64,000 nt of DNA. Origin: Kiloniellaceae bacterium. GTDB taxonomy: Bacteria; Pseudomonadota; Alphaproteobacteria; Kiloniellales; Kiloniellaceae. Each line of letters starts with the position of its first letter. Position 1 is the stretch's first letter. The stretch spans positions 27,372 through 91,371 of the forward strand of contig WHTV01000003.1 of assembly GCA_009377535.1 (NCBI GenBank), given 5' to 3'. Shown here piece after piece: positions 1 to 64,000 of the stretch. Under the pieces are notes generated by a model that did not search any database, was not told the origin of the DNA, and worked only from the letters and a program-made list of their open reading frames with translations. The translations under genes were made by a program, and so were the position numbers.

Positions 1-321
1 GCCGAGCTTGTCCTTGAAAAATACCGCGGCGAGCAGCGAAGCGAAGGGCACCTGCAGTTGGATGGCGATGGCCGCGGTGGCGGCATCGATGGTCTTCAGG
101 CCGTTGAACATGAAGGAGAAGTGCAGCAGCCCGAGGGTGAAGGCGATGGCGATGATGGCACCCCACTGGCCCTCCGGCCGCTTGGCGAAGGGCAGCAGCA
201 GGAGGGCCACGAGAAGGAAGCGGCTGGCGACTAGGAAGATCGGCGGCAGCTGCTGCAGACCGACCTTGGCGACCGCGAAGTTGATCCCCCAGAGCAGCAT
301 AATGCCGAGGATCAGCAGCAT
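1..321 (-). CDS. EamA/DMT-family transporter, N-terminal part (gene runs off the left edge)
   Basis: Reverse-strand translation MLLILGIMLLWGINFAVAKVGLQQLPPIFLVASRFLLVALLLLPFAKR...FNGLKTIDAATAAIAIQLQVPFASLLAAVFFKDKLG, typical EamA repeat; the true start may be a TTG near 368 overlapping the upstream stop. Confidence 0.75.
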   Translation of the reverse strand, partial: MLLILGIMLLWGINFAVAKVGLQQLPPIFLVASRFLLVALLLLPFAKRPEGQWGAIIAIAFTLGLLHFSFMFNGLKTIDAATAAIAIQLQVPFASLLAAVFFKDKLG

Positions 322-365
322 GTGCAGCGGGCGCAGCTGCGATTCCAGCGCCGGGGAGGGGGCGT

Positions 366-2216
<1,851 letters not shown>

Positions 2217-2218
2217 GC

Positions 2219-2953
2219 CTATCTGATGCCGCGCAGCTTCTTGATCTCGTCGTAGGCTGCGTTGACGGTCGCCAGCTTCTCGTTGGCCATCTCGACGAAC
2301 TCCGGCGGCAGGCCCTGGGCCACCAGGCGATCGGGATGATTCTCCACCACCAGCTTGCGGTGGGCGTCACGGATCTCCTTGTCGCTGGTCTCGCGGCCGA
2401 CGCCGAGGATGCGGAAGGGATCGCTCTTGTCCGCCGCCAGGTTGGCGGCGCGGATGCGGTCCCATACCCGCGCATCGAAGCCGAAGATGCTGGCCAGCTG
2501 CTCCAGGTAGGCGACCTCCTCCTCGCTCACCTTGCCGTCGGCGCGGGCGATGTGGAAGAGGCCGTGCAGCAGCTCCTCCAGTACCGCCGGATTGTCGGCG
2601 AACATGCGGGCGAGCTGTTGGGCGTAGGGCTCGAAGCCGCGCGCGTCCTTGCGCGCCTGGTCGAACACTCTGCCGACGTTCTTCATCTCCTCGGTGGGAA
2701 TCTGGAAGATCTGCTTGAAGGCGTCGACCTCGTCGCGGGTCACCCGGCCGTCGGACTTGGCGAGCTTGGCCCCCAGCACGATGACCCCGATGGTGAAGGC
2801 GATCTGCTTGGTGGCATCTGGCGCGCCCGGCCCCGCGGCAGAGTCACTCATCTTGTCGACCGCATGGCCGGCAAGGGCGCCGATCAAGGCACCGATCGGC
2901 CCGCCCAGCGCAAAGCCTGCGGCGCCTCCGAGAATCTTGCCCCAAACGCTCAT
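2219..2953 (-). CDS. DjlA-like co-chaperone (TerB domain plus C-terminal J domain)
   Basis: DPFRILGVGRETSDKEIRDAHRKLVVENHPDRLVAQG (HPD motif) with TerB-like middle region. Confidence 0.85.
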   Translation of the reverse strand: MSVWGKILGGAAGFALGGPIGALIGALAGHAVDKMSDSAAGPGAPDATKQIAFTIGVIVLGAKLAKSDGRVTRDEVDAFKQIFQIPTEEMKNVGRVFDQARKDARGFEPYAQQLARMFADNPAVLEELLHGLFHIARADGKVSEEEVAYLEQLASIFGFDARVWDRIRAANLAADKSDPFRILGVGRETSDKEIRDAHRKLVVENHPDRLVAQGLPPEFVEMANEKLATVNAAYDEIKKLRGIR

Positions 2954-3144
2954 GTCGTTGCTTATGTCGGGAATCTGAGGGAAAGGATGAGGGCGCAGAA
3001 TGACGGCGCGGCCCCGGTTGCGTCAAGCCGCAGGGGCGCAGGGCTGCGTTGCGTGGTCAGGGATGCTGCGCGAGCCGTGCCGCCACTCTTCTCGTCCCCC
3101 TAGGACTTGACCCTAGGGTCCAGAGCCAAGCTGCGTTCGGGGCG

Positions 3145-3918
3145 CTATTCCGGCCCGAGCCGTCCCAGCCCGGGCACCTTGAGGGCGGGGTCGAAGGGGT
3201 CGAGGCCGAAGGTCATGCCGAGGACGTTGACCTCGATCCCTTCCTCCTGCGCCGCCAGCAGGCCCAGCAGGCCGAAGAGCGAGGCCTGGTAGCCGGTGCC
3301 GCTGGGCGCGGCGGCGAGGAAGCCCGTGGTACCGAGGTAGTCCTTGCCGACGGCGGTCGGCGGCAGGTCGAGCTTCAAGGCCGGCACCTGGCGCGCGACC
3401 ATGGCGGTGAAGGTGTTGGAGTTCGGCCCCGGCCAGGTGCGGTACTGCGCGGCGAAGGGATAGGCGGCGACTGCCGCCTCTATCTGCGGGATCGCCGCCG
3501 CCGCCTCGGCGCCGCGCAGCTCGGCGTAGATCCGCGGCGCCGCGCCGAACCAGTGGCGGTCGGGCGGCCCCTCCCGGCGGGTCAGGCCGTTGCCGTCGCG
3601 CCAGAAGCGCCAGCCGATGACCTCGTAGGTCACGTAGCTGGCGGCGCCTTCCGGCTTCAACGCGATCCAGGTGTGCACGGCGAAGGCGCCGCGCCAGCCG
3701 AAAGCACGCGCGCCGTAGATCTGGACGACGGCCTCCGGCGTCGCGGCGGCCGGCGGCACGATGCCGGCGCTGTCGCGGCTGGCGGTGTACCAGCTGTCCT
3801 CGAGCGACACCTCGCCGCTCAGCAGTGCCAGAGCCGGCCCGGCCAGCAGAATGCCGAAAAACAGCAGCAAGCGCCGCAAGTTGATCGCGAAGATGGCCAC
3901 CCTGTTCGTCCCCTGCAT
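3145..3918 (-). CDS. DUF3750-type protein
   Basis: 257-aa ORF; WRGAFAVHTWIALKPEGAASYVTYEVIGW...FTAMVARQVPALKLDLPPTAVGKDYLG pattern. Confidence 0.65.
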   Translation of the reverse strand: MQGTNRVAIFAINLRRLLLFFGILLAGPALALLSGEVSLEDSWYTASRDSAGIVPPAAATPEAVVQIYGARAFGWRGAFAVHTWIALKPEGAASYVTYEVIGWRFWRDGNGLTRREGPPDRHWFGAAPRIYAELRGAEAAAAIPQIEAAVAAYPFAAQYRTWPGPNSNTFTAMVARQVPALKLDLPPTAVGKDYLGTTGFLAAAPSGTGYQASLFGLLGLLAAQEEGIEVNVLGMTFGLDPFDPALKVPGLGRLGPE

Positions 3919-4092
3919 GGTGCCAAGAGCGGAAGATGATCAGACTAAGTGATTAGTATGGCAGAGATATGGCAAAATTCCACTGGAGGTGTGGGTCATA
4001 TAGACTTTGTTAACGCCGTTCTCGCATATTTTCCCGGGAATGGGACTGGCGCAACGCCAGGGGCCGGCAATCGGAAAAGCCAAGGAAAGTCC

Positions 4093-5487
4093 ATGTCGGA
4101 TGACGCAGCCGCCGCGGAAGCGGGCATCATCGAGAGTCTCGCGCGCGAGGCCGCCGGCCTGGGCGTCGAAATCGTCGATGTCGCCGGCAACATCGAGGAA
4201 GTCTCCGCCAGAGTCGCACAGCAGGCGCGCTCCTTTCGCGATCTCGTCGCCAGCGCCGGCGAGGTGAACGACAGCAATCGCCGCATCGCCACCGCCGCCG
4301 ACCGCGCCCGCGAAAGGGCGTCGGAAACCGCGACCAGCGTGCGCGGCTCCGAGGAGACCGTGCGCAACGCGGTGAACGACATCCACGCCCTGGTCGAGGC
4401 GGTTGCCGTCATCGAAGGACAGCTCACCGGCCTGCAGGAGGCCCTCAGCCAGGTCTCCCAGGTGGCCAAGGGCATCGACGCCATCGCCAAGCAGACCAAC
4501 CTGCTGGCACTCAACGCCACCATCGAGGCGGCCCGTGCCGGCGACGCCGGCAAGGGCTTCACCGTGGTCGCCGGCGAGGTGAAGGCGCTGGCGACGCAGA
4601 CGTCCAGTGCCACCGCGCAGATCGACGAGACCCTGAAGAAGCTGACCGAGCAGGCCGGGCAGCTGATCGCCCAGGGCAGCGAGACCACCGGCCGCGCCGA
4701 ATCGGTGCGCAGCAGCACCCAGACCATTGGTGAGGTGATGACCATCGTCGGCCAGGCGGTCGGCGGCATCGAGGACGACACCGCGGCCATCGCGGAGAGC
4801 GCGGCGCGGATCGACCAGCAGTGCGGCAGCTTCGTCTCCACCCTGGAGGGGATGAACGGCGAGGTTGAAGGCTCCAGCATCACGCTGGGCGAGGCGCGCG
4901 ACCGGGTGAACCGCCTGATCGACGTGAGCGAGCGGGTCATCCGCCTGACCGCCCAAAGCTCGCTGAATGGCATCGACGGCCCCTTCATCGAGAAGGTGCG
5001 GGCCGTCGCCGCCGAGGTGACCGCCGCCTTCGAAAAGGCGCTGAAGGACGGGCGGCTGACCCAGGCCCAGCTCTTCGACCGCGACTACAAGCCGATCCCC
5101 GGCACCGATCCGCAGCAGCTCATGGCCGGCTGCACGCCGCTCACCGACGACGTGCTGCCGCCGATCCAGGAGCCGGTATTGGCCTTCGACGAGCGCGTGG
5201 TGTTTTGCGCCTCGGTCGACGTGAACGGCTATTTGCCGACGCACAATCTGAAGTTCGGCCAGCCGCAGGGCAGCGATCCGGTGTGGAACGCGGCCAACTG
5301 CCGCAACCGGCGCGTCTTCAACGATCGCGTCGGCCTTGCCGCCGGCCAGAACACCGAGTCCTTCCTGCTGCAGACCTATCGTCGCGACATGGGCGGTGGC
5401 AACTTCGTGATGATGAAGGACGTTTCAGCCCCCATCGTCGTTGCCGGCAAGCACTGGGGCGGCGTCCGCCTGGCCTACAAGGTGTAA
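4093..5487 (+). CDS. Soluble methyl-accepting chemotaxis-type protein with C-terminal cache-like domain
   Basis: MCP signalling hairpin IAKQTNLLALNATIEAARAGDAGKGFTVVAGEVKALA; start at ATG 4093 (MSDDAAAAEAG); no obvious TM segments. Confidence 0.85.
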   Translation: MSDDAAAAEAGIIESLAREAAGLGVEIVDVAGNIEEVSARVAQQARSFRDLVASAGEVNDSNRRIATAADRARERASETATSVRGSEETVRNAVNDIHALVEAVAVIEGQLTGLQEALSQVSQVAKGIDAIAKQTNLLALNATIEAARAGDAGKGFTVVAGEVKALATQTSSATAQIDETLKKLTEQAGQLIAQGSETTGRAESVRSSTQTIGEVMTIVGQAVGGIEDDTAAIAESAARIDQQCGSFVSTLEGMNGEVEGSSITLGEARDRVNRLIDVSERVIRLTAQSSLNGIDGPFIEKVRAVAAEVTAAFEKALKDGRLTQAQLFDRDYKPIPGTDPQQLMAGCTPLTDDVLPPIQEPVLAFDERVVFCASVDVNGYLPTHNLKFGQPQGSDPVWNAANCRNRRVFNDRVGLAAGQNTESFLLQTYRRDMGGGNFVMMKDVSAPIVVAGKHWGGVRLAYKV

Positions 5488-5615
5488 GCGCAGCGCGCCC
5501 CGCGCAGCGCTTGCCTATCGACCCCCTACGAACAATCGCCTAAGGTCTCCGCCGTTCGCGCAGGCGCCGATTCGCCGCGTCGCGCCGCGCGCCATCGTCG
5601 CACCCGGAGGCAGGT

Positions 5616-6215
5616 ATGCAGCTGTTCTACTCCCCCACGTCACCCTATGCCCGCAAGTGCCGCGTCGTCGCGCGCGAGCGCGGCCTGATGGCGGATCTCA
5701 CGGAAACCGCCTGCAATCCGATGGAAGATCCGGCCGAGCTGCAGGCCCGCAACCCGCTCGGCCGCGTGCCGGCGCTGCTGCTGGACGACGGCATGGCGAT
5801 TTTCGACAGCCCGGTGATCGCCGAATACCTCGACGGCCTCGGCCCCGTGCCGGCACTGATCCCCGCCGCCGGCTCGGCCCGCTTCAAGGTGCTGGTTGCC
5901 GCTGCGCTGGCCCAGGGCATGACGGACTCGGCCCTCCTCATGACCATGGAGGGCCGCCGCCCGCAGGCGCAGCAGTCGCCGGAAGCGGTCGCGCGCTGGC
6001 GTGCCTCCATCCTCCGCGGCCTCGAACGGATGACCGGTCATATCGAGGGCCTGCCCGGCGACCTAACCCTTGGACACATCGCCTGCGGCTGCCTGCTGGG
6101 CTACCTCGACCTGCGCCACGGCGCCCTGGAGTGGCGCAAGGGCCGCGATGCCCTGGCCGCCTGGTTCGAAGACTTCAACGCCCGCCCCGCGATGCGCGAG
6201 ACGGACCCGAACTGA
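5616..6215 (+). CDS. Glutathione S-transferase family protein
   Basis: MQLFYSPTSPYARKCRVVARERGL... thioredoxin-fold N-terminus, PALLLDDGMAIFDSPVIAEYLD. Confidence 0.9.
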   Translation: MQLFYSPTSPYARKCRVVARERGLMADLTETACNPMEDPAELQARNPLGRVPALLLDDGMAIFDSPVIAEYLDGLGPVPALIPAAGSARFKVLVAAALAQGMTDSALLMTMEGRRPQAQQSPEAVARWRASILRGLERMTGHIEGLPGDLTLGHIACGCLLGYLDLRHGALEWRKGRDALAAWFEDFNARPAMRETDPN

Positions 6216-6242
6216 CGCGGGCGAGCAGGGGCGGGCAAAGGC

Positions 6243-6683
6243 TCACTCCAGCGGCAGGTTCTTTATGTTGCCGGGTATGATGCTGACGTATTCGGCGCCC
6301 AGCTTGCCGGCCGCCGGCCCGCTGATCCTGAACTCGACGTAGTGGCCGTCCTTCTCGGCGATTTCCAGGCATTTGGGAATCGGGACGGGGACGGTCGGGT
6401 AGGTAAGGCACAGCAGGTCGTCCTCGACTTCCCAAGTGCCGATGTAGGTCTTGCCGCTGGGTTCGAGCGTCGAGAGACGCCCGTCGGCAGCCCGGAAGTC
6501 GATGTAGGTGCCGTGACCGTCGCCGTAGCGTCCTTCGACAGTTTGCCCCGATACCAAAGTGGTGATTTCGCTGCCCGAAAGCAGGCGATAGCCGTCCTGG
6601 AGGTGCTGCTCCTTCACCGTCGTTACGCAAGCGGAAAGGGCGACGGCGGAACAGGCCAGCAAAGCAACAGTGAGGGATCGCAT
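6243..6683 (-). CDS. Hypothetical lipoprotein
   Basis: Signal peptide with lipobox MRSLTVALLACSAVALSAC; no recognised domain. Confidence 0.6.
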   Translation of the reverse strand: MRSLTVALLACSAVALSACVTTVKEQHLQDGYRLLSGSEITTLVSGQTVEGRYGDGHGTYIDFRAADGRLSTLEPSGKTYIGTWEVEDDLLCLTYPTVPVPIPKCLEIAEKDGHYVEFRISGPAAGKLGAEYVSIIPGNIKNLPLE

Positions 6684-6770
6684 AGGGCCGATCTTCCAAA
6701 AGGTTAGAGGTTCTGGATTGTAGCAGCCCGGTGTGGGTTCGTCTCATGATTGAATTGAAGGTTCTGAGAC

Positions 6771-6798
6771 AACGTTGACAATTTATCGATAAAGTGTC
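6771..6798. promoter_or_regulatory. Operator-like site 1: AACGTTGACAATTTATCGATAAAGTGTC
   Basis: 24/28 identical to 15154-15181; contains perfect 12-bp palindrome TTTATCGATAAA; 50 bp upstream of the oxoprolinase start. Confidence 0.6.
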
Positions 6799-6848
6799 TT
6801 TGTAATGGGGCGCTGAAGGCGCGCTTTCAGATCGAAAAGGCAGAATCC

Positions 6849-10513
<3,665 letters not shown>

Positions 10514-10517
<4 letters not shown>

Positions 10518-11056
10518 GCGACACAAAGGAAAGCGCCGGCAAGCGCTCCATCGTCTCCTCGGCCCACCTGGTCTCCGAGCGCGCCGCCGAGACCAGCGCC
10601 TTCGAGTACGGCCTCTACATCGCCTCCAACGCCTTCAATCGCTGGATCACCAGGTGCATGGCGGCGGCCGGCTATCCGGACCTCGGCGCCCTCGACGTCA
10701 TGGTGCTGCACACGGTGAATCACCGGGCGCGCGACAAGAAGCTGGCCGACATCTGCTTCGTCCTCAACATCGAGGACAGCCACACGGTGAACTACGCCCT
10801 GAAGAAGCTGACGCGCGCCGGCCTCGTCGCCGGCGACAAGCGCGGCAAGGAGATCTTCTATGCGACCACCAAGGAAGGCCAGGCCGCCTGCGTGAAGTAC
10901 CGCGAGGTGCGCGAGGACTGCCTGATCACCGCCTTCAGCGCCTTCGGCGGCGACAAGGCCGGCGAGCTGAACGAGCAGATCGGCGAGGCCGCCGACCTCC
11001 TGCGCGCCCTCTCCGGCCTCTACGACCAGGCAGCGCGCTCGGCGTCGAGCCTTTAG
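10514..11056 (+). CDS. MarR-like winged-helix transcriptional regulator
   Basis: LDVMVLHTVNHRARDKKLADICFVLNIEDSHTVNYALKKLTRAGLVAGDKRGKEIFYATTKEG winged-helix pattern; ATGA overlap with oxoprolinase stop. Confidence 0.75.
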
Positions 11057-11059
11057 AGA

Positions 11060-12232
11060 TTATTCCGCAATGTTATCCTGGGTGCGCAGGCTGCGCACTA
11101 CGTGCCCTGGCTTTGGAACTCTCTCTCTGCCTACGAGTCCTACGATCTCGATAGCGCCGGCTTTTCGAAGTTCGGCGAGCCATCCGTTGAGATCTTGAAC
11201 ACTTACCAATGGGATCTCTAGTACCTTACCCAAGACTGACTCGTACGCTATCTCATGATTTTCGCGAATGATGGAGAATAGCAAGCTGCGGGCCAGGCTT
11301 TGCTTCAGTGACCGTTGCTGTTCGAACGGCAGGTTTGGTTCTGATACATCGGCCCTTGCAAACAGGTCTTCTTGGCCTGTTTGCGCTACCTTTCTTAAGC
11401 GTCTCGTTGCTCCGAACACGCTCTCTTGCTCATCGGCGGCCCTTTGCTCCACTTTGCGGAACTCGAGAATCCCTTTCCAATGGCGCGTGGCATAGATCAG
11501 GTAGAAGTATGAGCGCTCTGAAAGCGGCTTCTTGATGCGTGTGCATGTGACATGAGCGAAGCCGCCGACTTGGCGAAGCCGATCCATGTACACTGCGACT
11601 ATCGCGTCTTCGCGACTCAAGCCTTTGTCAATGTGGTCAGTATACAGATCGTACCAGTTGGGGTGGCCGAATAGTGAGTTGAATCCCTCAGCCGTCTTTG
11701 GATTCGGATGCTCAACAAATCTGTTGATGTGGTCGAACATGAAGTTGATCAGCACCTCACCCCGCAACTTCAGCAATGGGTCGAGGTTATGCATGTCAAA
11801 CCCAGTCCAGCCAGTCGGATCAATGAACACGAACGAAAACTGTCGGCCAATTTCGCCTGCTATTGCTGGAATAAGGTCACGAAACTCGCCTTGAAGTGCA
11901 GCGATATCCAGATCGGGAATGCGGGAAACTACCGACTGCAGTTCAGCAAAGCTTTCTGGATTTTTCTCGATGAAGATGCATCGCGGACTTGCCGCTTTCC
12001 CGGCTTGCCTTAGAGCAGCCTTAACCTCGCGGAGCTTATCAATCGCGATAATGAAGGACGTATCCTTGAACTGCTCATCTCTGGACTTCCATGGTCCAGA
12101 AAACCCGTCGACATAAACGAACTTCGGCCAGTTCGAAAGAATGATATAAGCGACACGCTCTAGATATCGCTCTAGAAAGAAGTGCTTAACGTAGGTTTGC
12201 TCATTCCCACGGTAAGCTTGTGGGGATTTCAT
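11060..12232 (-). CDS. tcmP: Three-Cys-motif partner protein TcmP
   Basis: MKSPQAYRGNEQTYVKHFFLERYLERVAYIILSNWPKFVYVDGFSGPW...FSFVFIDPTGWTGFDM; ATG at 12232 overlaps the upstream TGA (ATGA). Confidence 0.8.
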   Translation of the reverse strand: MKSPQAYRGNEQTYVKHFFLERYLERVAYIILSNWPKFVYVDGFSGPWKSRDEQFKDTSFIIAIDKLREVKAALRQAGKAASPRCIFIEKNPESFAELQSVVSRIPDLDIAALQGEFRDLIPAIAGEIGRQFSFVFIDPTGWTGFDMHNLDPLLKLRGEVLINFMFDHINRFVEHPNPKTAEGFNSLFGHPNWYDLYTDHIDKGLSREDAIVAVYMDRLRQVGGFAHVTCTRIKKPLSERSYFYLIYATRHWKGILEFRKVEQRAADEQESVFGATRRLRKVAQTGQEDLFARADVSEPNLPFEQQRSLKQSLARSLLFSIIRENHEIAYESVLGKVLEIPLVSVQDLNGWLAELRKAGAIEIVGLVGRERVPKPGHVVRSLRTQDNIAE

Positions 12233-12966
12233 GCGGCGAAAGTGCGCGCTGATGGGAACTCGTCCCATTTCCGCCCATCGAGTTCCCGTCCTCCCGCCTT
12301 TGGGCGGAAGCCGCCCCATTGCTTGAAGAAGAAGGGGACCTTTGCCTCGACGCATTGATCGCGAACCTCGCGCGCCCAATTCACCTGCATAGGCCGGGCC
12401 CGTGGTCCGCTTTCGCCGCCGACAATGACCCAGTGAATCCCTGTAAGGTCGATCTGGCCGACTGCACCGATAAGGGGTTCGATGGATAAAAAGCGCACTC
12501 CGCACTGTGTGTCGCGGAGATGGCGCACCCTTGAGAGCTTCGTCCCATCTTCTACCGACACGCCAAGCCAGATATGGTCGGGTGCGGCACCGTCACGATA
12601 GCGCGCATTGATGTAATTCCGCATCCGCGAGCTACGCTTTGTGAGCAACTGGAAGACGTGCCAGTCCGCCTTTTCCATCGTCTCGAAGACGGCGTCGACA
12701 AACTCGGCGGGGACTTTTTTGTGGAAGAGGTCACTCATCGAGTTGACGAAAATCATCCGTGGCCGTCGCCAAGTCAGTGGCTGACTCAGCCGGGCAGGCC
12801 GAAGCGTGAGATCAAAGCCGTTCTCGAAAGCGTTGCCTGCCACTCCTCTGAAGCGCTCCGAGAATCGCTCCGCATAACAGTTGTCGCAGCCGGCGCTGAT
12901 CTTCGTGCAGCCCGTCACCGGATTCCAGGTCGCGTTTGTCCACTCGATGGCTGATTTATCGGCCAC
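12229..12966 (-). CDS. DUF5131 / phage Gp37-Gp68 family three-Cys-motif protein
   Basis: ADKSAIEWTNATWNPVTGCTKISAGCDNCYAERF (CX6CX2C), FVNSMSDLFHKKVP, HIWLGVSVED, RFLSIEPLIG, WVIVGGESGPRARPM, PFFFKQWGG; GTG start proposed at 12966. Confidence 0.85.
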   Translation of the reverse strand: MADKSAIEWTNATWNPVTGCTKISAGCDNCYAERFSERFRGVAGNAFENGFDLTLRPARLSQPLTWRRPRMIFVNSMSDLFHKKVPAEFVDAVFETMEKADWHVFQLLTKRSSRMRNYINARYRDGAAPDHIWLGVSVEDGTKLSRVRHLRDTQCGVRFLSIEPLIGAVGQIDLTGIHWVIVGGESGPRARPMQVNWAREVRDQCVEAKVPFFFKQWGGFRPKAGGRELDGRKWDEFPSARTFAA

Positions 12967-13128
12967 GGAAGCCTCCCACGTTTCTGCCGAGCGAGACCGC
13001 TCGATAACAGCGCGCACTTTCCGGTGCCCCGGTCGCTGGGGGACAACTGACCCGGATTCTGCCTGCCACTAGAGGCGGAATCAACTAATGGATGTGCACC
13101 GCGGCGGAAATTCGCGATTCTTGCTGGC

Positions 13129-14361
13129 CTACACCGCTCCCGCGGTGCCCGGCTTATCGCTAGCCTTCGCCAGCGGGCGGCGGGCGACCAGCGCCGCGAG
13201 CCCCAGGAAGACCACGGCGAAGAGCCCCGGCATGGAATCAGGGCCGAAGGCCTGCAGCATGGCGCCGCCGGCCAGCGGGCCGAAGGTGCCGCCGATGCCG
13301 TAGGCCAGCGCGAAGCAGGCGCTGCCAGCGAGCAGCAGGCTGCCGCGGAAGTGCTCGCCGAGCACCGTGAGTGCGCCGGTATAGAGCGCGAAGGAGACGC
13401 CGCCCAGCAGCACCAGCAGCGGCCACATCACCGCCGGCAGGGCGAGCGACCAGGGCAGCAGGGCGCAGGCGACGGCCGCCACCAGGCTGCAGCCGGCGAT
13501 GACGCCGGGCCGCGAGAAGCGGTCGAGCAGCCAGCCGACCGGGTACTGCGCCAGCACCATGCCGACCAGCATGGCCGAGAGCGCGGTGGCGCCGATCTCG
13601 GCGGTGAAGCCGGAGCGCAGCATGTAGACCGGGATCAGGGTCATCACCGCCGCGTCGAAGAAGGCGAAGACCATCACCACGCCGGCCAGCAGCGCGGCCA
13701 CGGCGAGGAAGCGGCGCAGGTTGGCAAGGCGCATGCCGGCCAGCTCCGCCGCACTGCGGCGCCTGAGCGGCAGGATCATCACGATGGAAGCGGCAATGAT
13801 GGCGGCGCAGACGAAGAAGGGCAGCAGCCCGGCGCCGCCGAGCATCACCAGCAGCAGCGGTCCGAGGGCAAAGCCGGCCGCCATCACCGTGGCGTAGACG
13901 CCGATGACGCGGCCGCGGATGCGCTCGGCGGTCACCGAGTTCAGCCAGGCCTCGGAGACGACGAAGATCACGTTGAGACAGAAGCCGAGCAGGATGCGCA
14001 AGGCCAGCCAGCTGACCTCCGGATCGGTGAAGGGCATGGCGAGCAGGCTGGCTGCCGTGCCGACAAGGCCCAGCACCACCACGGCGAAGGCGCCGAAGCG
14101 GTGCAGCAGGCGCGGCAGCACGAAGACGGCGAGCACCACGCCGACGCAGGTGGTGGCGCCGTTGAGGCCGATCATGAAATCGCTGAAGCCGGCCTCCACC
14201 ATCATGATGGAGAGCAGCGGATAGGTGAGGCCGAGCGCCAGGCCGAAGACGCCGATGCAGGTAATCAGCGCGGTGACGGCGGCCCAGTCGGTCGGGCGTT
14301 CCTGCGGCAGGCCTGCCAGGGGAGGTTGCAGCGGGGCTTCCATGGCGCCGGAAGATGCCAC
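13129..14361 (-). CDS. MFS transporter
   Basis: 12-TM-like hydrophobic pattern, LPRLLHRFGAFAVVVLGLVGTAASL, ERIRGRVIGVYATVMAAGFALGPLLL. Confidence 0.88.
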   Translation of the reverse strand: MASSGAMEAPLQPPLAGLPQERPTDWAAVTALITCIGVFGLALGLTYPLLSIMMVEAGFSDFMIGLNGATTCVGVVLAVFVLPRLLHRFGAFAVVVLGLVGTAASLLAMPFTDPEVSWLALRILLGFCLNVIFVVSEAWLNSVTAERIRGRVIGVYATVMAAGFALGPLLLVMLGGAGLLPFFVCAAIIAASIVMILPLRRRSAAELAGMRLANLRRFLAVAALLAGVVMVFAFFDAAVMTLIPVYMLRSGFTAEIGATALSAMLVGMVLAQYPVGWLLDRFSRPGVIAGCSLVAAVACALLPWSLALPAVMWPLLVLLGGVSFALYTGALTVLGEHFRGSLLLAGSACFALAYGIGGTFGPLAGGAMLQAFGPDSMPGLFAVVFLGLAALVARRPLAKASDKPGTAGAV

Positions 14362-14445
14362 GGATCGCCTGCTGCCGGATATCCGAATCGCGCCGGGCAG
14401 CTATGCGCCGCTACGTAGAACTCTCCCGGCGCGCTAGGATGACCC

Positions 14446-15147
14446 ATGGCCGCGCCCCGCTCTGCCGTTCTCGGCGTTCTCATGCTCAAGACGGAATTCC
14501 CGCGCCCGCCGGGCGACGTCGGCAACCCGGCGACCTGGTCGGTGCCGATCCGCTATCGAGTGGTAGAGGCGGCCCACGTCGCCTCCGTTGTGCGGAGCGG
14601 GCCGTTGCCGGAGGCGCTGGTCGCCGCCTTCATCTCGGCCGGTGGGGCGCTGGTGGAAGAGGGCGCGACGCTGATCACCACCTCCTGCGGATTTCTCGTC
14701 ACGGCGCAGAAGGCGCTGGCAGAGGTGCTGCCGGTGCCGGTGGTGACCTCCAGCCTGCTGCAGATTCCCCAGGTGCAGGCCGGGCTGCCGGCGGGCCGGC
14801 GCGTCGGCGTAATCACCTTCGACTCGCGGTGCCTCACCGCGCGGCACCTCGCCGCAGCAGGCGCGCCCGCCGACACGCCGGTCGTCGGTCTCGAAGACGG
14901 CGGCGAACTGTACCGCGTCATCTCCGGCGACCTGACCCAGCTGGACCGCGCCGCGGCGGCGGCCGACGTGCGGGCTGCCGGACACAGGCTGAAGGCCGCG
15001 CACCCGGATCTCGGCGCGGTGGTTTTGGAATGCACCAACCTGCCGCCCTACCGCGCGGCGCTGGCAAAAAGTCTCAACCTGCCGGTCCATGACCTGGTGA
15101 CGCTGCTGCGAGATCGTCTTGCCCCTCACGCCCGCGCCGGTATTTAA
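14446..15147 (+). CDS. Aspartate/glutamate (hydantoin) racemase-family protein
   Basis: ATLITTSCGFLVTAQKAL and AVVLECTNLPPYR cysteine motifs of the Asp/Glu racemase superfamily. Confidence 0.75.
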   Translation: MAAPRSAVLGVLMLKTEFPRPPGDVGNPATWSVPIRYRVVEAAHVASVVRSGPLPEALVAAFISAGGALVEEGATLITTSCGFLVTAQKALAEVLPVPVVTSSLLQIPQVQAGLPAGRRVGVITFDSRCLTARHLAAAGAPADTPVVGLEDGGELYRVISGDLTQLDRAAAAADVRAAGHRLKAAHPDLGAVVLECTNLPPYRAALAKSLNLPVHDLVTLLRDRLAPHARAGI

Positions 15148-15153
15148 AAAGAA

Positions 15154-15181
15154 AACGTTGATAAATTATCGATAAAACGTC
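15154..15181. promoter_or_regulatory. Operator-like site 2: AACGTTGATAAATTATCGATAAAACGTC
   Basis: 24/28 identical to site 1 at 6771; palindromic core TTATCGATAA and outer ACGTT...AACGT; upstream of the TRAP operon. Confidence 0.6.
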
Positions 15182-15338
15182 ATTATTGAGCGTCGGTTGC
15201 CTGCAGGCTCGGCCCGTGACTAAAGTTCAGCTCATGATCCGGGTTCTTGTCACGGTCGCCTGCCTCTTGCGGGAGCCGGCCGGGGAAAACCTGCGGGCAG
15301 CAAAGCTCCGCCGAAGGCCAAAACAGGGAGACAACAAA

Positions 15339-16325
15339 ATGAATTCCTTCGTCAAATCCCTTGGAGGGATCGTATCGGCCGTTGCGCTGGGCCTGACGGC
15401 CGGCGCCGCTCAAGCGGCCGAGAAGTGGGATATGCCGCTGGCCTATCCCGCCAGCAACTACCATTCCGAGAACGCGGCCAAGTTCGCTGAGGAGGTCACC
15501 AAGGCTTCCGGCGGTGAGCTGGAGATCGTCACCCATCCGGGCGGCTCCCTCTTCGGCGGCGGCGAGATCTACCGCGCCCTGCGGACCGGGCAGGCGCCGA
15601 TCGGCGAGCGCCTGATTTCGGCGCTCGGCAACGAGGACCCGCTGTTCGAGGTCGACGCGCTGCCCTTCCTGGCGACCAGTTTCGACGAGGCCTGGACCCT
15701 CTACCAGGCTTCCAAGCCGCAGCTCGACAAGACCCTCGACGCCGCCGGCCTGAAGCTGCTCTACACCGTCGCCTGGCCGCCGCAAGGCCTCTACAACAAG
15801 AAGGCGGTGAACTCCGCGGCCGACATGCAGGGCGTGAAGTTCCGCGCCTACAACGCGGCGACCGAGCGTCTGGCGAATCTGCTGGGCGCCGTGCCGACCA
15901 AGATCGAGGCGGCGGAGCTGACGCAGGCCTTTGCCACCGGCGTCGCCGATTCCATGATCTCCTCCGGCTCGACGGGCTACGACAGCAAGATCTGGGAGCA
16001 CGTGAAGTACTGGTACGACGTGCAGGCCTGGCTGCCGAAGAACATGGTGGTGGTGAACAAGGCTGCCTGGGAAGGGCTCGACGAGAACCTGCAGCAGGTC
16101 GTGCTCGAGGCCGCGGCCAACGCCGAGAAGAACGGCTGGGACAAGGCGCGGGAACTGTCCGACTGGTACAAGGACCAGCTCGCCGCCAACGGCATGGTGG
16201 TCGAAGGGCCCAGCGACGCGCTGAAGGCCGACTTCCAGAAGATCGGCGAGACCATGACAGCCGAATGGCTCGAGCGTGCCGGCGCCGACGGCAAGACCGT
16301 TATCGACGCCTACAAGGCGAAGTGA
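15339..16325 (+). CDS. TRAP transporter solute-binding protein (DctP family)
   Basis: Signal peptide then AEKWDMPLAYPASNYHSENAAKFAEEVTKASGGELEIVTHPGGSLFGGGEIYRALRTGQ. Confidence 0.9.
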   Translation: MNSFVKSLGGIVSAVALGLTAGAAQAAEKWDMPLAYPASNYHSENAAKFAEEVTKASGGELEIVTHPGGSLFGGGEIYRALRTGQAPIGERLISALGNEDPLFEVDALPFLATSFDEAWTLYQASKPQLDKTLDAAGLKLLYTVAWPPQGLYNKKAVNSAADMQGVKFRAYNAATERLANLLGAVPTKIEAAELTQAFATGVADSMISSGSTGYDSKIWEHVKYWYDVQAWLPKNMVVVNKAAWEGLDENLQQVVLEAAANAEKNGWDKARELSDWYKDQLAANGMVVEGPSDALKADFQKIGETMTAEWLERAGADGKTVIDAYKAK

Positions 16326-16410
16326 TCTGACGGGGCGGCGGCCGCTGGGATCCTCACCGGCCGCCTGCCTTTTCCGACGATCGTTCTCGCGGCAGATCCG
16401 GGGGGGAGTG

Positions 16411-16947
16411 ATGGCAGCCCTGCGCAGGTCGCTCGACGGACTCTACCTGGCCGCCGGGGCGCTGGCGGGGCTCTGCCTCATCGCCATCGGCGTTCTGGTG
16501 CTGCTCTCCATCGTCACCCGCGTGATGGGGTTCTACGTGCCGGGGCTGACGGCCTATGCCGGCTATGCCATGGCCTGCGGCTCCTTCCTGGCGCTGGCCT
16601 ATACCTTCGGCAAGGGCGGCCACATCCGCGTCGAACTCTTCCTGCAGAAGTTGCGCGGGCGGCGCCGCCGCGCCGCGGAGCTCTGGTGCCTCGCGATCGG
16701 CACTTTCCTGGCCGGCTACCTGGCCTGGTTCTCGGTGAAGATGGTGCAGGTCTCCCACCTGCTGGGCGACGTCAGCGAAAGCGCCGACGCGACGCCGCTG
16801 TGGATCCCGCAGATCGGCATGGCCGTGGGCGCCGTGCTGCTTGCCGTGGCACTGGCCGACCGCCTGATCTGCGTTGCCCTTGGCGCGCCGCTGGATATCC
16901 AGAGCGCGCCGGAAGGCGCTCCCCCTACCGACATCGTGGCGGAATAG
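16411..16947 (+). CDS. TRAP transporter small permease (DctQ)
   Basis: Four hydrophobic segments, YTFGKGGHIRVELFLQKLRGR motif; between dctP and dctM genes. Confidence 0.88.
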   Translation: MAALRRSLDGLYLAAGALAGLCLIAIGVLVLLSIVTRVMGFYVPGLTAYAGYAMACGSFLALAYTFGKGGHIRVELFLQKLRGRRRRAAELWCLAIGTFLAGYLAWFSVKMVQVSHLLGDVSESADATPLWIPQIGMAVGAVLLAVALADRLICVALGAPLDIQSAPEGAPPTDIVAE

Positions 16948-16956
16948 GCCGCGGCG

Positions 16957-18264
16957 ATGGAACAGCTCCTCCTCACCCTCATCTTTCTCGGCGTGCTGTT
17001 CTTCCTGCTCGGCAGCGGCGTCTGGGTCGGCCTCTCGCTGCTCGGTGTGGCGCTGGTCGGCATGGAGCTCTTCACCAGTCGGCCGGTCGGCGACGCCATG
17101 GCGACGACGATCTGGAGCGCGTCGTCATCCTGGACCCTGACGGCCCTGCCGCTGTTCATCTGGATGGGCGAAATCCTGTTCCGCACGCGGCTCTCCGAGG
17201 ACCTCTTCAAGGGGCTCTCGCCCTGGCTCGGCGGCCTGCCCGGCCGCCTGCTCCACGTGAACGTGGTCGGCTGCGCGATCTTCGCGGCGATCTCCGGCTC
17301 CTCCGCCGCCACGGTGGCCACCGTCGGCAAGATGTCGATCCCCGAGCTGCGCCGCCGCGGCTATCCGGAGCAGATGATCATCGGCACCCTGGCGGGGGCC
17401 GGCACCCTCGGCCTGCTGATCCCGCCCTCCATCATCCTCATCGTCTACGGTGTGACGGTGAACGAGTCGATCGCCGGTCTCTTCATGGCCGGCGTGCTGC
17501 CGGGCCTCATGCTGGCCTTCCTCTTCATGGCTTACATCTTCCTGCACGCGCTCTTCAGGCCCGAGGGCATGCCGCCGCGCGGCGAGGTCGTCGGCTTCCT
17601 CGAGAAGCTGCGCAACTCCTTCTCGCTGATGCCGGTGGTGCTGCTCATCCTGGCGGTTCTGGGGTCGATCTACGCCGGCATCGCGACGGCCACCGAGGCC
17701 GCCGTCATCGGCGTTGCCGGTTCCCTCGTCATCTCGGCGCTGCAGGGCTCGCTGACCCGCAAGTCCTTCGCCGAGAGCCTGATGGGCGCAACACGCACCT
17801 CCTGCATGATCGCCCTCATCCTGGCCGGCGCCGACTTCCTCTCGCTGGCCATGGGATTCACCGGCCTGCCGCGCAACCTGGCCGCCTGGATCGGCGCGAT
17901 GGAGCTCTCGCCGCTGGCGCTGATCGTCGCGCTCACGCTGTTCTACATCGTGCTCGGCTGCTTCCTCGACGGCATCTCCGCCGTGGTGCTGACCATGGCG
18001 GTGGTCGAGCCCATGGTGCGCCAGGCCGGCATCGACATGCTGTGGTTCGGCATCTTCCTGGTCATCGTGGTCGAGATGGCGCAGATCACCCCGCCGGTCG
18101 GCTTCAACCTCTTCGTCCTGCAGGGCATGACCGAGCACCAGATTCCCTTCATCGCCCGCGCCGCTTTGCCGATGTTCGCCATCATGGTGCTGGCGGTGGT
18201 GCTGGTGGTCGCCTTCCCGGAGATCGCCACCTGGCTGCCGGCCCAGATGCGGTCTAGTCCCTGA
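16957..18264 (+). CDS. TRAP transporter large permease (DctM)
   Basis: FAAISGSSAATVATVGKMSIPELRRRGYPEQMIIGTLAGAGTLGLLIPPSIILIVYG. Confidence 0.93.
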   Translation: MEQLLLTLIFLGVLFFLLGSGVWVGLSLLGVALVGMELFTSRPVGDAMATTIWSASSSWTLTALPLFIWMGEILFRTRLSEDLFKGLSPWLGGLPGRLLHVNVVGCAIFAAISGSSAATVATVGKMSIPELRRRGYPEQMIIGTLAGAGTLGLLIPPSIILIVYGVTVNESIAGLFMAGVLPGLMLAFLFMAYIFLHALFRPEGMPPRGEVVGFLEKLRNSFSLMPVVLLILAVLGSIYAGIATATEAAVIGVAGSLVISALQGSLTRKSFAESLMGATRTSCMIALILAGADFLSLAMGFTGLPRNLAAWIGAMELSPLALIVALTLFYIVLGCFLDGISAVVLTMAVVEPMVRQAGIDMLWFGIFLVIVVEMAQITPPVGFNLFVLQGMTEHQIPFIARAALPMFAIMVLAVVLVVAFPEIATWLPAQMRSSP

Positions 18265-18340
18265 TCCAGAGCCGAGAGGGGCATTGTGCCCCGTGGGGCG
18301 GCCTCTGCTATAGTGCCCGGGCGATGCAAGGAGACAGGTA

Positions 18341-19744
18341 ATGGCCCAAGCCGCCCAGGATACGACCCCGACGCTCACGGACGAACCTCTGATTGCCGCG
18401 CTGCGCGTGCTGCTCGGCGAGCGGCTTTCCACCGCGCGGGCGGTGCGCGAGCATCATGGCAAGGACGCCTCCTACCACGCCATGGAAATGCCCGACGCCG
18501 TGGCCTTCGCGGAGACCACCGAGGAAGTTTCGGCCATCGTGAAGCTCTGCGCCCAGTACAAGCGTCCGGTCATCGCCTTCGGCACCGGCACCTCGCTGGA
18601 AGGCCAGGTGCAGGCGACCCAGGGCGGCGTCTGCATCGACCTCTCCGGCATGAGGGCGATCCTGGAGGTCAACGAGGCCGACCTCGACTGCCGCGTGCAG
18701 GCGGGCGTCACCCGCAAGACCCTGAACACCCACCTGCGCGATACCGGCCTGTTCTTCCCCATCGATCCCGGCGCCGACGCCTCGCTCGGCGGCATGGCGG
18801 CGACCTCGGCCTCCGGCACCAACGCGGTGCGCTATGGCACCATGCGCGAGAACGTCATGGGCCTGACGGTGGTGCTGGCCGACGGGCGGGTGATCCGCAC
18901 CGGCGGGCGCGCCCGCAAATCCTCGGCCGGCTACGACCTGACCAGGCTCTTCGTCGGCTCGGAAGGTACCCTCGGCGTGATCACTGAGGTGCAGCTGCGT
19001 CTCTATGGCATCCCCGAGGCGATCACCGCCGCGGTCTGCTCCTTCGACACCCTGGCCGGGGCCGTCGACACCGTGATCCTCACCATCCAGTCCGGCATCC
19101 CGGTCGCCCGCATCGAGCTGCTCGACGAGCTGCAGGTCAAGGCGATCAACGATTACGCCAAACTCGACTACCCAGTGAAGCCGACGCTGTTCTTCGAATT
19201 CCACGGCACCGAGGCCGGCGCCCGCGAGCAGGCCGAGCTGGTCGGCGAGATCGCCAAGGACTACGGCGGCACCAACTTCAACTGGGCGACCCACCAGGAG
19301 GATCGCAGCAAGCTCTGGCAGGCGCGCCACGACGCCTATTTCGCCAACCTGGCCCTCAAGCCGGGCTCACAAGGTTGGGCAACCGACGTCTGCGTGCCGA
19401 TTTCGCGGCTGGCCGAGTGCATCCTGGAGACCCGCAAGGACATCGACGAGACCGGCGTGCTGGCGCCTATCGTCGGCCATGTCGGCGACGGCAACTTCCA
19501 CCTCACCTTCCTCATCGACCCGGACGACCCGGAAGAGATGGCCAGGGCGGAAGGCGTCAACGAGCGCATGGTGATGCGCGCCCTTGCCATGGGCGGCACC
19601 TGTACCGGCGAGCACGGCGTCGGCACCGGCAAGATGCGCTTTCTGCAAGCCGAGCACGGCGAGGCACTGGCGGTGATGCGCCAGCTGAAGCTGGCGCTCG
19701 ATCCGGACAACATCATGAACCCGGGCAAGATCCTGACGATCTGA
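18341..19744 (+). CDS. FAD-binding oxidase (GlcD / D-lactate dehydrogenase family)
   Basis: RPVIAFGTGTSLEGQV, GADASLGGMAATSASGTNAVRYGTM, GEHGVGTGKMRFL. Confidence 0.92.
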   Translation: MAQAAQDTTPTLTDEPLIAALRVLLGERLSTARAVREHHGKDASYHAMEMPDAVAFAETTEEVSAIVKLCAQYKRPVIAFGTGTSLEGQVQATQGGVCIDLSGMRAILEVNEADLDCRVQAGVTRKTLNTHLRDTGLFFPIDPGADASLGGMAATSASGTNAVRYGTMRENVMGLTVVLADGRVIRTGGRARKSSAGYDLTRLFVGSEGTLGVITEVQLRLYGIPEAITAAVCSFDTLAGAVDTVILTIQSGIPVARIELLDELQVKAINDYAKLDYPVKPTLFFEFHGTEAGAREQAELVGEIAKDYGGTNFNWATHQEDRSKLWQARHDAYFANLALKPGSQGWATDVCVPISRLAECILETRKDIDETGVLAPIVGHVGDGNFHLTFLIDPDDPEEMARAEGVNERMVMRALAMGGTCTGEHGVGTGKMRFLQAEHGEALAVMRQLKLALDPDNIMNPGKILTI

Positions 19745-19867
19745 TCTCAGCGCTTCCGGCGAGGCGCCCGTCGCTTACCGGCCTGCGGCCCGCCACGCAG
19801 GCTTTGCGCCGTGCGGGAGTCGCGAGAGGTCTGGCCTCAGGGTGAGGCAAAATATTGAAAGGATTGA

Positions 19868-19913
19868 CCTCATGCCGAGGAGCAAGCGGTAACGAGCGTC
19901 TCGAAGCACGAGG
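19868..19913. repeat. Imperfect inverted-repeat intergenic element CCTCATGC...GCACGAGG
   Basis: Arms CCTCATGC (19868-19875) and GCACGAGG (19906-19913) around AGGAGCAAGCGGTAACGAGCGTCTCGAA. Confidence 0.5.
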
Positions 19914-19948
19914 CCAGTCACGCAGCCGCACTCAATTTCAGCAGCCTG

Positions 19949-20107
19949 CTAGACCGGGTCGTCCTTCAGAGGCTCCGCTTCGGGCCTGGTGTTGCCGGCT
20001 TCGCCGCGCTCCGCCAGCGCCCTGCTGCGCGCCTTGCGTTTGGCCTCATCACGTTGGCGCTGCCGCTGGGCCGCGCGGTAGGCATCCAGATCGACGATTT
20101 CACCCAT
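19949..20107 (-). CDS. Small basic protein, 52 aa (below the supplied ORF-length cutoff)
   Basis: MGEIVDLDAYRAAQRQRQRDEAKRKARSRALAERGEAGNTRPEAEPLKDDPV*, read directly from the reverse strand. Confidence 0.5.
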   Translation of the reverse strand: MGEIVDLDAYRAAQRQRQRDEAKRKARSRALAERGEAGNTRPEAEPLKDDPV

Positions 20108-20399
20108 GGGCACAATCACTCGTCGGCTCAGGTTTGCGTCGGGTCGCCAAGCATTTTCCCCGACCGCATTATCTTCGCATGGGGGTTACGACTTCGTAAC
20201 GCCAGGCGGCATAGGGTCAATTTTTCGCTAACCGTTAGCGAGATGTTCCTTCCACTTTGCCGGACTCATCCAATTAAAGTAGCTTAGCGCAATTGGTCGC
20301 GGTTGCAATGTCTCTCCCCGGGATTTCCTTGGGACTCCCCTAAAGGGGAGCGATGCCGAGGAGCAGCCGGCGGTGCCGCTGTGGTGTTGAGGAACGTTT

Positions 20400-23300
20400 G
20401 TGAAAAAGGTTGCCGTCGCCCTTGCCGTCCTGATCGTCGTGGTCGTGGCTGCCCTTCTGGTTGCACCCAGCTTCTGGGATTGGAACCGCGAAAAGGGGCG
20501 CATGGCGGCCTTGGTCAAGGAACACACCGGCCGCGATCTGCAAATTGTCGGCGACGTCAGCCTGCGCCTGCTGCCTACCCCTGCTTTCTCGGCACGCGAG
20601 GTCACCCTGGCGAACCTCGACGGCGGTTCCGACCCGGCGATGGTGCGACTGGAGGAACTGCAGGTCAGCATCGGCCTGCTGCCGCTGCTGCGCGGCGAGA
20701 TCCAGGTCAAGAGCGTGACTCTGGTGAAACCGGAGGTCCTGCTGGAGGTGCTGGAAGACGGTCGGGCCAACTGGCAATTGGCCGAGGCTGCGCCCGCCGC
20801 TGCGGCCGCGCCGGGCGGCGAGCTGCGTTCCGGCGCGACGTCGGCCGCGCAGCCGATCCGCATCGACAGCTTCCTCATCGAAGACGGCCGGCTGCGCTAC
20901 CGCGATGCGCGCAGCGGGCGGGAAGAGCTGGTGAGCGGCTTGAACGCTGAGTTGGCTGCCGCCTCCCTGGTCGGACCCTTCGCCGCCGACGGCGCGGCGG
21001 TTTACGGAGGCGTGCCGGTCGAATTCGATTTCAATCTGGGCCAGCTGGTCGAGGGCGGCGCCACCGCCGTCTCCCTGTCTCTGCAACTGCCCCAGGCCGG
21101 TGCTTCCGGTACCTTCATCGGCGCGCTTTCCCGGCATGAGGCGCTGCGCACCCTGCGCGGCCGACTGCAGGCGGAGGGCGCGGACCTGGCGCGGGTCGTT
21201 GCCGCCTTGCCGCTCGGCGCCGGCGCGCCGGGTGCGCTCGCCCAGCCCTTCACGCTGACCGCCGAGGTCAGCGCGAGCAACACGGAAGCCAGGGCCGAGG
21301 CGGTGAGGGTCACGCTCGGTCCGCTGTCGTTGGACGGCCGCCTGGCCGCCAGGCTCGAGGGAGAGCCCGATATCACGGCCAGCTTCTCGGCCAAGACCGT
21401 CGATCTTGATGCGCTGCTGGCCCTGCCGGCTCGGGCGATGCGCGAAGGGGAGGGGAACGGGAGCACTCCTCGGCCTGCCGGCACCGCAGCGCCGCCCTCG
21501 GCGACGGGGAGTGCCGCTGCCGGCGCCTTGCCGCGCGGTTTTTCGGTCGGCGTTGAGTTGGCCGCCGACGCGCTGCTCTACCGCGGCCAGACCTTGCGCC
21601 AGCTGCAGGTGGCGGCCCGCCTGGAAGACGGCCGGGTCGATCTCACCAAGGCAACGCTGCAACTGCCCGGCAGCTCCGATCTTGCCGTCATCGGCACGCT
21701 CAGCGACGGTGCGCAGGGAGCCCGCTTCGAGGGTACCGTGGCGGCCGAATCCGACAATCTGCGCGGCCTGCTGCAGTGGCTCGGCGTGGATGTCGCAGTG
21801 GTGCCGGCCGAACGTCTGCGCCGCATGGCCCTGAACACCGAATTCGAGGCTGCCGCCGACCAGATGGTGCTGCGCAACGCCGACCTGCGCCTCGACGTCA
21901 GCCGGCTGACCGGCGGCGCCGCGATCGCGCTGCGCGAGCGGCCCGGCCTCGGCCTCGCCCTCAACATCGACAAGATCAATCTGGACGCCTACCTGCCGCA
22001 ACAGGATGCGGCGGCGTCGGTACCGACACCCTCCCCATCCCAGGACCCGGCCGGACCACAGGAACAGGCGCCGCCGGCCGTCGCGCCGCCGGGCCTGCCG
22101 CTGCTCGGCCGCTTCGATGCGAACCTCGACCTGCGGGTCGGCCAGCTTACCTACCGCGGGCTGCCGTTCGAGGGCCTGCGGCTGGACGCCACCCTGCAGC
22201 AGGGCGGCATAGTGGTACGGGAGGCCTCGGTCGCCGACCTGGTCGGCAGCCGTGGCCAGTTTTCCGGCAGCTTGGCCAACGTCGACCGCGATCCTTCGAT
22301 CGACGGCTCGCTCGACGTTTCCGTCTCGACACTGTCGCGCCTGGTCAAGGCGCTCGGCCTCAGCACCGGCGGCAGCCTGCCGCTGGAGTCGTTCACCCTC
22401 AGTGGGGCCGTGAACGGCAACCGCGAGATGCTGCGCTTCGATCAGCGGCTGGCGGCCCTGGGCGGCAGCCTGCACGCGGCCGGCAAGCTGCAGCTGCCGG
22501 CGGGAGCGCCGACGGTCGCGGCGGCGCTGGAGTTCGACCACCCCGATCTCACCATCCTGTTGAGGGAGCTGCTGAGCGATCCCGGCATGCCGGCCGGCCT
22601 CGGCGCGGCCGCCGTGAAGGGACGGGTCGCCGCCGGTGGCACCGAAGTCGCGCTCTCCGGCCTGGAAGGCAGGTTGGCCGGGGTCGAGCTCCTGGCCGGC
22701 GACCTTGCCTTCTCGCTGTCCGGCCCGCGTCCGAAGATCACGGCGGACCTGACGACCGGCGAGATGCCCCTGGCGGCGCTGACGGCGCCGGCAGCCAAGG
22801 GCGCTTCGAGCGGCAACACACGCAGCGTGGGGCCGGCGACGGCCCCCGAGCGCTGGTCGCGCAAGCGCCTCGATCTGGGCGCCCTGCGCGTGGTGGATGC
22901 CGAGGTAAAGCTCAGCGCCAAGGCGATCCGGGCCGACAAGCTGCGTCTGACCAATGCGGCGCTGGAGGCGCAACTCGCCGACGGAGTCCTCGAGCTGCGG
23001 CGCTTCACGGCGGACAGCTACGGCGGCGCTCTCTCGGTCACCGGCAAGGCCGACGCCCGCGATGCGGCGGCGGGACTGCAGGTGGACGCCGAGGTCACCG
23101 CCAGCAACGTCGAGCTGAAGAGTCTGCTGCGCGACCTCGCCGACACCGAGCGCTTCTCCGGCCCGATGACGCTGCAGAGCCGCCTGACCACGCAGGGTGC
23201 CAGCCAGGCGGCGCTGATCGGCGCGCTCGGCGGCGACGGCACGCTGACCGGGACGGTCACTGCCGCGGCCAAGGTGGAGGAGCAGGCCGGGGCCCTGGTG

Positions 23301-23765
23301 CTCGATATCCTCGGCAAGAAGGTGAAGGAGATTCGCGGCGTCACCGACAGCACGACCGTGCTGTTCGGCGCCTTCGCCGGCGCACCGGCCAAAGTCAGCG
23401 GCAGCTTCGTCGTCGAGAAGGGGGTGGCGCAGACCAACGACCTCAAGGTGCGTGGCCGCGATGCCACCGCTCTCACTAAGGGTAGTGTCGACCTGCCCGA
23501 CTGGCTGCTGGACAGCACCACCGACGTGGTCCGCGACGCCGACCCGGACAACGCCTACCTGACGGCCAGGCTGCGCGGTCCGCTCGACGAACCGAATGTC
23601 GCCATCGGGGGCCAGCCGTTCCAGCGCAGCCCGCAGCCGCCGGCCGAGGAATCGGGTGGCGGGCAACCGCCCACCGCGAAGGACGAGCCGCAGCACAAGC
23701 CGACCAAGCCGGAGGAGATCCTCAAGGACGGCCTGAAGAATCTCCTGAAGGGGCTGGGGGGCTGA
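20400..23765 (+). CDS. AsmA family protein
   Basis: N-terminal TM then FWDWNREKGRMAALVKEHTGRDLQIVGDVSLRLLPTPAFSAREVTLAN; C-terminal AsmA repeats; GTG start. Confidence 0.88.
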   Translation: MKKVAVALAVLIVVVVAALLVAPSFWDWNREKGRMAALVKEHTGRDLQIVGDVSLRLLPTPAFSAREVTLANLDGGSDPAMVRLEELQVSIGLLPLLRGEIQVKSVTLVKPEVLLEVLEDGRANWQLAEAAPAAAAAPGGELRSGATSAAQPIRIDSFLIEDGRLRYRDARSGREELVSGLNAELAAASLVGPFAADGAAVYGGVPVEFDFNLGQLVEGGATAVSLSLQLPQAGASGTFIGALSRHEALRTLRGRLQAEGADLARVVAALPLGAGAPGALAQPFTLTAEVSASNTEARAEAVRVTLGPLSLDGRLAARLEGEPDITASFSAKTVDLDALLALPARAMREGEGNGSTPRPAGTAAPPSATGSAAAGALPRGFSVGVELAADALLYRGQTLRQLQVAARLEDGRVDLTKATLQLPGSSDLAVIGTLSDGAQGARFEGTVAAESDNLRGLLQWLGVDVAVVPAERLRRMALNTEFEAAADQMVLRNADLRLDVSRLTGGAAIALRERPGLGLALNIDKINLDAYLPQQDAAASVPTPSPSQDPAGPQEQAPPAVAPPGLPLLGRFDANLDLRVGQLTYRGLPFEGLRLDATLQQGGIVVREASVADLVGSRGQFSGSLANVDRDPSIDGSLDVSVSTLSRLVKALGLSTGGSLPLESFTLSGAVNGNREMLRFDQRLAALGGSLHAAGKLQLPAGAPTVAAALEFDHPDLTILLRELLSDPGMPAGLGAAAVKGRVAAGGTEVALSGLEGRLAGVELLAGDLAFSLSGPRPKITADLTTGEMPLAALTAPAAKGASSGNTRSVGPATAPERWSRKRLDLGALRVVDAEVKLSAKAIRADKLRLTNAALEAQLADGVLELRRFTADSYGGALSVTGKADARDAAAGLQVDAEVTASNVELKSLLRDLADTERFSGPMTLQSRLTTQGASQAALIGALGGDGTLTGTVTAAAKVEEQAGALVLDILGKKVKEIRGVTDSTTVLFGAFAGAPAKVSGSFVVEKGVAQTNDLKVRGRDATALTKGSVDLPDWLLDSTTDVVRDADPDNAYLTARLRGPLDEPNVAIGGQPFQRSPQPPAEESGGGQPPTAKDEPQHKPTKPEEILKDGLKNLLKGLGG

Positions 23766-24035
23766 CCGCCGGGTTTGCTGATCGGGCCTGCGCCGCGGCG
23801 CGGAAGTGGTTCAGCAGGTAGACCCGCACGGCGCTCGACAGGTTGGTGCCGCGGCCGCGGTCGATCTCCTCGATGAGGACGTTGAGCGAGAGGCCGCGCT
23901 GCGCGGCAACCTCTTTCAAGGCGTCCCAGAATATTCCCTCCATCGACAACGACGTGCTGTGTCCGGCGATCTTCACCGAGCGCTTGCGGATTTCCACGCC
24001 GGGGACCGCGACCACCGGCGGCGGCGTTTCTTCCA

Positions 24036-24039
<4 letters not shown>
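23722..24039 (-). CDS. Ribbon-helix-helix domain protein
   Basis: [68 protein letters not shown] overlap with fumC stop. Confidence 0.85.
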
Positions 24040-25457
<1,418 letters not shown>

Positions 25458-25790
25458 GTTCGTGGGAGTCCTGAGTGGTTGCGGCAGGCGGCTGACCGGC
25501 GGATTTGACCGGGCCGGAGTTTAGGAGTCTGCGCCGGTCCCGCCAAGCCCGAGGGTGCTGGGACAAGAGGTCATCCGTGCTGCTGAACGGCGCGGCAGTA
25601 GGACATCGCCACCGGCGCCGGCTTGCGGCAACGGCGGAGGACTCGCAGCCCGGCGGCGCAGCGCCAAGTCTGTTCAATTATCAGTTGCGGCTCAGCGGAT
25701 TCTATACAATGCAGAGCTGAGTTGAATTGTTAATGTTCCTTGTTTGGAACATCAAGTGTACTCGCACGATACAATAACCCTTAGTTCGTC

Positions 25791-27587
25791 GTGCACAGAT
25801 ACGGAGTAGTTAGGAAAATGAAGTTCAGGAAACTCGGATTCGGCGACCGCCTTGGCTCCACGGTGATGCACAAGCTGCTGGGCATCGTTGGGCTCTGCGT
25901 GATGTCGACCGTCGTCGTAGCCGTTATCGGCGTCTGGCAGATGAGCAGGATCGGCTCGGAAATCGAAGCCGTCGCCGAACAGGATATGCCACTGATCGAA
26001 GTGGTCAGCCGGGTCACGGTGCATCAGTTGGAACAGGCGGTACTGCTGGAGCGCATCCTGCGGCTCAGCGGGCTGGTGACGGAGGTCAGCGCAGAGGAAC
26101 TGCAGGCGGTGGAGGCCCAGTTCGAGCGGCTGTCCACGGTGGTGGACGAGGAGATCGCGGAGGGCGAAAGACTCGCCGAGATCGCCCTTAGCAGGGCCCA
26201 TACGCCCGAAGAGAGGGCCGAGTTCGAGAAGGTGCTGTTGGCCTTGCGGCAGATCGAGGGCGAGCACAAGTCCTATCACGGTCACGCCGCAGAGATCTTC
26301 AAACTGACCAACCAGGGCCTCGCCTCCGAGGCGCTCGAGCTGGTGCATGGGGTGGAAGCTGAAGAGCAGAAGCTGAACCACGAACTCGATGCCCTGTTGC
26401 AGGAAATCGAATCCTTCACCCTGGCTGCCATCAGGACTGCCGGGGAGCACGAGAAATCAGCCATCGTGCAGATGACCATCGTCTCCATCGTCTCCGCCGT
26501 CGCCGGCTTCGCGCTGGCCGTCTGGTTCACCCGCTCCGGAGTGGCCCGGCCGCTGAGCCAGGTCGCCTCGGCGCTCAACCGCCTGGCTGAGGGCGACACC
26601 AGCGCCGAGGTCAACGTCCGCAGCAGGGATGAGATCGGCCAGGTGGCCGAGGCTTTCGTCACCTTCAAGGCGAAGACCCTGGAGCTGAAGCGTCTCGAGG
26701 AAGAGCGCGCGCAGGAAGAAGTCCGCCGCGAGGAGGAGAAGCGGCGCCAGATGCTGCAGTTGGCCGAAACCTTCGAGTCCACCGTCGGCGGCGTCGTCGA
26801 CACGGTCTCCGCTGCCGCGACCGAGCTGCAAGCCACCGCGCAGTCGATGTCGTCGACCGCCGAGCAGACCAACGCCCAGTCCACCAGCGTCGCCAGCGCT
26901 TCGGAAGAGGCTTCGGCTAACGTGCAGACCGTGGCCACCGCCTCGGAGGAGCTTTCGGCCTCGATCGCCGAGATCGCCCGCCAGATCGCCGAGACCAACA
27001 GGGTTTCGCAGCAGGCTGCCGAAGACGCCGACCGGGCCAACCACTCGGTCAACGGCCTGTCCGAGGCGGCGCAGAAGATCGGCGCCGTGGTGAGCCTGAT
27101 CCAGGACATCGCCGAGCAGACGAACCTCCTCGCGCTGAACGCTACCATCGAGGCGGCGCGCGCCGGGGAGATGGGCAAGGGCTTCGCCGTGGTGGCAGGC
27201 GAGGTGAAGTCGCTGGCCACCCAGACCGCCAAGGCGACGCAGGAGATCGCCCAGCAGGTCGAAGGCATGCAGTCGGCCACCGGCAGCACCGTCGCGGTGA
27301 TCGAAGGCATCGTGAAGGTGATCAAGCAGATCAGCGAGAACGCCCACGGCATCGCCACCGCGGTGGAGCAGCAGAATGCCGCCACCGGGGAGATCTCGCG
27401 CAATGTCCAGGAGGCAGCCGCCGGAACCCAGGCCGTCGCCAGCAACATCGTCGGTGTCCGCCAGGCATCGGAGCAGACTGGGATCGCCGCCAGCGAGGTG
27501 CTGGAATCCGCCGGCCAACTGTCGCGGCAGTCGGAACTGCTGCGCGGTGAGGTCAGCAAGTTCATCGCCGGCCTGCGCGCGGCCTGA
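25791..27587 (+). CDS. Methyl-accepting chemotaxis protein with HAMP domain (start may be 25818)
   Basis: IAEQTNLLALNATIEAARAGEMGKGFAVVAGEVKSLA; two TM segments and HAMP linker. Confidence 0.93.
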   Translation: MHRYGVVRKMKFRKLGFGDRLGSTVMHKLLGIVGLCVMSTVVVAVIGVWQMSRIGSEIEAVAEQDMPLIEVVSRVTVHQLEQAVLLERILRLSGLVTEVSAEELQAVEAQFERLSTVVDEEIAEGERLAEIALSRAHTPEERAEFEKVLLALRQIEGEHKSYHGHAAEIFKLTNQGLASEALELVHGVEAEEQKLNHELDALLQEIESFTLAAIRTAGEHEKSAIVQMTIVSIVSAVAGFALAVWFTRSGVARPLSQVASALNRLAEGDTSAEVNVRSRDEIGQVAEAFVTFKAKTLELKRLEEERAQEEVRREEEKRRQMLQLAETFESTVGGVVDTVSAAATELQATAQSMSSTAEQTNAQSTSVASASEEASANVQTVATASEELSASIAEIARQIAETNRVSQQAAEDADRANHSVNGLSEAAQKIGAVVSLIQDIAEQTNLLALNATIEAARAGEMGKGFAVVAGEVKSLATQTAKATQEIAQQVEGMQSATGSTVAVIEGIVKVIKQISENAHGIATAVEQQNAATGEISRNVQEAAAGTQAVASNIVGVRQASEQTGIAASEVLESAGQLSRQSELLRGEVSKFIAGLRAA

Positions 27588-27591
27588 GCTC

Positions 27592-27996
27592 TCACCGCTG
27601 CTGGCGGGAGGCCTTCCGCGTCGCGGCGCGGCGGGCCGCCGCCACCGCCAGCTCGGCCCAGGGCAGCATGGCACCCGGGTCCGCTTCGCTGCCCGCGGGC
27701 GCGCGCCAGTAGGACATCGCCACCGGCCCCTTGCGGCTGCGATAGACAAAGGCTTCCGACCCGGCCGCTTCGAAGCGCGGCCGCGTCGTCGCGTCGGTCT
27801 TCAGGTAGAGCGCCTCGCCGGCCACCAGCGCGATCATCGTGCCATCGAGAAAGAAGCCCCAGCCGCCGAACATGCCGCGCGGCACCACGGGGCCGAGCAG
27901 CATGAAGAGGGCGAGGCTGCGGGCGACCGCCGGCGGCTGCTGGCGGCGGGCCGGCTTGCCGCGCGCGGCCCGGGGAGCGGCCGCACGCGGCATCAT
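27592..27996 (-). CDS. TfoX/Sxy N-terminal domain protein
   Basis: PRGMFGGWGFFLDGTMIALVAGEALYLKTDATTRPRFEAAGSEAF. Confidence 0.8.
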   Translation of the reverse strand: MMPRAAAPRAARGKPARRQQPPAVARSLALFMLLGPVVPRGMFGGWGFFLDGTMIALVAGEALYLKTDATTRPRFEAAGSEAFVYRSRKGPVAMSYWRAPAGSEADPGAMLPWAELAVAAARRAATRKASRQQR

Positions 27997-28724
27997 TCGG
28001 GCACCAGTTCCGGCACGGCGGCGGCCTGCGCGTGCGCCTCGGCGCGGCGGGCCCGGTCGGCCACCACGAAGTCATGCAGGGTCTTGCCGCGCTCTTCGGC
28101 GAAGCGCGCTTCCAGCACCGTCATCTCGCGCATGCGGTCGAGACGGAAGGCGCGGAAGTCGCCGCGCAGCTCGCACCAGGCAATGAGCAGCCAGACCGGG
28201 CCGTAGAAGGCCAAGGCCAGTGGCCGCACCGCCCGCTCGCTGGCCCGGCCCTCGGCATTGCAATAGTGGAAGTGCAGCTTGCGTCGGCTTCTGAGCGCGG
28301 CGCGGATGGCGCCGGCATCGACGCTGAGGGGGGCCGCGCGATGGTCGGCGGGGGCCGAGAGCGGCGTGCGCGAAACCTGCGCGCGCAGGTTTTCCGGCAG
28401 CACCGCCTCGACCTTGGCGACCACGTCGGCGGCCGCCTTGGCCAGCGCCGGGTCGGCCCAGGATTCGATGATGCGGGCGCCCAGCACCAGAGCCTCGATC
28501 TCCTCCTCGGTGAACATCAGCGGCGGCAGGTCGTAGCCGCGCTGCATCACATAGCCGACCCCGGCCTCGCCCTCGATGGGCACCCCCGACCCGGCGAGGT
28601 CGCGGATGTCGCGGTAAATCGTGCGCTCGGACACCTCGAGGGCATCGGCGAGCTGCCGAGCCGTCGCCAGCTTGCGGCGCCTAAGCTCTTGAACTATCTG
28701 GAATAACCTGTCAGCGCGACGCAT
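27993..28724 (-). CDS. YafY-type HTH/WYL-domain transcriptional regulator
   Basis: MRRADRLFQIVQELRRRKLATARQLADALEVSERTIYRDIRDLAGSGVPIEGEAGVGYVM. Confidence 0.92.
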   Translation of the reverse strand: MRRADRLFQIVQELRRRKLATARQLADALEVSERTIYRDIRDLAGSGVPIEGEAGVGYVMQRGYDLPPLMFTEEEIEALVLGARIIESWADPALAKAAADVVAKVEAVLPENLRAQVSRTPLSAPADHRAAPLSVDAGAIRAALRSRRKLHFHYCNAEGRASERAVRPLALAFYGPVWLLIAWCELRGDFRAFRLDRMREMTVLEARFAEERGKTLHDFVVADRARRAEAHAQAAAVPELVPE

Positions 28725-28842
28725 CCTGCCTCCTCCTGACAGGCATCCTACCAAAGGCATGCTGACAACATGTTGTCAGGAGCCTTCTGGTATCTCCAGA
28801 GATGTTTTTAAGACAACCAAGTTGCGCAGGGAGATTTCCACC

Positions 28843-29268
28843 ATGACCTTGGGGACCATGAACCATCTGGGGGTCACCGTCAGCGACCTCACCGCCGCAA
28901 CGGAGCGATTCTATGCACCGCTGTTGGGTTTCCTCGGCTACAGGCTGGTGGAAGATACGCCCGAAATGACGCTCTGGCTGGCCCCGGGCGGCTTCGCGTT
29001 CAACCTCTGGCAGGCGCGGGCCGAACACGCCGGCAAGGCTGCCGAGCGCTACGCCCCGGGGTTTCACCACTTTGCCTTCAACGCCGACAGCCGGGAAGAG
29101 GTCGACGGCTGCTACGAGCTGCTGCAGCGCGAGGGCATCGAGATCCTCGACCCTCCGGCGGTCTACGACTACGTGCCGGGTTACTACGCTCTGTTCTTCG
29201 CCGATCCCGACGGCCTCAAGTACGAGCTGGTGCACATCCCGCCGGAGGCCCTGTCCCAAGTAAGCTAG
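28843..29268 (+). CDS. VOC family (glyoxalase-like) protein
   Basis: MNHLGVTVSDLTAATERFYAPLLGFLGYRLV...YYALFFADPDGLKYELVH. Confidence 0.9.
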   Translation: MTLGTMNHLGVTVSDLTAATERFYAPLLGFLGYRLVEDTPEMTLWLAPGGFAFNLWQARAEHAGKAAERYAPGFHHFAFNADSREEVDGCYELLQREGIEILDPPAVYDYVPGYYALFFADPDGLKYELVHIPPEALSQVS

Positions 29269-29281
29269 ATCTCCAGGTAAG

Positions 29282-29926
29282 CTAGATCAGCGACCGGAAG
29301 AAGCCGTCGACCGCCGCCGCGGCTTCGTCCCAGTTCTGCTCGGTGCTGCGGCCGCTGGCCTTGCGCGGCTTCAGATCGTGGTCGCCGTCTGCGGCCCAGT
29401 GCAGCCGAACGCTCTCGGCGAGGTCATAGCCGGCCACTTCCGCGGCGTCGCCCAGGGCATCGCGGCTGCCCTGGCAGATCAGGCAGGGGGTTTGCAAGGC
29501 CGCGAGGTGCGCCGTGCGCAGGCGCTCCGGCCTGCCGGCCGGATGGAAGGGATAGCCGAGGCAGGCGAGGCCTCTGACGCCTGCCTCGTCGGCGATCAGG
29601 CTGGCCATGCGTCCGCCCATCGACTTGCCGCCGATGACCAGGCGTTCGGCCCCCAGGCTCGCGATGACCTGGCGCCAGGTCTCCAGCAGCAGCGGCTGGC
29701 GATCCGGCGGTGGACGCTTGGGCTCGCGGCGACGGCGGGCCATGTAGGGAAACTCGAAGCGCACCACCCGCCAGCCGCGCTCGGCCAGGGCCTCGGCGAA
29801 AAAGCTCATGAAAGGCGTGTCCATGGGCGCGCCGGCGCCGTGGGCAAAGGCGAAGGTCAGCGCCGCCGGACCCGGGCCGCCCGGGGCGTCGATCAGGAAT
29901 TCCGGCAGGTTTTGGGAGGCCGTCAT
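29282..29926 (-). CDS. Alpha/beta hydrolase (KANL3/Tex30 family)
   Basis: LTFAFAHGAGAPMDTPFM, RLVIGGKSMGGRMAS, DGDHDLKPRKASGR. Confidence 0.88.
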   Translation of the reverse strand: MTASQNLPEFLIDAPGGPGPAALTFAFAHGAGAPMDTPFMSFFAEALAERGWRVVRFEFPYMARRRREPKRPPPDRQPLLLETWRQVIASLGAERLVIGGKSMGGRMASLIADEAGVRGLACLGYPFHPAGRPERLRTAHLAALQTPCLICQGSRDALGDAAEVAGYDLAESVRLHWAADGDHDLKPRKASGRSTEQNWDEAAAAVDGFFRSLI

Positions 29927-30091
29927 GGATTTATCGGCGGATTCGGGGCTGGAGGGCCTAAAGAGGGGCGGCTGATAACGCAGCCTTAACCAAGGATCGG
30001 GATGATAGCGGCAATGCAGGGGAGTTGTCCCGGGGACGCCGCGCGCAGGCTGCGCCGCCCCAACCGGCCCCGGCAAGCGAAGGAGCAGGCC

Positions 30092-30292
30092 ATGGAAGAT
30101 ATCCGCCACCGCGACTTGAGCGAGATCCCGGAGTCCGAGATGACCCCCGAGGAGCGGCTCGAGCTGAAGCGGCGCTTCGACGAGTTCGTCGGCCTGGTGC
30201 GGCGCCCCGCCGTCGCCAGCAGCCTCGGCAAGGCTCCCGGTCAGAAGAGCACCCAGCGCTGGGATCCAGCCACCATGGGCAAGCGCAGCTAG
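30092..30292 (+). CDS. Small hypothetical protein (66 aa)
   Basis: MEDIRHRDLSEIPESEMTPEERLELKRRFDEFVGLVRRP; RBS-like AAGGAG upstream. Confidence 0.5.
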   Translation: MEDIRHRDLSEIPESEMTPEERLELKRRFDEFVGLVRRPAVASSLGKAPGQKSTQRWDPATMGKRS

Positions 30293-30344
30293 CAACCTGC
30301 ACTTCACTTAAACCTTCGGATTTTCGGCCGTCCGGCCGCCGCGG

Positions 30345-30887
30345 CTACTTCTTGCGGAAGGCATCCAGGGTGACGACCTTGTCACCGCTCTGCTTTTCGC
30401 CTTTGGCCGGCGCATCGTCGGGGGCGCCGTCATCGACATCGCCGCGCTCCCTGGCCGTGCTGTCCTCGAATGGTACGGCACCCTCGCCCGCGGCGACGGG
30501 CCCGCCGAGGTTTTCTCCATTCTCCACGTCGAACTGCAGGCCGAAGCGCACCGAGGGGTCTGCAAAGGCCGTCACCGCGGAAAAGGGCACCACGAGGCGA
30601 TGCGGCACGTCGGCGAAGCTGAGGGTGACGCAGAACTGATCCTCGTCGATCTCCAGGCCCCAGAACTGGTGCTGCAGGACGATGGTCATCTCGCCGGGAT
30701 AGCGCTCGCGCAGCGCTTCGGGGATCTCGCAGTCCTTATGGTCGGTGCGGAAGGTGATGTAGAAATGGTGATTGCCGGGCAGGCCGTGCTCGCCGGCATG
30801 GATCAGGGCCCGCCGCACCACGCTGCGCAGCGCATCCTCGACCATGCGATCGTATCGCAGGCCGTCGTTGCCCGTTTCCTCGGTCAC
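30345..30887 (-). CDS. sspB: ClpXP adaptor SspB
   Basis: MVEDALRSVVRRALIHAGEHGLPGNHHFYITFRTDHKDCEIPEALRERYPGEMTIVLQHQFWGLEID; GTG start proposed. Confidence 0.92.
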   Translation of the reverse strand: MTEETGNDGLRYDRMVEDALRSVVRRALIHAGEHGLPGNHHFYITFRTDHKDCEIPEALRERYPGEMTIVLQHQFWGLEIDEDQFCVTLSFADVPHRLVVPFSAVTAFADPSVRFGLQFDVENGENLGGPVAAGEGAVPFEDSTARERGDVDDGAPDDAPAKGEKQSGDKVVTLDAFRKK

Positions 30888-31019
30888 GGCTCTTCCAGAC
30901 CCAACTCTTGCTATGCTCCCTGCCGAGGATATTGCTCCCCCTGGCGACCTCAAAGTGGGGCGCTTCTGTTGCCAGGTGCGCCCCGGACCCCGCCTATACT
31001 TGTGAGAGTCTAGGACTTA

Positions 31020-31298
31020 GATTTGGCTTACCTGACCGCTATTAAGCGGCGAGGCGAGCCTCACTGTAGTTGTCGTTCGCAACTATAGTTTCGGCCCGAT
31101 AACGGCGGTACCATGCCGGGCACCGAACCCATCTTTACCACGCACGTCGATCCTATTTCGCCCCCATAAGGTCCCTCCGCAAAGCCAGATTCCGACGATG
31201 TGGAGAGGGATTGGTGGAGGCGCCGGGTACTGCCCCCGGGTCCGTCACGCTTATTTCACAGGCCCGTTTAGCACCATAGCCGGCAAGCCGGCACCCCC
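31020..31298 (-). ncRNA. ssrA: Two-piece (circularly permuted) tmRNA: acceptor piece ~31298-31212, intervening segment, coding piece ~31165-31020
   Basis: Minus strand: acceptor 3' end ...GGCAGTACCCGGCGCCTCCACCA (ends 31212); coding-piece 5' end GGGGGCGAAATAGGATCGACGTGC (31165); tag ORF GCG AAC GAC AAC TAC AGT GAG GCT CGC CTC GCC GCT TAA = ANDNYSEARLAA* at 31080-31042. Piece ends approximate. Confidence 0.93.
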
Positions 31299-31405
31299 AA
31301 TATAGGCACTTTGCGGCCTCGATAAAAGGTCTACGCGCGACCGCGGCCGGCGGCCTCCAGGGCTCGAAAGGGCGATTTGGAGGGGCGTCGCCGGGGCCAT
31401 CTGGG

Positions 31406-31623
31406 CTAGAGCCTTTCATGGTCATATAGAAGCAAGCCTGTCGACGCCGCGGGCGCCCGCCGCTCGGCAACCCGAAGGGCCGGGAGTCTTTGCGCCAAGG
31501 CCGGCGGGCTCCGCCTTGGCCATAGCGCCGCTATGGCCTGCGCCAAACCCCCAAAGGCCCTTAGGGACCTTGGCACAAAGCCGCTCCGGCAGAATGGTTC
31601 AATATGACTATGAAAGGCTCTAG
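31406..31623. mobile_element. MITE-like structured element with 22-bp terminal inverted repeats
   Basis: CTAGAGCCTTTCATGGTCATAT (31406-31427) and ATATGACTATGAAAGGCTCTAG (31602-31623): 21/22 inverted match; internal nested palindromes; no ORF. Confidence 0.65.
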
Positions 31624-31693
31624 AATGGGCCAAAGCGACTCGGTGCCCGCCGGCAGGGCGCTGGAAGGATCTCAGGACGAAAGAAGGACCACC

Positions 31694-32488
31694 GTGAAGC
31701 AGTACCTCGATCTCCTGCGCAAGGTTCGCGAGGAAGGGTGCTACAAGAGCGACCGCACCGGCACCGGCACACAAAGCCTCTTCGGCCACCAGATGCGCTT
31801 CGACCTTGGCCAGGGCTTTCCGCTGCTGACCACCAAGAAGCTACATCTGAAGTCGATCGTCCACGAGCTGCTGTGGTTCCTTCAGGGCGATACCAACGTC
31901 GCCTACCTCAAGCAGCACGGCGTTCGCATCTGGGACGACTGGGCCGACGAGACCGGCGACCTCGGGCCGGTCTACGGCGCGCAGTGGCGCTCCTGGCCGG
32001 CGCCGGACGGCCGCCACATCGACCAGATCGGCCAGCTGCTCAGTCAGCTGAAGAGCAATCCGGACTCGCGCCGCCTCATCGTCTCGGCCTGGAACGTGGC
32101 GGAGATCGAGCGCATGGCGCTGCCGCCCTGCCACTGCCTGTTCCAGTTCTACGTCGCCGAGGGGCGCCTTTCCTGCCAGCTCTACCAGCGCAGCGCCGAC
32201 ATCTTCCTCGGCGTGCCCTTCAACATCGCCTCCTACGCGCTGCTCACGATGATGGTGGCGCAGGTCTCGGGCCTGCAGCCGGGCGACTTCGTGCACACGC
32301 TGGGCGATGCGCACCTCTACGTGAACCATCAGCAGCAGGCCGACCTGCAGCTGCAGCGCAGCCCGCTCGTCCTGCCGATCCTGAAGATCAATCCGCAGGT
32401 GAGGGACCTCTTCGCCTTCCGCTACGAAGACTTCGAGCTGATCGGTTACGAGGCGCATCCGCACATCAAGGCACCGGTGGCGGTCTGA
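31694..32488 (+). CDS. thyA: Thymidylate synthase
   Basis: [38 protein letters not shown]...[16 protein letters not shown] start proposed at 31694, excluding terminal-repeat-derived codons. Confidence 0.95.
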
Positions 32489-32491
32489 GCG

Positions 32492-33031
32492 ATGGCAGGC
32501 AAGAACGCAAAGGGCGTGCCCGTCGCCCTCATCCTGGCGCGCGCCGACAACGGGGTGATCGGGCGGGCCGGCGGCCTGCCCTGGCACCTGTCGGGCGACC
32601 TGAAGTTCTTCAAGGCGCAGACCCTGGGCAAGCCGGTGGTGATGGGCCGCAAGACCTATCAGTCCATCGGCAAGCCGCTGCCCGGCCGGCCCAACCTGGT
32701 GATTACCCGGGATCCGACCTTCCGGCCGGAGGGCGTAGAGGTCTTCGCCGATGTCGCCGGCGCGCTGGCCCGCGCGCAGCAACTGGCCTCGGCAAGCGGC
32801 GCGGCCGAGGTCATGGTGATCGGCGGCGGTCAGATCTACGAGCTGACGCTGCCCCTGGCCCGGCGCGTCTACCTGACCGAGGTGCACGCCAGCCCCGAAG
32901 GCGACACCAGTTTCCCCGCCCTCGATCCCGCCGACTGGCGCGAGCTGCGGCGCGACGCGCCCGTTCCCGGCGGCGAAGGCCAGCCGGACTTCAGCATCGT
33001 GGTACTGGAGAGGGTGCGGCGCCCGGACTAG
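32492..33031 (+). CDS. folA: Dihydrofolate reductase
   Basis: GLPWHLSGDLKFFKAQTLGKPVVMGRKTYQSIGKPLPGRPNLVITRD. Confidence 0.95.
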   Translation: MAGKNAKGVPVALILARADNGVIGRAGGLPWHLSGDLKFFKAQTLGKPVVMGRKTYQSIGKPLPGRPNLVITRDPTFRPEGVEVFADVAGALARAQQLASASGAAEVMVIGGGQIYELTLPLARRVYLTEVHASPEGDTSFPALDPADWRELRRDAPVPGGEGQPDFSIVVLERVRRPD

Positions 33032-33051
33032 GTCGGCTCAGCCGGCGGCGG

Positions 33052-33717
33052 TCAGACCTTCTGCCAGGCGCTGATGCGGAACAGTGGGAACAGCGGCAGA
33101 AACAGCGGGTGGTAGATGCCGGAGACCTTGCGGAATCCGTGCTCCGTGAGGAATCGCTCGACCTGCCAGGCGGCGTGGTAGTGGTCGTGCGGCTTCTGCT
33201 TGCCGAAGACAATGCGCAGCAGGCGGTAGGCCAGGTTCTCCGACGGCAGCGAGGTGAAGAGCGTACCCTTCGCATCGAGCCAGTGGCGGATGCGCTCGAT
33301 CGGGAAGCTCAGATCCTCGAAGTGCTCCAGGACGTCGGCGGCGACGATGGCGTCGAAAGCACCGCTGCCGAAATCGAAATCCTTGATGTTGGCGCGCGTG
33401 ATGCGGACGTTGTCGAGCTGGTAGGCCTCGCGCATCTGCTCGGCCTGCACGGTGTTGAGGTCGATGAGGTCGACGCTGCGGAAGCCGTTGGCCAGGGTCG
33501 GCATGAAGATGCCGCTGCCGCCGCCGAAGTCGAGGCAGGCGCCCTCGGGCCGCGAAAGGCGGCGGATCAGCAGGGTCAGCATCCACAGCCGCGCCCAGAA
33601 AAACTCGCGCAGCAGAACGTTTGGGGCGCAATAGACGTCGAGGGCGATGTCGCTGGAGCTGGTCTGCCGGTCGATGAGGCGGCGTAGCAGCGCAAGGGGT
33701 GGCTTCACGTATCGCAT
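33052..33717 (-). CDS. Class I SAM-dependent methyltransferase
   Basis: ACLDFGGGSGIFMPTLANGFRSVDLIDLN; AIVAADVLEHFED. Confidence 0.88.
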   Translation of the reverse strand: MRYVKPPLALLRRLIDRQTSSSDIALDVYCAPNVLLREFFWARLWMLTLLIRRLSRPEGACLDFGGGSGIFMPTLANGFRSVDLIDLNTVQAEQMREAYQLDNVRITRANIKDFDFGSGAFDAIVAADVLEHFEDLSFPIERIRHWLDAKGTLFTSLPSENLAYRLLRIVFGKQKPHDHYHAAWQVERFLTEHGFRKVSGIYHPLFLPLFPLFRISAWQKV

Positions 33718-33936
33718 GGCGACCTCCCGGGCCTCGGCGGATCAGGCTGCCGGAGCCTCGCAGCGCGGGCTTAAGAAAAGGTGAAACCGGCAGGGCGCCT
33801 ATGCGGCGGACGGGCCGCGGAGGCCGCGTCAAGCTGTCCTTCTTGGCAGGTTGCCGCCGCCGCCGCCATGGCTCTACACTTCCGGACCTGGAAAGCAGCC
33901 TAATAACCAAGAACGAAAGAGGGAGGTCCCAGCGCC

Positions 33937-34353
33937 ATGGCCAAGGTCAGTTCAACCGCCGAGCTTCCGGTGTCGGCAAAGACCGTCTGGGCGGTGATCG
34001 GCAACTTCAACGCGCTGCCGGACTGGCATCCCGCCGTCGAGAAGAGCAAGCTGAAGAAGGAGAACGGCAATACGCTGCGGCAACTCTCGCTGATGGGCGG
34101 AGGCACCATCGAGGAGAAGCTCGAGCAGATTGACGACAAGGAGCGCCGCTATACTTACACCATAGTCTCCGGCCCGCTGCCGGTGAGCAACTACACCGCC
34201 ACCCTGAAGGTGCGCGACAGCGGCAAGGGCTGTGCCGTCGAGTGGTCCAGCGAGTTCGAGGCCAAGGGCGCGCCGGAAGGCGATGCCGTGGCCGCCATCA
34301 GCGGCATCTACGAGGCCGGCTTCGAGAACCTGAAGAAGATGTTCGGCGGCTGA
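33937..34353 (+). CDS. SRPBCC family protein
   Basis: ISSTAELPVSAKTVWAVIGNFNALPDWHPAVEKS-type START-like fold N-terminus. Confidence 0.85.
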   Translation: MAKVSSTAELPVSAKTVWAVIGNFNALPDWHPAVEKSKLKKENGNTLRQLSLMGGGTIEEKLEQIDDKERRYTYTIVSGPLPVSNYTATLKVRDSGKGCAVEWSSEFEAKGAPEGDAVAAISGIYEAGFENLKKMFGG

Positions 34354-34362
34354 GGCGGCTGC

Positions 34363-34863
34363 TCAATTGCCGCCCTTGATCTCCGGCCAGTTGGCGTCGG
34401 CCTTGCTGATGTTGCCGGGGATATCTTCCGCCCATTGCCGCTGCACCGACTGCGAATAGTTCAGGTAGAGCTTGCTGTCCTCGATGCGCCAGGCGTCGGG
34501 GTCGATCGGGGCGGTGTAGCCCTCGGAGACCGCCCAGGCGCAGTAACCGCCGTACTGCGGCGCGTAGCGCGCCGGCTCGGCGGCGAAGGCGTCGCGGTTG
34601 GCGGCCGAGGCGAAGCGCCACTCGGTGCCCTGGTAGCTGTGGGTGAATTCGGCCTTGCCCTCGACCGGCTTGCCGTCGGTGAAGTAGGCCACCGGATCGT
34701 AGCCGCGGATGGCGAGGCCGTCTTCGCTGAAGACCGGGTCGAGGGCCAGGGCGGCGGCGAAGAAGCCGGTACCGAGGGCGCCCGTAGCGAAGATACCGGC
34801 CGCGACGCCGACCGCCAACACGGTGGCGGTGAGGCGGCGGCGTGAAAGCCGAAAGCGCAGCAT
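34363..34863 (-). CDS. YHS domain-containing protein
   Basis: LAIRGYDPVAYFTDGKPVEGKAEFTHSYQGTEWRFASAANRDAFAAEPARYAPQYGGYCAWAVS. Confidence 0.88.
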   Translation of the reverse strand: MLRFRLSRRRLTATVLAVGVAAGIFATGALGTGFFAAALALDPVFSEDGLAIRGYDPVAYFTDGKPVEGKAEFTHSYQGTEWRFASAANRDAFAAEPARYAPQYGGYCAWAVSEGYTAPIDPDAWRIEDSKLYLNYSQSVQRQWAEDIPGNISKADANWPEIKGGN

Positions 34864-34980
34864 GCTGGTCGTCCCTTCGCGCTGTTGCGTCTGCATCGGT
34901 CGTGAAGGTGGCGCCTTCGGCCGGCCTTGGCAAATCACCGCGGCTCACGTTGCCGCGAGGGGAGTGGGGCCGGCCGGCCC

Positions 34981-36114
34981 CTACTGCATGACGATCTTGG
35001 GGGCCTGGCGCGGGCTGTCGGCACCGATCTGGGCGGAAACCTTCTCCCACAGCCGCCTGGCGATGGCGACGAAGGCCTGAGCGTTGGGGGCATCCGGCCG
35101 CGAGACCACCACCGGCCGGCCGCTGTCGGACGTCTCGCGGATCTCGATGTCGAGCGGGAGTTCGCCGAGAAACTCCATGCCGAGCCGCTCGGCCTCGCGC
35201 CGAGCGCCGCCGTGGCTGAAGATGTGCGACTCGTGGCCGCAGTTGGGGCAGACGAAAACGCTCATGTTCTCGATGATGCCGAGTACCGGCACATCGACCT
35301 TGCGGAACATGTTGAGGCCTTTGCGGGCGTCGAGCAGGGCGATATCCTGCGGCGTCGAAACGATGACCGCACCGGTCAGCGGCACCTGCTGGGACATGGT
35401 CAACTGCGCATCGCCGGTGCCCGGCGGCATGTCGACCACCAGGATGTCGAGCTCGCCCCAATCGACGTCGCGCAGCATCTGCTGCAGCGCGCTCTGCACC
35501 ATCGGCCCGCGCCAGATCATCGGCGTGTCCTCGGCCACCAGGAAGCCCATGGACATGCACTTCAGGCCGTAGTTCTCCATCGGATTGAGGGTCTTGCCGT
35601 CGGGCGAGGTGGGCCTTCCGCTGATGCCCAGCATGCGAGGCTGCGAGGGGCCGTAGATGTCGGCATCCAGCACGCCGACCTTGAGGCCGAGCTGGGCGAA
35701 GCCGAGGGCCAGATTGGTGGTGACCGTAGACTTGCCGACGCCGCCCTTGCCGCTGGCCACCGCAACGATGGAGCGGATGCCGGGGATCATGGTGCCGCCA
35801 GGGCCCGTGGCGGGCTGCTTGCCGCCCGCCGGCGCCTGGCTACTGCCGGCCGACGCTTGGGGCGCCCGCTCGGCGGTCAGCACGGCAGTGACGGAGGTCA
35901 CCCCGGCGAGATCGTGGACCGCCTTCTCGGCGGCCTTGCGCAGCGGCTCCATGGCGGCGCCCTGGCGCGGGTCCACCTCGATGGCGAAGCCGACGTTGCC
36001 GTCCTTGATGATCAGGCCGGAAATCATGCCCAGGCTGACGATGTCCTCACCCTTGGCGGGGTCTTTCACCGCCTTCAACGCCTCGAGCACCTTGGCGTCG
36101 CTGATTGCACTCAT
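34981..36114 (-). CDS. apbC: Mrp/NBP35 family ATP-binding Fe-S carrier protein
   Basis: VASGKGGVGKSTVTTNLALGFAQLGLKVGVLDADIYGPSQPRMLG; N-terminal MIP18-like domain. Confidence 0.93.
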   Translation of the reverse strand: MSAISDAKVLEALKAVKDPAKGEDIVSLGMISGLIIKDGNVGFAIEVDPRQGAAMEPLRKAAEKAVHDLAGVTSVTAVLTAERAPQASAGSSQAPAGGKQPATGPGGTMIPGIRSIVAVASGKGGVGKSTVTTNLALGFAQLGLKVGVLDADIYGPSQPRMLGISGRPTSPDGKTLNPMENYGLKCMSMGFLVAEDTPMIWRGPMVQSALQQMLRDVDWGELDILVVDMPPGTGDAQLTMSQQVPLTGAVIVSTPQDIALLDARKGLNMFRKVDVPVLGIIENMSVFVCPNCGHESHIFSHGGARREAERLGMEFLGELPLDIEIRETSDSGRPVVVSRPDAPNAQAFVAIARRLWEKVSAQIGADSPRQAPKIVMQ

Positions 36115-36292
36115 TCCTTGAAAACTCCCCAATCCTGCCGATATGCCAGCAGGAGGTAGCAGGCAGACTCGGCTAGAACAATAGCTCAGCCGTGATATAA
36201 GACCGGCGCACAGGGATTTCAGCCTTGAATCATACCCTGTAGGGTAGTCCTGCCCGACAGGGTGACATGCACAGGCAGCGGGGAATTTAAGT

Positions 36293-37459
36293 ATGCCTTG
36301 GGAAAATAAAGGTGGCGGCGGCCCTTGGGGCGGCGGTGGAGGATCCGGCGGTTCCGGCGGCGGCGGCCCGTGGGGCCGTGGCGGCGGCGGTTCCGGCGGC
36401 GGCCCACGTCCACCTGACTTCGAAGACTTCATCAGGAAGGGGCAGGACCGCTTCCGCAGCATGCTGCCGGGTGGCGGCAGCGGCCTGGGCAAGTCCGCCT
36501 ATCTGCTGGTCGGCCTGGCGATCTTGCTCATATGGCTGTTTACCGGCGTCTATCGGGTCCAGACCAACGAGCAGGGTGTCGTCCTGCGTTTCGGCAAATG
36601 GATCGAGACCACCGAGCCCGGCCTCAACTGGCATCTTCCCTGGCCCATCGAGGCCGTGCTGACCCCCAGTGTCACCTCCGTGCAGCAGATCGACATCGGC
36701 TTCCAGAGCACCAGCAGCGAAAGGACCCGCACGCGGCGCGACGTCGAGGAGGAGAGCCTGATGCTGACCGGCGATCAGAACATCATCGACATCGACTTCA
36801 CGGTGCAGTGGAAGATCGCCGATGCCGGCCAGTACCTCTTCAACATCCGCGAGCCGGAGCAGACGGTGAAGATCGCCGCCGAGAGCGCGATGCGCGAGAT
36901 CGTCGGTCGCACCGACATCCAGCAGGCGCTGACCGAGGCGCGCGGCACCGTCGAAACCGAGGCCCGCACCCTGCTGCAGGTGACGCTCAACGACTACGAG
37001 GCCGGCATCGAAATCACTGACCTGGCGCTGCAGGACGTGCAGCCGCCGAGCGCCGTGATCGACGCCTTCAACGACGTGCTGCGGGCCCAGCAGGACCGCG
37101 ACCGCGCGCGCAACGAAGCGGACAGATACCGCAACGACATCCTGCCGCGTGCCCGCGGCGAAGCCTTGCGGGTGGTGCAGGGTGCCGAGGCCTACAAGGA
37201 GCGGCTGGAAAATGAAGCCGAAGGTGACGCCCAGCGATTCCTCTCGGTGTTCAACGCCTACCGACAGAGTCCCGACGTGACCCGCCGCCGCATGTATCTG
37301 GAGACCATGCAGGGCGTGCTGAGTCAGACCGACAAGGTGATCCTCGACGGCCAGGCCGGCGCCGGTGGGGCCGTGCCCTACCTGCCACTGAACGAACTGC
37401 GCCGTGTGCAAAACGGCAACCCAAGTCCCGGTTCCGCCGCCGGCGGCAGCGGCAACTGA
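36293..37459 (+). CDS. hflK: FtsH modulator HflK
   Basis: Gly-rich N-terminus, TM, YRVQTNEQGVVLRFGKWIETTEPGLNWHLPWPIE. Confidence 0.94.
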   Translation: MPWENKGGGGPWGGGGGSGGSGGGGPWGRGGGGSGGGPRPPDFEDFIRKGQDRFRSMLPGGGSGLGKSAYLLVGLAILLIWLFTGVYRVQTNEQGVVLRFGKWIETTEPGLNWHLPWPIEAVLTPSVTSVQQIDIGFQSTSSERTRTRRDVEEESLMLTGDQNIIDIDFTVQWKIADAGQYLFNIREPEQTVKIAAESAMREIVGRTDIQQALTEARGTVETEARTLLQVTLNDYEAGIEITDLALQDVQPPSAVIDAFNDVLRAQQDRDRARNEADRYRNDILPRARGEALRVVQGAEAYKERLENEAEGDAQRFLSVFNAYRQSPDVTRRRMYLETMQGVLSQTDKVILDGQAGAGGAVPYLPLNELRRVQNGNPSPGSAAGGSGN

Positions 37460-37471
37460 GGAGCACGCATC

Positions 37472-38365
37472 ATGCGCATAAGCATCAACCTCATCATCGG
37501 CGTCGTGATCGTCGTAATCGGCCTGGTCGCCTACGGCTCGCTGTTCACCGTCGTTCAGACCCAGCAGGCCATCGTCATGCAGTTCGGCGAGCCGAAGCGG
37601 GTCATCACGGAGCCTGGACTGGCCTGGAAGATTCCGCTGGTCCAGAACGTACAGTACTACGAGAAGCGCGTGCTGAACCTCGACCCGCCGCCAGAGAACA
37701 TTCTGCTGTCGGACCAGAAGCGCCTGATCGTCGACGTCTTTGCGCGTTACCGCATTGCCGAGCCGCTGTTGTTCTTCCAGACGGTGCGCTCGGAAGACAT
37801 CGCCCGCAACCGCCTCGGCATCATTATCAACGGCCGCCTGCGCCAGATCCTCGGTAATTCGACGATCACCGAGGTGCTCTCCAATGAACGCACGCAGATC
37901 CTGGAGGACTTGAAGACAAACGTCGACCAGGAGACCCGGCGCTTCGGCATCGCGCTGGTCGACGTCCGCATCCGCCGCGCCGACCTGCCCGACGAGACCC
38001 GGGAGTCGGTCTATAACCGCATGCGCTCCGAGCGCGAGCGCGAGGCCGCCGAATTCCGCGCCCAGGGCTTCGAGCAGGCCCAGCGCATCCAGGCGGCCGC
38101 CGACCGCGAGGCAACGGTCATCAAGGCCGAGGCCGATCGCGAGTCCAGCATTCTGCGCGGCCAGGGCGAAGGACGGCGCACCGAAATCCTCAGCGAGGCC
38201 TACGGTCAGGATCCGGAATTCTTCAACTTCTACCGCACGATGGAGGCCTATAGCACGGCGCTGGATCCCGAAAGCACCTACATGGTGCTGTCGCCCGACA
38301 GCGAGTTCTTCAGCTTTTTCAACGACGCCCAGGGCAATTGGCCTCCAGATGCCGCTGCCAACTAG
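37472..38365 (+). CDS. hflC: FtsH modulator HflC
   Basis: FTVVQTQQAIVMQFGEPKRVITEPGLAWKIPLVQNVQYYEKRVL. Confidence 0.94.
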   Translation: MRISINLIIGVVIVVIGLVAYGSLFTVVQTQQAIVMQFGEPKRVITEPGLAWKIPLVQNVQYYEKRVLNLDPPPENILLSDQKRLIVDVFARYRIAEPLLFFQTVRSEDIARNRLGIIINGRLRQILGNSTITEVLSNERTQILEDLKTNVDQETRRFGIALVDVRIRRADLPDETRESVYNRMRSEREREAAEFRAQGFEQAQRIQAAADREATVIKAEADRESSILRGQGEGRRTEILSEAYGQDPEFFNFYRTMEAYSTALDPESTYMVLSPDSEFFSFFNDAQGNWPPDAAAN

Positions 38366-38393
38366 TCGGCGGCGCATCTGCTCGTGACGGCAG

Positions 38394-38579
38394 TTGACCG
38401 ATTTCCTGACAGCGGTCGCCCTGGTCCTGGTGATCGAGGGGTTGTTCCTGGCCATCGTGCCGCATCGCCTGCGGCAGATCCTGGCGATGCTGGAGACCGT
38501 GCCGCCGGAAAGCCTCCGGGTCGGCGGTCTGGTCGCGGCGGCATTGGGCGTATTTTTCGTCTGGCTGCTGCGCGGCTAG
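38394..38579 (+). CDS. DUF2065 domain protein
   Basis: MTDFLTAVALVLVIEGLFLAIVPHRLRQILAMLETVPPESLRVGGLVAAALGVFFVWLLRG. Confidence 0.85.
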   Translation: MTDFLTAVALVLVIEGLFLAIVPHRLRQILAMLETVPPESLRVGGLVAAALGVFFVWLLRG

Positions 38580-38834
38580 GCAAACGCCCCGGAGAACGCA
38601 GGAATGGCGTAGGCACGCCATAAATTCGCCTACTTCGTATCGCAGCATCGCAGTGATACACTTTCTCTTGAGAGGGGCTACAAATCGGGCTCCAATAGCT
38701 CCAGATTGCCAGCCAGTGGCAGGGTGCCCAGGCGGCCGCCGCCCCGTAGGTGGGGGGCGCGGCGGTCGAGCGGAGGACGCGGGGCTACCGGGACCGGTCG
38801 GAGCGGATCTCCAAGCGCAAGGAGAAGACTGACA

Positions 38835-40343
38835 GTGACTCAAAATTCTGGAATGCAGCGACGCAGGGTTGTGGCGCTGGTCGCGACGCGGCCGATTCCT
38901 GCAGGGCGCTTGTGGCTCGGCCTGACCGCGCTGGTCACCGCCCTGCTGGCGCTGACCTGGGCGTCGGCGGTCCAGGCCCGTTCCGCCCCTGAATCCTTCG
39001 CCGACATGGTGGAGAACCTGCTGCCGACCGTGGTCAACATCCAGACCCGGCAGACCATCGAAGGCGGCCAGGCCGAAGAGTTCGAGGAATTCTTCAAGGA
39101 GTTCTTCGAGCGTCGCGGCCAGGGCGGCGAAGGCGGCGAGCCGCCGCCGCCGCAGCAGCGGCGCGGCAGTTCCCTCGGCTCGGGCTTCATCATCGATCCG
39201 ACCGGCTACATCGTGACCAACCATCACGTGATCGCCGAGGCGGACGAGGTGGAGGTCGTGCTGTCCGACGGCACTTCCCTGGACGCCGTCATCGTAGGCA
39301 GCGACAAGGACACCGACCTGGCGCTGCTGAAGGTCGAGGCCAAGAAGCCGCTGCCGTCCACCACCTGGGGCGATTCCGACGCCACGCGCATCGGAGACTG
39401 GGTGGTCGCCATCGGCAACCCCTTCGGCCTGGGCGGCACGGTGACCGCCGGCATCGTCTCGGCGCGCCAGCGCGACATCAATGCCGGTCGCTACGACAAC
39501 TTCCTGCAGACCGATGCGGCCATCAACAAGGGCAACTCCGGCGGCCCGATGTTCAATCTGGATGGTGAGGTCGTCGGCGTGAATACGGCGATCTTCTCGC
39601 CCTCCGGCGGCTCGGTCGGCATCGGCTTCGCGACGCCTTCCTCGATGGCGAAGAACATCATCGCCCAGCTGCGCGACACGGGCGAGGTGCGGCGCGGCTG
39701 GCTCGGCGTGCGCATTCAGAACGTCACTGACGAGCTGGCCGAGGGCCTCAGACTGGACCGTCCGCGCGGCGCCCTGGTGGCTGCGGTGACCGCAGGCGGC
39801 CCGGCCGAAGACGCCGGTATCGTACAGGGCGACGTGATCCTGGAGTTCGACGGCCGCGAGGTGTCGGAAATGCGGCGCCTGCCGGCGATCGTGGCGGAGA
39901 CGGCGGTCGGATCGACCGTCGACGTCACCGTCTGGCGGCGTGACGGCGAAAGGCAAATGCGGGTGACCGTTGGCGAACTGGAGGCCGAGCAGATGGCCGC
40001 CGCCCCGCCCACCGACACGCCGCGGGAAGCCCAGCCCTCCGACATGGAGTCACTGGGCCTCGCCCTCGGCACCATCACCCCGGAACTGCGCACCCGCTTC
40101 TCCCTGGACGAGGCGACCAAGGGCGTGGTCATCACCGAGGTGAAGGAGGGCAGCGGCAGCGCCGAGAAGGGCCTCAAGGCCGGCGACGTTATCGTCGAGG
40201 TCGACCAGGAAGAGGTTTCCACGCCGTCCGACGTGGTGGAGAAGGTCGACAGGGCGAAGTCGGAAGGCTACCGCGTGGTCACGCTGCTGGTGTTCCGCCA
40301 GGGCGACTTCCAATGGGTCGCCGTGCGCATCGACCAGAGCTGA
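38835..40343 (+). CDS. Do family serine protease (DegP/HtrA-like)
   Basis: SGFIIDPTGYIVTNHHVI, DLALLKV, QTDAAINKGNSGGPMFN, two PDZ regions; start among GTG 38835/ATG 38853. Confidence 0.93.
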   Translation: MTQNSGMQRRRVVALVATRPIPAGRLWLGLTALVTALLALTWASAVQARSAPESFADMVENLLPTVVNIQTRQTIEGGQAEEFEEFFKEFFERRGQGGEGGEPPPPQQRRGSSLGSGFIIDPTGYIVTNHHVIAEADEVEVVLSDGTSLDAVIVGSDKDTDLALLKVEAKKPLPSTTWGDSDATRIGDWVVAIGNPFGLGGTVTAGIVSARQRDINAGRYDNFLQTDAAINKGNSGGPMFNLDGEVVGVNTAIFSPSGGSVGIGFATPSSMAKNIIAQLRDTGEVRRGWLGVRIQNVTDELAEGLRLDRPRGALVAAVTAGGPAEDAGIVQGDVILEFDGREVSEMRRLPAIVAETAVGSTVDVTVWRRDGERQMRVTVGELEAEQMAAAPPTDTPREAQPSDMESLGLALGTITPELRTRFSLDEATKGVVITEVKEGSGSAEKGLKAGDVIVEVDQEEVSTPSDVVEKVDRAKSEGYRVVTLLVFRQGDFQWVAVRIDQS

Positions 40344-40370
40344 ACCGGCATTTTCCGAGATGCCTGCGAG

Positions 40371-40402
40371 ACGGCGGCTCTTCTGGAGCCGCCGTTTTGC
40401 TT
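40371..40402. terminator. Bidirectional intrinsic terminator between convergent degP-like and serB
   Basis: ACGGCGGCTC-ttctg-GAGCCGCCGT followed by TTTGCTTT. Confidence 0.75.
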
Positions 40403-40406
40403 TGCT

Positions 40407-41306
40407 CTACGTTTCGCGGATCTCGTCGGCGTGGTAGCCCTGCATGTAGAGCAACGCGGTGAGGTCGCCGTGGTCGATGCGGTAGTGCGCGGCGGCGCGC
40501 ACCCGCGGCTTGCCGTAGTAGGCGACGCCGAGGCCGGCCGCCCCCAGCATGTCGAGGTCGTTGGCGCCGTCGCCGACCGCGCAGGCGTCGTAGGGCACCA
40601 GGCCGTGCGCGGCGGAAAGCTCTTCCAGCGCCTTAAGCTTGGCGCTGCGTCCGAGGACCGGCTCCTGCACTTTCCCGGTTATGCGGCCATCGGCGACCTC
40701 CAGCCGGTTGGCGCGGTCCTCGTCGAACCTGCAGGCCGCACGGATGCGTTCGGTGAAACAGGTGAAGCCGCCCGACACGAGGGCGCAGTAGGCGCCGCCG
40801 GCGCGCATGGTGGCGACCAGGGCCTTGGCGCCGGGCATCAGCGTCATGCGCCCGGCGGCTTCCTCGAGGGCCGCGTCGGTCATGCCGGCCAGCAAGCCGA
40901 CCCGCTCGCGCAGGGCCGACTCGAAATCAAGTTCGCCGGCCATGGCCAGCGCGGTGATCTCCGCCACGTCCTCGCGCATCCCGGCGACCTCGGCCAACTC
41001 GTCGAGCATCTCCTGGCGGATGATGGTGGACTCCATGTCGGCGACCAGCAGCTTCTTGCGCCGCCGCTCGGCCGGTTGGATCGCCAGATCGAGCGGCGCG
41101 CCGCCCAGCGCCTCGCGCACCAGGGCCTGGGTGATGGTCGGCTCATGGCCCTCGAAGGGCAGATCGCAGGCTATGCCGGCGGCCAGCCAGTGCAAATCGC
41201 CGGCCACGCTGTGGCTGTGGTCGATGGCGTGGCGGGCCGCATCGGCCAATGCCGCGGACAGCAACCTTGAGCCGGGGTCCCCGATCACGGTAAGGACGTA
41301 TTCCAT
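40407..41306 (-). CDS. serB: Phosphoserine phosphatase
   Basis: KKLLVADMESTIIRQEMLDELAEVAG; ALVSGGFTCFTERI; AVGDGANDLDML. Confidence 0.94.
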   Translation of the reverse strand: MEYVLTVIGDPGSRLLSAALADAARHAIDHSHSVAGDLHWLAAGIACDLPFEGHEPTITQALVREALGGAPLDLAIQPAERRRKKLLVADMESTIIRQEMLDELAEVAGMREDVAEITALAMAGELDFESALRERVGLLAGMTDAALEEAAGRMTLMPGAKALVATMRAGGAYCALVSGGFTCFTERIRAACRFDEDRANRLEVADGRITGKVQEPVLGRSAKLKALEELSAAHGLVPYDACAVGDGANDLDMLGAAGLGVAYYGKPRVRAAAHYRIDHGDLTALLYMQGYHADEIRET

Positions 41307-41368
41307 CGGCGGCTTATACAGAGGCCGCCCCCCGTACCGCAAGCTACCGCAAGACCGAACGCCGCCCG

Positions 41369-42361
41369 ATGGTGCCCATGCCCGCCCCGCAAGACTCCCC
41401 GACGTCAGACCCAAGGCCTGTGGTGGTGATGATCGCCGGGCCGACGGCTTCCGGTAAGTCGGCGCTGGCGGCGGCGGTGGCGGGGGCCTGCGACGGCACC
41501 GTCATCAACGCCGACTCCATGCAGGTCTACCGCGAGCTTTCGCTGCTCACCGCGCGGCCGCGCGGTGCGGAGCTGCAGGCCGCACCGCACCGCCTCTACG
41601 GCACCCTCCCCGGCGCGGAAGCCTGTTCGGCCGCGCGCTGGCGCGACTTGGCCGTCGCCGAGGTCGAGACGGCTCTCGCGGCGGGACGCCTGCCGATCCT
41701 GGTCGGCGGCACCGGGCTCTACCTCAAGGTCTTCGAGCAGGGGCTCAGCGCGGTGCCGGAGGTGCCCGCTGCCGTTCGCCACGCCGCCCGCGCCGAACTG
41801 GCCGCTCTCGGCAACGCCGCCTTCCACGCCCGCCTCGCCGAGCACGATCCGGCGATGGCTGCGCGGCTCGGGCCCGGCGACAGCCAGCGCCTGCTGCGCG
41901 CCTGGGAGGTGCTGTCCGCCACGGGCCGCTCGCTGGCCGACTGGCAGGCGATACCGGGCGCGGCGGCACCCTACCGCTTCGTGAAGCTCTGCCTGCTGCC
42001 GCCGCGCCAGCTTCTCTATGCCACCTGCGACGCGCGCCTGGAGGCCATGCTGGCCATGGGGGCGGTGGAGGAGGTGGCGGCGCTGCTGGCCCTCCGCCTC
42101 GACCCGGCGCTGCCGGTGATGAAGGCCGTGGGGGTGCCCGAGTTCGCCGCCTACCTGGCCGCCGAGATCGGCCTGGAGTCCGCCCTGGCGCAGGCGCAGC
42201 AGGCGACGCGGCGCTATGCCAAGCGCCAGGTGACCTGGCTGCGGCACCAGTTCGTCGGTAACGATCCGGCGGTTATGGTCATGGAAACGCAATATTCAGA
42301 AAGTTGCGAGTACGATTTTTTTGCGAAAATTCGCCAAAACCTGTTGACCGTCCGGGGGTAA
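41369..42361 (+). CDS. miaA: tRNA dimethylallyltransferase
   Basis: VVMIAGPTASGKSALAAAVA; INADSMQVYRELSLLTARP. Confidence 0.94.
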   Translation: MVPMPAPQDSPTSDPRPVVVMIAGPTASGKSALAAAVAGACDGTVINADSMQVYRELSLLTARPRGAELQAAPHRLYGTLPGAEACSAARWRDLAVAEVETALAAGRLPILVGGTGLYLKVFEQGLSAVPEVPAAVRHAARAELAALGNAAFHARLAEHDPAMAARLGPGDSQRLLRAWEVLSATGRSLADWQAIPGAAAPYRFVKLCLLPPRQLLYATCDARLEAMLAMGAVEEVAALLALRLDPALPVMKAVGVPEFAAYLAAEIGLESALAQAQQATRRYAKRQVTWLRHQFVGNDPAVMVMETQYSESCEYDFFAKIRQNLLTVRG

Positions 42362-42436
42362 GGGGCTAGGGTCCGCCTCTTTCGCCGGGTCACCCGCCTG
42401 GGGAAGCAGATGAAATCATTAGCGATTGTTCCAATT

Positions 42437-42460
42437 GGCCGGTTCAGCCGGCCTCTTTTT
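42437..42460 (+). terminator. Intrinsic terminator / possible ilvB attenuator
   Basis: GGCCGG-ttcag-CCGGCC followed by TCTTTTTG in the miaA-ilvB gap. Confidence 0.6.
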
Positions 42461-42540
42461 GTGTTGCCCGGCCCGGAGGGGGGCCGGCGGACAGCCAAGA
42501 CGGCGAGCCGACAGGTTGGTCGGAGGAAAGGTGGAGAACG

Positions 42541-44304
<1,764 letters not shown>

Positions 44305-44382
44305 CGGCGCGACGCGGCACCTCTCTCTTTCCTGCGGACCCGAGATCATAGAAAGCGGGGGCCTCCGCCCCCGGTCGAAGCC

Positions 44383-44901
44383 ATGGCCAATCACAAGACG
44401 CAAGTGACCGAATCGCGCACCATCGCAGTGCTGGTGGACAACGAGCCCGGCGTGCTGGCGCGCGTCATCGGCCTGTTCTCCGGGCGCGGCTACAACATCG
44501 AGAGCCTGACGGTCACCGAGGTCGACCCGCGCCAGCGCTTCTCGCGCATCACCGTGGTCACGTCCGGCACGCCGCAGATTCTGGAGCAGATCAAGGCGCA
44601 GCTCGATCGCCTGGTGCCGGTGCACCGGGTCAGCGACCTCTCCATCGAAGGCCCCGCGGTCGAACGCGAGCTGGCCCTGGTGAAGGTCGCCGGTACCGGC
44701 GAGAAGCGCGTCGAATCCCTGCGCATCGCCGACATCTTCCGCGCCCGCGTGGTTGACTCCAGCCACGACCACTTCATCTTCGAAATGACCGGCAAGAGCG
44801 AAAAGCTCGACGTCTTCATCGACCTCATGCAGCCCTTGGGCCTGGTCGACGTCAGCCGCACCGGCGTGGTCGCCATCTCCCGCGGCCCCCAGGGACTGTG
44901 A
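44383..44901 (+). CDS. ilvN: Acetolactate synthase small subunit
   Basis: AVLVDNEPGVLARVIGLFSGRGYNIESLTVTEVD. Confidence 0.95.
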   Translation: MANHKTQVTESRTIAVLVDNEPGVLARVIGLFSGRGYNIESLTVTEVDPRQRFSRITVVTSGTPQILEQIKAQLDRLVPVHRVSDLSIEGPAVERELALVKVAGTGEKRVESLRIADIFRARVVDSSHDHFIFEMTGKSEKLDVFIDLMQPLGLVDVSRTGVVAISRGPQGL

Positions 44902-44983
44902 CGAGCCCCGCGCTCTCCGCAAGGCTTTCTCCATCTTTGGCGGGTATGCTCCGCGCCGGTTGAAGCCTTTTTCCGAGGGTGTC

Positions 44984-45793
44984 ATGTGCCGCTGGTTGGC
45001 CTATGCCGGGGCGCCGGTCTATCTGGACGAGCTGATCTGCAAGCCGGTCCACTCGCTGGTGGACCAGAGCCTTTGCGCCACGGAGGCCAAGAGCCCGACC
45101 AACGGCGACGGCTTCGGCATCGGCTGGTACGGCGAGCGCCCGGAGTCGGGGCTCTATCGCGACATCCTGCCCGCCTGGAACGACCCCAACCTGAAAAGCC
45201 TGGCCCAGCAGATCCGCGCCGGGCTGTTCTTCGCCCACGTGCGCGCCTCGACCGGCACGGCCTCCTCGCGATCCAACTGCCACCCCTTCGGCCACGGCCG
45301 CTGGCTGTTCATGCACAACGGCCAGATCGGCGGCTACCAGCAATTGCGCCGTCGCCTGGAAGCCCTGATCCCCGACCGCTACTACGATCACCGCCTCGGC
45401 ACCACCGACAGCGAGGCGCTGTTCTACCTGCTGTTCGCCAACGGGCTGGAGGATGATCCGGTGGGCGCCCTCTCGCGGACCCTCGCCCAGGTGCACCAGA
45501 TGATGGCGCAGGAGGGCGTGCGCGAAGCCCTGCGCTTCACCGCGGCGCTCAGCGACGGGCGCTCGATCTACGCCGTGCGCCACGCCAGCGACCAGGCGCC
45601 GCCCAGCCTCTACTGGCGAGCGGCCGAGGGCGCCGGCGGTCCGCACGGCGGCAGGGCGGTCTCCATCGTCTCCGAGCCGCTGGAGCAGCCCGAAACCTGG
45701 CAGTCGGTGCCGGCCGACCGGGTGTTGGTGGTCGGCCCCGATCTGACGGTCGACTTCGCCGACCTCGGCTTCCTGCAAGCGGCGGCCGAATAG
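44984..45793 (+). CDS. Class II glutamine amidotransferase
   Basis: MCRWLAYAGAPVYLDELI; NGDGFGIGWYGE; THVRAS-like FFAHVRASTGTASSRSNCHPF. Confidence 0.9.
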   Translation: MCRWLAYAGAPVYLDELICKPVHSLVDQSLCATEAKSPTNGDGFGIGWYGERPESGLYRDILPAWNDPNLKSLAQQIRAGLFFAHVRASTGTASSRSNCHPFGHGRWLFMHNGQIGGYQQLRRRLEALIPDRYYDHRLGTTDSEALFYLLFANGLEDDPVGALSRTLAQVHQMMAQEGVREALRFTAALSDGRSIYAVRHASDQAPPSLYWRAAEGAGGPHGGRAVSIVSEPLEQPETWQSVPADRVLVVGPDLTVDFADLGFLQAAAE

Positions 45794-45837
45794 GCTAAAA
45801 ACCCCAGGATTATCGCCGGTTCGCGGCTATGCGGCAG

Positions 45838-45874
45838 GCGCAAGGGGCCATGCCGGGAATCCCGTTGCGCTTTT
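45838..45874 (+). terminator. Stem-loop with T-run between amidotransferase gene and ilvC
   Basis: GCGCAA ... TTGCGC followed by TTTTCGG. Confidence 0.4.
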
Positions 45875-45923
45875 CGGTGTGGCGCTTTAGAACCCGGCCC
45901 GAGCCATTCGGACAACAAAATGA

Positions 45924-46961
<1,038 letters not shown>

Positions 46962-46986
46962 GCTTTCCTTCGGGCTTTGCGCTCGG

Positions 46987-47029
46987 CTTCGGGCCCCGTG
47001 TGTGGAGCGCATGGGGCCCGAAGTGTTTT
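46987..47029 (+). terminator. Intrinsic terminator after ilvC
   Basis: CTTCGGGCCCC ... GGGGCCCGAAG followed by TGTTTTC. Confidence 0.7.
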
Positions 47030-47083
47030 CGGGAGCCGGGTGAGGGGTGACGGCGCCGCGGGCTTGCCATAGTCTCCGCTGCC

Positions 47084-47650
47084 ATGATCCCCGCGACCGT
47101 CCCGACCCTCACCACCGCGCGCCTGGTGCTGCGCCCATGGCGGGACAGCGACCTCGCCCCCTTCGTGAAACTGAACGCCGACCCCGAGGTCATGGCGCAT
47201 TTCCCGGCGACCCTGACGCCGGCGGAGACCGCGGCCATGATGGAGCGCATGAAGGCGGCCCTCGCCGCGCGCGGCTTCGGCTGGTGGGCGGCGGAGGTGC
47301 CGGGGGAGGTGCCCTTCATCGGCTTCATCGGCCTCTCGGTGCCCTCTTTCCAGGCCCCCTTCACCCCTTGCGTCGAGGTCGGCTGGCGCCTCGCCCGCGA
47401 ACACTGGGGCAGGGGTTACGCCACCGAGGGCGCCCGCGAAGCCCTGCGCTTCGGCTTCGGGGAGCTGGGCCTCGCGGAGATCGTCTCCCTCACCACCACG
47501 ACGAACGAGCGCTCCCAGGCGGTCATGCGCCGTCTCGGCATGACCTGCGATCCCGCCGACGACTTCGACCACCCGAGCCTGCCGCCAGGGCACCGGCTCC
47601 GGCGGCACGTGCTGTACCGCTTGCAGGGCAAGACTTGGGGCGCTGTTTAG
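47084..47650 (+). CDS. GNAT N-acetyltransferase (RimJ/RimL type)
   Basis: LTTARLVLRPWRDSDLAPFVKLNADPEVMAHFP; EVGWRLAREHWGRGYATEGAREALRFGF. Confidence 0.9.
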   Translation: MIPATVPTLTTARLVLRPWRDSDLAPFVKLNADPEVMAHFPATLTPAETAAMMERMKAALAARGFGWWAAEVPGEVPFIGFIGLSVPSFQAPFTPCVEVGWRLAREHWGRGYATEGAREALRFGFGELGLAEIVSLTTTTNERSQAVMRRLGMTCDPADDFDHPSLPPGHRLRRHVLYRLQGKTWGAV

Positions 47651-48147
47651 CCCTTGTTCTCGACGCGGGGGAAGAGGGCGGAGAGCTGACGGTTGGCCTC
47701 CTCGTGGTCGCCGTTGCGCAGATAGACGCTGCAGCAGATCAGGTCGCTGATGGCGCCGCCCCCGCCGGCCAGCGGCGCGATGACGCCGAGGGTGCGCTTC
47801 GGTGTGTGCAAATGGCCCTGGAAGCGGTCGAACACCGTGATCGGCCTGCCCTGCGACAGGCAGAGGCGGAAATTGTCGCCGAAGACGGCGACGCTGGGGT
47901 TGTCGGCGACGATGTCGCTCAAGAGCCGCCCCTTGGGGTTCCAGCCGTAGTTGCGGTTAAGGTCCTCGCCGCACAGCCGGCAGCGGAAGTCGCGGCCGCC
48001 GTCGATAACCTGCCAGACCACTAGGTTCGGCAGGGCGCGGAAGAACTCCTCCGGCAGCAGATCCCGAAAGGCCGGCAGTCTGCCGCTGTCGGCCTTGGAC
48101 AGCCAGTAGTTGGAGAAGTCGACGATCTTCTGCAGATCCTGCTGCAT
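47647..48147 (-). CDS. PAS-domain protein (PAS_5 type)
   Basis: LPAFRDLLPEEFFRALPNLVVWQVIDGGRDFRCRLCGEDLNRNYGWNPKGRLLSDI. Confidence 0.75.
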   Translation of the reverse strand: MQQDLQKIVDFSNYWLSKADSGRLPAFRDLLPEEFFRALPNLVVWQVIDGGRDFRCRLCGEDLNRNYGWNPKGRLLSDIVADNPSVAVFGDNFRLCLSQGRPITVFDRFQGHLHTPKRTLGVIAPLAGGGGAISDLICCSVYLRNGDHEEANRQLSALFPRVENKG

Positions 48148-48684
48148 GTGGCCCCGACGTCCTTGCCGGCTCCCGATAGTGCAAGGGCAGAGGAAGGAGC
48201 TTAGGCGTCCACGGTGGCGTTCGACAACGCTGCTCCGTCCCCGGGGCGCGCCAGCGCTTCGCAGGCGGCCGATTCGTGCCCTCCCGGTAACCTCCGGCAA
48301 ACCTTCTTGTGCGAAAAAAAACGTAGGAAGGCGCTGCACTTCAGCAATTCTTAACGCTTATAAAATAGATATTGTTAACCTCCTGAGCGGGGTTTAGAAA
48401 AGTAGGCGTTAACCACGCTTCTGAAATGATCGGCTGGTCCCTTTGGGGCCTCTGCGCTGAAACGGGAAACGGCGCAAGCTATCGAAGGCCAGTTGCACCT
48501 TTTGCAGGTGGGCCGTCAGAAGTCGTGACCCTTCCCGTGGCCTCGAAGGACCGGCCGTGCGCCAACTTTTCTTCCACCGCTCCACGTCGCCGCGGTTGGC
48601 GGCTGCGCGTGGTCGGAAGGCAAGTTTTTGCGGGACAAGGGCGACCCCAGACCTGGGTGGCCCGAGACGAGGGTATGACAGGCA

Positions 48685-50274
<1,590 letters not shown>

Positions 50275-50327
50275 CCCGGCTTCGGAGTTTTAGCCGCCGC
50301 GGGGTTCCGCGGCACGTCTGTGGATGA

Positions 50328-51386
<1,059 letters not shown>

Positions 51387-51516
51387 GATCCAGGTACTTC
51401 GGGTTCTATTAGCGATCAACGCTTTCTTCATTTGTATTTGGTGTGATGGTTCGGTAATTTAGCCCGAATCGGTCGCTTGATGGCCTGGTTGGGGGGCTGC
51501 AGCGACAGGAGGTCCT

Positions 51517-52422
51517 GTGAACAAACCGACCGGCTCAGAGATCCGCGTAGCATCGCCGCTCAAGGCCTGGGCGAGCCGCTTTGCTCTGCTGCTTCTGGTC
51601 GGCGCGGCCTTCGGTCTCATGCTGATCGGGCGGACCAACACCTTCGTCGTGGAAGAGACGCGCACGACGGTCACCGACATGGTGACCCCGATCCTCGACG
51701 CCATCTCGCAGCCGGTCGACACCTTCAGCGGCGTCATCGACCGGGCCGAGTCCTTCACCCGGTTGAGCGCCGACAACGAGGCCCTGAAGGCGCAGAACGC
51801 CCGCCTGCTGCAGTGGCAGGCGGTCGCCCGCCGCCTGGAGGCGGAGAATGCGGCGCTGCGCAGCCTCAACAACATGGTGCCGGACCCGAAGATGTCCTAC
51901 GTGACCGCGCGGGTGGTCGGCGATCCCGGCGGCGCCTTCGTGCGCACCGTGCTGATCAACGCGGGTGAGCGAAACGGCGTGGCCAAGGGCCAGGCGGCGG
52001 TCACCGGCAACGGTCTGGCCGGCCGCATTGCCGAGGTCGGCCAGCGCTCGGCCCGCGTGCTGCTGCTGACCGACATCAACAGCCGCGTCCCGGTGGTGGT
52101 GGGCGCCGGTCGCGACCGCGCGGTACTGGCCGGCGACAATACCAACGCCCCGCAACTGCTCTACCTCGGCCCGACCGCGAAGATCCAGGTCGGCGACCAG
52201 GTGACCACCTCCGGCCATGGCGGCGTGTTTCCGCCGGGCCTGCCGATCGGCGTGGTCTCCGGCGTCAGCGAGAGCGGCTTCCGGGTGAAGCCCTTCGTCA
52301 ACTGGGCCCACATGGAAGTGTTGCGCATCGTCGACTATGAGCTGCCCGGCATCCTCGACTTCGAGGCACAGGTGGGTGCGGCCCGCGCGGCCGCGGCCGC
52401 CGCGGCGGGGACCGACCAGTGA
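51517..52422 (+). CDS. mreC: Rod shape-determining protein MreC
   Basis: N-terminal TM, coiled coil, VIVNAGERNGVAKGQAAV-type motif, position after mreB. Confidence 0.93.
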   Translation: MNKPTGSEIRVASPLKAWASRFALLLLVGAAFGLMLIGRTNTFVVEETRTTVTDMVTPILDAISQPVDTFSGVIDRAESFTRLSADNEALKAQNARLLQWQAVARRLEAENAALRSLNNMVPDPKMSYVTARVVGDPGGAFVRTVLINAGERNGVAKGQAAVTGNGLAGRIAEVGQRSARVLLLTDINSRVPVVVGAGRDRAVLAGDNTNAPQLLYLGPTAKIQVGDQVTTSGHGGVFPPGLPIGVVSGVSESGFRVKPFVNWAHMEVLRIVDYELPGILDFEAQVGAARAAAAAAAGTDQ

Positions 52423-52934
52423 GACAGGAAGAGGGGGTCTGGTACCGCCTGGACGTCGTCGCCCGCTCCGTCTCGCCCTTCTTCGTGACGCTGCTGCTGG
52501 TGCTGCTCGGCCTGGTGCCGCTGCGCATCGCCGACCTCTCGCCCATCGTGCCGGCCCTGGCTCTCATCGGCGTGTTCTTCTGGTCGGTGCACCGCCCCCA
52601 TCTCATGCCGATCTGGGCGGTCTTCCTCATCGGCCTGCTGCAGGACCTTCTGATCGGCAGTGTGATCGGCCCCGGCATCATCGGACTCCTGATCGCCCAC
52701 GCCCTGGTGGTGTGGCAGTACCGCTTTTTCCTCGCGGCCTCCTTCGCCGTCATCTGGTGTGCCTTCATGCTGGTGGCCGCGGCAGCCCTGGCCGCCACCT
52801 GGCTGCTCAACTGCATCGCCATGCTGAGTTATGTCGATCCGGCGCCGCTGTTCTTCCAGTATCTTGTCACCATGGCGTTCTATCCCTGTCTGGCCTGGGC
52901 CTTCCTGCGCGGCCAGCGGCTGTTCCAGCGGTAG
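52419..52934 (+). CDS. mreD: Rod shape-determining protein MreD
   Basis: Multi-TM protein between mreC and mrdA; MPIWAVFLIGLLQDLLIGSVIG. Confidence 0.9.
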   Translation: MRQEEGVWYRLDVVARSVSPFFVTLLLVLLGLVPLRIADLSPIVPALALIGVFFWSVHRPHLMPIWAVFLIGLLQDLLIGSVIGPGIIGLLIAHALVVWQYRFFLAASFAVIWCAFMLVAAAALAATWLLNCIAMLSYVDPAPLFFQYLVTMAFYPCLAWAFLRGQRLFQR

Positions 52935-52951
52935 GGAGCGCAGGACCGGCC

Positions 52952-54847
52952 ATGCTGCAGAAAAACGAAGACAACGAACGCCAGCGATCGTTCTCGCGCC
53001 GTGCGCTGCTGCTGGGAGGCGCGCAATCCCTGCTGCTGGCGGGCCTCGCAGGGCGCATGTACTACCTGCAGGTCATCGAGGCCGACCGCTACAAGACCCT
53101 GGCCGAAGACAACCGCATCAACCTGCGCCTGCTGCCGCCCCCGCGCGGGCGCATCGTGGATCGCTTCGGCCTGCCGCTGGCCAGCAACCGGCAGAACTTC
53201 CGCGTCGTGCTGGTGCGCGAGCACGCCGGCGACGTGGAGATGGTGCTGAAGGCCCTCTCGCAGATCATCGATCTGGACGACCACGACTACAAGCGGGTGC
53301 TGCGCGAGGTCTCGCGCAAGCGGGGCTTCGTGCCGGTGACGGTGCGCGAGAACCTGACCTGGGACGAGGTCAGCCGCGTCGAGGTGAACGGGCCTGAACT
53401 GCCCGGCGTCACCATCGAGATGGGCCAGATCCGCGACTATCCCTTCGCCGATTCCATGGCCCACGTTCTGGGCTATGTCGCCGCGGTGGCCGAGCGCGAC
53501 CTTACGGGCGAGCCGCTGCTGGAGCTGCCCGGCTTCCGCATCGGCAAGAACGGCATCGAGCAGAAGTACGACCTCGCCCTGCGCGGCAGCGCCGGGACCA
53601 GCCAGATCGAGGTGAATGCTTACGGCCGCGTGATCCGGGAGCTGAGCCGTGACGAGGGCAAGCGGGGCGACGAGCTGGTGTTAACCATCGACGGCGGCCT
53701 GCAGACCTTCACGCACCAGCGCCTGATGGCCGAACAGAGCGCCGCGGCGGTGGTCATGGACGTGGAGAACGGCGATGTCCTGGCAATGGCCTCGGTGCCC
53801 AGCTTCGATCCCAACGCCTTCAACATCGGCCTCACGGTCAAGCAGTGGAACGACCTGCTCAACGATCAGCTGCACCCCTTGACCAACAAGGCCCTCGCCG
53901 GCCTCTACGCGCCCGGCTCCACCTTCAAGATGGTGGTTGCCCTGGCGGCGCTGAAGTCGGGCATCCGGTCCGACCATAAGGTCTTCTGCCCCGGACACAT
54001 GACCCTGGGACGCTCTCGCTTCCACTGCTGGAAGAGGCACGGCCACGGCTGGGTCGACATGCACGACGCCATCAAGCACTCCTGCGACGTCTACTTCTAT
54101 GACGTCTCCCGCAAGGTCGGCGTCGACAACATCGCCGCCATGGCCAATCACTTCGGCCTCGGCCAAGAGGTCGGCATCGACCTCTTCGGCGAAAGGGCCG
54201 GCGTCGTCCCGACCCGCGACTGGAAGCTGGCCAATGTCGGCGAGAGCTGGCAGGGCGGCGAGACGCTGATCACCGCCATCGGCCAGGGCTTCGTGTTGAC
54301 GACGCCGCTGCAGCTGGCCACCATGACGGCGCGCCTCGCCGGTGGTAGGCAAGTCATCCCGCGCCTTTCCCGCGGCGTGCGTGCCGGCGCCGGGCCGACG
54401 GAGGCCGGCGGCGTAGCGCCGCCGGACTTTCCGCCGCTCGACGTGCCGCTGGAACACCTGCGGGTCGTGCGCGATGGCATGGACGCCGTCAGCAACCACC
54501 CGCGTGGCACCGCCTACCGCGCGCGCATCGAAGAAGAAGGCTTGGAACTGGCCGGCAAGACCGGCACCGCACAGGTGCGCCGCATCTCCATGGCCGAGCG
54601 GGCCGCCGGCGTGACCAAGAACGAGCAACTGCCCTGGCGCCGCCGCGACCATGCGCTCTTTGTCTCCTTCGCGCCGGTGCACAAGCCGCGCTACTGTTGT
54701 GCCGTGGTGGTGGAGCACGGCGGTGGCGGCTCCGCGGTGGCGGCGCCGATCGCACGTGACATCCTGCTGGAAACCCAGCGCCGCGACCCGTCCGGGCGCC
54801 GATCCCTGCCCATCATTGCGCCAGCGCAGATCGCGGAGCGCGGCTGA
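52952..54847 (+). CDS. mrdA: Penicillin-binding protein 2
   Basis: RGRIVDRFGLPLASNRQNFRV; LYAPGSTFKMVVALAAL; GKTGTAQV. Confidence 0.95.
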   Translation: MLQKNEDNERQRSFSRRALLLGGAQSLLLAGLAGRMYYLQVIEADRYKTLAEDNRINLRLLPPPRGRIVDRFGLPLASNRQNFRVVLVREHAGDVEMVLKALSQIIDLDDHDYKRVLREVSRKRGFVPVTVRENLTWDEVSRVEVNGPELPGVTIEMGQIRDYPFADSMAHVLGYVAAVAERDLTGEPLLELPGFRIGKNGIEQKYDLALRGSAGTSQIEVNAYGRVIRELSRDEGKRGDELVLTIDGGLQTFTHQRLMAEQSAAAVVMDVENGDVLAMASVPSFDPNAFNIGLTVKQWNDLLNDQLHPLTNKALAGLYAPGSTFKMVVALAALKSGIRSDHKVFCPGHMTLGRSRFHCWKRHGHGWVDMHDAIKHSCDVYFYDVSRKVGVDNIAAMANHFGLGQEVGIDLFGERAGVVPTRDWKLANVGESWQGGETLITAIGQGFVLTTPLQLATMTARLAGGRQVIPRLSRGVRAGAGPTEAGGVAPPDFPPLDVPLEHLRVVRDGMDAVSNHPRGTAYRARIEEEGLELAGKTGTAQVRRISMAERAAGVTKNEQLPWRRRDHALFVSFAPVHKPRYCCAVVVEHGGGGSAVAAPIARDILLETQRRDPSGRRSLPIIAPAQIAERG

Positions 54848-56001
54848 TGCCGGCGGATGCCTTCCTCTCTACCCGCAATCCTGAAATGACGCTGCGCCAG
54901 AAGGTCTGGCAGCTCAACTGGGGCATGGTTCTGCTGCTTTGCCTGGTCGTCGCGGTCGGCATCGCCATGCTGTTTTCAGCGGCCAACGGCTCCATGGAGC
55001 CCTGGGCTTCGCGCCAACTGATGCGCTTCGGGCTCGGCGCGGTGATCATGTTCGCAGCCGCGCTGATCGACATCCGCTTGTGGTTCCGCTTCGCCTATCT
55101 TTTCTACTTCGGCAGCCTGTTGTTGCTCGGTGCCGTCGAGGTGATGGGCGACATCGGCATGGGCGCGCAACGCTGGATCGACTTCGGCGTCGTCCGCCTG
55201 CAGCCCTCGGAGTTGATGAAAGTGGCGCTCATCCTGGCGCTGGCCCGTTACTTTCACGGGATCTCCGGCGAGGAGGTCGGCCGCCCGACCTTCCTGCTGT
55301 TGCCGATCGGCCTGGTGCTGGCACCCGCCGCGCTGGTGTTGAAGCAGCCCGACCTCGGCACCGCCGGCATGCTGCTGCTGGCGGCCGGAGCCATGTTCTT
55401 CTGCGCCGGGGTGCGCTGGTGGAAGTTCGCCCTGGTGATCGTTGCCGGACTGGCCGTCATGCCGGTCGCCTGGCAGTTCCTGCACGACTACCAGAAGGAC
55501 CGGGTGTTGACTTTCCTGAACCCGGAAAACGATCCCCTGGGCGCCGGCTACCATACGCTGCAGGCGATGATCGGCTTCGGCTCCGGGGCGGTGACCGGCA
55601 AGGGTTTCATGCAAGGCACCCAGAGCCACCTGAACTTCCTGCCGGAAAAGCAGACCGACTTCATCTTCACCATGCTGGCCGAGGAGTTCGGCTTGGTCGG
55701 CAGCCTGACCCTGCTGGGGCTCTACTGCCTGCTGCTGGCCTATGGCTTCGCCATCGCCTTCAGGGCGCGCAACCAGTTCGCCCGGCTGCTGGCGCTTGGG
55801 CTGACCACCAACCTCTTTCTCTACGTCTTCATCAACATGTCGATGGTCATGGGCATCTTCCCGGTGGTCGGCGTGCCGCTGCCGCTGGTCTCCTACGGCG
55901 GCACCGTACTGCTGACGGTGATGGCCTCCATGGGCCTGGTGATGTCCTGCTACATCCACCGCGACATCCGCATCTCCCGCCGCGGCACCCCGGGAGCTTG
56001 A
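54847..56001 (+). CDS. rodA: Rod shape-determining protein RodA
   Basis: SEDS family: RWIDFGVVRLQPSELMKVALILALARYFH; FPVVGVPLPLVSYGGT. Confidence 0.95.
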   Translation: MPADAFLSTRNPEMTLRQKVWQLNWGMVLLLCLVVAVGIAMLFSAANGSMEPWASRQLMRFGLGAVIMFAAALIDIRLWFRFAYLFYFGSLLLLGAVEVMGDIGMGAQRWIDFGVVRLQPSELMKVALILALARYFHGISGEEVGRPTFLLLPIGLVLAPAALVLKQPDLGTAGMLLLAAGAMFFCAGVRWWKFALVIVAGLAVMPVAWQFLHDYQKDRVLTFLNPENDPLGAGYHTLQAMIGFGSGAVTGKGFMQGTQSHLNFLPEKQTDFIFTMLAEEFGLVGSLTLLGLYCLLLAYGFAIAFRARNQFARLLALGLTTNLFLYVFINMSMVMGIFPVVGVPLPLVSYGGTVLLTVMASMGLVMSCYIHRDIRISRRGTPGA

Positions 56002-56210
56002 AGCGGCCGGAGCCGGCCCGCCAGCGGCCCCGGGACTCCGGCAGAGTGCCGCCCTTTTTCGGACATTAGGGCCTCGACAAAGGGGCTCGGACTTGCTATC
56101 ACCCCGCTTCCCGGCAGACACAGAGTCTTCCGGTAGGGTCCTGGCGACCCCTGCGAAGGGGGCAAGGCTGTTGATTTCAACGGTCTGGCGCTGCCCAGCG
56201 GCTCATTTGG

Positions 56211-56286
<76 letters not shown>

Positions 56287-56513
56287 TTTTCTCCCCAAAC
56301 CTTCCAGCCTCACAGGATTTGGCCGGAGTTCCGCTTGGGATCTCCTTTCGGTGCCGCGACCTTGCTCAGGGCTATTTCATTGCGCGCCCGATCGCCGGCG
56401 ACGCCGTTGCGGGCTAGCGCGCAAAATGGGAAGCCGAGGAAGCAGCGCATCGGGTCGCGCGGGCGAAATCTCAGAACAGCTAGCTGGTATCGGCTTCGGC
56501 CGGTTCGGCCGCC

Positions 56514-57947
56514 TCAGCGCATCAGGATGTTGCGGAACTGCCAGGGGTCGGCGGGGTCGATGTCCTGGGGGAAGAAGCTGCTGCGGTTGCTGAGCGGGGT
56601 CCAGTCGGTGTAGACGCCGACGACGGGGCCGAGGTAGGGCCGCTGCACCTTCAGGCAGCGGACATGGTCCATCTCGTCGGTCTCGACGATGCCGGCCTCG
56701 GGGTTCTCCAGCGCCCAGACCATGCCGGCAAGCACGGCGGAGCTCACCTGCAGGCCGGTGGCGTTCTGGTAGGGCGCCAGCTTGCGGGTCTCCTTGATCG
56801 ACAGCTGCGAGCCGTACCAGTAGGCGTTCCTGGCGTGGCCGAACAGCAGCACGCCCAGCTCGTCGATGCCGTCGATGATCTCGTTCTCGTCGAGGATCTT
56901 GTGCGCTGCCGGCACCTCGCCGCCGCGCCCGAACATCTCGTGCAGGCTGAGCACGGCGACGTCGGCGGGATGGTAGGCGTAGTGGCAGGTCGGCCGGTAG
57001 ACCGCCTTGCCGTTCTCGTGAAGCGTGAAGTAGTCGGCGATGGAGATCGACTCGTTGTGGGTCACCAGGAAGCCGTACTGCGCCTGGGCCGTGGGTGTCC
57101 AGCTGCGCACCCGGGTGTTACCGCCCGGCTGCAGCAGGTAGATCGCCGACTGCGGCCCGAAGTCGAAGCCGCGCGCGTTGTCCGGCATCCAGGTCTCGTG
57201 GGTGCCCCAGCCGAGCTCGGCCGGCTGTATGCCCTCGGAGATGAAGCCCTCGACCGACCAGGTGTTCCAGAACTGGTTCATCGGCCGCGGCTCGCGGGCG
57301 CGCTGGGTGTCGCGCTCGGCGATGTGGATTCCCTTCACGCCGAGGCGCTGCATCAGGCTTGCCCAGTCCTCGCGGCACGCGGGCGTGCCGGGGTCGACGC
57401 CGGTGTCGGCGGCGATGTTCAGCAGCGCGGCCTTGACGAACCAGGAGACCATGCCCGGATTGGCGCCGCAGCAGGACACGGCGGTGGTGCCGCCGGGGCT
57501 GCGCGCCTTCTCCTTGCGCACCGTCTCGCGCAGGGCATAGTTGGTGCGCTTGTCCGGGCCGGCGCCCTCGTCGAAGTAGAAGCCGAGCCAGGGCTCGACC
57601 ACGGTGTCGATGTAGAGCACGCCGAGCTCGCGGCAGAGCTTCATCACGTCCAGCGAGGAGACGTCGACCGAGAGGTTCACGCAGAAGCCCTGGCCCTCGC
57701 CGTCGGTCAGCAGCGGCGTCAGCAGCTCTTTGTAGTTGTCGGGCGTCAACGCCGCCTGGATGAAGCGGATGCCGCGCTCGTCGAGCAGCGCCTTTTCGCT
57801 GTCGTCGGGGGCGATGACGACGAAGCGGCTGCTGTCGAAGTCGAAGTGGCGCTCGATCAGCGGCAGGGTGCCGCGGCCGATGGAGCCGAAGCCGATCATC
57901 ACGATCGGGCCGCTGATCGCGCCATAGTCGGGCCAGGGGGTGGACAT
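56514..57947 (-). CDS. hss: Homospermidine synthase
   Basis: GPIVMIGFGSIGRGTLPLIERHFDFD; YIDTVVEPWLGFYFD; saccharopine dehydrogenase-like. Confidence 0.9.
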   Translation of the reverse strand: MSTPWPDYGAISGPIVMIGFGSIGRGTLPLIERHFDFDSSRFVVIAPDDSEKALLDERGIRFIQAALTPDNYKELLTPLLTDGEGQGFCVNLSVDVSSLDVMKLCRELGVLYIDTVVEPWLGFYFDEGAGPDKRTNYALRETVRKEKARSPGGTTAVSCCGANPGMVSWFVKAALLNIAADTGVDPGTPACREDWASLMQRLGVKGIHIAERDTQRAREPRPMNQFWNTWSVEGFISEGIQPAELGWGTHETWMPDNARGFDFGPQSAIYLLQPGGNTRVRSWTPTAQAQYGFLVTHNESISIADYFTLHENGKAVYRPTCHYAYHPADVAVLSLHEMFGRGGEVPAAHKILDENEIIDGIDELGVLLFGHARNAYWYGSQLSIKETRKLAPYQNATGLQVSSAVLAGMVWALENPEAGIVETDEMDHVRCLKVQRPYLGPVVGVYTDWTPLSNRSSFFPQDIDPADPWQFRNILMR

Positions 57948-58004
57948 GGTGGAATCTCCCTCGCTTCGGTTCGGGGCTGCGCGGCTTCTGGATTGGCCGG
58001 CCCG

Positions 58005-58589
58005 TCAGGCCGGCAGCATGCGCAATATGAGCGTCAGATCAAGCACAGCATCATGCCGCCGCTCCGGCCGCGCCGGCAGGAAGGCGTTCGCGGTGGGTTG
58101 AAGCGCACCGGCCGGCCGCAGCAGGCCGCAGGCGCCGGCGAGGGCGCCGGCCCGCAGCTCGTGGCCGAGGAAGCGGTGACGCTCGACCGGCCCCGGCAGC
58201 TCCAGCCGGCCGGTCAGGGCCGCGCTGAAGCCGAAGCGGGCGTAGTAGGGCGCATCGCCGACCAGCAGCACGGCGCCGTGGCCCGCGGCGGCGGCGCGAT
58301 TGAGGGCGCCGCGCATGAGCCGGGCGCCGATGCCCTGGCCCTGCAGCTCCGGTGTCACCGCCAGCGGCCCGAGCAGCAGCGCGCGGCAGCCGTCTCCGGC
58401 CTCGACCGCCCAGAGGCGGAGGGTGCCGACCAGCCGCCCGTCGAAGCGGGCCGAGAGGGCCAGCACCGGCAGGCGCCCTTCGCGCAGGCGCTCGGAGGTC
58501 TTGGCGAGGCGCGTCGGGCCGAGCGCACGGTCCAGCAGGGCCTCGCGGGCGCCGGCCTCGCCCGGCGCCTCTTCGGCGATCATCCACAT
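58005..58589 (-). CDS. GNAT N-acetyltransferase (YhbS-like)
   Basis: LLLGPLAVTPELQGQGIGARLMRGALNRAAAAGHGAVLLVGDAPYYARFGFS. Confidence 0.88.
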   Translation of the reverse strand: MWMIAEEAPGEAGAREALLDRALGPTRLAKTSERLREGRLPVLALSARFDGRLVGTLRLWAVEAGDGCRALLLGPLAVTPELQGQGIGARLMRGALNRAAAAGHGAVLLVGDAPYYARFGFSAALTGRLELPGPVERHRFLGHELRAGALAGACGLLRPAGALQPTANAFLPARPERRHDAVLDLTLILRMLPA

Positions 58590-58597
58590 CGACGGCT

Positions 58598-59728
58598 CTA
58601 GATGACGAAGGACTTCAGCGGCGCGAAGCCGTTGAAGCCGACCGAGGCGTAGGTCGTGGTGTAGGCGCCGGTACCCTCGATCAGCAGCTCGTCGCCGATC
58701 TCCAGCGACAGCGGCAGCAGGTAGGGCGTTTTCTCGTAAAGCACGTCGGCCGAGTCGCAGGTCGGTCCGGCCAGCACGCAGGGGCCGGCCGAGTCGCCGT
58801 CGTGGCTGCTGCGGATGGGATAGCGGATCGCCTCGTCCATGGTCTCGGCGAGACCGCCGAACTTGCCGATGTCGAGGTAGACCCAGCGCAGCTCCTCGGA
58901 AGGATCCTTGCGAGAGATCAGCACGACCTCGGTCTTCAGGATGCCAGCGGAGCCGACCATGCCGCGGCCCGGCTCGATGATCGTCTCGGGCACGCGGTTG
59001 CCGAAGTGGCGCAGGATCGACTCGCGGATGGCGACGCCGTAGAGGTTCGCCTCTGGCTCGTCGCCGCGGTAGCGCGCCGGGAAGCCGCCGCCCAGGTTCA
59101 CCAGGGTCAGGCGGATGCCGCGCATGGCCATGATCTGGAAAATCGCGCTGGCACTGGCGATGGCTGCGTCCCAGGCCTCGGTGTTGCGCTGCTGCGAGCC
59201 GACGTGGAAGGAAATGCCGGCGGCCACCAGGCCGGCGCGGTGCGCGGCCTCGAGCACGTCGGGCGCATGCCCGGGGGTGCAGCCGAACTTGCGCGACAGC
59301 GGCCAGTCGGCGCCGCTGCCGTCGCAGAGGATGCGGCAGAACACGCGCGCGCCGGGGGCGGCACGGGTGATCTTGTCGACCTCCTCGATGCAGTCGACGG
59401 CGAAGAGCCCGACGCCCAGCGCATGGGCCGCGGCGATGTCGCGCTCCTTCTTGATGGTGTTGCCGTAGGAGATCCGCTCGGGCGTCGCGCCGGCGGCCAG
59501 CGCGGCCTCGATCTCGGTCACCGAGGCGCAGTCGAAGCAGGAGCCGAGCTCGGCCAGCGCCGCCAGGATCTCCGGCGCAGGGTTGGCCTTCACGGCGTAG
59601 AAAATGCGGCTGTCGGGCAGGGCCTGGCCGAAGGCCAGGTAGTTCTGGCGCACCTCTTCCAGGTCGACGACCAGGCAGGGGCCGTCGTGGCGGTGGGTAC
59701 GCAGGTACTCGCGAACGCGGTCGGTCAT
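58598..59728 (-). CDS. Ornithine decarboxylase, fold-III PLP (alanine racemase-like) type
   Basis: RIFYAVKANPAPEILAALAELGSCFDCASVTEIEAAL; LGGGFPARY; WVYLDIGKFGGLAE; GPTCDSADVLYE. Confidence 0.92.
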   Translation of the reverse strand: MTDRVREYLRTHRHDGPCLVVDLEEVRQNYLAFGQALPDSRIFYAVKANPAPEILAALAELGSCFDCASVTEIEAALAAGATPERISYGNTIKKERDIAAAHALGVGLFAVDCIEEVDKITRAAPGARVFCRILCDGSGADWPLSRKFGCTPGHAPDVLEAAHRAGLVAAGISFHVGSQQRNTEAWDAAIASASAIFQIMAMRGIRLTLVNLGGGFPARYRGDEPEANLYGVAIRESILRHFGNRVPETIIEPGRGMVGSAGILKTEVVLISRKDPSEELRWVYLDIGKFGGLAETMDEAIRYPIRSSHDGDSAGPCVLAGPTCDSADVLYEKTPYLLPLSLEIGDELLIEGTGAYTTTYASVGFNGFAPLKSFVI

Positions 59729-60127
59729 CGGGCACTCCCGTTGGCAAGAACGTCCAAGATGTGCCGGTACTGTCCCGGGAGCCCGCCGCTATGGAGACGG
59801 CGGCCCGATGCGGTACCGGCCGTCGCGCGAACACGCCGCACAGCGGCATGGTCGTCGCGACCCTGAAAATGCTGCCTTCGCTTGGAACGGGAGACCCGGT
59901 CCGCACGGCTGGCAAGGATGTAGCTGCCTCTTCAGTAACCCCGGCCTTTGGAAAGCCGGCAGAGACCAAAAAAGCCCTCTACGTCGTTGCTTTAAGCCGC
60001 TCGGCCCTCCGAAGCTTTGGAGAGCCCCGCCAACCCGACTTTCCAGCCGTTGGGCGTCGTGGGAGCGACCACGGGCACGTGCGAATTTGGGCAAGGGCTA
60101 AATATGCCCGGGCGGGTTTGGATGCAA
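59729..60127 (-). promoter_or_regulatory. Promoter and long 5' leader of ornithine decarboxylase (candidate speF-type leader RNA)
   Basis: Minus strand TTGCAT (60127-60122), 17 bp, TATTTA (60104-60099); ~360-nt leader containing hairpins such as GGGGCTCTCCAAAGCTTCGGAGGGCC and GCCGGCTTTCCAAAGGCCGGGG. Confidence 0.5.
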
Positions 60128-60210
60128 GAGGATTTTTCAGCTTTTTTTGCTGCCGGATTAGGGGTTTGTTCAGAACCGCCCGAGCGGCCCCGAGGCCCGC
60201 CATCATCGGA

Positions 60211-61779
60211 TCAAGAAGCCGCCACGGCGTCGCCCCAGGGCGACAGGGGTTCGGTAGCGCCGAAATTCTGCTCGCCCTCGCGCAGCACCCCGGCGGGGCA
60301 GGCGAAGGCGTAGGGATAGGGCGTGCGCCGCGTGGTCGCCACCGCATTGGCCTCTTTCAGGGCGGCGAGGGTTTCCGGCGGCAGGCTGTCGTCGGCGATC
60401 ACCGTGTCGCCGCCGGAGGCGTCGATGCGCGGGTGGTGGAAGGCCTCCTCCAGGCTCATGCTGAAGTCAGCGAGGAAGGAGGCGAGCTGCGCCACCGCCG
60501 GCATGATCTTGCGTCCGCCCGAGGCCCCGAGCGCGAAGCGGCGCGCGCCCGCCTCGCCGATCAGCGGGCAGACGTTCATCAGGCAGCGCTTGCCGGGCGT
60601 CAGGGAGTTGGGCTTGCCCGGCTCGGGGTCGAACCACATGACACCGTTGTTCAGCAGCAGGCCGGTCGCGGGCGAGACCACGCGCGACCCGAAGGCCGAC
60701 AGCAGGGTCTGGGTCACCGCGATCATGTTGCCCTGGCGGTCGACCACGGAGAAGTGGGTGGTGGAAGCCGGTGCCCTGGGATGCTCGTTGTCGCCGTCGC
60801 CGGTCAGGCGCTTGGCGTAGGCGGCTTTCAGGGCGGCGGCATAGGCGACGAAGGCGGCACCGTCGGGGCGCTCGCCCGGCGTGAAGGCGGCGGTCAGGCG
60901 GGCGAAGACTTCGGCGACGGTCGGCCCGGCGGTGAGCCGTGGCGTCACGTGGAAGCGCGCGCCGCGGTAGGCGAAGCTCAGCGGGTCCTGCCACTCGGCC
61001 TCGTAGGCCTGCAGGTCGGCGAGGCGCAGCGAGCCGCCCTTGGCCGTGACGTCCTTGGCGAGGGCAGCGGCGAGGTCGCCGTCGTAGAGCGCGCGCGGGC
61101 CCTGCTCGGCGATCTCCAGCAGGCTCGGCGCCATGGCCGACATGTCGATGCGCCGGTCGGACAGCGCCGTCCAGTTCGCCATCTTCGGCCAGCGGCCGTC
61201 GTCGAGGAAGCGCGCCGCCGCGTCCGGGTCCCGCGCCAGGTCGCGCGAGGCCCCGGCGATAAGCAGGGCCACGTACCAGTCGACCAGGAAGCCTTCCTTC
61301 GCCAGCGCGACCGCCGGCATCACCAGGTCCTTCCAGGGCAGCGTGCCGTAACGCGCATGCGCCTTGCCGAGGCCGTCGACCAGGCCCGGCACCGCGACGG
61401 CGGTGGCGCCCATCACGTTGCGGTCCTCCACCACCTCCTTCCAGGGGAAGAGGTCGCCGCTGGAGTCCCGCCCGGTCAGCGGGAAGTCGGCCGGGTCGAG
61501 CCCCGCCGGCGCACGCATACCGTAGAACAGCGCCTCCGCACGCCCCCCGTCGGCATGCCACAGCATGGCCGCGCCGCCGCCCGCCGGCCCGCTCATCCAG
61601 GGCTCGACCACACCGATCGCAAAGGAGACGGCCACGGCAGCGTCGACCGCGTTGCCACCGGCCGCCAGCACCTCGGCGCCGACCTCCGCCGCGCGCCGGT
61701 GCTGCGCCGCGACGATGCCGTGGGAAGAAGCGGTCGCCGGCTTGCGGGTGACCTGGAAACGGGAGAAGGAAGAAATCAT
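60211..61779 (-). CDS. ggt: Gamma-glutamyltransferase family protein
   Basis: GIVAAQHRRAAEVGAEVLAAGGNAVDAAVAVSFAIGVVEPWMSGPAGGGAAML; TTHFSVVDRQGNMIAVTQTL. Confidence 0.93.
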   Translation of the reverse strand: MISSFSRFQVTRKPATASSHGIVAAQHRRAAEVGAEVLAAGGNAVDAAVAVSFAIGVVEPWMSGPAGGGAAMLWHADGGRAEALFYGMRAPAGLDPADFPLTGRDSSGDLFPWKEVVEDRNVMGATAVAVPGLVDGLGKAHARYGTLPWKDLVMPAVALAKEGFLVDWYVALLIAGASRDLARDPDAAARFLDDGRWPKMANWTALSDRRIDMSAMAPSLLEIAEQGPRALYDGDLAAALAKDVTAKGGSLRLADLQAYEAEWQDPLSFAYRGARFHVTPRLTAGPTVAEVFARLTAAFTPGERPDGAAFVAYAAALKAAYAKRLTGDGDNEHPRAPASTTHFSVVDRQGNMIAVTQTLLSAFGSRVVSPATGLLLNNGVMWFDPEPGKPNSLTPGKRCLMNVCPLIGEAGARRFALGASGGRKIMPAVAQLASFLADFSMSLEEAFHHPRIDASGGDTVIADDSLPPETLAALKEANAVATTRRTPYPYAFACPAGVLREGEQNFGATEPLSPWGDAVAAS

Positions 61780-61805
61780 ATTTCAAACTCGCGATCAGTC
61801 TCAAT

Positions 61806-62726
61806 TCATTCAGGGTCTACACGATTGCCTACTAAGTCGTACGCAACCCGTTCTCCATTTTCGACTCGGATTGTGAGGCGCTCACCCTGATGGCGAAGCT
61901 TCCACTGAAGACCACGTCCCATCCATGAAAGCGTCCCAATCAAATCGGATTTCGTGGCGGAATCGAGGATGTCTATGTCGCAGCGCATGCCCACTCGTGC
62001 CTTCACTGCGACATACTCGACGCTCACGAACGTTAAGGCCCGGTCGACCGTTTGTGGCTTGAGAGCAACGTTGTCAGCGTTGCCCGACATTTCGATTGTT
62101 GGATAAAGCAGCCCATCGAGGAGCGGGTCCGCAAATAGCTTTCTGCTGATCGCATTGGTGAACTCATATACTCGACCATCACCGTCATTTGCGGATCGTG
62201 CGAAGTTGTACGCGAGGTAATCGTGGACCAGAGCGTTCAAGTTGCATTTCTGTCGGGTTCCACGGACAAAGTCGTAAACCGTGTCCAGCTTTCGCTTCGC
62301 ATCCTTGAACGTCTCCGGCTCTGTTGAAAAGCCGATATGGTTTAGCAGAATTGGCTGAGTTGTCTTCCATTTCGAGATCGCCAGACCCTCCCCGGGTTGA
62401 GCGTCCAATTCAAAGAATGGAATCTCCCTCGCCGCGGCTCCATAGAATATGGCTTGGCCAATCTCGTTTGCTCGCCCCGGGCTTCGAACGCATTCTGCGG
62501 GTGGATACGTAAGGTCGCGAATGCTTGCTGGCTTTGCGCATTTGCGGCCTCGATAGAGATACATTCCAGCTGCGAATCTTGGAGCATCTACCGTATAGCC
62601 GCAAAGCAATGGCGTTAGAGCGGACTCGAAATCAGGGATCTCAGCGGGCTCGTGCCTTAGCTTCTCAAGCCGACGAATCGCCTTCTGGATCTCATGTGGA
62701 TTCAGTTCTGGGTTGCTCGGGTTCAC
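61806..62726 (-). CDS. RES-domain protein (predicted NAD-targeting ADP-ribosyl/phosphorylase-like fold)
   Basis: YLYRGRKCAKP...LTYPPAECVRSPGRANEIGQAIFYGAAAREIPFFELDAQPGEGLAISKW matches the R..P..GRAN..G..FY.A...E pattern of RES proteins. Confidence 0.65.
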   Translation of the reverse strand: MNPSNPELNPHEIQKAIRRLEKLRHEPAEIPDFESALTPLLCGYTVDAPRFAAGMYLYRGRKCAKPASIRDLTYPPAECVRSPGRANEIGQAIFYGAAAREIPFFELDAQPGEGLAISKWKTTQPILLNHIGFSTEPETFKDAKRKLDTVYDFVRGTRQKCNLNALVHDYLAYNFARSANDGDGRVYEFTNAISRKLFADPLLDGLLYPTIEMSGNADNVALKPQTVDRALTFVSVEYVAVKARVGMRCDIDILDSATKSDLIGTLSWMGRGLQWKLRHQGERLTIRVENGERVAYDLVGNRVDPE

Positions 62727-62810
62727 GTAGGAATATTATTCTACTTCTGTCAGAACCGATACACTAATTGGAGACGCTGGCGTGGCTGAATTGGGAAAGC
62801 CTGGCCTTGA

Positions 62811-63581
62811 TCAGAAGCTGGCTATCTGCACTAACCCGCCAACCGGAATGATCTCGTTCGAGCTCGGTGTCCATGGCGCCTCCTGCCAGTCGCCGTACCA
62901 CTGAGAGACGTGAAGTCCGGCCTCGGCGATCAGTTCCTCCAGCTCTTCCTTCGGCGTGAACCTGATCTGCGAAGTGGCGGTCAGCTGCTTGCCGTCGGCG
63001 AGGATGCGGTAGTGGGTCTCGTAGGTGACGATGCCGCTGGCCGCGTCGTGGCCGGCGTCGTTCCAGGCCTCGACCTGGCCGAGCGTGGGATGCATGAGCT
63101 GCCGCCGTGAGCGCTCCGGCGTCCAGTTGCGCCAGGCCTCGGCACCCGGATTGCGGCTGTCGAAGACGAAGCGGCCGCGCGGGTTGAGGTGCAGCGCGAT
63201 GGTCCTCAGCGCCGCCGCCTGGTCCGCCGCCGTGAGGAACACCTGGAAGGCGTGGCCGGTCAGCAGGATCAAATCGAAGCGGCGGCCGAGCCTCACGTCG
63301 CGGGCATCGGCCTCGACCCAGTCGACCTTGTCGCCGCCGGGCCGTCGCCGCGCGATCGCCAGCATCGCCGCGGCCGGATCCACACCCACCACGTCGCGAC
63401 CGTCGGCGAGGCCGGCGGCCAGCTGGCCGGTGCCGCAGCCGAGGTCGAGCACCGAGCGCGCCTCGGCCGCCAGGCCGGCGCAGAAATCGAAGTCGGCGCC
63501 CCAGCCGTTCTCCAGGTCGTAGAAGGAGACGAGGTCGGGATCGGCGTAGAGCGGGTCCGCTTGGGGTGGTTGGGTGCTCAC
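62811..63581 (-). CDS. Class I SAM-dependent methyltransferase
   Basis: SVLDLGCGTGQLAAGLADGRDVVGVDPAAAMLAIARRR. Confidence 0.92.
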   Translation of the reverse strand: MSTQPPQADPLYADPDLVSFYDLENGWGADFDFCAGLAAEARSVLDLGCGTGQLAAGLADGRDVVGVDPAAAMLAIARRRPGGDKVDWVEADARDVRLGRRFDLILLTGHAFQVFLTAADQAAALRTIALHLNPRGRFVFDSRNPGAEAWRNWTPERSRRQLMHPTLGQVEAWNDAGHDAASGIVTYETHYRILADGKQLTATSQIRFTPKEELEELIAEAGLHVSQWYGDWQEAPWTPSSNEIIPVGGLVQIASF

Positions 63582-64000
63582 TCGCTCAGCAAATCATAGA
63601 GCGTCAGCGCCACCACCTCGGTCGCCTTGTAGAGGTCGTCGAGCGGCAGGCGCTCGTCGGCGCGGTGGGCGTTGGCTTCCTCGATGGTATGCGGGCCGGC
63701 GCCGTAGAGCACGGTGGGGATGCCCGCCGCCGTGTAGTGGCGCGCGTCGGTGTAGAGCGGCACGCCCTTGGGGCCGACGGGCTCGCCCATGATCTCGCTG
63801 GCGCGCAGGGAAAGGCGCTCGACCAGGCGCTGGCCGCCGTCGAGGGGCGTCAGCGGCGCGGCCAGCAGGATGCGGCGGATCGTCACCGCGATGCCGGCGT
63901 AGTTGCGCGCGGCGCCCTCGATGAGGTCGCGCAACTCCTTTTCCACTGCCTCCGGATTCTCCTCGGGGATCATGCGGCGGTCGAGGCGGAAGGTCACCTT
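63578..64000 (-). CDS. M20 family metallopeptidase, C-terminal part (gene runs off the right edge)
   Basis: LYTDARHYTAAGIPTVLYGAGPHTIEEANAHRADERLPLDDLYKATEVVALTLYDLL. Confidence 0.85.
   Translation of the reverse strand, partial: KVTFRLDRRMIPEENPEAVEKELRDLIEGAARNYAGIAVTIRRILLAAPLTPLDGGQRLVERLSLRASEIMGEPVGPKGVPLYTDARHYTAAGIPTVLYGAGPHTIEEANAHRADERLPLDDLYKATEVVALTLYDLLSE

What the first reader, a model, noticed from the sequence alone, without database searches (positions are those of the whole stretch)
11060..12966. Two-gene DUF5131 (three-Cys-motif) + TcmP cassette: candidate uncharacterised system
Seen: DUF5131-type ORF with VTGCTKISAGCDNCYAERF (CX6CX2C) whose TGA overlaps the ATG of the next ORF (ATGA, 12229-12232), so the two are translationally coupled. 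The second ORF carries VYVDGFSGPW and FVFIDPTGWTG, a Rossmann/methyltransferase-like layout. Known: DUF5131 belongs to the phage Gp37/Gp68 family, and the partner is named TcmP only for co-occurrence with three-Cys-motif proteins; I know of no established biochemical function. Inference: the Cys cluster may bind Fe-S/SAM (radical-SAM-like), with TcmP acting as partner enzyme, in a small mobile module that could do nucleic-acid modification or phage defence.
Basis: partly seen in the sequence, partly recalled or inferred. Interest (0 to 1): 0.82.

Follow-up and report, generated by a model that had tools for sequence, protein, structure and literature searches.

The report
Radical-SAM-like enzyme paired with methyltransferase
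Two neighbouring bacterial genes encode an iron-sulphur, radical-SAM-like enzyme and a methyltransferase-like partner that travel together across bacteria, plasmids and phages; the pair is already catalogued as an untested phage-defence candidate, and the new clue is that the methyltransferase half is swapped out while the other half stays put.

Summary
A DUF5131 gene (12229-12966, minus strand; PF07505, 334 bits) is followed by a TcmP gene (11060-12232; TIGR04474, 156 bits, cut-off 53), overlapping by ATGA. The pair is not new: NCBIfam names TcmP, and PADLOC lists the combination as untested candidates PDC-M30/M41.

What I add. DUF5131's nearest solved folds are spore photoproduct lyase; its invariant CX6CX2C (122/122) aligns with the CX3CX2C of SplB-type radical-SAM proteins with three residues inserted. 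TcmP has a class I SAM-methyltransferase fold, homologous by profile to the rRNA m6A methyltransferase RlmJ, plus a winged-helix-like tail. Linkage is near-obligate (26 of 28 TcmP loci), but gene order varies (71 DUF5131-first, 33 TcmP-first, 15 convergent, 1 divergent): adjacency, not the overlap, is conserved.

Among DUF5131 pairs at least 75% identical, TcmP identity is bimodal (18 at 10-30%, none at 30-50%, 23 at 50% or above). At one acidobacterial site TcmP is replaced between conserved flanks.

Best reading: a mobile nucleic-acid-modifying module with a constant radical-SAM enzyme and an exchangeable methyltransferase partner, probably for conflict with phages or other mobile elements. 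No experiment supports the function.

The parts
12229..12966 (-). DUF5131 (PF07505, 'phage Gp37/Gp68 family'), 245 aa; radical-SAM/spore-photoproduct-lyase-like predicted fold
12877..12909 (-). CX6CX2C motif (C20, C27, C30), proposed [4Fe-4S] ligands
   Evidence: invariant in 122/122 homologues; aligned with CX3CX2C of SplB-like radical SAM
11060..12232 (-). TcmP (TIGR04474), 390 aa; class I SAM-methyltransferase fold with C-terminal extension
12086..12115 (-). TcmP motif I (VDGFSGPW), SAM-binding loop; third Gly replaced by Trp, as in 25 of 78 aligned TcmPs
11807..11830 (-). TcmP motif IV (VFIDPTGW); D138 invariant in 78/78
11090..11335 (-). TcmP C-terminal region resembling a winged helix; other TcmPs here match PF22560 GMT-wHTH
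   Evidence: (weak, below cut-off)
12229..12232 (-). ATGA stop/start overlap of the two genes
11059..13168 (.). accessory segment without DNA similarity to congeners: similarity stops at 11056-11058 (MarR stop) and resumes at about 13169 at the earliest

Best explanation
The cassette encodes a two-component, nucleic-acid-acting enzyme pair. DUF5131 is a compact radical-SAM-type enzyme (partial beta/alpha barrel, [4Fe-4S] cluster on CX6CX2C) of the SplB/spore-photoproduct-lyase branch. It would cleave SAM to a 5'-deoxyadenosyl radical and act on a base or sugar of DNA or RNA. TcmP is an RlmJ-related SAM-binding methyltransferase domain, often with a winged-helix tail, that selects and methylates or otherwise marks the target, so that the constant DUF5131 can work with interchangeable TcmPs. 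The module moves as a small cassette and most likely serves in conflict with phages or other mobile elements, either by modifying or damaging foreign nucleic acid or by marking self. Shown here: family identities, near-obligate pairing, Cys invariance, fold and profile matches, horizontal movement, TcmP replacement. Inferred: Fe-S/SAM chemistry, nucleic-acid substrate, specificity role of TcmP, conflict role.
For: DUF5131 model pLDDT 95.9; 4 of the 5 best PDB matches are spore photoproduct lyase (probability 0.98-1.00). Profile match to SplB-like radical SAM (hhalign E 3e-5, prob 73) with NPxxGC...GCxxC(Y/F)A in register; unrelated comparisons prob 0.1-0.3. C20/C27/C30 122/122. TIGR04471 'radical SAM mobile pair protein A' matches at 3.6e-23, below its cut-off. 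TcmP model pLDDT 94.2, best PDB hits all SAM methyltransferases; profile match to RlmJ E 6e-7, prob 92. Linkage: all 7 TcmP-bearing genomes in the order, 26/28 TcmP loci in the class sample, 71/80 closest DUF5131 loci. Bimodal TcmP identity among similar DUF5131s; TcmP replaced at one site between conserved flanks; one DUF5131 with two TcmPs on a P. aeruginosa plasmid and S. meliloti pSymA. Variable insertion spot whose other occupants include HEPN_AbiV. Pair beside the immunity repressor of Gordonia phage Jablanski.
Against: No experiment. Foldseek E-values for DUF5131 are only 7e-3 and weaker, TM about 0.5. The Cys spacing is not the canonical CX3CX2C and Pfam Radical_SAM does not match. TcmP lacks the DPP(Y/F) motif of RlmJ/adenine methyltransferases (DPTG/DPFG instead), and this copy has GPW for GxG, so methyl transfer is unproven. 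Immediate neighbours are mostly unrelated housekeeping genes; no PADLOC family recurs in more than 2 of 133, so there is no clear defence-island signal.
Confidence: 0.5

Rival explanations
1. Self-protective hypermodification: the pair (or DUF5131 with another methyltransferase) decorates the DNA of the mobile element or phage that carries it, protecting it from host restriction, rather than attacking invaders.
For: DUF5131 is widespread in phages (161 of 50,697 phage records), usually without TcmP (58 of 80 viral loci), sometimes directly beside a DNA methylase (Gordonia phage Bakery genes 63-64) or ASCH/DUF4326-like genes (those two names are my reading of the sequences, not a family search).
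Against: The rise in DNA methyltransferase density near phage DUF5131 is weak (0.054 per kb within 0.5 kb against 0.019 at 6-8 kb, 3 events each). Most TcmP pairs found are in bacterial chromosomes or contigs between unrelated genes.
Confidence: 0.25
2. DNA or RNA repair: DUF5131 is a photolyase-like repair enzyme recruited to damage by TcmP.
For: Closest solved fold is spore photoproduct lyase, a DNA-repair radical-SAM enzyme.
Against: Patchy accessory distribution (7 of 63 genomes of the order) and replacement of TcmP at a fixed site are unusual for repair. The genome has a separate SplB-like PA0069-family protein.
Confidence: 0.1
3. Selfish or addiction-like cassette: TcmP and DUF5131 form an antagonistic pair (toxic modification and its reversal).
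For: Two small adjacent genes, mobile, in phages, plasmids and variable spots.
Against: DUF5131 often occurs alone (12 of 19 DUF5131-bearing genomes in the order lack TcmP), and one DUF5131 is found with two TcmPs. No toxin-like feature tested.
Confidence: 0.07

Closest known systems
PADLOC candidate systems PDC-M30 and PDC-M41 (TcmP-like A + DUF5131 B)
   Same: Same two-gene composition; DUF5131 matches M41B and M30B at 348 and 343 bits.
   Different: This TcmP matches the M30A/M41A models only partly (best 59 bits), so it is a divergent partner. PDC systems are unvalidated candidates (PMC12813430).
NCBIfam TIGR04474 three-Cys-motif partner TcmP with Pfam PF07505 DUF5131
   Same: Both genes are full family members.
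   Different: Nothing; the pair is a member.
Radical-SAM mobile pair A (TIGR04471)
   Same: Homologous, aligned over residues 15-216.
   Different: 82 bits against a cut-off of 355; that family was not shown here to have a TcmP partner.
Spore photoproduct lyase / SplB-like PA0069 radical-SAM proteins
   Same: Predicted fold and NPxxGC...GCxxC(Y/F)A signature.
   Different: CX6CX2C instead of CX3CX2C, shorter protein, invariant VGGESG and KQWG motifs of its own.
RlmJ (23S rRNA m6A2030 methyltransferase)
   Same: KH, motif I D..AG.G.Y, GSPxIA, motif II acid, IDP in register.
   Different: No DPP(Y/F)E catalytic motif; a variable position then a nearly invariant Gly; extra C-terminal domain.

Membership tests
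TcmP (TIGR04474) | score above curated cut-off (53 bits) | tested here: met
   156 bits
DUF5131 (PF07505) | score above gathering cut-off (28.9 bits) | tested here: met
   334.2 bits
DUF5131 (PF07505) | three-Cys motif conserved | tested here: met
   C20, C27, C30 in 122/122
TIGR04471 rSAM_mob_pairA | score above cut-off (355 bits) | tested here: not met
   82.2 bits
PDC-M30/M41 candidate system | B component (DUF5131) adjacent to A component (TcmP) | tested here: inconclusive
   B strong (348 and 343 bits); A partial (59 and 26 bits), system thresholds not available
PDC-M30/M41 candidate system | protects against phage | not testable with these tools
   no validation found in the open-access library
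Radical SAM superfamily | canonical CX3CX2C cluster motif | tested here: not met
   CX6CX2C; aligns with CX3CX2C with a 3-residue insertion
Radical SAM superfamily | match to Pfam Radical_SAM | tested here: not met
   only PF07505 matched at E up to 0.001
Radical SAM superfamily | partial beta/alpha barrel resembling known members | tested here: met
   AF2 pLDDT 95.9; spore photoproduct lyase top of PDB, prob 0.98-1.00, TM about 0.5
Radical SAM superfamily | [4Fe-4S] cluster and reductive SAM cleavage | not testable with these tools
   needs purified protein
Class I SAM methyltransferase | Rossmann-type MTase fold with motifs I, II and IV acidic residues | tested here: met
   Foldseek top hits all MTases; D42 76/78, E/D89 78/78, D138 78/78
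RlmJ / adenine-N6 methyltransferases | (D/N)PP(Y/F) catalytic motif | tested here: not met
   DPTG here; the family has DP or DQ, then a variable residue and Gly
GMT-wHTH (PF22560) | score above cut-off in the C-terminal domain | tested here: not met
   not hit at E up to 10 for the window TcmP; L004, L006 and pSymA TcmPs pass

The most novel reading that the evidence does not exclude
A combinatorial immune or modification system in which one constant radical-SAM enzyme (DUF5131, non-canonical CX6CX2C) is redirected by exchangeable methyltransferase/winged-helix partners (TcmP), analogous to swapping of specificity subunits in type I restriction, and installs or exploits a radical-made nucleic-acid modification.
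Probability: 0.25. Interest if true: 0.82.

Novelty: new member of a known kind. Interest (0 to 1): 0.5.

Why it matters
If right, it gives a testable chemistry to two widespread families of unknown function (DUF5131 matches in 407 plasmid and 161 phage records here, and in many phyla) and points to a radical-SAM enzyme in bacterial-phage conflict beyond the known prokaryotic viperins (the viperin comparison is from general knowledge). The swap pattern says which half to test for target choice.

Tried and rejected
Defence-island test: Pfam and PADLOC scans of 133 immediate neighbours and a PADLOC scan of 129 farther ORFs gave no recurrent defence family near the pair; left as inconclusive. DNA methyltransferase enrichment around phage DUF5131: weak. 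A single alternative partner at the shared acidobacterial site (L113:7123-7920, Cys-rich, opposite strand) has no relative in the loci held and no Pfam match. Translational coupling as the conserved feature: rejected. Simple fast drift of TcmP: disfavoured by the empty 30-50% identity range and by flank alignments. PDB sequence searches with single proteins and profiles: nothing useful except a weak RlmJ lead. TcmP in viral contigs by tblastn with the window protein: no relative confirmed. Direct repeats bounding the insertion: none convincing. First pSymA stretch fetched held no pair; the second did.

Full report
Observation. DUF5131 runs 12966-12229 (245 aa) and TcmP 12232-11060 (390 aa), overlapping as ATGA. 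Pfam PF07505 matches at 334 bits and NCBIfam TIGR04474 at 156 bits against a cut-off of 53. Each protein occurs once in the genome.

Already catalogued. PADLOC-DB lists the combination as candidates PDC-M30 and PDC-M41, with A components TcmP-like and B components DUF5131. PDC means PADLOC defence candidate and is treated as unvalidated in the literature (PMC12813430). PDC-M30 was predicted in 32 strains of a P. aeruginosa panel, 68.8% of them phage resistant, which is a correlation only (PMC10855318). A TcmP (SMa2243) is listed beside hna in a S. meliloti expression table (PMC12445080). No function was found in the open-access library.

Linkage. In the order, all 7 genomes with TcmP have DUF5131 beside it, while 19 genomes have DUF5131. 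In a class sample, 26 of 28 TcmP loci hold DUF5131; one exception lies near a contig end and the other is below the family cut-off. Of the 80 closest DUF5131 loci in the species-genome collection, 71 hold TcmP, in records named Nitrospina, Acidobacteria, Planctomycetes, Chloroflexia, Synechococcus and others. Among 120 distinct pairs, 71 are DUF5131-first, 33 TcmP-first, 15 convergent and 1 divergent, and nearly all lie within 150 bases of each other. Selection is on proximity, not on the overlap.

What DUF5131 is. The model (pLDDT 95.9) has alternating beta/alpha elements with the Cys loop after the first strands. Four of its five best PDB matches, by Foldseek, are spore photoproduct lyase (probability 0.98-1.00, E 7e-3 to 3e-2, TM about 0.5). 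A profile of 122 DUF5131s aligns with SplB-like PA0069 radical-SAM proteins (E 3e-5, prob 73), so that NPVTGCTKISAGCDNCYA sits on NPYRGCEHGCVYCFA with three extra residues between the first two cysteines. Unrelated profile comparisons gave prob 0.1-0.3. The three cysteines are present in all 122 sequences; C205 is in 119. I read this as a divergent radical-SAM enzyme. The chemistry itself is inference.

What TcmP is. The model (pLDDT 94.2) has a class I methyltransferase fold; all leading PDB matches are SAM methyltransferases. The profile aligns with RlmJ (E 6e-7, prob 92) over KH, motif I, GSPxIA, motif II and IDP. The acidic positions of motifs I, II and IV are conserved (D42 76/78, E/D89 78/78, D138 78/78), but the DPP(Y/F) motif is absent, and this copy has GPW instead of GxG in motif I, as 25 of 78 do. 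Long TcmPs carry a C-terminal winged-helix-like domain (GMT-wHTH in several relatives; only a sub-threshold MCM4_WHD match here); short ones of about 300 aa are too short to hold it.

Partner replacement. Comparing 113 pairs, TcmP and DUF5131 identities correlate only modestly (Mantel r 0.36, 0 of 999 permutations as high). Among DUF5131 pairs at least 75% identical, TcmP identity is bimodal: 18 pairs at 10-30%, none at 30-50%, 23 at 50% or more. The window fits: its DUF5131 is 75% identical to that of L006, whose TcmP is 23% identical, and 74% identical to that of L057, whose TcmP is 51%. At one acidobacterial site, downstream of the same carboxyl-transferase gene, flank and DUF5131 DNA align at 70-87% in seven genomes while the TcmP in between does not align for most pairs; L116, L125 and L129 share one TcmP type, although the DUF5131 of L129 is closer to those of L115 and L118. 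In L113 an unrelated Cys-rich ORF sits there instead. A P. aeruginosa plasmid carries TcmP-DUF5131-TcmP, and S. meliloti pSymA carries DUF5131-TcmP-TcmP. This suggests a constant DUF5131 and an exchangeable TcmP; I did not find it described in the library searched.

Mobility and place. GC falls to 48-60% in the cassette against about 68% around it. The same-genus copy (G056) is 46% identical in DUF5131, far less than a Nitrospina copy at 72%. In the window genome and seven congeners the hydantoinase-MarR genes are conserved and the stretch between MarR and the MFS/racemase block varies (about 1.4 to 7.7 kb); other occupants include a HEPN_AbiV protein and a nucleotidyltransferase with a pentapeptide protein. 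DNA similarity to congeners stops at 11056-11058, the MarR stop codon. No tRNA lies near.

Phages. DUF5131 is found in 161 phage records, mostly of Mycobacterium and Gordonia; in viral contigs, 22 of 80 loci also hold TcmP. Gordonia phage Jablanski has a convergent pair between RelBE/integrase genes and the immunity repressor, a usual place for lysogen-expressed cargo (the last point is general knowledge).

Verdict. I judge it at confidence 0.5 to be a nucleic-acid-acting conflict module. Nothing here demonstrates defence.

Noticed in passing
12238-12251 and 13008-13021: Perfect 14-nt inverted repeat GAAAGTGCGCGCTG flanking the DUF5131 gene; about 2% of first-order simulations give one as long, and there are only two exact copies in the genome. 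May be chance.
   Followed up: partly
L290:9149-10750: A HEPN_AbiV protein occupies the same MarR-MFS interval in a congener, so the interval is a cargo spot.
   Followed up: partly
L113:7123-7920: A 265-aa Cys-rich ORF on the opposite strand replaces TcmP beside DUF5131 at the shared acidobacterial site; no Pfam match.
   Followed up: partly
L294:6968-10506 and L299:39221-42266: One DUF5131 with two different TcmPs, on a P. aeruginosa conjugative plasmid and on S. meliloti pSymA.
   Followed up: partly
30954-31331: Permuted (two-piece) alphaproteobacterial tmRNA on the minus strand.
   Followed up: no
59805-60092: speF leader preceded by an ar45 sRNA match, both on the minus strand.
   Followed up: no
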